A DNA stretch of 42,003 nucleotides from Omnitrophica bacterium GWA2_41_15 (GTDB lineage Bacteria > Omnitrophota > Gorgyraeia > Gygaellales > Profunditerraquicolaceae). How positions within the stretch are numbered: position 1 is the stretch's first letter; every line of letters starts with the position of its first letter. Positions 1-42,003 of this stretch are shown piece by piece. Position numbers and translations under genes: made by a program. Below the pieces are notes generated by a model. That model saw only the letters and a list, made by a program, of their open reading frames with translations, did no database searches and was not told the DNA's origin. The stretch lies in NCBI GenBank assembly GCA_919902445.1, contig CAKKQZ010000019.1, positions 1 through 42,003 on the forward strand, in the 5' to 3' direction.

Positions 1-43
1 TGATTTTCATTTCTTTTAAATGCTTGATCTCTAATTTTTCCAC
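1..43 (-). CDS. rho: Transcription termination factor Rho, N-terminal 14 codons only (runs off the window)
   Basis: Minus-strand GTG at 41-43 reads VEKLEIKHLKEMKI, typical of Rho N-termini. SD AAGGAGGG lies just upstream. Confidence 0.7.
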   Translation of the reverse strand, partial: MEKLEIKHLKEMKI

Positions 44-52
44 TTATTCCCT

Positions 53-204
53 CCTTAATAAATACTTGACTTACGAATACGACAGTATAAGTAAGTCAAT
101 GTGTGAATTATTGAGCACACAAAGTTTCTGTTAGCGAAATCCCGCGTAAGCGGGGCTCCCGCTTCTTGTTTTCCAAGGTAACAGCGGGAGAAGTTCAACC
201 GCAT
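53..204 (-). repeat. Leader-associated structured repeat, copy 1 (upstream of rho)
   Basis: TTGACTTAC...GTAAGTCAA with inner ATAC-GACA-GTAT; CCCGC-GTAA-GCGGG; TCCCGCT...AGCGGGA; ends AGAAGTTCAACCGC. Confidence 0.85.
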
Positions 205-222
205 AACTTATGCCTTCCTGCC

Positions 223-240
223 GCCTGCCTACCGGCAGGC
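223..240. repeat. GCCTGCC-TACC-GGCAGGC hairpin containing the coaE stop codon
   Basis: 7 bp perfect stem. coaE stop TAG (229-231 complement) lies inside it. Confidence 0.75.
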
Positions 241-903
241 ACTGATCCTTAAGCCCCGCGTTTTTAGGGAACATAAGGATTTCCAAATATCTTTTGCCTG
301 TTTTTTTGTTTGTCTTATTGTGCCGCTATTATCTATTACAAAATCCGCTAAACGCGCCTTTACGCGTAAAGAAATCTGGGAATTTATCCTCCTTAATATA
401 TTGGACTCAGTAAGGGAGGTTTTTACTTTTACTCTTTTAATCTGCGCGCTCCTTTTAATCTTTACCACTATTAATTTATCCGCTAAATTTATAAGCCCTG
501 ATTCAATCAATAACGGAACATCGAGGACAATTGCCCTTGATTTAGATTCTTTAATCCTGCCCCTTATCTCTTTGATGACTTCCGGGTGAATTATATTATT
601 TAATTTCTTTAACAATTCCTCATTGCCGAAAACAATCCCGCCTAATTTTACGCGGTCAATTTTTTTATCGCTTCTTAATATTTTAGTGCCAAAGGTTTTA
701 ATTGCCTTATTGTAACATTTACCTCCAGGCGCTATGCTCTCATGCGAGAGCCTATCAGCATCGATAACCTCGGCTCCGAAAGTTTTAAAAAGTTCGGCAA
801 CTGTGCTCTTTCCGCTCCCCAAACCTCCGGTTATCCCTAAAATAATCTTTTTACCCTGGCCCTGCGCGTATGGCTGAGGTTTATTTATTTTTTGCCTTGG
901 CAT
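229..903 (-). CDS. coaE: Dephospho-CoA kinase
   Basis: P-loop ILGITGGLGSGKSTVAELF and DADRLSHE. Confidence 0.93.
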   Translation of the reverse strand: MPRQKINKPQPYAQGQGKKIILGITGGLGSGKSTVAELFKTFGAEVIDADRLSHESIAPGGKCYNKAIKTFGTKILRSDKKIDRVKLGGIVFGNEELLKKLNNIIHPEVIKEIRGRIKESKSRAIVLDVPLLIESGLINLADKLIVVKIKRSAQIKRVKVKTSLTESNILRRINSQISLRVKARLADFVIDNSGTIRQTKKQAKDIWKSLCSLKTRGLRISACR

Positions 904-2269
904 ACATTTGCAAGTACTTCTTTGCTGATTCCTCCCAAGAGAAATCCAGTTTCATCGCATTCACAACGAGTGAAGCCCATTTTTTCTTATTTTTAAATAC
1001 CGCTTCCGCCTCTTTTATGGTTTTAATCAAAGCGGCGGCGCTGTAATTATCAAATATAAACCCGTTATCCTTGTTTACGGTATCAGCGAGGCCGCCGGTT
1101 TTAAAAACCAAAGGGATTGTGCCATATCTAAAGCTTATTAACTGGCCTAATCCGCAAGGCTCATACTTTGAAGGCATAAGGAATATATCTGAACCGGCAT
1201 AAATTTTGTGCGCAAGCTGGTCATCGAATTTTAGATGCAAGGAAATCACCTTTGGATATTTTTTTGCCATATCCTCCATAATCTGATGGTATTTTTGGTC
1301 TCCAGTACCTAAAATCACAAGTTGCAGATCCATTCTACAGATTTTATCTATCCTCTCAGCCAGAATATCAAAACCTTTTTGTTCTGCAAGGCGTGAAACT
1401 ATCCCGAAAATTGGAGTATCTTTTTTTAATGGGAGCTTGCAGAATGCCTGCAGGTCTTCTTTATCCCTGGCCTTGAGCTCGTGGTTCGCTGCTGAAAAGT
1501 TCTTGGCGATATACTTATCCGTTTCGGGATTCCAGATTACATAATCAAGCCCGTTTATAATTCCGGAAATAGAATTCTTTCTTTTATTAAGCACCCCCTC
1601 CAGGCCAAACCCGAATTCTTTTGTCTGTATCTGCCTGCTGTAAGTCTGGCTTACCGTATTAATAATATCGGAAAAAATAATCCCCCCCTTTAGAATATTC
1701 ACTTTATCATAAAATTCCAATCCTTCGATGTTAAACAGGCCCCAGTCAAGCCCAAGCTTCGGGAACTCAAGTTTAGAAAAAAGCCCTTGATAGCCTATAT
1801 TATGTATAGTCAAAACTGTCTTTATATTATTATAAAAAAGGTCCTTTGAAAAGTGAGCCTTTAGATATACGGGTATCAGTGATGCCTGCCAGTCATGCAC
1901 ATGGATGATATCTGGCTTAAAATTTATCTCCTTTAATAATTCAATGGCCCTTCTGGAATAATATGAAAACCTCTCCAGATTATCCTTATAATCCCCTCCT
2001 TTTTCTGTGTATAATGCATCGCGGTTAAAATAGTTAGCATTCTCTAAAAAAAAGACCCTTATATTCTTGCCCGTAATTGAAAAAGAAACGTTATCCGATA
2101 ATCTTTTAATATTGAATTTTGAGTCCTCTATTGCTTTGTATCTTGGCATTATAATTATTACTTCCTGGCCCTCGTCAGCAAGCGCAATCGGCAAGGCACC
2201 GGCAACATCAGCCAAACCGCCCGTCTTTGCAAAAGGCACAACCTCAGATGCGCACATCGCTATTTTCAT
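881..2269 (-). CDS. glgA: Glycogen synthase (ADP-glucose type, GT5)
   Basis: MKIAMCASEVVPFAKTGGLADVAGALP and C-terminal KTGGLADTV. Start trimmed from the ORF start at 2305 to MKIAMCASE. Confidence 0.92.
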   Translation of the reverse strand: MKIAMCASEVVPFAKTGGLADVAGALPIALADEGQEVIIIMPRYKAIEDSKFNIKRLSDNVSFSITGKNIRVFFLENANYFNRDALYTEKGGDYKDNLERFSYYSRRAIELLKEINFKPDIIHVHDWQASLIPVYLKAHFSKDLFYNNIKTVLTIHNIGYQGLFSKLEFPKLGLDWGLFNIEGLEFYDKVNILKGGIIFSDIINTVSQTYSRQIQTKEFGFGLEGVLNKRKNSISGIINGLDYVIWNPETDKYIAKNFSAANHELKARDKEDLQAFCKLPLKKDTPIFGIVSRLAEQKGFDILAERIDKICRMDLQLVILGTGDQKYHQIMEDMAKKYPKVISLHLKFDDQLAHKIYAGSDIFLMPSKYEPCGLGQLISFRYGTIPLVFKTGGLADTVNKDNGFIFDNYSAAALIKTIKEAEAVFKNKKKWASLVVNAMKLDFSWEESAKKYLQMYAKAKNK

Positions 2270-2315
2270 CCCGCTATACCCTCCTCTTACCCTATCAAGC
2301 CGCAAAGCGCCACCG

Positions 2316-4856
2316 TCAGACAGGCTCCATTTCCAGCCAGTTTTTCCCCTTCTTTATGTCGACCCTTATAGGCACATCTAGTTTTAGCACATTCTCCATT
2401 CTCTCCCTGGCCAATTCCGCCAGCTCTCCAGATTCCTGGTGCGGCACGTCAAAAACCAGTTCATCGTGTATCTGCATAATCAATTGGCTTTTAAGATTTT
2501 TCCGGCTCAACTCTTCGTTTATCTTTATCATTGCCAATTTTATCAAGTCAGCGGCTGAACCCTGTATAGGGGTATTTACTGCCTGGCGCTGGGCAAAGGA
2601 GCGTATCCCCATATTTTTATTGTTAATCTCAGGCAAATACCTGCGCCTGCCGAGAATGGTAGAGACAAAGCCGCACTTTTGCGCTTTTTTTATCTGGGTT
2701 TCGATATAATCTTTTACCTGAGGATAGGTAGTAAAGTAAGCGTCGATAAAATTCTGCGCCTCCTCCACGGAAATATTTAAATCGCGGCTTAAGCCATAAG
2801 AGGTAAGGCCGTATATTATACCGAAATTCACTCTTTTTGCAACATCGCGCATGGAATCCGTAATATCTTGCTCTTTTTCGCCGTAAATCAAAGCTGCGGT
2901 TTCCTTATGCACGTCCTTCTCCTGTTTAAAGCTTAGGGTAAGATTTTTATCTTTTGATAAATGCGCCAGTATCCTTAATTCTACCTGCGAATAGTCGCAG
3001 GAGAAAAGATAATTTTTCTCGCTCGAGGAAATTATCGCTTTTCTGATATTCCTGCCTATATCTGTTTTTACAGGGATATTCTGCAGGTTAGGATTGCTGG
3101 AACTAAGCCTTCCCGTCTCTGTGCCCGCCTGATTAAAGGAAGCATGAATCCTTCCGGTTTTCTTGTTGATTAATTCCGGAAGGGCATCTATATAGGTAGT
3201 TTTAAGTTTCGTCAATTGGCGGTATTCCAAAAGAAGGGCCGGTAATTTGTGTTTACCGGCTAATTTTCTTAGGACCTCTTCGTCAGTAGATAAACCTGTT
3301 TTGGTTTTTTTAACCACCGGTAATTTTAATTTTTCAAAAAGTATTGCACTTAGCTGTTTCGGGGAATTTATGTTAAACTGCGTTCCGCTCATTTCATAAA
3401 TCCCATCTATTAATTTAATCAGCCGCTTTTCTATATCCCGCGAAAGCCCTTTTAATAAAAGTGTGTCTATTTTTATTCCTGATATCTCCATCTTGGCCAA
3501 TACCTCAACCAGGGGCATCTCAAGTTCGGCAAAAAGCTTAAAGAGTTCTTTTTCATGAAGCTCTTTTTCTAACCTTGGCTGCAATCTATGTAGCAACTCA
3601 AGGCCTGCCTGGCCGTCAGCCGCCATCCCCCCGATAGGCTCATTCAGGTAATCCAGCGCCAGATCGCTTAAATCATACCCTGGGCCTTTTGAAGGGTTAA
3701 GCAGATAGGCGGCGATCATGGTATCAAAATACACGCCCTTTAAGGTAATGCCCTCATTTGCAAGCGATACTCTTATATTTTTAAGATGGTGGCTTATTTT
3801 CTTTATCCGTTCATCTTCCAGTATGCTTTTTAAGTTTTCGCCGGGACTTTCCACGCGAAAAAACTTATCCTTTGCCAAAAATACCAGGGCATCGAGACTG
3901 TCGCCTAGAAGAATCAGTTCATCCGTTGCTTCGAAAACCTTTTTTAATTGCCTATCCTGATATTTTTCTAACCTTACAACATCCCCCTTACTATCTTCAA
4001 CCGGCAACTCCTTCAAAAACTTCTTAAATTCCAGGCGCTTAAATAATTTGTATAATTCCTTAAAATCAGGCTTTCCTATTCTTATTTTTTCAAGGTTAAA
4101 ATCTATATCTACCTCCTTATCCAAATCAGTCAATTCTTTGTTGAGCTTCAATTGCACGATGTTATCCTCAATACTTTTTCTTATTTTTTCCTGATTTATT
4201 TTATCTACATTTTTTAATAAATCCTCCAGGGACCCGAAACTGCTGATTAATTCTGTTGCGGTCTTCTCTCCGATGCCGGGGATACCCGGAATGTTATCCG
4301 CCTGATCCCCCATTAACGCTATGATATCGGTGACTTTTTGCGCTGGAACTCCGTAACGCTCCAGGACTTTTTTACTTGTATAGGTTACGCCTTCATCCTT
4401 ATAGGGGCTGAACACAACGGTAAACTCATCCACTAACTGCAATATGTCTTTATCCGAACTTATAATTGTTATGGAAAGGCCTTTGGATTTTGCCTTAGAA
4501 GCCAACGTAGCGATAATATCATCCGCCTCAAAACCCTGCTTCTGGAAAATCGGGATACCGTATGCGGCAACGATCTCTTTTATAATGGGTACCTGGCTTG
4601 AGAGGCCCTCCGGCATCGGAGGCCTATTTATTTTATACTCGGCAAACTTTTTTGCCCTGAAAGTTTCCCTTGAAACATCAAAACAAACAGCCAGATAATC
4701 CGGCTTTTCGGCTTTTAGGATTTTATTCAGAATATTCAAAAAGCCGTAAATCGCATTTGTGGGCTGGCCGAATGATGTGGAAAGCCCTTTGAGCGCATAA
4801 AAGGCGCGGTAACAAAAAGCAGTGGCATCGATCAGGTACAATCTCTTATTACCCAT
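2316..4856 (-). CDS. polA: DNA polymerase I
   Basis: 5'-nuclease domain (GFEADDIIATLA, GDQADNIPGIPGIGEKTA), polymerase A motifs DYSQVELRILAHLS and QIHDELVFDVP. Confidence 0.96.
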   Translation of the reverse strand: MGNKRLYLIDATAFCYRAFYALKGLSTSFGQPTNAIYGFLNILNKILKAEKPDYLAVCFDVSRETFRAKKFAEYKINRPPMPEGLSSQVPIIKEIVAAYGIPIFQKQGFEADDIIATLASKAKSKGLSITIISSDKDILQLVDEFTVVFSPYKDEGVTYTSKKVLERYGVPAQKVTDIIALMGDQADNIPGIPGIGEKTATELISSFGSLEDLLKNVDKINQEKIRKSIEDNIVQLKLNKELTDLDKEVDIDFNLEKIRIGKPDFKELYKLFKRLEFKKFLKELPVEDSKGDVVRLEKYQDRQLKKVFEATDELILLGDSLDALVFLAKDKFFRVESPGENLKSILEDERIKKISHHLKNIRVSLANEGITLKGVYFDTMIAAYLLNPSKGPGYDLSDLALDYLNEPIGGMAADGQAGLELLHRLQPRLEKELHEKELFKLFAELEMPLVEVLAKMEISGIKIDTLLLKGLSRDIEKRLIKLIDGIYEMSGTQFNINSPKQLSAILFEKLKLPVVKKTKTGLSTDEEVLRKLAGKHKLPALLLEYRQLTKLKTTYIDALPELINKKTGRIHASFNQAGTETGRLSSSNPNLQNIPVKTDIGRNIRKAIISSSEKNYLFSCDYSQVELRILAHLSKDKNLTLSFKQEKDVHKETAALIYGEKEQDITDSMRDVAKRVNFGIIYGLTSYGLSRDLNISVEEAQNFIDAYFTTYPQVKDYIETQIKKAQKCGFVSTILGRRRYLPEINNKNMGIRSFAQRQAVNTPIQGSAADLIKLAMIKINEELSRKNLKSQLIMQIHDELVFDVPHQESGELAELARERMENVLKLDVPIRVDIKKGKNWLEMEPV

Positions 4857-4908
4857 TATTAATGCATGGAGTTCAATTTATGGAGAGGGAATTAAAATAA
4901 GCGGTTTT

Positions 4909-5871
4909 CTATCTTGTCAGAGCCCTAACTTGAGCCTTATCAATAAAATTCTGTATTTCTGGGTTATCGGGATCTAACTGCTGGGCATCCAATGCTTCTT
5001 TTATTGCCGTAGGGTAATCCTGTTTGTCGTAAGATTTTTTGGACTTACTAAAATGCTCGCGGGCAAGAGCCTTATCGTCATTTTTAAGTAGGGCTTTCTT
5101 ATTTGCCACCTCTTTTAAAAACTCAACAACCTCCTGCTCGCGGCTATCCCTAAGAGGGGTCCTCGATGAAACAAACTGTATGTCTTCAAGGCGTTTTTTT
5201 GCCTTTTCTGTCCATGGATCTTCTGGAGAACCTAACGCAGCCCTTTTACCCCAGTAAATGGCGGCTTTGTTAAAATCACGTTTATTTTCATAGAATAGCG
5301 CCAAGTTTGTACAGGCGCTTAAATAGGACGGGTCTATTTTTATTGCACTAAGATAGCTCTCTTCTGCCCGATCAGTTTCCCCTTTTGTCTCGTAAATTAC
5401 ACCCAAATCATTATAGGCAACCGCGAATAAAGAATCTAATTCTATCGCCTTCTGATAAAACCCAAGTGCGGCATCGATATTCCCTATCTGCTGATACTTC
5501 AACCCCTGATCACGGTATGCCCTTGCCTCTAATTGCAGCTGCGTTAAACTTTCTAACTCCTTTTGCTCTTTTTTGGCATCTTGTTTTGACTCCTTTGCGG
5601 CCTTTTTTGTCTCAGGAGACTGGCTGGATTCGATAATGCCTTTGTTTCCTTTAGGAATCAAACTTGATTCCTGCGCAAAGACAAAAACAGGAGCTGCTAT
5701 AACTATGGAAAACAACACTACGGGCATAGCCGTGGTACCTATATGTATCCTCCTGCGCCCTTTAATATAGCTTGTTATAGCTCTGACGGGCTTCGGAGGA
5801 TTATCCGCTTGAGTGCTTACGGCATGCCCATTTAGTGACATCCAGCGAAGAAGTTTCTTTTCCGTATTCAT
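4909..5871 (-). CDS. Secreted TPR-repeat protein with a repeat-derived insert in its N-terminal region
   Basis: TPR units (YQQIGNIDAALGFYQKAIELD, YNDLGVIYETKGETDRAEESYLSAIKID) and hydrophobic VVLFSIVIAAPVFVFAQ. The start is uncertain: the ORF opens at 5952, MNTEKK begins at 5871. Confidence 0.7.
   Translation of the reverse strand: MNTEKKLLRWMSLNGHAVSTQADNPPKPVRAITSYIKGRRRIHIGTTAMPVVLFSIVIAAPVFVFAQESSLIPKGNKGIIESSQSPETKKAAKESKQDAKKEQKELESLTQLQLEARAYRDQGLKYQQIGNIDAALGFYQKAIELDSLFAVAYNDLGVIYETKGETDRAEESYLSAIKIDPSYLSACTNLALFYENKRDFNKAAIYWGKRAALGSPEDPWTEKAKKRLEDIQFVSSRTPLRDSREQEVVEFLKEVANKKALLKNDDKALAREHFSKSKKSYDKQDYPTAIKEALDAQQLDPDNPEIQNFIDKAQVRALTR
5705..5844 (-). repeat. Long copy of the CACTACGGGCATAGCCGTG palindromic element inside the TPR ORF
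   Basis: Shares both ends with 19690-19743 plus an ~86 bp middle. Arms 5716-5735 / 5818-5837 and inner stem 5747-5760 / 5788-5801 form a nested hairpin. Confidence 0.8.
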
Positions 5872-5966
5872 CCTAAGTGCATGCAGTGGAATTCTACTAA
5901 GGCGGATAAACACAAAGGATATATTTTTTATTTTTTTAAGGTAGGATTGCATTGGACTTTTGCTAT

Positions 5967-5994
5967 ATTATACACTTTTAAGGGGTTGCGTCAA
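5967..5994 (-). promoter_or_regulatory. Sigma70-like promoter for the TPR gene
   Basis: Minus strand TTGACG-N16-TATAAT overlapping the oxidoreductase stop. Confidence 0.6.
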
Positions 5995-6873
5995 GAAAAA
6001 TATTAAATTAGTTGCTGCCGAAATCCCATCGTTTTCTGCTTCTTCCCATGATTTTTCTTTTACCGCTAGGCTTTTATCTATGCACACACTTCCGCAGGCA
6101 AAGATATTTTCTACACTTGTCCGCCCAGCGCTATCAACTACAATGTATCCCTCATGCACTTTAATATTCGTATCTTTTAAAAATTCCGTGCAAGGAGCAT
6201 AGTTTCCGGCAAATAAGATCAAAGGTGTCCCGATTGCCTTACCGTTGTTTAGTTTTAGCGCTTTTAACTGCGCTCCTTCTCCGATTATTTCTGATACATG
6301 AAAACTGTCTATCCACTCTATATTTTCAGTCAGTATGAATGATTCCGGCTTTGGCGCACTGACGACTTTCACGAATTTATCCTTTTTTGCAAAAACTTCA
6401 GCCAACCGTAGAGATAAAACCGGCTCAGCTACAATGCAAACCGTATCGGTAATCAATAAGCGATCTTTGATTTTATTTATATCCTCCAAGGAATAAACGC
6501 CAAACACGCCATCCTTGGTATTTCCAGGAATATCGGGGATACTTATTTTCTGCCCGGTTGCAATTACGAGGTAATCATAATTTATTTTATTGTTATCTTT
6601 TAAAAAAACCAGTTTCTTTCTAATGTTAATTCCTACAGCTTTTGAATCTTTTAGGAACCTGATTTTATTCATTTCATAAAAATCTTCTTTGCATAAAAAA
6701 AGCCCTTCCTCGTTTACGTTTCCGGCTAAATAGCCTATTAAAAGATTTGCTTTATATGCGGGAAAACTCTCCTGAGAAATAACCGTTAATTCTATATCTG
6801 GCTTAATTTTTAGAAGGGAATTACAGCAAGAGAAACCGGCAGCGGAGTTTCCTATAATTACTATCTTTATCAT
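5968..6873 (-). CDS. FAD-dependent pyridine nucleotide-disulfide-type oxidoreductase (rubredoxin/nitrite reductase-like)
   Basis: MIKIVIIGNSAAGFSCCNSL, YDYLVIATGQKISIPDIPG, NIFACGSVC. Start trimmed from 6951. Confidence 0.82.
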   Translation of the reverse strand: MIKIVIIGNSAAGFSCCNSLLKIKPDIELTVISQESFPAYKANLLIGYLAGNVNEEGLFLCKEDFYEMNKIRFLKDSKAVGINIRKKLVFLKDNNKINYDYLVIATGQKISIPDIPGNTKDGVFGVYSLEDINKIKDRLLITDTVCIVAEPVLSLRLAEVFAKKDKFVKVVSAPKPESFILTENIEWIDSFHVSEIIGEGAQLKALKLNNGKAIGTPLILFAGNYAPCTEFLKDTNIKVHEGYIVVDSAGRTSVENIFACGSVCIDKSLAVKEKSWEEAENDGISAATNLIFFLTQPLKSV

Positions 6874-6875
6874 CC

Positions 6876-7745
6876 TTATAAGCCCGATGCATCCAGCACC
6901 CTGGGCACACTCTTTACCCAGCCGATAGGCATGATATGGATACCATTGCACATGGGCTTTAATTCTTTTATTAACCGCGCAGCTATTTCTACGGAAGTAG
7001 CAACTTTGTCTTTGGTTTCTTCCATTTCTTTTATCAGGTTATCCGGCACAAATACGCCTGCGACATTCTTATTCATATACCTTGCCATGCCGGCTGATTT
7101 TAATAAAACTATGCCGGCAAGAATCGTAGTCTTAAGATGTTTTATTTTGCTTAAAAAATTCTCGAACGTCTTTAAATCATAAACGGCTTGTGTTTGAAAA
7201 AATTCCGCTCCTGCCTCTATTTTCTTCTCCATCTTCATAATCTGCGGCTCTATTGGGTCTGCGCCGGGATTTACAACAGCGCCAAGGCAAAATTTAGGCA
7301 ACGCGCCTTCGAGTTTATTTCCCTTCATATCAATGCCACTCTCCAGTTTCCGCGCAACCGCTAAAAGCTGAACAGAATCCAAATCAAATACTGGCTTTGC
7401 TTCGGGATGGTCGCCTAAAGATGGGTGGTCTCCGGTCAAAACTAAAACATTTTCAATTCCATAGGCTGCTGCTGAAAGAAAATCCGACTGTAATGCCAGG
7501 CGGTTCCTGTCACGGCAGGTCACCTGTAAAACCGGTTCAAATCCATTTTGCTTCAGGAGTATGGAAACTGCTAAAGACCCAAGGCGCATCACCGAACTCT
7601 GTAAATCAGTGACATTTATAGCATCCACGCGGCTTCCTATAAGCCCGGCGTCTTCCAGGATCTTTTTTGTCTCAATTCCTTTCGGCGGCCCGATTTCCGA
7701 AGTCAGTAAAAATTTCCCTGCCTGAATTTTTTCTTTAAAGGTCAT
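6876..7745 (-). CDS. metF: Methylenetetrahydrofolate reductase
   Basis: LTSEIGPPKG, INVTDLQSSVMRLGS, VLTGDHPSLGDH, FFQTQAVYD. SD AAGGAG is 5 nt upstream of the ATG. Confidence 0.9.
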   Translation of the reverse strand: MTFKEKIQAGKFLLTSEIGPPKGIETKKILEDAGLIGSRVDAINVTDLQSSVMRLGSLAVSILLKQNGFEPVLQVTCRDRNRLALQSDFLSAAAYGIENVLVLTGDHPSLGDHPEAKPVFDLDSVQLLAVARKLESGIDMKGNKLEGALPKFCLGAVVNPGADPIEPQIMKMEKKIEAGAEFFQTQAVYDLKTFENFLSKIKHLKTTILAGIVLLKSAGMARYMNKNVAGVFVPDNLIKEMEETKDKVATSVEIAARLIKELKPMCNGIHIMPIGWVKSVPRVLDASGL

Positions 7746-7810
7746 GCAATCTCCTTATGCTCAAAACCAGCCAAGTCAGCCGTTAACTTATAATCCTTAA
7801 CTTTAACCAT
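7742..7810 (-). other. Possible 22-codon upstream ORF translationally coupled to metF
   Basis: Reads MVKVKDYKLTADLAGFEHKEIA and stops in an ATGA overlap with the metF start. Contains the metF SD. Confidence 0.3.
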
Positions 7811-7864
7811 TTCTTGCTCAAGAATAGATCTGACCCTGTTTTCCCTTTATTTGTTTAAAAGAAG

Positions 7865-8451
7865 TTAAGTGTTAGTCAAACCCCAATCTTTCCTTTGGTA
7901 AACAGAACGAACTCTCTTTGAAAAAGAAAAATATAATAACCATATCAGTGTAGGAATTAAACCAATTATTCCTATAGCTATATTCTTAGAAAAATATATA
8001 CCATCAATAGGTAAAAGGATAAAGAAAACAACTATTTGTATAAAAAGGACAGTCCTCAATAATTTGACGAATCTCCAATCTTTAAGCTTAAGCAACATTA
8101 CCGAGACAACAGTTTGAATTATCAGGAGTATATTGTCGGGTAAATAACTGATTAGGAAAAATATATATCGACGTTTGTCGCTTGACATCATTGGATTTAA
8201 ATTTGGCAGAGAGAAAAAAACAGGATACCCCAAACAAAAATACCAAAAAACAATGAAATAAAATAAAGAAGGAGCCAACCTCCAACGGCTTTCTTACGCC
8301 TGAGAAAACAAATAATAAAGATAATTATACCGCATAATAATTTCATAGCTCTTACGGTTTGAAAAGCAGTAGGCTCATCTGTTTGGGCCAAAAGATTAGA
8401 AGACATTATATAAAACATAATTAGAGTCATGAACCATGTTTTATTTTTCAT
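7865..8451 (-). pseudogene. DUF2569-like membrane protein split by a frameshift (ORFs 8197-8451 and 7865-8278)
   Basis: KKAVGGWLLLYFISLFFGIF in one frame continues as PNLNPMMSSDKRRYIFFLISYLP...SKRVRSVY in another. The frames overlap across TTTTTTT (minus strand, near 8214-8220). Confidence 0.55.
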
Positions 8452-8537
8452 ATAACTATTCTCCCTATTAAATTAAACTTTTTATCTCGCAGAAAAGTGA
8501 AGCTTGCGATTTTTAGAGCGAATGCCGATTTTAGCCA

Positions 8538-8710
8538 ATCTTTGTGGGTGGCGAGGCGTATTTTGAGCAGCACGTACGGAAATTTTTGCGGGCACGGTGC
8601 CCGAGCAAAGCGAGGGCGAGCAAAAATTTACGCCGAGCGACATTTTCCTCGCTGGGGAAAATGGAGCGGTGCTGCGAGAAATATGCCTCGACAGGACCCG
8701 CAAAAAATCT
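8538..8710. repeat. Long nested inverted repeat (structured intergenic element, locus A)
   Basis: Outer arms 8552-8573 / 8669-8690 pair imperfectly (18 of 22). AAATTTTTGC 8580-8589 pairs with GCAAAAATTT 8620-8629. Inner hairpins GGGCACgGTGCCC and CATTTTCC...GGAAAATG. Confidence 0.75.
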
Positions 8711-8721
8711 TCCAGAACGTA

Positions 8722-8771
8722 GGGACAGTCCCACTTAGTAGACTACTTATAGCTATGACGGGGACAGTCCC
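8722..8771. repeat. Paired GGGACAGTCCC palindromes (REP-like)
   Basis: Exact GGGACAGTCCC at 8722-8732 and 8761-8771. Confidence 0.85.
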
Positions 8772-9625
8772 TCTTGTTGCAGTTTCGCTGCCTCAACGAG
8801 GTTGCGCATTAACATGGTAACCGTCAAAGGCCCCACACCTCCCGGAACAGGCGTGATGTAACCTGCCCTTTCAAATGCCTTTTCAAATTCCACATCACCT
8901 ACTATTTTATCACCAACTTTATTTATTCCCACATCAATGACAATCGCACCCTCTTGAACCCATTCACCCTGGATGATTCCGGGTTTTCCTACTGCTACCA
9001 CCAAAATCTCCGCCCTTTTAACGTGTGTGGGAAGATACCCCCTTTGGCCTGTCGCAATATGGCAGGTGGTAGTAGTAGCGAATTTATCTAATAAGAGGAG
9101 GCTTACCGGTTTTCCAACTATCTCACTGTGGCCTACAATAACCGCCTCTTTCCCATATAGGTCAACGCCTGTAGATTTTATCAATTCCATTACTGCCAAG
9201 GCAGTACAAGAGCCTATGCGCATCTTGCCAAATAGGGCCTGGCCCACATTCTCCGGATGCATACCCTCTACATCCTTTAAGGGGTCGATATGAATAGGAA
9301 TATTTTTGGAGTTTATGTGGCTGGGCAAAGGCAGTTGCAAAAGTATTCCCGTTACAAATTTATCCTGATTTAATTTTCCAATATAATCTATGAGTTCTGA
9401 TTCAGTTGTGGCGGCTGAAAGGAGGTGTTCTCGGAATTCTACCCTTAAATCCTTGGCAAGTTTCTTTTGTGACTTCAAATAGATAGCCGATTGGGAATTT
9501 TCACCTACTTGAATGGTAGCTAATGTAGGCATTGTCTTGAATTTAACCTGCAAATTTTCAATTTCTTCTTTAAGTTGCTCTTTTATTTTTTCTGCAATAG
9601 GCCTACCCTCTAATAATTTTGCCAA
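8753..9625 (-). CDS. folD: Bifunctional methylene-THF dehydrogenase / methenyl-THF cyclohydrolase
   Basis: GILLQLPLPSHI, VEGMHPENVG, VIVGHSEIVGKPVSLLL, TPVPGGVGPLTVTMLMRN. Confidence 0.95.
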   Translation of the reverse strand: MAKLLEGRPIAEKIKEQLKEEIENLQVKFKTMPTLATIQVGENSQSAIYLKSQKKLAKDLRVEFREHLLSAATTESELIDYIGKLNQDKFVTGILLQLPLPSHINSKNIPIHIDPLKDVEGMHPENVGQALFGKMRIGSCTALAVMELIKSTGVDLYGKEAVIVGHSEIVGKPVSLLLLDKFATTTTCHIATGQRGYLPTHVKRAEILVVAVGKPGIIQGEWVQEGAIVIDVGINKVGDKIVGDVEFEKAFERAGYITPVPGGVGPLTVTMLMRNLVEAAKLQQEGLSPS

Positions 9626-10166
9626 TTTTCTCCTCCATTTCTAATCTTATTTTTTTTATCATCTTTTGCTTGGCCGCCATTTCTTTTCTGATGCCCCGTG
9701 TTAATTTTTTATCCTTTAAAGATTTTAGATTTATTTCTACATTAAAATATGCTGATGCAAAAGCAGATTCCAATAAAATCGCTGCCACTGCCACGTCGCT
9801 AATAAGGTTAACATTGCCCCTGGTTATAAGGGGAGGGCATAACTTAATCCCTTCAAAACATAAACGCGCCAACATGAATTGCACATTTAAGGCCTCTCTT
9901 ATATTTTTACTTTTGTAAGCAGCGACATCGAGGTCAACCAGCCCTAAGAACTTTTTCCTTAGTTTCTCGGATTTTTCCAGGACTATTTTTAATTCGCTTT
10001 CATATCTTGCGTACCTTGGCTTTCCAATAGTAAAATTCACCACCATGCTAACCAAGGATACGCCTAGGCTTGCGGTTAAAGCGCCTGCGGACCCGCCTCC
10101 GGGAACAGGTAATTTAGCTGCTAAATCATCAAGATATTTTTTTAAACTGGCATTTTTGTAGCTCAT
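9603..10166 (-). CDS. fchA: Cyclodeaminase/cyclohydrolase family protein (methenyl-THF cyclohydrolase)
   Basis: DDLAAKLPVPGGGSAGALTASLGVSLVSMVVNFTIGK. Start at MSYKNASLK in an ATGA overlap with the fhs stop. ORF start at 10382 rejected. Confidence 0.87.
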   Translation of the reverse strand: MSYKNASLKKYLDDLAAKLPVPGGGSAGALTASLGVSLVSMVVNFTIGKPRYARYESELKIVLEKSEKLRKKFLGLVDLDVAAYKSKNIREALNVQFMLARLCFEGIKLCPPLITRGNVNLISDVAVAAILLESAFASAYFNVEINLKSLKDKKLTRGIRKEMAAKQKMIKKIRLEMEEKIGKIIRG

Positions 10167-11857
10167 GACAACCCTATGATATTTCCCCTCTTGTCGATAT
10201 CGATATCTTCTCCGCGCGGGTGGCTCGGCAAGCCCGGCATGGTCTGCATTGTGCCGCATAAAGCATACAAAAACCCAGCTCCTACGGAAGCACGGATATC
10301 CCTTATAGGAAAGATAAAATCCCGCGGCCTTCCTTTCGCATTCGGGTTGCAGGATAACGACAGATGCGTCTTGGCCATACATACAGGGAGTTTATCATAG
10401 CCTCTTTCTGTATAAAGTTTGATTTTTTCTTCTGCGGCAGGCATAAACTCAACGTCTTTAGCCCCATAAATATTTGTAGAGATAGCCATGATTTTTTCCT
10501 TTATCGGCATATCCAGAGGATAAAGAAATTTAAAGTTATTTTTTTGCTCAGCTGCCATAGTTACTGCCTTTGCCAAATCAACCCCGCCTTTTGATCCCTT
10601 GCTAAAACAATCGCTTACGCAGCAGTCAAATGCGCCGAATTCCTTTGCTTTTTTCTTGACAAGTTCTACCTCTTTATCCGTATCGCAGGAGAACCTGTTT
10701 ATCGCAACCACGACAGGAATTCCGAAGGTTAAAACATTCTCAACCTGTTTTTCAAGATTACACATGCCTTCCTCTATCGCCCCGATATCTTCTGTCTCAA
10801 GGCAGGTATCCAAAGGCATCCCGGCGACGATTTTAAATCTTCCGCTGTGCGCTTTTAATGCCCTGATTGAACAAACCATAACAGCGACATCCGGGATGAA
10901 GCCGCTTGCACGGCATTTAATATCAAAAAATTTTTCAGCTCCAAGGTCAGCGCCAAAACCTGCTTCGGTAACCACATAATCAGAATATCCTAATGCAATC
11001 CTATCGGCTAAAATAGAACTATTTCCATGGGCGATATTTCCGAATGGCCCCGCATGCACAAAACAAGGGGTATTATCAATAGTTTGAATCAAATTCGGTT
11101 TTATAGCTTCCTTCAATAGGACCGTCATTGCCCCCGCTACTTTTAAATCCTCGCAGGTAATGGGTTTTCCATATAAGCTATCGGCTAAAACAATTTTTCC
11201 TATACGCTTACGTAAATCTTGCAGGCCAGTGCTTAAAGCTAGGATCGCCATTATTTCAGAGGCAACGGTGATATCAAATCCGCTGTCCCGGGGGATACCG
11301 TCTTCTTTTGAGCCAAGGCCTATTTTTACATTTCTTAAAGCCCTGTCGCTTACATCTACTACTCGGCGCCAGTAAATCTTTTCCGGATTGATATTCAATT
11401 TGTTTCCTTTTAATAACGAATTATCCAAGAAAGCCGCAGCAAGGTTATGCGCAAGCCCGACCGCGTGCACATCTCCGGTAAAATGCAGATTATAATCTTC
11501 CATCGGCAGCACCTGCGAATACCCGCCTCCTGCCGCACCTCCCTTTATTCCAAAAACCGGGCCCAACGAAGGCTGCCTGATGCACGCAGAGGTGAGTTTT
11601 CCTATCCTGTTTAAAGCCATTGATAAACCGATGGTAGTTACGGTTTTGCCCTCACCGAGCGGAGTGGGCGTGATAGCTGTAACTACGACATACTTAGCGC
11701 GCTGTTTATTTTTTATTTTATCCGGTATATTCAGGTCTATCTTTGCAATATACGCACCGTAACGAATAAGGTATTTTTTGTCGATCTTCAGTTTTGAGGC
11801 TATTTTTTCTATCGGCAGCTTTTTTGCCTTTTGCGCGATTTCGATATCCGTCAGCAT
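10163..11857 (-). CDS. fhs: Formate--tetrahydrofolate ligase
   Basis: TPTPLGEGKTVTTIGLSMAL, RQPSLGPVFGIKGGAAGGGYSQV, MQTMPGLPSHPRGEDID. Confidence 0.96.
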   Translation of the reverse strand: MLTDIEIAQKAKKLPIEKIASKLKIDKKYLIRYGAYIAKIDLNIPDKIKNKQRAKYVVVTAITPTPLGEGKTVTTIGLSMALNRIGKLTSACIRQPSLGPVFGIKGGAAGGGYSQVLPMEDYNLHFTGDVHAVGLAHNLAAAFLDNSLLKGNKLNINPEKIYWRRVVDVSDRALRNVKIGLGSKEDGIPRDSGFDITVASEIMAILALSTGLQDLRKRIGKIVLADSLYGKPITCEDLKVAGAMTVLLKEAIKPNLIQTIDNTPCFVHAGPFGNIAHGNSSILADRIALGYSDYVVTEAGFGADLGAEKFFDIKCRASGFIPDVAVMVCSIRALKAHSGRFKIVAGMPLDTCLETEDIGAIEEGMCNLEKQVENVLTFGIPVVVAINRFSCDTDKEVELVKKKAKEFGAFDCCVSDCFSKGSKGGVDLAKAVTMAAEQKNNFKFLYPLDMPIKEKIMAISTNIYGAKDVEFMPAAEEKIKLYTERGYDKLPVCMAKTHLSLSCNPNAKGRPRDFIFPIRDIRASVGAGFLYALCGTMQTMPGLPSHPRGEDIDIDKRGNIIGLS

Positions 11858-11866
11858 ACGCCTCCC

Positions 11867-12247
11867 TTAGTAAATAAAACCTCCTCCTAAATCAAACGCA
11901 TTTTGAATCAAATCAAATTTGGGGCTATCTTCAAAATATGTTACCGATACCACATCAAACCTTGCTTTTTTATCAAAGTTATTATTTTCTTTTAGGTACG
12001 AGAGCGCGGCTTTACAAATCTGCCTTTGCTTAAAACCCGACACCGCTTCCTTGGGGGCCCCAAATCTTAAAGAATTCCGTGTTTTTACTTCCACAAAACA
12101 TAGCGTATCTTTATCCAAGGCAACTATGTCTATCTCACCCAATTTTGTCTTGTAGTTTTTTTTAAGTATTTTGTACCCTTTTTCTTTTAAGAACCCGGCT
12201 GCTGCTTCTTCCCCGGATTTTCCTAAGATTAAATTTTGTCTAAACAC
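11867..12247 (-). CDS. yraN: YraN/UPF0102 family endonuclease-like protein
   Basis: GKSGEEAAAGFLKEKGYKILKKNYKTKLGEIDIVALDKDTLCFVEVKTR. Confidence 0.9.
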   Translation of the reverse strand: MFRQNLILGKSGEEAAAGFLKEKGYKILKKNYKTKLGEIDIVALDKDTLCFVEVKTRNSLRFGAPKEAVSGFKQRQICKAALSYLKENNNFDKKARFDVVSVTYFEDSPKFDLIQNAFDLGGGFIY

Positions 12248-12842
12248 AAGAAAATGTCTTTCTGTGTATCTGTGAAAACCCTATTCTTTTTATTATATCC
12301 CTGTGCTCTTTAGTCCCATAACCCTTATGTTTACTAAACCTGTATTGCGGGTACATCTTGTCATATAAATCCATAATGCGGTCTCTGGTGACTTTTGCCA
12401 GGATAGAAGCGCAGGCAATGGTTTTTGATTTGGAATCGCCTTTAATAATATTAGTATATGGGAATTTTACTTTAAGGGGTATGTTTCCGTCCACGATGAT
12501 ATGTATATTCCTTGATTTAGGATGTTTTAATTTATTTATGAGCGAACCTACTGCCTGTTCCATGGCTAAACGGTTAGCCACTGCGATATTAAGGCGGTCG
12601 ATGGCGCCTTCGCTTACAATGCCGATAGCAAAATCTGTCTTTTTTACAATTTCCAGAAATGCCTTATCGCGGCCCGGGGAAGTCAATTTCTTTGAATCGT
12701 CAATACGGTTTTTAAATGAGGACTTCTTTAACCTAACTGCTGCTGCTACTATCGGCCCTGCCAAGGGGCCGCGGCCGGCTTCATCAACGCCGATGACTAC
12801 ATCAAAACCTTTCTTCTTAAGCTTCCTCTCGTAATAGAGCAC
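12240..12842 (-). CDS. rnhB: Ribonuclease HII
   Basis: VIGVDEAGRGPLAGPIVAAAV, ASILAKVTRDRIM, SKHKGYGTKEH. Confidence 0.95.
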   Translation of the reverse strand: MLYYERKLKKKGFDVVIGVDEAGRGPLAGPIVAAAVRLKKSSFKNRIDDSKKLTSPGRDKAFLEIVKKTDFAIGIVSEGAIDRLNIAVANRLAMEQAVGSLINKLKHPKSRNIHIIVDGNIPLKVKFPYTNIIKGDSKSKTIACASILAKVTRDRIMDLYDKMYPQYRFSKHKGYGTKEHRDIIKRIGFSQIHRKTFSCV

Positions 12843-12855
12843 TTTTGAAGAATTT

Positions 12856-13212
12856 TTATGCTTTTTCTTCCCTGCTCTCTATTTTTGTAGCATGCTTTCC
12901 TACTTTACCGCGCAGATAATAAAGTTTGGCCCTTTTTACTTTGCCTGAACGGATAATTTCTATGCGTTCAATATTAGGTGAATATAAGGGGAAGACGCGC
13001 TCAATACCTTCGCCGTAAGAAACTTTTCTCATGGTAAAATTCTGGCGGGTGCCTGTGCCTTCCTTGGCAATAACCACCCCTTCAAAAGGATGAAGGCGGA
13101 CTTTATCAGTCCCCTCCGGTATTTTTACCAGGACCTTAACGGTGTCTCCTACGTTAAATTTCGGAATTTCTTTTTTAGTGTACTCCTGTTCAATAAGCTT
13201 AATCTTTTCCAT
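12856..13212 (-). CDS. rplS: 50S ribosomal protein L19
   Basis: [51 protein letters not shown]. Confidence 0.96.
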
Positions 13213-13215
13213 TCC

Positions 13216-15992
<2,777 letters not shown>

Positions 15993-16015
<23 letters not shown>

Positions 16016-17117
16016 CAGTCCCCGGATAATAATATTGCAGTATTTTTTCGTAGCCGTAACCCTGCTTTGACATAAAATAAGCACCCCATTGGCATAGTCC
16101 TACGCCGTGGCCCCATCCAAGCCCTTCAAATACCGCGTCTTTATCAACTAGCTTCAGGTTAAAATCAGTGCTCTTGATTATGTCAGGGCCCATGATATTT
16201 CTAAAATCCTTTGCGGATATTTTTATCTCCTTCTTAAGGGCGGCTATTCTTAAATCCGTGATTCTACCTGACTTATCTTTCCCTAATACAGCTATATCCT
16301 TTATATTACCGGTTTTGTAACCCGAATTAGCCAATTTCTCCTCAATCTCATCAAGCCTTGCAACATAATGCCAATTATAATGAGGGGAACCTTTGCAAAA
16401 ATCACAGGGAACGCCTTTTAAGGGAAACAGATTTATATTCCAGAGGCGCGAGGCATCCTGCGTATGCCCGCCGCAGGTGGCGTGAAAATATGCCGGAATT
16501 ATTTTATCTTGATAGGTAAGCACTTTTGCGGCCGTCTCTTCTACAGCTTTATTTGTACGCTCGCGCTCGGATGTTTTCCCACCGTAAACCTGAGAGTAAA
16601 TATCGCTGGTTACGTCGAAATCTTTAGCGCTATTTTCCTGGGACTGATAAACAGCGTAAGTCCTGCTTACGATTGCCTGCGCCTTAAGCGCCTCCATCGG
16701 CCAGTAATGCGAGGCCTCATGATAAAGTATGCCCTGAACGTAATCTTCCAGGCCAATGCGGTTAATGACAGTCAATTTAAAGCCGCCGGTCTTTATTAAC
16801 TGGATATCCCCCCTGAATGTCCGTCCGTTAATTATGATTATGCCCGGATTGATTGTTTTGATTAAAATTTTTTCCAGATTAAAATTCTTTCCCGCAATAA
16901 GTATTCCGCGCTTATAGCTTGTAACCGTAGTTTTCAAGTCCCTGCCGCGCTGTAATATTCTTTGCTTTGCGTCGGCTATCTCATAGGAACCAGCGATTTT
17001 GATATTTATTGAAGGCGCGTCCTGCAAAATGGCAACGCGCACGCCATTTACTCCTTGAGCGCATGCGGCTGAAGGTAAAAAAGCTAAAATCAAGCAGATT
17101 ATTTGCGTGATACGCAT
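15993..17117 (-). CDS. SpoIID/LytB domain protein
   Basis: Signal peptide; GLEDYVQGILYHEASHYWPMEALKAQAIVSRTYA; GLGWGHGVGLCQWGAYFMSKQGYGYEKILQYYYPGT. Confidence 0.9.
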
Positions 17118-17647
17118 TTTGCGGATATTTCTTTATCTCTTGAGTAAATGCACCCGCAGTATTTCTGCAGGTATAAACCCTTAGTCCTTGCCTCATTATG
17201 CGCTTTTCTAAAACCGGGACGGAAATCCTCGTAATAGAATTCGATTCCAGTTTCTTTTGCGATATCGCTGCCGATTTTTTTTAAGCCCTCCTGGTCCTGA
17301 TAAGGGCTGACTAATAGGGTTGTAGAAAAATAATCAAATCCGTTTTCTCTTGCGGCATTAGCAGTTTTCTTAAACCGCAGCTCCCAGCAAAGGGACCATC
17401 TTCCGGGATTTGTTTCTCTGTTGTTTATCGCGCGAAAGAATTCAGCAGGTTCATAATCAGGGAAAATCATGTCGATATTTGCGGCCCTGCTAAAATCTTC
17501 TACTGCCTGCCTCCTGTTCTTATACTCGCTTAAGGGGTGTATATTCGGATTGTAAAAGAACCCGCTTACCTCAAATCCCTTATGCCTTAATTGCTCAAGC
17601 GGATATATCTCGCACGGCCCGCAGCAGATGTGTAATAATAACTTCAT
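17099..17647 (-). CDS. queH: Epoxyqueuosine reductase QueH
   Basis: LLLHICCGPCEIYPLEQL, GFFYNPNIHPLSEYKNR, CGCIYS. Confidence 0.9.
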   Translation of the reverse strand: MKLLLHICCGPCEIYPLEQLRHKGFEVSGFFYNPNIHPLSEYKNRRQAVEDFSRAANIDMIFPDYEPAEFFRAINNRETNPGRWSLCWELRFKKTANAARENGFDYFSTTLLVSPYQDQEGLKKIGSDIAKETGIEFYYEDFRPGFRKAHNEARTKGLYLQKYCGCIYSRDKEISAKCVSRK

Positions 17648-17670
17648 GAGCTACTTCCTAATTTTCCGGT

Positions 17671-17824
17671 TTTTGCTGGAGCGTGCATTAGAAAATTTTT
17701 GACACCCCGTACAAGGTTGTAGTCTGCGAGGAATTACGATAAGCGAAAGACGGCGGGTAAGCGTAAGCATACTGACCGAAAGCGAATCGTAAACCGAAGC
17801 AGACGGCAAAAATTTTCAGCACGC
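17671..17824. repeat. Long nested inverted repeat (structured intergenic element, locus B)
   Basis: GCGTGC/GCACGC; GAAAATTTTTG 17691-17701 pairs exactly with CAAAAATTTTC 17807-17817; inner GTCTGC/GCAGAC and TTACGAT/ATCGTAA. Confidence 0.75.
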
Positions 17825-17850
17825 GTAAACAAAACCCAAAATCTAATTCA

Positions 17851-17896
17851 GGGACAGTCCCCTGTGTTGTGCATAAGACTTCGGGGGGACAGTCCC
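17851..17896. repeat. Paired GGGACAGTCCC palindromes (REP-like)
   Basis: Exact GGGACAGTCCC at 17851-17861 and 17886-17896. Confidence 0.85.
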
Positions 17897-17906
17897 TTCA
17901 GTTTAT

Positions 17907-18953
17907 TTAAAATAATTCGTCTTGTTTTTCGTATTTTATTCCGAAGTGGTCAAAGGCAAGTTTTGTTGCGAGTCTGCCCCGCGAAGTCCGTTTTAAATAA
18001 CCTGCTTTTAATAAATACGGCTCTACCGTATCCTCTATCGTATCAACTTCCTCATTAAGGCTGGCTGCTAGCGACTCAACCCCTACAGGCCCGCCCCCAT
18101 AAGTTCCTAAAACAAGTTTTAATACCTTGCGGTCCAAATCATCAAGGCCTGCCTTATCAATGCCCAATTCATCCAATGTCTTTGAAGCAATCCCTAAGTT
18201 TATCTTATTTATTCTTGCAACCTGCGCATAATCCCGAATTCTACGCAGCAGCCTGTTTGCGAAACGCGGGGTACCGCGGCTGCGCCTTCCTACCTCAAGC
18301 GCCGCCTCATCATCTATCTCCATACCCAGAATCTTTGCCGATGTCTTAATAATCCTTGCCAAATCCTCAACTCTATAGAAATCAAGATTATAAAATATAC
18401 CGAATCTGCCTCTTAAAGGCGCGGCCAGGAGGCCTGTGCGGGTCGTTGCGCCGACTAAGGTAAAAGGTTTCAGGTTAAATTTAATCGTCTTTGCATACGG
18501 CCCTTTATCAATTACGAAATCAATCTGAAAACTCTCCATTGCAGGATATAAGAATTCTTCCACCACTTTAGATAGGCGGTGGATCTCATCGATAAAAAAT
18601 ATATCGCCCTTTTCAAGGTTTGTGAGTATTCCGATTAAATCTCCGGCGCGTTCGATAGCAGGGCCGCTTGTTGCGGTTATCTTTGCGCCCATTTCGTGGG
18701 CGACTATATGCGAAAGCGAAGTCTTCCCTAATCCTGGGGGGCCGCTTAAAAGCACATGCTCAAGCGGCTCATTTCTTTGCTTAGCAGCCTGAATTGAGAT
18801 TTTCAGGTTTTCAGCTATCTCCTTATGCCCAACGAACTCAGCGAGCTTCTTCGGCCTTAAAGAAATATTTAGAACTACATCCTCTTCGGATTCTTTAGTA
18901 TCGCTTGCTTTAGGGCCTGCCTTAAGCAGCGCCTGTCTTATCTCTTCGCTCAT
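17907..18953 (-). CDS. ruvB: Holliday junction branch migration helicase RuvB
   Basis: LRPKKLAEFVGHKEIAENL, HVLLSGPPGLGKTSLSHIVAHEMG, FIDEIHRLS, GATTRTGLLAAPLRGRFG. Confidence 0.97.
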   Translation of the reverse strand: MSEEIRQALLKAGPKASDTKESEEDVVLNISLRPKKLAEFVGHKEIAENLKISIQAAKQRNEPLEHVLLSGPPGLGKTSLSHIVAHEMGAKITATSGPAIERAGDLIGILTNLEKGDIFFIDEIHRLSKVVEEFLYPAMESFQIDFVIDKGPYAKTIKFNLKPFTLVGATTRTGLLAAPLRGRFGIFYNLDFYRVEDLARIIKTSAKILGMEIDDEAALEVGRRSRGTPRFANRLLRRIRDYAQVARINKINLGIASKTLDELGIDKAGLDDLDRKVLKLVLGTYGGGPVGVESLAASLNEEVDTIEDTVEPYLLKAGYLKRTSRGRLATKLAFDHFGIKYEKQDELF

Positions 18954-19683
18954 AGGGAATAATATTTTCCTTGTTCCTTAAAATTTCTATATCCTGAAAG
19001 GCTTCGGTCTGGCGGGCAACAATTTCTTTCATCCTGATTAACTCTAATATGGCCAGGAATGTCACGATTATTTCAATTTTATTTTTTGCCTTAATAAATA
19101 ATTCTGAGATGCGAACCGCCGGGGCAATAAGTAATAAATGCAGGATGCTATGGATTTTTTCTTCTATGGTAAACTCATCTTTTATAACTTCATAAAAAAC
19201 TTCCTGGGGGACATCTTTTAGCGCCTGAGAAAAGGCATTGATCAAATCAAATATGCTTGCCTCAAAATAAACCTCTTTATTAAATTCTTCCTCCTTCTCA
19301 ATTTCTACTTTAGGCCTTTTAAAGACCTCCTTCTGTCCGGCTTCCCTCTGCCTTAAATTTTCTGCTATCTCCTTGAATTTTTCGTATTCAAGCAGCCGCC
19401 TTACCAACTCCGCGCGCGGGTCTTCTTGTTCTTCCTCTCCTTGAGCAGTTTCATCTACCGGCAAAAGCATCTTTGACTTAATCTGCAGGAGCGTTGCAGC
19501 CATAACCAGAAATTCCCCTGCTATATTTAAATCCAAAAGCTGCATTAAATTCAAGTACTCCAGATACTGCTCTGTAACCTTTGCTATCGGGATGTCGTAG
19601 ATATTAAGGTGGTCTTTTTTTACCAGGTATATTAACAAATCCAGCGGGCCTTCGAATATCTCTAATTTTATTTTGTAGCTCAT
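18922..19683 (-). CDS. scpA: Segregation and condensation protein A
   Basis: YKIKLEIFEGPLDLLIYLVKKDHLNIYDIPIAKVTEQYLEYL. Start trimmed from 19743, because the extension is repeat-derived. Confidence 0.93.
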   Translation of the reverse strand: MSYKIKLEIFEGPLDLLIYLVKKDHLNIYDIPIAKVTEQYLEYLNLMQLLDLNIAGEFLVMAATLLQIKSKMLLPVDETAQGEEEQEDPRAELVRRLLEYEKFKEIAENLRQREAGQKEVFKRPKVEIEKEEEFNKEVYFEASIFDLINAFSQALKDVPQEVFYEVIKDEFTIEEKIHSILHLLLIAPAVRISELFIKAKNKIEIIVTFLAILELIRMKEIVARQTEAFQDIEILRNKENIIPYERRDKTGAA

Positions 19684-19689
19684 GGGTTC

Positions 19690-19743
19690 ATGGAAAACAA
19701 CACTACGGGCATAGCCGTGATACCTATATTTAGTGACATCCAC
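19690..19743 (-). repeat. Short copy of the CACTACGGGCATAGCCGTG palindromic element
   Basis: ATGGAAAACAACACTACGGGCATAGCCGTG(A)TACCTATAT plus TTTAGTGACATCCA, shared with 5705-5844. Confidence 0.8.
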
Positions 19744-19772
19744 CGTAGCCCGTCATAGCTATTAACTCTCCA

Positions 19773-20768
19773 TTAAAGGGCGAAGTCGGATAAATTAATA
19801 AGTTTTCTTACTTCGGACATAGTCTGCGAAGCAATTTTTCCAGCTTTTTTCTCTCCCTGGGCCAATATATCGAAAATTTTTGTTTTATTTTTAAGAAGCC
19901 CTTTTCTTTTTTCCTGAATCGGTTCAAGATATTTAATCAGTATTTGCGCTAATTCCTTTTTGCAGTCAACGCAGCCGATTTCTGACTTACGGCAGCGTTC
20001 ATCCATTTCTTTTTTTCTCTCAGGCGCAAAAACAGCATAATAACTGTGCACATTGCATTTTTCAGGATGTCCGGGGTCGGTAAATTTAATCCGCGCAGGA
20101 TCAGTAAACATATTCATTACTTTTTTGAGTATCGCATCGGGCTCTTCAGAAAGGGCGATATAATTATTATAGCTCTTGCTCATCTTTCTGCCGTCAAGGC
20201 CTAAAAGCCGGTTTGTCCTAGTTAAAACCGCCTTCGGATCAGGAAAAAATTCTAATCTGTAAATATGGTTGAATTTTCTAGAAATCTGGCGCGTCAATTC
20301 CAGATGCGCAAGCTGGTCCTCTCCTACCGGAACCGCCTCTGCCTTATAAAGGAGGATATCCGCTGCCTGTAAAACCGGGTATCCTAAAAATGCGTAGGTG
20401 CTCAGGTCCCTGTTTGTTATTTCACGCATCTGCTCCTTATAAGTCGGGCAGCGCTCAAGTAAACCAAGCTGCGTAATTAATGAGAAAACCATGTACAATT
20501 CAAGGTGCTCTTTCACATGCGACTGTACAAAAATGGTGGATTTTTTAGGAGATATTCCGCAGGCAAGCCAATCAACAACATTATCAAGGATATTTTCTTT
20601 TAAGTCTATTGGGTTTTCATATTCTGACATAAGCGCGTGCCAATCAGCTACCATAAACAAACACTCGTATTCATCCTGTAGTTTTATCCAATTATCCAAT
20701 GCGCCCATAAGGTGCCCTAAATGCAATTTTCCCGTAGGACGCATCCCGCTTAATATTATTTTTTTCAT
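19773..20768 (-). CDS. trpS: Tryptophanyl-tRNA synthetase
   Basis: LSGMRPTGKLHLGHLMGALDNW, GLDGRKMSKSYNN. Confidence 0.96.
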   Translation of the reverse strand: MKKIILSGMRPTGKLHLGHLMGALDNWIKLQDEYECLFMVADWHALMSEYENPIDLKENILDNVVDWLACGISPKKSTIFVQSHVKEHLELYMVFSLITQLGLLERCPTYKEQMREITNRDLSTYAFLGYPVLQAADILLYKAEAVPVGEDQLAHLELTRQISRKFNHIYRLEFFPDPKAVLTRTNRLLGLDGRKMSKSYNNYIALSEEPDAILKKVMNMFTDPARIKFTDPGHPEKCNVHSYYAVFAPERKKEMDERCRKSEIGCVDCKKELAQILIKYLEPIQEKRKGLLKNKTKIFDILAQGEKKAGKIASQTMSEVRKLINLSDFAL

Positions 20769-20774
20769 ATTTAG

Positions 20775-20809
20775 TTTTAAGTTTTAAGTTGTAGGTTGTA
20801 GGTTTTAAA
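20775..20809. repeat. Heptameric tandem repeat between trpS and infB
   Basis: Direct read: TTTTAAG TTTTAAG TTGTAGG TTGTAGG TTTTAAA. Confidence 0.8.
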
Positions 20810-20824
20810 ACTTAAGCTTATAAC

Positions 20825-22987
20825 TTAGAGCTTTCTCGCTATTTTCTCAATCTCGTATGCCTCTATTATATCGCCTTCCATCATTGCGTCAAAACCGCTA
20901 AAACTCATCCCGCACTCAAATCCCTCTGCCACATCGCGCACATCGTCCTTAAAGCGCTTGAGTGCAGAAAGCTTTCCTTCAAAAACTACATCGCCGTTTC
21001 TGACAATATTAATCAGGCTACTGCGGTTAATCTTTCCTTTTGTAATAAAGCATCCCGCCACTGTACCCGCCCTGGATAACTTAAAGACCTTTCTTACCTC
21101 AGCCCTTCCTACGAAAACTTTATTAATCTTAGGCTCAAGCATGCCTTCAACAGCCGCCTTAATGTCACTGGCGAGTTCATAAATAATATTGTACGTCCTT
21201 ACGTCAACGCCTTCTTTAGCCACCAATTCCTTTGCCAGCTCATCTGCAGTAACATTAAACCCTAATATCAGCGCATTAGAAACAACAGCCAGGATTACGT
21301 CGGAGGAATTTATGTTGCCCACTCCGGTATGTATGATATCCAGCTTTATCTCAGAAACATTAAGCCGGCTCAGGGTCTCTTTTATCGCCTCCAGAGAACC
21401 CTGCACATCAGCCTTAATAATTAATTTTAATTCCTTAATCTTTCCCGCTGCTATTTCGGAGTGTAAGTCCTCCAGGCTTATCCTTTTTATTGTTTTTATC
21501 TGCTGCTGCCTTTCTCTCTCCGAGCGCATCGCAGCCAATTCTTTTGCCTGTTTTTCATCCGGAATAACAAAGAACTGCTCTCCTGCATACGGAACATCTG
21601 AAATCCCCAGCACCTCAACAGGGACACCCGGGCCTGCGGATATAACCACCCTTCCATGGTCATCGGTCATTGCCCTGATCTTGCCGTATAAATTTCCTAC
21701 AATTATATTCTCATTTAGGCGCAAGGTGCCGTTTTGAACAAGTAATGTGGCAACCGGTCCCCTCCCCTTTGCCATCTTTGCCTCTACGACAACCCCTCGC
21801 GCAGGCCTATTGGGATTGGATTTTAATTCCAGCATCTGGGCCTCAAGAAGCATCATTTCTAATAAACTGTCTATCCCCTGGCCTGTTTTAGCCGAAACAG
21901 GAACAGTAATAGTCTTACCTCCCCAGTCTTCTGCCTTAAGGTCTAAATCCGCTAACTGTTTTTTAACCCGGTCAAGATTTGCCTGAGGTTTGTCAATTTT
22001 ATTGATGGCAACGATTATCGGGACGCCCGCTGCACGCGCATGGTCTATGGCTTCCTGCGTTTGCGGCATTATCCCGTCGTCAGCAGCCACTACCAAAATA
22101 ACTATATCAGTGATACGCGCCCCTCTTGCGCGCATCGCAGTAAAGGCTTCATGGCCCGGGGTATCCAGAAAAGTGATTTCGCCGCGAGCTAAACTTACAC
22201 GGTACGCTCCGATATGCTGGGTAATACCCCCATGCTCTGATTCGACGACCTTTGTTTTCCTTATCGCATCTAATAATGAAGTCTTTCCGTGATCAACATG
22301 GCCCATAATAGTGACTACCGGAGGCCTCGGATTTAAATCCTTTGGCGCATCCTGTTCTTCGTGTATTTTTAAAAAAACCTCTTCTTTTCCTAAGTCTTTA
22401 TTTATTTTAAAACCGTATTTTTCACAAATTTTTATAACGTCCTGCTCATCCATGCTCTGATTTATACCTACCATGACCCGCATATCCATAAGAAACTTGA
22501 TAATTACCGATGGTTTTTCATGTAATTTAATCGCCAGGTCTTTGACGGTAATAGGAAGGTCCAGTTCCAGTTCTTTAAGTTCAACCGGCTTGACAGGTGC
22601 AGCAACTTCCACCTCAACCTTTGGCTCTATCTTTACAGGCTCATGCTTAGGAATTACCTTTAGCGCAGGAATTTCTTTTTTAACGGGCAAAACCTCTTTT
22701 TTTGGCTCACTTATAATGGGTTTTGGTATTTCTTTTTTAACTTCGGGATGTACCGGTTTTGCTACTGGAGTTTCTATTTTATAAAGAACTGGCTTGTGAG
22801 TAACTGGCTTTTGAACAGGAGGAGTTGGTTTTTGTTTAGGAACTCCCCTTTTAACAACTTTTATCGCAGGCTTAAGCTTAGGCTTAACAGCTACCTTCGG
22901 CTTGGCTGCCCTGTGCGCTGCTTTTTTTGGCTTTACCAGTGCTTTTCTCTTATGCGCAGTTGCTTTTTCTTTTTTTCGCTTTAGCAT
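20825..22987 (-). CDS. infB: Translation initiation factor IF-2, with Lys/Pro-rich N-terminus
   Basis: [49 protein letters not shown]. Confidence 0.97.
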
Positions 22988-23018
22988 AATTTAATACCTT
23001 TCCGGAAGAAACTTCGTG

Positions 23019-23035
23019 CGCCAACTTCGTTGGCG
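23019..23035. repeat. Short perfect hairpin between nusA and infB
   Basis: CGCCAAC-TTC-GTTGGCG. Confidence 0.6.
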
Positions 23036-23038
23036 GAC

Positions 23039-24283
23039 TCAGGATTTTAATTTTTTCGCTTCCTGTATTAATTTTTCTGCTTTTTTTACGCCAATGCCTT
23101 TTATTTGTGTCAGGCCTTCCGCCTTTGCCTTCAAAATATCATCTATTGTCTTTATGCCAGATTCTTTCAGCAAGGTTAAGGTTTTCTCTCCTACCCCTGG
23201 CAATCCCCCTAAAGAAATTTTCTCTTTTTTTGCTTTTTTCTTCTTCTTTTTTTCTTCCGCTTCAGCCGCCTCTTTTTTTTCTTCTGTTTTTTCTTCAGCA
23301 GCTACCTTTGGCGCCTCCTTTGGGCCCAACGCTTCCGCGGCAGCTTGTGTCTTAGTGCGGATATCCAGCTCCCATCCTATTAACCTTGAGGCAAGCCGGA
23401 CATTCTGCCCATGTTTACCTATTGCAAGAGAAAGCTGGTCATCAGCAACAATTACCGTTGCCTTCTGATGCTCTTTGTCCAGTTTTATTTCCGAGACTTC
23501 AGCCGGTGAAAGAGCTGCTTTTATATATTCCCTTATATCTTCATTATAGCGCACAATATCGATTTTTTCACCCTGTAATTCATTTACGATATTTCTCACG
23601 CGGTTACCGCGCATACCGACGCATGCGCCAACAGAATCTACTTTTTCATTCTTTGACCAGACCGCTATCTTTGTGCGCTCGCCTGCCTGGCGCGAAATGA
23701 ATTTTATCTCCACAATCCCTTCGTAAATCTCAGGGACCTCCAATTCAAATAGTTTTTTTACTAAATTAGAGTGCGTCCTGGATAGAATAATCTGCGGCCC
23801 CTTAACTTCCTTTCTTACCTCAACAACATATGCACGTATGCGCTGGCCCTGCCTGAATTCCTCTTTTGGCGATTGCTCGCGTTTAAGCAAAATGCCTTCT
23901 GCTTTGCCCAAAAGATCTATGACAATATTGCCCTTTTCAAACCTGTAAACTGTGCCGCTGACGATTTCACCAACCCTTCCCTGGAATTCATTAAAAACAA
24001 CTTCCTTCTCCGCCTCGCGCATCTTCTGGATAATTACCTGACGCGCAGTAGAAGCTGCGATACGGCCGAAATCAATTGAGGTTATTTCTTCATTATTCCT
24101 GAAGGCCTTGATTTTGCCTGTATTTGTGTCAAGCTGGATCTTCAGCTCCTCTTCCGGCTTGATATCAATGACTTTTTTTGCAGCGCTCAAAAGCGCGCTC
24201 TCTACGGCGCTAATAAGCACTTCCTTTTTTATCCCTTTTTCTCTTTCAATCTGTTCGATTATTGCAAGTAATTCCTGACTCAT
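23039..24283 (-). CDS. nusA: Transcription termination/antitermination factor NusA
   Basis: GTVYRFEKGNIVIDLLGKAEGILLKREQ, VGACVGMRGNRVRNIVNELQGEKIDIV, C-terminal HhH. Confidence 0.96.
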   Translation of the reverse strand: MSQELLAIIEQIEREKGIKKEVLISAVESALLSAAKKVIDIKPEEELKIQLDTNTGKIKAFRNNEEITSIDFGRIAASTARQVIIQKMREAEKEVVFNEFQGRVGEIVSGTVYRFEKGNIVIDLLGKAEGILLKREQSPKEEFRQGQRIRAYVVEVRKEVKGPQIILSRTHSNLVKKLFELEVPEIYEGIVEIKFISRQAGERTKIAVWSKNEKVDSVGACVGMRGNRVRNIVNELQGEKIDIVRYNEDIREYIKAALSPAEVSEIKLDKEHQKATVIVADDQLSLAIGKHGQNVRLASRLIGWELDIRTKTQAAAEALGPKEAPKVAAEEKTEEKKEAAEAEEKKKKKKAKKEKISLGGLPGVGEKTLTLLKESGIKTIDDILKAKAEGLTQIKGIGVKKAEKLIQEAKKLKS

Positions 24284-24289
24284 ATTTAT

Positions 24290-24396
24290 CTCCTTAATGA
24301 GCCCACAACTTACGGAACGTTAGTGAACGTAAGTTGTTTGGGCGAATTAATCCCGCTTCTTGATTTCCAAGGTAACAGCGGGAGAAGTTCAACCGC
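24290..24396 (-). repeat. Leader-associated structured repeat, copy 2 (upstream of nusA)
   Basis: GCCCACAACTTACG...CGTAAGTTGTTTGGGC; TCCCGCT...AGCGGGA; AGAAGTTCAACCGC. Confidence 0.85.
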
Positions 24397-24417
24397 AATG
24401 ATTTGCAGGCGAATTGT

Positions 24418-24885
24418 TTAAACCTCTTCCATTTCTTGTTTTCCTGTTGTGATTTTAGACAGCTGTATCTCTATTATCCTTATTCCTATATCTACATAAA
24501 CCGTTTCATCCACCACCTTGGTTATAATTCCTGCGTACTCTAATTTTCCTTCTATCGGCTCTCTCAAGAAAAATCTAACTTTCCTATTTACGCAGCGAGA
24601 AAAATCCTGTTTAGTTTTTAAAGGCCTGTCAAGCCCAGGGCTTGATACTTCTAAGGTATAATGCTGCTGCAATATGTTTTTTCCCTCTAAAAAAGCGCTC
24701 AGGGCTTTATTCAAAGAGGTGCAATCACCTATGCTTATACCTCCTCCGGGCATATCAACCAAGAGCCTCAATACAAGATTTCTTCCCTCATACCTAAAAA
24801 TCAAATCTACCAAATCAAGATTTTGTGTTTTTAAAAAATCTTCAACGGCCCCCATTAGTTCATCCCTAAGGGCATCATTATCCAT
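24418..24885 (-). CDS. rimP: Ribosome maturation factor RimP
   Basis: LRLLVDMPGGGISIGDCTSLNKALSAFL, YTLEVSSPGLDRPLK. Confidence 0.92.
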   Translation of the reverse strand: MDNDALRDELMGAVEDFLKTQNLDLVDLIFRYEGRNLVLRLLVDMPGGGISIGDCTSLNKALSAFLEGKNILQQHYTLEVSSPGLDRPLKTKQDFSRCVNRKVRFFLREPIEGKLEYAGIITKVVDETVYVDIGIRIIEIQLSKITTGKQEMEEV

Positions 24886-26173
24886 TTAATAGATTCTCTA
24901 TTTCTTTTAAGGTATCTGCCTTAGGCTTGATAATCTTTTCACCGCTTCCGCGCACCTTTAACTCTACAGTATTATCCTTTAAAGAACCCTTACCTATAAT
25001 TACCTGTAAAGGAATACCCAAAAGGTCTGCATCCTTGAATTTTACCCCTGCGCGTTCATCCCTGTCATCCAAAAGCGCCTCGATACCTCTTTCCTTAAGT
25101 TCCTCGTGCAATTTAAAACTCAAGTTCCTGATTTTTTCGTCAGTCACATCCAGAGAAAGTATGATTACTTTATAAGGGGCTATTTCCTTCGGCCAGATAA
25201 TCCCGTCTTTATCATTATTCTGCTCAATTATCGCTTGAATCAAGCGCGATACCCCTATCCCGTAACAACCCATAATAATCGGCTGCAGTTTTCCGCTGGC
25301 ATCAAGAAAATTTGCGCCCAACCTGGCACTATACTTTGTGCCTAATTTAAAAATATGCGCCACTTCAATAGTGTTCTTCTTTTCGTAACTCCTGCCGCAT
25401 TTCAAGCAGGTTTCTTGATTACCTTCTTTTCCCGCAATACGGGATCCCGCCTCACTTTCAATCGCAGGGCGGGAAAACGCCTTTGCTGATTTGCATTCAG
25501 GGCAAAATAAAACAATATCCTCTCCGTCTTTAGCCGGCACCATGTATTCATGCGAGACCCCGCCGCCCATAACTCCGGAATCTGCTTCAGTAGTAAGGAA
25601 TTTTAAACCGCAACGCGTAAATATCCTGTTATATGCTTTAAACATCGCCTTGTAATTAATATCAAGCCCGGCTCTATCTTTATCAAAACTATAAGCATCC
25701 TTCATTAAAAATTCACACGCCCTGATTAAACCGAAACGCGGCCTGATCTCATCGCGGAATTTTGTCTGAATCTGGTATAAAATCAAAGGCAGCTGTTTAT
25801 AACTTGAAACGTGATTTTTTACTAAATCAGTAATTATTTCTTCGTGCGTGGGCCCAAGGCAGATCTTACGCCCCCTTCTATCGGTAAACCTGATCATCAC
25901 TTCGCCGATATCCTTATCACGGCCCGTCTTCTGCCATAATTCCATTGGCTGCAAAGCGGGAAGAAGGACTTCTGAGGCATTACAGGCATTCATCTCTTCA
26001 CGGATGATTCTTTGAATATTATTCAAAACCTTCAAGCCCAAAGGCAGATACGAATAAGCACCTGCCATAAGCATGCGGATGAGGCCAGCACGTAATGATA
26101 ACTTATGGCTTATTGACTCTGCCTCTTGAGGAGTTTCTTTTAAAGTAGGTATAAAAGTTTTTGTCCAAAGCAT
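24878..26173 (-). CDS. proS: Prolyl-tRNA synthetase, bacterial-type core without the INS editing domain
   Basis: RAGLIRMLMAGAYSYLPLGLKVL, GPTHEEIITDLV, KFRDEIRPRFGLIRACEFLMKDAYSF, MGCYGIGVSRL. Only 431 aa. Confidence 0.94.
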   Translation of the reverse strand: MLWTKTFIPTLKETPQEAESISHKLSLRAGLIRMLMAGAYSYLPLGLKVLNNIQRIIREEMNACNASEVLLPALQPMELWQKTGRDKDIGEVMIRFTDRRGRKICLGPTHEEIITDLVKNHVSSYKQLPLILYQIQTKFRDEIRPRFGLIRACEFLMKDAYSFDKDRAGLDINYKAMFKAYNRIFTRCGLKFLTTEADSGVMGGGVSHEYMVPAKDGEDIVLFCPECKSAKAFSRPAIESEAGSRIAGKEGNQETCLKCGRSYEKKNTIEVAHIFKLGTKYSARLGANFLDASGKLQPIIMGCYGIGVSRLIQAIIEQNNDKDGIIWPKEIAPYKVIILSLDVTDEKIRNLSFKLHEELKERGIEALLDDRDERAGVKFKDADLLGIPLQVIIGKGSLKDNTVELKVRGSGEKIIKPKADTLKEIENLLNG

Positions 26174-27238
26174 TTAGAGCCCTTTCGAGATCTCTTTTAT
26201 CAGGGTATCCACACATTCACCGGAAGAAATTTTTCTCACCGGCTTACCTTTTTTAAATAACAGGCCTTCTTTTTTTCCAAAGGCAACCCCTATATCCGCC
26301 TCTTTGGCTTCACCGGGGCCGTTAACAACACACCCCATTATTGCAATCTTTAGAGGTTTTGAGTAAAGCTTTCTGCCGGAAGCAGAAATTCTTAATTCCA
26401 GGTCTCTGGCTATTTTTTCCAAATCCACTTCACAGCGTCCGCAGGTAGGACAACTTATAATCTGCGGCCCGAAGCGGCGTATTGAGAGCGACTCTAAGAT
26501 AATTTTGGCTACGGCCACTTCCTGCTGCGGCTTATCCGTAAGGGAAATCCTAAGCGTATCTCCGATTCCGTTCATAAGAAGGCTCCCCAGCGCAATACTT
26601 GACTTTATCGCGCCTGCGTAAGGCAGTCCGGTAGCGGTAACCCCTAAATGCAGAGGATAATCGCAAAGTTTTGCAATTTTTTCGTATGCCTCTACGGTAT
26701 CCAGCACATTAGATGCCTTAAGAGAAATTACGATGTCGTAGAATTTAAGGCTTTCCAATGTTTTTACATAATCCAGCGCGCTTGCTACTAATCTATCCGG
26801 CATGGTTAATCTTTTGGAATTGGACTCCTTAACCGACCCGGAGTTAACACCAACCCTTAAAGGTATTTTAGCGTTCTTTAAAGCGCTTACTATTCCTTTT
26901 AATTCTTCTTTTTTATAAATATTGCCCGGATTAAGGCGGATCTTATCTACTCCGCTATCTATCGCCTGTATAGCCAGCCGCCAGTTAAAATGTATATCCC
27001 CAACCAAGGGTATCTTTACAGCCTTTTTAATTTTACTTAATGCGCTTGCATCAAGGCTATTCTTTACAGCCAAGCGCACAATCTCGCATCCGGCGCCTTC
27101 CAATTCCTCTATCTGCCTGATTGTTTCTTCAATATCAGAGGTCTTTGTCTTAGTCATGGACTGGATAGCAACCGGATGGTCACCGCCGATAAGGATATTT
27201 CCTATTTTTACAGTTATTGTCTTGCGCCTTGCTAGCAT
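26174..27238 (-). CDS. ispG: (E)-4-hydroxy-3-methylbut-2-enyl-diphosphate synthase
   Basis: VKIGNILIGGDHPVAIQSMTKTKT, ISCPTCGRCEVDL, IAIMGCVVNGPGEAKEADIG. Confidence 0.96.
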   Translation of the reverse strand: MLARRKTITVKIGNILIGGDHPVAIQSMTKTKTSDIEETIRQIEELEGAGCEIVRLAVKNSLDASALSKIKKAVKIPLVGDIHFNWRLAIQAIDSGVDKIRLNPGNIYKKEELKGIVSALKNAKIPLRVGVNSGSVKESNSKRLTMPDRLVASALDYVKTLESLKFYDIVISLKASNVLDTVEAYEKIAKLCDYPLHLGVTATGLPYAGAIKSSIALGSLLMNGIGDTLRISLTDKPQQEVAVAKIILESLSIRRFGPQIISCPTCGRCEVDLEKIARDLELRISASGRKLYSKPLKIAIMGCVVNGPGEAKEADIGVAFGKKEGLLFKKGKPVRKISSGECVDTLIKEISKGL

Positions 27239-27242
27239 AATT

Positions 27243-28325
27243 TTATTTTACAAAAAGTTTCTGGATTTTATCCCCGAACAACCTGACGATATCATTGTAA
27301 GTTACAAATACCGCAAGGGTTATTATTATCGAAAGCCCGGCCTGCGTGATAATCTTTTCCGCTTTAAGGCTCAAGGCCTTGCCTCTTATCTTTTCAAACC
27401 CTAAAAATAAAATATGGCCTCCGTCCAATATAGGCAAAGGAAGAAGGTTAAATACCGCCAGGCTTACATTTAATACTGCCATAAGATGCAGGAGCGCAAT
27501 TAAGCCCATGCTCGCGGCTTTTGAGGTAATGAAAAAAATCCCCAGCGGCCCGGTTACTGATTCGCGTATAGATAACTTACCGGAAATCATCCTCCAAAGC
27601 CCCTGATAGGTCAAAACAGTAAGTTCCCAGGTTTTATTTATACCCAGTGTAAAAGATTTAAAGAAACCATGCCTTACCTTTATTAATTCTTCAAAAGGAG
27701 TAATCCCCAATAAACCTATACTGTGTTTTTTCCCTAAGGGGTCTTCGAATTGCTTTTCCTTAATAATTATTGAGGTTGTAAATTCCTTATTGTTGCGAAA
27801 GACTACGAGCTTCGCTTTTTCATCCGCTTTCTTGCCCTGGACTATATTCTGCAACTCCTCCCAATAGGCGACCCTCTGGCCGTCTATTTCAATAATCTTA
27901 TCCGCTACCTGAAGCCCTGCTTCCTTTGCTCCGAAACCTTCAATTAAGCCCCCCACCTTAGTAGTAAGCGTAGGATAACCAACAAAAAATATCAGCCAGA
28001 AAAAAAGGAACCCTAAAATGTAATTCAGGAATGCCCCTGAAAAGAGTATCCAGAAACGGCTTCCCGGCGGCTTTGAAAAGTATTCATCCGGCCCACCTTT
28101 AAACTCCTCCAGATTATCCCCTGCGAGTTTAACAAAGCCTCCCAGGGGTATGGCTGCTATACTATACTCGGTACCATTTCTATTTTTCTTTAAAATCTGC
28201 GGCCCGAACCCAAGAGAAAATTTTTCCACGCGGACGCCCATTTTTCTTGCCACAATAAAATGCCCAAATTCATGGACAATAATAAGTATGCTTAAAATAA
28301 GTATAAAAATAGGAAGTGCGATCAC
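27243..28325 (-). CDS. rseP: RIP metalloprotease RseP (site-2 protease family)
   Basis: IIVHEFGHFIVARKMGVRVEKFSLGFGP, PDZ region, LLPLPILDGGHILF. Confidence 0.95.
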   Translation of the reverse strand: MIALPIFILILSILIIVHEFGHFIVARKMGVRVEKFSLGFGPQILKKNRNGTEYSIAAIPLGGFVKLAGDNLEEFKGGPDEYFSKPPGSRFWILFSGAFLNYILGFLFFWLIFFVGYPTLTTKVGGLIEGFGAKEAGLQVADKIIEIDGQRVAYWEELQNIVQGKKADEKAKLVVFRNNKEFTTSIIIKEKQFEDPLGKKHSIGLLGITPFEELIKVRHGFFKSFTLGINKTWELTVLTYQGLWRMISGKLSIRESVTGPLGIFFITSKAASMGLIALLHLMAVLNVSLAVFNLLPLPILDGGHILFLGFEKIRGKALSLKAEKIITQAGLSIIITLAVFVTYNDIVRLFGDKIQKLFVK

Positions 28326-29470
28326 GATAACTCTCCGATTGTTTTATATGACTCAAGGCGTGCCCAGGAGTCCGCATCAATGATATCCGCTAAATCCGGC
28401 TTAAGCTTATTCCTGTGGCTACCAAGTACGCGCTCGATAATCCTTGGGATGTCAACAAAATTTATTCTTCTGTTTAAAAATTCCCTCACACTAACCTCAT
28501 TAGCGGCATTCAATACAGCGGGCTTTGTGCCAAGCTCCGCGGCAACCTGTAAGGCCAGTTTCAAGCAGGGGAATTTTTTAAAATCAGGCTTTTCAAAATG
28601 AAGCTCCTTTAGTTTATAAAAGTCTACCGTGGGAAGCGAATTTGCAAACCTCTCTGGGTATGAAAGGGCGTATTGAATTGGTATACGCATATCCGTAGCT
28701 GATAATTGCGCAATAACCACTCCGTCAATAAATTCCACCATGGAATGTATTATTGCTTCGGGATGTATAAGTATTTTTATTTTTTCACTTTGGACATTGA
28801 ATAAAAACATCGTCTCAAGAAGTTCTAAGCCCTTATTCATCAGGGTAGCCGAATCAACGGTAATCTTCCTGCCCATCTTCCACTTTGGGTGCTTTAATAC
28901 TTCCGCCAAAGAAATACCCTCTAATTTTTTTTTCGAGGTTTTTCTGAAAGGCCCGCCTGAGGCAGTCAGGTAAATACTCTTTAAATTTGCGCTTTTGTGG
29001 CCTTCAAGGCACTGCCAGATTGCGGATTGTTCGCTGTCAACCGGAATAATACTTGCCTTTTTATTAACCATCATATTCATTATTATCGGGCCTGCCATTA
29101 CCAGGGCTTCTTTATTGGCTAAGGCTATCTGCTTATTTGCCTCTATTGCCTTTATTAAGGGCAAGAGTGCGGCAGAACCGCTTATAGCTAAAAGGACCTC
29201 CTGAGTATTTTTCTCCTGGACGATTTTCTCAAGGCCTCCCTCGCCAAAGAATATTTTAGTTTTCTTAACCGCTTTCAATCTCTTGCCCGCAGCCGTATCG
29301 CTCACGCAGGCAAATTCCGGGCGAAATTCTTTTATCTGCCTTTCGAAAAGCTCAATATTAGAATTCGTGCTCAAGGCAATTACTCTGAATTTTTCCGGGA
29401 AATGCCTGATTACCTCCAAGGCGCTCAATCCTATGGAGCCGGTTGAACCTAAGACCGCTATGTTTTTCAT
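28322..29470 (-). CDS. dxr: 1-deoxy-D-xylulose-5-phosphate reductoisomerase
   Basis: IAVLGSTGSIGLSALEVI, ALANKEALVMAG, IIPVDSEQSAIWQCL, TASGGPF, VDSATLMNKGLELLE. Confidence 0.97.
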   Translation of the reverse strand: MKNIAVLGSTGSIGLSALEVIRHFPEKFRVIALSTNSNIELFERQIKEFRPEFACVSDTAAGKRLKAVKKTKIFFGEGGLEKIVQEKNTQEVLLAISGSAALLPLIKAIEANKQIALANKEALVMAGPIIMNMMVNKKASIIPVDSEQSAIWQCLEGHKSANLKSIYLTASGGPFRKTSKKKLEGISLAEVLKHPKWKMGRKITVDSATLMNKGLELLETMFLFNVQSEKIKILIHPEAIIHSMVEFIDGVVIAQLSATDMRIPIQYALSYPERFANSLPTVDFYKLKELHFEKPDFKKFPCLKLALQVAAELGTKPAVLNAANEVSVREFLNRRINFVDIPRIIERVLGSHRNKLKPDLADIIDADSWARLESYKTIGELS

Positions 29471-30261
29471 TTTAGGATAATAGAGATATAAAAATAAAAT
29501 ACCGGGGCTGTAAAAAGCAAACTATCCAGCTCATCCAGTACCCCTCCCATCCCAGGAAATATTTTACCCGAGTCTTTTACTCCGCAGTCGCGCTTAATCA
29601 ATGACTCAGAAAGGTCCCCCAGCTGCCCCAGGGCACTTAAGGCAATACCCATAATTACAAGGTGTAAATAGCTAAAACCTAAAAAAAGCCTGCTTGCCAA
29701 TGCGCCTAACAGGCTAAATATCAAACCCCCTATTGCTCCCTCCACTGTTTTTTTCGGGCTGATGCGCGGCATTAAAGGGGACTTGCCAAAACGCGAACCG
29801 ATGAGATAAGCCCCGACATCCCCTAATTTAGTCATCAATAATACCGACGCCAATAAGCCTGCGCCGTTAGGCATAAACCTTATCTTAATCAAGAAACTTA
29901 AAAGCCAGGAAACATAAAGTATCCCGAAGAGCGTAGTGGATATATCTACGATGACTCCGCTATTTTGCCTGCGCCTGAACTGCATTAAAAGGAGGAATAA
30001 GAGTAACAGGGAAATAAAGCTGAGCTCCCATTTTTTAGTAAGCTCAAAACGCAGGAGTATTGATAAAGGGATTATGCTTCCCATACCGATGCCTACGTAT
30101 TTGTATATTTTTATCCCCTTTTTTTCAACCATGGTAAAGAACTCATATAACCCTAAGACGATAAAAAACATTACCGCTATGCTAAAAACCCATCCAGTCG
30201 TTACCGCGGCAGTAATTAACGCTATAAGAAATATGGCGCTAATTATCCTTTTTGAGAACAT
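29467..30261 (-). CDS. cdsA: Phosphatidate cytidylyltransferase
   Basis: Multiple TM segments; KLGDVGAYLIGSRFGKSPLMPRISPKKTVEGAIGGL; SLIKRDCGVKDSGKIFPGMGGVLDELDSLLF. Confidence 0.95.
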   Translation of the reverse strand: MFSKRIISAIFLIALITAAVTTGWVFSIAVMFFIVLGLYEFFTMVEKKGIKIYKYVGIGMGSIIPLSILLRFELTKKWELSFISLLLLFLLLMQFRRRQNSGVIVDISTTLFGILYVSWLLSFLIKIRFMPNGAGLLASVLLMTKLGDVGAYLIGSRFGKSPLMPRISPKKTVEGAIGGLIFSLLGALASRLFLGFSYLHLVIMGIALSALGQLGDLSESLIKRDCGVKDSGKIFPGMGGVLDELDSLLFTAPVFYFYISIILK

Positions 30262-30970
30262 CTATGCCTCCGAACCTTCTGTCTCTTTTCTGATATTCCT
30301 CAATTGCAATTTCTAGTTCACTTCTATTAAAATCAGGCCAAAATTTTTTTGTAAAATATAATTCCGCGTAAGAAAGCTGCCAGAGCAGGAAATTACTGAT
30401 GCGCAGCTCACCCGACGGCCTGATTAACAAGTCGGGGTCAGGTATCCCAGCGGTATATAGGTACTTACTGAACCCATCTACATCCAGGTCATTTATATCT
30501 GCCTGCTCCCTGAGGACGGCATCGGTAAATTTCTTAACTGCATCCACTATCTCCTGGCGGGCTCCGTAATTTAAAGCAAGGACCACAGTTAATCCTGTGT
30601 TGCCCTTGGTCTGCTCTTTGGCCTCGCGGATCTTTTTTTGCAGATACTCAGGGATAGGATTACCCCTTCCTATCGAAAGAAACCTGATATTCTTTTTGTC
30701 CAACTTTTTGATTTCACGGACCAAAAAATTATTTAAATAACGCATCAGCATATCCACTTCTTTTTTTGGCCTGCTCCAGTTCTCGGTAGAAAAAGCAAAA
30801 AATGTAACCACTTTAACGCCTAAGTCAGCGCAGGCATTTACAATCTCCTTAACGCGCTCAATACCCCGCTTGTGCCCGACACTACGAGGCAAAGCTCTTT
30901 CCTTTGCCCAACGGCCATTGCCATCCATTATTATAGCAATGTGTTTAGGAATATTGTTTTTATCTAACAT
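30239..30970 (-). CDS. uppS: Undecaprenyl (isoprenyl) diphosphate synthase
   Basis: PKHIAIIMDGNGRWAKERALPRSVGHKRG, TFFAFSTENWSRP, PDLLIRPSGELRISNFLLWQLSYAELYF. Confidence 0.96.
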   Translation of the reverse strand: MLDKNNIPKHIAIIMDGNGRWAKERALPRSVGHKRGIERVKEIVNACADLGVKVVTFFAFSTENWSRPKKEVDMLMRYLNNFLVREIKKLDKKNIRFLSIGRGNPIPEYLQKKIREAKEQTKGNTGLTVVLALNYGARQEIVDAVKKFTDAVLREQADINDLDVDGFSKYLYTAGIPDPDLLIRPSGELRISNFLLWQLSYAELYFTKKFWPDFNRSELEIAIEEYQKRDRRFGGIDVLKKDN

Positions 30971-30998
30971 TTATTTAATACTTTGACTCTTTGATACT

Positions 30999-32579
30999 CT
31001 ATTGATGCACCCTATAATCTATTTCCGGAAATATATTATCCTTGTATTCAATATCGGAGAGCCAATTTTCATCGATAGTGTTTGCCTTTGTGTCTTCGTA
31101 TAGGCGCGTGAATCTTAAAAGATGCTCTTTGGTGCGGCGCACAGCATAACTTGTATGCGTGCCGGTACCCATGATAAACGCCCAATCAGAACTCTGTGCG
31201 AGGAGTAATTCCCTAAGGGCCTGATTCAACGCTCTTTTTAACAAACCGTTTTGATTAGGATAGGCTTTGGCTAATTCAGTCATCCTGCCTGATGCGGTGT
31301 GTAAATGTCTGTATATCCAGTCATTGGCGCTCTGCAGCCACATCTCGCTGTAGCCCTTCCAGCCCCAGCTGGACATGGAAAGAGTGCTAACCTGATTACG
31401 CGGATGTCTTTTTAGGTATTCCGAAGCTGTTATTAAACTAATTTCATCCTGGTCGCAGGCAATCTTTCTAATGAGAAAATCGAGCCACAACGGCCCCTCA
31501 TACCACCAGTGCCCGAATAACTCCGCATCATATGGTGAAACTATGATCGGCTTTTGTTTCATAAAATCATAAAGATACTCGACCTGCTTTTGCCGGTTAA
31601 ACATGAAATTGCCTGCGTGTTCCGCGCACTTTTCGGCCGCCCATTGAGGGACATAGGGCTGTTTTTCATTGCCGGGGCCAGTAATGCGATGATATTTTAT
31701 TCCGGTATTGGTCCTTACGCCGTCAGGATGGATGTATGGTTTAATATAATCAAACTCAAGGTCAAATCCTATATCCCGGTAGAATTCACGGTAATTATAA
31801 TCTCCGGGATAACCCTCAATAGATGACCAGACCTGTTTGGATGATTCCAGGTCCCTTGCGAAAGAGGCAACGCCAGAGCCTTTGCAGTAAACCGGGGCAA
31901 AGACGCCATATTTAGGCCGGGGTGTTCCGTGCAAGACTCCGTGGGAATCAGTAAAGAAATAACCTAACCCCGCTTCTTTTAAAATATCATCCTGTCCCGG
32001 CAGATAGCCGCACTCAGGAAGCCATATGCCCTTTGGCTTACTGCCGAATATCGACTCATAATGGCTTACCGCAACCTTAACCTGGGCCTTGATCGACTCC
32101 CTGCATACATCCATAAGCGGGAAATAACCATGCGTAGCGCCGCAAGTTATGATTTCTAATTTCCCCAGGTCCTGAAACTTTTTAAAAGCAACGGTAAGGT
32201 TCCTGTCATACTTCTGGAAGGTATCGCGCGCTCTGTAGAACTGCTCGAGGTACATCTTGGCAAGCCCGTTAAATTCCGGCTGCCGCAGGGTCCTCTCTGT
32301 TTCCTTATGAGCTAACTCTATAAGCCTGTTTATATGTTTTAGGTAGCGGCCCTGAAGCAGGGGATCGCAAAACATTGATAACAACGACGGACTTAGTGTC
32401 ATGGTTATGCGAAAATCTATACCGTCATTTACCAACTTTTCATAGGCCCATATCAAAGGAAGATATGTTTCTGTTATCGCTTCATAGAACCAATCCTCCT
32501 CAAGAAAATCCTCGTGCTCAGGATGCCTGACAAAAGGAAGATGGCCGTGCAAAACTAGACAAAGGTACCCTTTATGCAT
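30999..32579 (-). CDS. GH57 family protein (DUF1957-type, putative 1,4-alpha-glucan branching enzyme)
   Basis: GYLCLVLHGHLPFVRHPEHEDFLEEDWFYEAITETYLPLI, GIWLPECGYLPGQD, SPYDAELFGHWWYEGPLWLD. Confidence 0.9.
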   Translation of the reverse strand: MHKGYLCLVLHGHLPFVRHPEHEDFLEEDWFYEAITETYLPLIWAYEKLVNDGIDFRITMTLSPSLLSMFCDPLLQGRYLKHINRLIELAHKETERTLRQPEFNGLAKMYLEQFYRARDTFQKYDRNLTVAFKKFQDLGKLEIITCGATHGYFPLMDVCRESIKAQVKVAVSHYESIFGSKPKGIWLPECGYLPGQDDILKEAGLGYFFTDSHGVLHGTPRPKYGVFAPVYCKGSGVASFARDLESSKQVWSSIEGYPGDYNYREFYRDIGFDLEFDYIKPYIHPDGVRTNTGIKYHRITGPGNEKQPYVPQWAAEKCAEHAGNFMFNRQKQVEYLYDFMKQKPIIVSPYDAELFGHWWYEGPLWLDFLIRKIACDQDEISLITASEYLKRHPRNQVSTLSMSSWGWKGYSEMWLQSANDWIYRHLHTASGRMTELAKAYPNQNGLLKRALNQALRELLLAQSSDWAFIMGTGTHTSYAVRRTKEHLLRFTRLYEDTKANTIDENWLSDIEYKDNIFPEIDYRVHQ

Positions 32580-32582
32580 ATT

Positions 32583-33332
32583 TTATTTTTTTTCCTGCGC
32601 TCTTTTTATCGGGCTTGCACCCGAGGTAATTCCGGGAGAAGAAGTTATAACCCCTTTTACCATCTTCTGCCAGGCCTTGCCTACCGAAGAACTCTGTCCT
32701 AGGCCAAAACCCATTCCATACAAGCGCGCAAACATATCTTCCGGAATCATCCATTCTTCATCGGTAATCCATGACGGCCCTTCTAAAGGAGTGTGCACTG
32801 TATTGGAACGCAATATCACAATAAACCTTCCGTCAGATAACTTCAACCCATAATCTACGCACCAAGACCTTCCCGGCCCTTGCGTATCAATGTACCAGCT
32901 TGTGGCGTGCCGGTCTATTTGAATATCAAAAAACCTGTGCGCGTTACTGCCGTCGAATATAATACTACTTACATCGTAGACCCGTAAGATGCGCCTTGCT
33001 TTTAGAAAATCATCCTTCAGCTCATTCCTTAATCTATCCATGGTTGAACCCTTAACCTCCCAATAGGCATATATCCACCAAGGGTCGCGCACCTGCAATA
33101 CTATTTTATCCTGATCGTAGCGCAGAGGTAATTCCTGCGGCATGCCGCCTCGTTTGCGTGCTGTTTCTGGATGGGAAAACTTTGCCTGTTCAGCAATTAC
33201 TTCCCGGGTGCCGGGAACCTCTTTTGTTATTTCTTTTCCGGAAAATTTACGTATTTTTTTTGTTTTCTTAGCAGATAAATCAGCCTGCGCTATTTTTTTC
33301 AACTTCTTTTTTATTTTACGCAGTATAGCCAT
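32583..33332 (-). CDS. DUF4912 domain protein
   Basis: LPLRYDQDKIVLQVRDPWWIYAYWEV, WYIDTQGPGRSWCVDYGLKLSDGRFIVILRSN. Start trimmed to MAILRKIKKK after a G-rich SD. Confidence 0.85.
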   Translation of the reverse strand: MAILRKIKKKLKKIAQADLSAKKTKKIRKFSGKEITKEVPGTREVIAEQAKFSHPETARKRGGMPQELPLRYDQDKIVLQVRDPWWIYAYWEVKGSTMDRLRNELKDDFLKARRILRVYDVSSIIFDGSNAHRFFDIQIDRHATSWYIDTQGPGRSWCVDYGLKLSDGRFIVILRSNTVHTPLEGPSWITDEEWMIPEDMFARLYGMGFGLGQSSSVGKAWQKMVKGVITSSPGITSGASPIKRAQEKK

Positions 33333-33352
33333 ATACCCGCCCCCTTTCCAAT

Positions 33353-33378
33353 AAAAAAGGGGATGCAATCCCCTTTTT
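33353..33378 (-). terminator. Bidirectional Rho-independent terminator-like hairpin
   Basis: AAAAAAGGGGATGCAATCCCCTTTTT: GGGGAT/ATCCCC stem with A- and T-tracts on both sides. Confidence 0.75.
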
Positions 33379-33416
33379 AAGAACTTTCAAGCTCGTTCTT
33401 TTCGCTCTCCTTTAAC

Positions 33417-33800
33417 TCATTTCTTGGATTTCTTTCCGTCTCTCAACGCTTCTTTAAGGTCTTTCTCAAGCGTTTCTTTAAGCCTGGTGACCTTGACAAG
33501 CTCGTCCTTCAGGCTTATGTTTACAAGCTGCTCCTGCATTAATGCCTTCCCTGTTGCCTGATGCGCTGCCTTTTCTTCATCCAACTCTTTCTGTGATGCT
33601 TTTAATTTCTCCTCAATGACTGATTTTTCCTGAGAGAACTTGCCCATCTTTTCTTCCATATCCAAACGCGAAGACATTTCCTTATCCCTGGCTAACTTTT
33701 GCCTGTATGTGTTATTGCAGGAACTTATCAACCCGATAAAAAGAATTACGGTTAAAATGCTTAATATAAGGATAAGTCTATTTTTTAACGACTCTTCCAT
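33417..33800 (-). CDS. Membrane-anchored coiled-coil protein of unknown function
   Basis: One N-terminal TM (LILILSILTVILFIGLISSC) followed by a charged heptad-rich coiled coil. Confidence 0.7.
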   Translation of the reverse strand: MEESLKNRLILILSILTVILFIGLISSCNNTYRQKLARDKEMSSRLDMEEKMGKFSQEKSVIEEKLKASQKELDEEKAAHQATGKALMQEQLVNISLKDELVKVTRLKETLEKDLKEALRDGKKSKK

Positions 33801-33877
33801 TGCTTAAACCCTTTACCCCGTTAGAGACTATAGGTAGACTATAAAAAACTATGATGTCTATAAAACCGGGGTTTATA

Positions 33878-34537
33878 TTATTTAAGATTTTCCTGCGGCA
33901 TCCGAAGGCCGGATTCTGCACTTTCTCGTTTCTCGCCTCTTACTTTAGTAATCCTTGGCTGTATTACGATCTCCACCCTGCGGTTTAACTGCCTATCTTC
34001 TTTGCTATCGTTAGGCGCAACAGGCCTATATTCTCCGTAGCCGATTGCCGATAGGCGATCAGGGGATATACCTTCCGAACTCACCATGTAATGCAGCACA
34101 CTTAAAGCCCTGGCTGTTGATAATTCCCAGTTTGATTTCCAGCCGGAGTGCGTGATGGGCTGGTTATCAGTGTAACCTTCTATGCCTATATTAAAATCAG
34201 GCATATTTTCTTTTAGGGCGCTGGAAACCTTATCCAATAATGAATAGGCCTCATGCCTTATCTTTGCTTTTCCAGAATCAAACAAAAGATCGCCGACTAC
34301 AGTAATAACCAGGCCCTTTCCCATCATCTGCAGCTTTACCTGCTTATCGGTTATCTCCTGGCCAAGTTTATCCTCTAATAGCCGTTTAGTGCGGCTTAAT
34401 TCATCGAGTTGACCGGATAACTCGTCGATTTTCTCCACATCAGAACGCCTGCCTCTCTGGATGATGAACGTGCACCCTGCTAAAACAAAACCTAATAAGA
34501 TTATGGAGCACGCCTTCAATAAGAATTTGTTTTTCAT
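33878..34537 (-). CDS. OmpA/MotB-family lipoprotein
   Basis: Lipobox FVLAGC; DLLFDSGKAKI, IGIEGYTDNQPITHSGWKSNWELSTARALSVLHYM, RLSAIGYGEYRPVAPNDSKEDRQLNRRVEIV. Confidence 0.9.
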   Translation of the reverse strand: MKNKFLLKACSIILLGFVLAGCTFIIQRGRRSDVEKIDELSGQLDELSRTKRLLEDKLGQEITDKQVKLQMMGKGLVITVVGDLLFDSGKAKIRHEAYSLLDKVSSALKENMPDFNIGIEGYTDNQPITHSGWKSNWELSTARALSVLHYMVSSEGISPDRLSAIGYGEYRPVAPNDSKEDRQLNRRVEIVIQPRITKVRGEKRESAESGLRMPQENLK

Positions 34538-34548
34538 GGTTTTCCTTT

Positions 34549-34605
34549 CCTTAATGAGCCAACGACTTACACAACGTTAGTGAACGTAAGTTGTTGGGGG
34601 AATTA
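34549..34605 (-). repeat. Leader-associated structured repeat, copy 3, hairpin A only (upstream of the ompA-like gene)
   Basis: CCTTAATGAGCCAACGACTTAC...GTAAGTTGTTGGGGGAATT. Confidence 0.8.
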
Positions 34606-34616
34606 TTTAGATATTG

Positions 34617-34645
34617 ACTATAACACAAGGCTAAACTTTAATCAA
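34617..34645 (-). promoter_or_regulatory. Sigma70-like promoter for the ompA-like gene
   Basis: Minus strand TTGATT-N17-TATAGT in the purA/ompA-like intergenic region. Confidence 0.6.
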
Positions 34646-34654
34646 GCAAAATCT

Positions 34655-35923
34655 TTACTTGAAAATGGTTGCTTCTCTCGCAGAGCCTACTGAAATCATG
34701 CTGATTTTACTTTTAAGTATTCCGCTTAACCGCTCAAGGTATTCTCTGGCGCAAGGATGTAAATCTCGGTAACGCTTCGGGTTATTTATTGTTTTAGGCC
34801 AACCGCGCATCTGTTTATACACCGGCTTTAATCCTTTTAGCACCTCCAGGTCATAAGGGAATTCGCTAAAGGCCTTACCTTTATATTTATAGGCAGTGCA
34901 AATCTTAATTGTCTTCAGGCCATCCAGAACATCTATTTTCATGATGGCTAATTCCGAGATCCCGTTCAATAAAACAGCTTCTTTTAGCATGACCGCATCA
35001 AACCATCCGCAGCGGCGCGGGCGGCCGGTGGTTGCCCCGAACTCATTGCCCTTATCCCGTATGAAGCACCCAAAACTCCTGGAGAATTCAGTCGGAAAAG
35101 GGCCTTCCCCTACTCTCGTAGTATATGCCTTGGCTACTCCGATAACCTTATCAATTTTTACCGGAGGCACGCCCGTACCAATACATGCTCCGCCGCTGGT
35201 TGCAGAAGAAGAAGTAACAAACGGGTATGTCCCGAAATCTATATCCAAAAATGTTCCTTGCGCCCCTTCAAAAAGAATGTCTTTTTTGTCTTTACTGGCT
35301 TTATTCAGCAAAAGGTGGGTGTTAGTGATGTAGGAAGAAAATAATCTACCGTAACTTAAATATTCTTTATAAATTTTATCAAAATCAAATCCGGGATGCC
35401 CGTATACTTTCTTGAAGACCTCGTTTTTTTCTTTCAGGTTATCCTTTAATTTGTCACGCAATACCTTGGGGTTTAAAAGGTCTATCATCCTGATGCCGCA
35501 GCGCGATATTTTATCCGCATAACAAGGCCCGATACCCCTTCCGGTTGTGCCGATTTTATTCGCCCTTTTTGTTTCGCGAAGCAAGTCGAGAATCCGATGA
35601 TACGGAAGGATTACGTGCGCAAGGGAAGAAATCTTTAAGCGGCCGAAGATATTTATCTTTGAAGCGCGTAAATTATTTATCTCTTGAAGAAGGACTTGCG
35701 GGTCTACAACAACGCCGTTACCGATGCAGCAGATTTTTCCTTTATGTAAAATCCCTGACGGCATCAGGTGGAATATGTATTCCCTGCTCCCTGCGACCAC
35801 GGTATGGCCTGCATTATTTCCTCCCTGATAGCGCACAACATAATCGACATTCTCTGATAAGATATCGATTATCTTGCCCTTCCCCTCATCCCCCCACTGT
35901 GTACCTACTATCACTGTATTCAT
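34655..35923 (-). CDS. purA: Adenylosuccinate synthetase
   Basis: VIVGTQWGDEGKGKIIDILSE, YQGGNNAGHTVV, GTTGRGIGPCYADKISR, ATTGRPRRCGWFDAV. Confidence 0.97.
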   Translation of the reverse strand: MNTVIVGTQWGDEGKGKIIDILSENVDYVVRYQGGNNAGHTVVAGSREYIFHLMPSGILHKGKICCIGNGVVVDPQVLLQEINNLRASKINIFGRLKISSLAHVILPYHRILDLLRETKRANKIGTTGRGIGPCYADKISRCGIRMIDLLNPKVLRDKLKDNLKEKNEVFKKVYGHPGFDFDKIYKEYLSYGRLFSSYITNTHLLLNKASKDKKDILFEGAQGTFLDIDFGTYPFVTSSSATSGGACIGTGVPPVKIDKVIGVAKAYTTRVGEGPFPTEFSRSFGCFIRDKGNEFGATTGRPRRCGWFDAVMLKEAVLLNGISELAIMKIDVLDGLKTIKICTAYKYKGKAFSEFPYDLEVLKGLKPVYKQMRGWPKTINNPKRYRDLHPCAREYLERLSGILKSKISMISVGSAREATIFK

Positions 35924-35961
35924 ATTTCAAAATGAAGTGTGTCAGATACCTTGATACTAAT

Positions 35962-37200
35962 TTACGGAGCCATAGTAAAGATTTTACGCGCAATTTCCGG
36001 ATAACTGGCAATAAACTTCAGCTCATCATCCACCAATGGCTTCTGGTTATGCACATTGGCATAGCGCACCAATTCCAAAACCTGGGTTGCCTCCTCGTCA
36101 TCGCGAAAGACCACCTCCAGTTTTTCATAGACATTCCTGAAACCTTTAATCCCCGAGTATTCCCCGGCGGTGATTTTACGCCCGGTCTCGATTATCTCCG
36201 GCTCTCCGCGGCCTAGCTCTTCAAAATCATAGAGTTCGTAATTACGCCTGTCTTTGAGCGCTCCGTCGGCATGTATGCCGGATTCATGCGCAAATGCATT
36301 TGACCCTACTCCGGGCTGATTAATAGGTATGGATACGCCAAAGGCATAGGATGCATATTTGCAGATTTTCCAGGCAGTCTTTAGGTTTATCTTCGGATCA
36401 AGCTGATAATCCTGCATCCCGCTTGCGTATTTCATTGCCAATATTACGGAAATAAGGTCTGCATTTCCTGCACGTTCACCCATTCCGTTAACACAGGTAT
36501 TTATATAGGTATCGCATCCGGCGTCATTTGCGGCTTTTGCCCCGGCAATAGAATTCGCAACCACAAGCCCTAAGTCATTATGGCAGTGAATTTCAATTGG
36601 GATACTCACAGCTTCGGCCAAAAGTTTTATCCTTTCATAAATTGAGAAGGGGGTATCGCAACCTAATGTATCACAGTAACGCAGCCGGTCAGCGCCTGCT
36701 TCTTTTGCTTTTAAAGCAAAGTCGATTAAATACTCCATCTTTGTCCTGGAGGCGTCCTCTGCGTTTACGCCTATAGACTCAAGGCCTAATTTTCTCGCTT
36801 CCTTTACCGCCGCCGACATTTCCTTTATTACCGATTCATGGTCAAGCTTACCTTTAAACTTATGTATGATCATCTGGTCAGAGGTCGAGATAGACAGGTT
36901 CATGTGTTTTATCTGCGGGATGAGTTTAAAAGCCGCCTTTACATCTTCCCTGGTTGCCCTGATCCAGCCTCCGAGCCGTATTGAAGAAAATACGCCTTTT
37001 TTTACTAAGTCCAGATTGGCGTTCAGGTAATTTGTTTCATGGCGCGTAACCGGAAAACCGAATTCCGACTGGAATACGCCCATCTCATTCAGATACAGGT
37101 TTATCATCGTCTTCTGTAATTTAGACAGGCAGATACGGGAAGTCTGCACTCCGTCGCGGTTGGTTACATCTATAATATAGACTTTGGGTTTATTAATCAT
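35962..37200 (-). CDS. Homocitrate/isopropylmalate synthase-family enzyme (candidate Re-citrate synthase)
   Basis: VYIIDVTNRDGVQTSRICLSKLQKTMINLYLNEMGVFQSEFGFP, IHCHNDLGLVVANSIAGAKAANDAGCDTYINTCVNGMGERAGNADL. Start trimmed to MINKPK. Confidence 0.88.
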   Translation of the reverse strand: MINKPKVYIIDVTNRDGVQTSRICLSKLQKTMINLYLNEMGVFQSEFGFPVTRHETNYLNANLDLVKKGVFSSIRLGGWIRATREDVKAAFKLIPQIKHMNLSISTSDQMIIHKFKGKLDHESVIKEMSAAVKEARKLGLESIGVNAEDASRTKMEYLIDFALKAKEAGADRLRYCDTLGCDTPFSIYERIKLLAEAVSIPIEIHCHNDLGLVVANSIAGAKAANDAGCDTYINTCVNGMGERAGNADLISVILAMKYASGMQDYQLDPKINLKTAWKICKYASYAFGVSIPINQPGVGSNAFAHESGIHADGALKDRRNYELYDFEELGRGEPEIIETGRKITAGEYSGIKGFRNVYEKLEVVFRDDEEATQVLELVRYANVHNQKPLVDDELKFIASYPEIARKIFTMAP

Positions 37201-37209
37201 CTCTTCACC

Positions 37210-37356
37210 TCTTAATGAGCCCACAACTTACGGAACGTTAGTAAACGTAAGTTGTTTGGGCGAATTATTGAGCACATAAAATTTTTATTAGCGAAATCCC
37301 GCGTAAGCGGGGATCCCCGCATCTTGCTTTCCTAAGGAACAGCGGGAGAAGTTCAG
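37210..37356 (-). repeat. Leader-associated structured repeat, copy 4 (upstream of the homocitrate synthase-like gene)
   Basis: GCCCACAACTTACG...CGTAAGTTGTTTGGGC; middle module GAGCACATAAAATTTTTATTAGCGAAATCCCGCGTAAGCGGGG; hairpin B. Confidence 0.85.
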
Positions 37357-37363
37357 GCACAAC

Positions 37364-39094
37364 TTACCTCTTTATTATCTTTCTTAATTCTTCTTTTGCA
37401 GTAGCCCCCTTTGAACTAAAGGCCTCCTGATTATCTAATAGGTACGTCGGCCCGAACATTACCTGTAGCTCTTTATTTAAACCTGTATTTTTATTTAATA
37501 ACCCTGCTGCCTCTTGGCTCCTTGCGCAGGTCTTAATCTTACCCGCTTCAAAGTTACCCAGGCAATCTTCCCACCATGAGCTATTAATATTTTTAGAACG
37601 GCAGGAGATATAATCCCAGAAGGCTTCAGGATGATATTCTTGTACGCATACAGCCCGAAAATCCTCTTCTGCTTCAAGATTACCATGAGGGGTATCGAAC
37701 TTATCCTGTGTCTGGACTGCTAAAAAATGCACTTCAGGATTAAATTCTCTTATTGCCTCCAGAACTTGGTGAGTATCTTTATCGTATAAACTGATGAATA
37801 AATCCAGTTTTCCTTTTATTTTCTTCCTATTAACAAAATAAGAAAATCCGCTAACCTGAGGCTTTAATAAATAATAATCCTTTCTTGAATCAAGATTTTG
37901 TTTTACAATTTCAAAATTTTTCTCTTTCTCTATTTCCCTGCCTAGAAGATACGCCGGCAGCCCTGAAATTGCAAAGTCTTTAACCATATCCCATGCCCTG
38001 TCTTCAGGAAAATAAATATAAGAGGCAATCAACCCGGGAAATTGTTTTTTTAACGAGTTGACCGTTATTTCCGTATTGCAGGTGATACAGTCGCGCGAAG
38101 TAATGACAAGGAGGGGAATTTTATTTGCCTTTTCATAGATACAGCGCGAAATAAGGATGCCGGGGTTTTCACATAACCCTATAGCGCCTTCTTTTTTGCA
38201 ATTGTTATCAGAAAAACATTTGGGCAGCATCTGTAATATCAAAGGATCATCACTGACCTTATCTGAGAGGCGAAGCTGTTCTGCTGTTTGGCCTGTTATC
38301 AAGTTATCCTTTGTAGAAAACGTAACCCTTCCCAGCTTGCGGCCCTGCCAGCTCGGCTTTAAAATGAAGGTATTGTTTATTTTGGTAGCTAGTTCTTCTT
38401 TTATGCGTCCGTATCCTTCAATTAATATATCTATACCTGCTACATTATTGATTAAGCCTAAATTCTCGTTTTCGCTTAAGCTACTTAAAATGATGACGAC
38501 GCTCACCCCCTTATTTTTTAAATCGGAAACTGCGGCTTTAACTGCCGGCTGGGGGTCGACAATATGAATGCCTGCTGCTTTTTGCTTTGCTAAAACTCCC
38601 GTAACGCCTATAATGCCGATTTTTGTTCCGGAGACATCCTTAATAAGGTAAGGCAACACCTTATCCGCCTGAATATTACAGGAGAGAAAATTTAAATTTG
38701 TTTTACTAATATTTTCCCTAAAAAACTGCTCGCCAAAGTTAAACTCATCAGGGCTTATTCCAAGCGCATCGTACTTCATTAATTCCATCGCCTTGAGGTT
38801 CGCGTTTGTACGCTGCATATCTGCTTGAGTATTCAAGGTATATTCATCAAATAGGCCTCCGGCAAAGAAACTTCCTGAATCAAACAAAAGAGAATCAGGG
38901 TATTTTTCCCTAAGCTCTTTTATCAGAGTAGCCCTGCGCGCGATGCCTCCGTCGGATTCTATCGGACAACTGCATGTATAAAGCATGGCGTGCGTTGTGC
39001 CGGTATAAAGAATAGTGATTTCTTTGGCATAAATCCTGCCTGTAAGAGATAGAAAGCTGCCACACAACAAAATTAAGATTTTTTTTGTTTTCAT
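37364..39094 (-). CDS. Secreted UshA/5'-nucleotidase-like protein with C-terminal thioredoxin-like domains
   Basis: Signal peptide; ILYTGTTHAMLYTCSCPIESDGGIARRATLIKEL; LLVITSRDCITCNTEITVNSLKKQF; MFGPTYLLDNQEAF. Confidence 0.7.
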   Translation of the reverse strand: MKTKKILILLCGSFLSLTGRIYAKEITILYTGTTHAMLYTCSCPIESDGGIARRATLIKELREKYPDSLLFDSGSFFAGGLFDEYTLNTQADMQRTNANLKAMELMKYDALGISPDEFNFGEQFFRENISKTNLNFLSCNIQADKVLPYLIKDVSGTKIGIIGVTGVLAKQKAAGIHIVDPQPAVKAAVSDLKNKGVSVVIILSSLSENENLGLINNVAGIDILIEGYGRIKEELATKINNTFILKPSWQGRKLGRVTFSTKDNLITGQTAEQLRLSDKVSDDPLILQMLPKCFSDNNCKKEGAIGLCENPGILISRCIYEKANKIPLLVITSRDCITCNTEITVNSLKKQFPGLIASYIYFPEDRAWDMVKDFAISGLPAYLLGREIEKEKNFEIVKQNLDSRKDYYLLKPQVSGFSYFVNRKKIKGKLDLFISLYDKDTHQVLEAIREFNPEVHFLAVQTQDKFDTPHGNLEAEEDFRAVCVQEYHPEAFWDYISCRSKNINSSWWEDCLGNFEAGKIKTCARSQEAAGLLNKNTGLNKELQVMFGPTYLLDNQEAFSSKGATAKEELRKIIKR

Positions 39095-40677
39095 AGCCTG
39101 ATCAACTTCGCAGTTAAAATATTTTCCAATTTCTTTATCTTCTCCTGTATTCCCGATGAAACAGGGCTATCTACATTCAAAACACTTATAGATTTTCCTC
39201 CCGGTTTATCCCGGCCAAATGTCATCGCCGCAATATTAATGTTATGCTCACCTAAAAGCGTGCCTAGGTTTCCGATTATACCCGGCTTATCCCAGTTTTT
39301 GATAAAAATCATTTCTCCCACAGGTGCAAGTTCCACATAATATTCGTCAATTTTTACAATACGCGGCTGTTTATTAGAAGAAAGCGTCCCCGAGATTCTT
39401 TTGATTTCCTTATCAGTCTTTATCTCCAATTGGATTAGCGTTACAAACTCCTCTTCTTTGGAGGATTTTGCTTCATTAATTTTTATCCCTCTTTCCTTGG
39501 CCAGGCTCACTGCGTTGATAAAATTAACTGTTTCTTGAAGGATGGGGGATAATACGCCTTTTGCCAAGGCAAGTGTCAGTGGCGTTAAATCGTGCTGAAT
39601 AATATCTCCGCTATAGGTTATATTTAATGCGCTGATCCTGCCTTCGATCAACTGGCTGCTAAAAGAACCTAATTTTTCAGCAAGATTTACGTACGGCTCG
39701 ATAATTTTACATACCTCAGCCTCAAGGCAGGGATAGTTTGCTGCATTGCGTATCCCTTTGCCTAAAAGCGCATCGCGCACAATCTCGGCTACCTCAATGG
39801 CAACATTCACCTGTGCCTCTTCAGTTGATGCGCCCAGGTGCGGAGTAGTAATCACATTATCCAGTTTTAAAAGTTCATTATCAGCCGATAAAGGTTCCTG
39901 CTCAAAAACATCAATTGCTGCGCCAAAACAATTGCCTTCCTTAATAGCATTTATAAGCGCTGCTTCATCAATTATCCCTCCGCGCGCGCAGTTAATAATA
40001 CGCACGCCCTTTTTCATAAGCCTGAATTCTTTTGCCGAAATCATATGTTTTGTTTCATCGGTTAACGGAGTATGCACGCTGATATAATCTGATTTCTCAA
40101 GCAGCTCTTTTAATTCCACTATCGTAGCGCCAATGCCCTGCGCAACCTCTTTAGATAAAAACGGATCGTATGCCAAGACTTTCATACCGAAGGCTAAAGC
40201 TCTTTTTGCAACTTCAGAACCTATCCTGCCAAAACCCACAATACCTAAAGTCTTGCCGTAAACCTCAACCCCCATGAATTTAGAACGCTTCCATTCCCCC
40301 TTTTTTGTCGAGGCGTTTGCCTGAGGTATATTTCTAGATAGAGACAGAATCATGCTGAAGGTATGTTCTGCGGTTGACATGGTATTTCCCGCAGGGGTAT
40401 TCATCACGATTATGCCTTTTTTCGTTGCAGCGTCTAAATCCACATTATCCAATCCTACTCCGGCGCGGCCTATAACCTTAAGTTTATCTGCAGCCGCTAT
40501 TATATCTTTATTTACCTTTGTCGAGCTCCTTACAACCAAGGCATCATACTCCCCTATTGTTTCCTTTAGCATATCGGCTTTAAGGTCCGTCTTCACATCA
40601 ACTTGGAATTCTTTTATTTCGCGAAGAATATTAAGCCCTTCTTCTGATAAGGGGTCGCTCACCAATATCCTGATCAT
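39091..40677 (-). CDS. serA: D-3-phosphoglycerate dehydrogenase
   Basis: VIGRAGVGLDNVDLDAATKKGIIVMNTP, LGIVGFGRIGSEVA, NCARGGIIDEAAL, C-terminal ASB and ACT regions. Confidence 0.96.
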   Translation of the reverse strand: MIRILVSDPLSEEGLNILREIKEFQVDVKTDLKADMLKETIGEYDALVVRSSTKVNKDIIAAADKLKVIGRAGVGLDNVDLDAATKKGIIVMNTPAGNTMSTAEHTFSMILSLSRNIPQANASTKKGEWKRSKFMGVEVYGKTLGIVGFGRIGSEVAKRALAFGMKVLAYDPFLSKEVAQGIGATIVELKELLEKSDYISVHTPLTDETKHMISAKEFRLMKKGVRIINCARGGIIDEAALINAIKEGNCFGAAIDVFEQEPLSADNELLKLDNVITTPHLGASTEEAQVNVAIEVAEIVRDALLGKGIRNAANYPCLEAEVCKIIEPYVNLAEKLGSFSSQLIEGRISALNITYSGDIIQHDLTPLTLALAKGVLSPILQETVNFINAVSLAKERGIKINEAKSSKEEEFVTLIQLEIKTDKEIKRISGTLSSNKQPRIVKIDEYYVELAPVGEMIFIKNWDKPGIIGNLGTLLGEHNINIAAMTFGRDKPGGKSISVLNVDSPVSSGIQEKIKKLENILTAKLIRL

Positions 40678-40701
40678 CTCATCCCTCCCACCGGAAAAAA
40701 T

Positions 40702-40786
40702 AGTAGGGACGTTTCTTAACTTAGCTATAAGGTGTCCCCTAGACGGGGACAGTTTATATTCAGCTTGAGAAGCGTCCCTATTTTTT
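40702..40786. repeat. ~80 bp GGGAC-type hairpin, terminator-like on the minus strand
   Basis: AGGGACGTTTCT / AGAAGCGTCCCT arms and inner TGTCCCC-TAGAC-GGGGACA. The minus strand ends in TTTTTT. Confidence 0.75.
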
Positions 40787-40789
40787 TCA

Positions 40790-41926
40790 TTATTTTAAAA
40801 AGATCTCTTCTGCTGCCTTTACGCCTATTCCCAGGTTAAACTTATACCCCATCTGATGCAAAACTTTTTCTAAACAGGATACCCCTGCGATAATATCGAA
40901 TTCCTCAATAAAACCCATATGGGCAATCCTGAAAATTTTACCCTTTAATTCGGACTGTCCTCCGGCTATAGTGACGCCGTTTGCATCCCGCATCTGTTTA
41001 ACCAGCTTTTCTCCGTCTATTGCCTCCGGGACTTTTACCGCCGTAACTATATCTGAAGGTGCAGTTGGCGCGTATAGTTCCAGGCCAAGCGCTTTAACCG
41101 CGAGCCTTGTTGCTTCTGCCATTTTCTTATGGCGGCTGAAAATATTCTGCAGGCCGTCTTCTTTTATCAACTTCAAGGCCTCAACCAGCGCTATAATCAA
41201 AGTTATCGCCGGAGTAAAGGGAGTATCGGTTTGCTGCCATGCTTTTTTAGCTGCTTTCAAACTAAAATAATATTTCGGTGATTTTGAATTTTCGATTAAT
41301 TTCCATGCCTTAGGGCTTACTGAAATAAAACTTAAGCCCGGAGGAAGCATCAGTCCTTTTTGCGATCCGGAAACCACGACATCGCAATACCAGCCATCCG
41401 TATTTAAGTCGATTGCCCCTAAACCGCTTATAGCATCCACTACTAAAAGAGCTTCCGTATCTTTTAAAACCTTACCGATTGCTTCGATATCAAAAACAAC
41501 CCCGGTTGAGGTTTCGCAAAGAGTAGTAAATACCGCTTTTATTTTAGGAACGCTTTTAAGTTTCTTGCGGATTTCATCCGGGTCAACTGCCTTCCCCCAT
41601 TCCACATTCAAAACTTCTGCAGTAATACCGTAGGCCCTGCAAATCTCGGTCCATCTTTCTCCGAATTTGCCCCCCTGAACAGTCAATACCGTATCTCCGG
41701 CAGATAATAAGTTTATTACCGCTGCCTCCATTGCACCTGTTCCGGAAGAAGTTAATATAAAGACGTCATTTTTTGTCTGGAATACATACTTTAAACCTTC
41801 GGTGGCTTCTTTTAATATTGCCTGAAACTGCGGTGTGCGGTGATGGATAATGGGCCTACTCATTGCCTCGCAAACCTGCGGCGGAAGAGGGGTTGGCCCT
41901 GGGGTAAGTAGATAATTTTTTCTCAT
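40790..41926 (-). CDS. Class V aminotransferase (alanine-glyoxylate/serine-pyruvate/phosphoserine aminotransferase family)
   Basis: LLTPGPTPLPPQVCEAMSRPIIHHRTPQF, LTSSGTGAMEAAVINLLSAGD, VVDAISGLGAI, SGSQKGLMLPPGL. Start trimmed to MRKNYLL. Confidence 0.92.
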   Translation of the reverse strand: MRKNYLLTPGPTPLPPQVCEAMSRPIIHHRTPQFQAILKEATEGLKYVFQTKNDVFILTSSGTGAMEAAVINLLSAGDTVLTVQGGKFGERWTEICRAYGITAEVLNVEWGKAVDPDEIRKKLKSVPKIKAVFTTLCETSTGVVFDIEAIGKVLKDTEALLVVDAISGLGAIDLNTDGWYCDVVVSGSQKGLMLPPGLSFISVSPKAWKLIENSKSPKYYFSLKAAKKAWQQTDTPFTPAITLIIALVEALKLIKEDGLQNIFSRHKKMAEATRLAVKALGLELYAPTAPSDIVTAVKVPEAIDGEKLVKQMRDANGVTIAGGQSELKGKIFRIAHMGFIEEFDIIAGVSCLEKVLHQMGYKFNLGIGVKAAEEIFLK

Positions 41927-41933
41927 CTTAAAC

Positions 41934-42003
41934 TCCTTAATGAGCACATAACTTACGAACACTGAAAGTGTGAGTAAGTTATTGTGCGAATTAATCCCGC
42001 ATC
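41934..42003 (-). repeat. Leader-associated structured repeat, copy 5 (upstream of the aminotransferase; truncated by the window end)
   Basis: GCACATAACTTAC...GTAAGTTATTGTGC with inner ACACT-GAA-AGTGT, then GAATTAATCCCGCATC. Confidence 0.8.

Follow-up and report, generated by a model that had tools for sequence, protein, structure and literature searches.

The signal-peptide sequence of a TPR-protein gene has been entered, in frame, by a short dispersed repeat that is very probably a non-autonomous mobile element with ends of the IS200/IS605 type. Three features support this class assignment: a guide/target pairing code that varies in step across phyla, the target itself, and the subterminal hairpins.

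The gene lies at positions 4909..5952 (-) of the window, the 42,003-nucleotide stretch of Omnitrophica DNA that was analysed, and has Pfam TPR matches at residues 141-218. It comprises 347 codons as filled, and 280 after in-silico excision of the element. The inserted element occupies 5705..5905 (-): 201 nt (67 codons), beginning CCGCC and ending CCAT. Because 201 is 3 x 67 and all 201 nt are free of stops in the TPR frame, the gene is still readable. The host 5' part (5906..5952, (-); MQSYLKKIKNISFVF plus AT) encodes the n-region MQSYLKKIKN and the first half of the signal-peptide core, opening at the ATG at 5950-5952 (-). Excision joins MQSYLKKIKNISFVF to IVIAAPVFVFAQ and yields a complete, ordinary signal peptide from that ATG; the insertion point is within the hydrophobic core, between ISFVF and IVIAAPVFVF. 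About 30 TPR orthologs without the insert have ordinary signal peptides, placed like the reconstructed MQSYLKKIKN one. A TATAAT box stands 20 nt upstream of the ATG at 5952, and most of 16 orthologs have a TATAAT-like box in a similar place ahead of the start. Kyte-Doolittle peaks with and without the insert are nearly equal (2.89 and 2.85), because the hydrophobic core is rebuilt by PVVLFS, encoded by the last codons of the element. There is good support for the in-frame insertion, and the enlarged 347-residue protein may still be made and exported.

The first-pass annotation was correct on the sequence, on the arms of the hairpin and on the frame being open, and its central proposal, that a mobile palindromic repeat has inserted in frame in a protein-coding gene, is borne out by the open frame and by recurrence. 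It had set the repeat at 5705-5844; position 5705 is exact, but the true left end is at 5905, 61 nt further. The peptide MNTEKKLL (5848..5871, (-)), taken at that time for the host n-region, consequently lies inside the repeat, and is conserved in other copies as MNAKKKLL and similar sequences. Nor does the repeat part MNTEKKLL from a hydrophobic core, as had been proposed, since the insertion falls inside the core. Orthologs that lack the repeat yet keep the same N-terminal peptide were not found: they lack both the repeat and MNTEKKLL.

The search for the repeat in unrelated reading frames, suggested at the outset, found a copy in a peptidase-like gene on another contig (C9) of the same 1.29-Mb genome. 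This 198-nt copy also sits in frame in a signal peptide, is 94% identical to the window copy over the 146 bases compared, and on excision in silico leaves the intact signal peptide MIKKFILPLIISFVFLHICSAQEG. Two genes unrelated to each other thus regain an intact signal peptide on excision in silico (MQSYLKKIKNISFVFIVIAAPVFVFAQ; MIKKFILPLIISFVFLHICSAQ). The genome holds about 20 related copies, at unrelated loci but with identical ends, mostly just upstream of genes, which form two subfamilies with a common layout: a left hairpin beginning CCGCC-TTCGC; GATGAATGC; GGATGTCRC; optional nested hairpins; and a right end composed of GGTA, a hairpin, and GGGG..CCAT. Nearly every copy of subfamily A is open in the ATGAAT frame. 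General coding selection on the element is not claimed, because the same does not hold for subfamily B or for many copies elsewhere. Strict orientation towards genes likewise fails as a universal rule: the copies of one other genome (G073), and one copy in this genome, are inverted.

Elements range from 55 to 279 nt across the family and are present in 11 of the 108 genomes searched in the GTDB family. A right-end pattern found 74 stretches in named records, including those of Omnitrophota, FCPU426, Nitrospirota-like bacteria, Deltaproteobacteria, Patescibacteria, Elusimicrobia and Auribacterota. (We take the BMS3B bins that carry the element to be Nitrospirota-like.) No description of the family was found in the open-licence literature searched. 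The window contains a second copy, at 19690..19789 (-), between trpS and scpA. The trpS C-terminus, NLSDFAL and stop, is read from this copy, whose open reading frame (MSLNIGITAMPVVLFSMNP and stop) overlaps the start of scpA at its end, in ATGA.

The TPR copy shows the common layout in partly degenerate form, all on the minus strand (-). Its left cleavage and target site, TTAT, at 5906..5909 (-), is host-derived, with insertion 3' of TTAT; the host origin of the left flank is directly shown solely at the empty site described below. The left guide position, 5890..5893 (-), reads AATT, degenerate relative to the family AAGA, and the left subterminal palindrome region (CCACTGCATGCACTTAGG; 5872..5889, (-)) appears degenerate in the alignment. 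A nested ATCCTCC/GGAGGAT hairpin at 5747..5801 (-) is found alone on contig C5 (G000:C5:9671). The right guide GGTA, at 5736..5739 (-), is near-invariant among aligned copies. It precedes the right subterminal hairpin CCACGGCTATGCCCGTAGTG (5716..5735, (-)), which shows covariation across the family. The right cleavage site, CCAT at 5705..5708 (-), is the conserved 3' end of the element. The two ends, CCGCC and CCAT, are not inverted repeats of each other.

Recurrence of copies is stronger evidence for the repeat than folding is. The minus-strand RNA folds at -59.0 kcal/mol versus -50.0 +/- 4.2 for shuffles (z = -2.1; 7 of 200 shuffles as good), and the other strand, folded as DNA, does not stand out from shuffles (z = -0.8). 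Covariation is clear in the right hairpin: 89.9% of cells are paired, and the score is 0.211 versus 0.118 (0 of 500 shuffles). The left hairpin is visible in most copies. From the MAFFT alignment of left ends RNAalifold gave no consensus structure, but the outer helix is visible on manual inspection; there, ATCCGCC/GGCGGAT is swapped for ATCCCCC/GGGGGAT, ATCCCGAT/ATCGGGAT and others.

The pairing code provides the link to a known class of transposon. In IS608, a tetranucleotide 5' of each hairpin (guides AAAG and GAAT) pairs with the cleavage sites TTAC and TCAA; the target that is retained is the left of the two sites (PMC5934647; PMC8266576). Guide nucleotides 1-2 pair with site nucleotides 2-1, and nucleotide 4 with nucleotide 4, as in TTAC/AAAG and TCAA/GAAT (PMC5934647). 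Under these rules a right guide GGTA calls for CCNT, and the element is observed to end in CCAT. Because the pattern behind the 74 stretches contained both GGTA and CCAT, right-end pairing was counted only from copies found by other queries; no pattern fixed the left guides. Most left ends combine AAGA with TTAT. Others carry AGGA with CTAT (Meg22 bin 89), GAAA or GATA with TCAT, and GGGA or GGTA with CCAT. Four pairings of the first two bases (AA/TT, AG/CT, GA/TC, GG/CC) are present across phyla.

Automated extraction, in a table that contains extraction errors, matched guide to site in 20 of 37 cases against a permuted mean of 8.8, and 0 of 5000 permutations scored as high as 20. Guides read by eye, a table that could be biased, satisfied the first two pairs in 31 of 38 copies (all three pairs in 28), against a permuted mean of 18.3 and a maximum of 26. 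Related copies are non-independent in these counts, but each of the four pairings was seen in a different genome or genomes. The first-two-pair rule is broken in seven of the 38 copies, and the left guide of the window copy itself fails at the fourth pair. In an exploratory comparison, the two bases 3' of the left hairpin tended to shift with the guide (AA guides were accompanied by AT and both GA guides by AG; exceptions in SG15), and might act like the triplet-forming bases of IS608.

The one clean empty site seen is in a related genus, that of G124, where a GT9 gene is filled in G124 and empty in G116, G110 and G111. The empty site in G116 reads GAAGTGCCTATTTTAT joined to ATGATCAAA, with close variants in the other two; the filled site reads GAAGTGCCTATTTTCTAT, then the element ending in CCAT, then GATCAAG, giving the junctions GCCTATTTTCTAT/element/GATCAAG. 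Insertion was at YTAT^G, inside the start codon. Nothing else was lost, and the terminal CCAT of the element restores the ATG. Cuts before, within or after AT are indistinguishable here because AT stands at both junctions; an IS200/IS605 parse would place the cut after AT. Here (L253/L135, G124:C37) an upstream glycosyltransferase-like reading frame has become fused in frame to the GT9 gene through the element, creating an open frame of 539 codons; in relatives these are two genes that overlap and use different frames.

When the flanks of 18 copies from the window's genome are joined, 16 of the junctions read TTAT, and natural ATG starts are recovered for plsY, rsmD, a secreted-protein gene on C41 and a gene on C76. 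The target sites used are TTAT, CTAT, TCAT and CCAT. Both the GT9 empty site and these joins indicate that the target is retained as a tetranucleotide, with no longer target duplication. Of 79 copies, 12 have their 3' end at -2 to +4 of an ATG that opens a frame of 100 codons or more, versus 2.3% of random positions; the 5' end lies at such an ATG in 0 of 36.

This suggests a model for transposition through single-stranded DNA. The left and right subterminal hairpins would each present a guide on the 5' side (AAGA and GGTA in the family), which would pair with the left site TTAT, a host target that is retained, and with the right site CCAT, the element terminus. A Y1/HUH transposase supplied in trans could then cut both sites and place the element on the 3' side of a TTAT-like target, with no duplication beyond the retained tetranucleotide. 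A target within TTATG at a start codon would be regenerated as CCATG. In the TPR gene the target on this model was TTT-AT of the signal-peptide core, which the PVVLFS codons rebuild.

Several other explanations deserve consideration. The TPR gene might be mispredicted, with translation beginning only after most or all of the element, which would then be largely an untranslated 5' leader; an internal ATG at MPVVLFSIVIAAPVFVFAQ could indeed yield a short signal peptide, albeit one lacking a charged n-region. The TATAAT box 20 nt upstream of the ATG at 5952, placed as in orthologs, argues otherwise, as do the complete signal peptide that excision gives from that ATG, the frame open over 201 nt, and the second in-frame copy, in the C9 gene, which behaves alike. 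We regard misprediction as unlikely. Movement as a REP/REPIN-type repeat by the RAYT-like Y1 transposases of the genome is very unlikely. Three such genes are present, and REPs also use a tetranucleotide near a hairpin (PMC8266576), but Y1 genes in this and other genomes are flanked by other hairpins (the GGGACACCC type). Moreover, the element has two distinct ends, each with a guide and a cleavage site, and spans 55-279 nt, versus the 20-40 bp of GTAG/CGTC REPs (PMC3733652).

The preference for gene starts invites a reading without any transposon-type element: a cis-regulatory leader with a folded RNA structure, either riboswitch-like or translational, that stands ahead of start codons and has been copied. 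The excess of 3' ends at ATG starts (12 of 79 versus 2.3% of random positions, with 0 of 36 for 5' ends), GGGG at Shine-Dalgarno distance from CCATG, and an RNA fold better than shuffles all accord with such a leader. Use of a TTAT target, however, accounts for the start codons by itself; the downstream genes share no function; some copies are located within genes, upstream of promoters or in inverse orientation to genes; and Rfam holds no fitting family at E<=1. Guide/target covariation weakens the idea further, and we judge it a shade less probable still than movement by the RAYT-like enzymes. HEARO RNAs are mobile and adjoin ATGA or GTGA, raising the thought that the element belongs to an RNA-guided nuclease (HEARO/IscB, or a TnpB omegaRNA) instead of being a transposase substrate. 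This is scarcely credible: HEARO (RF02033) gave no match at E<=1, and TnpB was above cut-off in 0 of 20 genomes.

A mobile element with IS200/IS605-type ends would require an enzyme, and we infer one acting in trans because no Y1 or TnpB gene with element ends was found. Y1 genes occur in the window's genome and in 16 of 20 other element-bearing genomes; none of those examined is flanked by element ends. The window's genome has three RAYT-like Y1 genes (L119, L120 and L121, on C56, C44 and C60), and these are flanked by their own GGGACACCC/GGGACGTTCCC hairpins. Similar hairpins, of the GGGACAGTCCC type, occupy an intergenic spacer at 8720-8775 of the window. TnpB (PF07282) was absent above cut-off from all 20 genomes in a search with positive controls. 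The IscB (PF14239) search scored 0 of 20, but its controls were silent, so that result carries no weight either way. No tnpA or tnpB was seen inside or beside any copy, and the loci examined held no autonomous copy (both ends with a transposase between). No Rfam family fits the element at E<=1.

The element resembles IS200/IS605 transposons (IS608, ISDra2) and their MITE/PATE-type derivatives in its subterminal hairpins, each with a guide tetranucleotide on the 5' side, its insertion 3' of a retained tetranucleotide, the A at the third base of the cleavage site, and the IS608 pairing geometry (PMC5934647). It differs in its targets (TTAT, CTAT, TCAT, CCAT), an extra outer helix, nested hairpins, in-frame gene insertions, and the absence of tnpA and tnpB within or next to any copy seen. 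The likeness to Rickettsia palindromic elements (RPEs) drawn in the first-pass annotation holds for the effect, a short palindromic repeat in frame in unrelated protein genes (PMC2229807, PMC3733652), here the TPR gene, the C9 peptidase gene and the G124 read-through fusion. It does not hold for end structure and target rule, which are those of IS200/IS605. RPEs have 12-bp terminal inverted repeats and a long terminal stem-loop (PMC2229807), measure 105-146 bp and are confined to Rickettsia, whereas this element has two unlike ends without such a structure, spans 55-279 nt and occurs in several phyla. The Yersinia MITE YPAL/RU-2 also supplies part of a signal peptide, that of the putative exported protein YPO1552 (PMC2229807), but as a new fused reading frame; here a pre-existing signal peptide was entered, and orthologs are without the insert. 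REP/TnpA_REP (RAYT) systems share palindromes, a tetranucleotide by the hairpin, and genomes with Y1 enzymes; REPs are GTAG/CGTC sequences of 20-40 bp, and the RAYT genes here carry other hairpins.

With these results, insertions read in frame within proteins would no longer be confined to Rickettsia but would reach uncultured phyla, with a concrete landing rule. The results also offer a natural cross-phylum record of a pairing code that structural and engineering work had established for IS608. Ends that restore start codons suggest a way for mobile repeats to build up in small, gene-dense genomes while doing little harm. More speculatively, and with considerable doubt on our part, the copies may constitute a multi-phylum IS200/IS605-like family with ends shaped so as not to harm translation (GGGG at Shine-Dalgarno spacing in the right end, a start-rebuilding CCAT and one open-frame subfamily), spreading into the gene starts and signal peptides of compact genomes by means of a still unrecognised trans-acting transposase.

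Other dispersed repeat families in the window are often adjacent to one another: 57 nt (positions 24293, 34550 and 37211), 47 nt (157, 24351 and 37315) and 61 nt (100 and 37257). One of these resembles the sequence beside the lone nested hairpin on C5.
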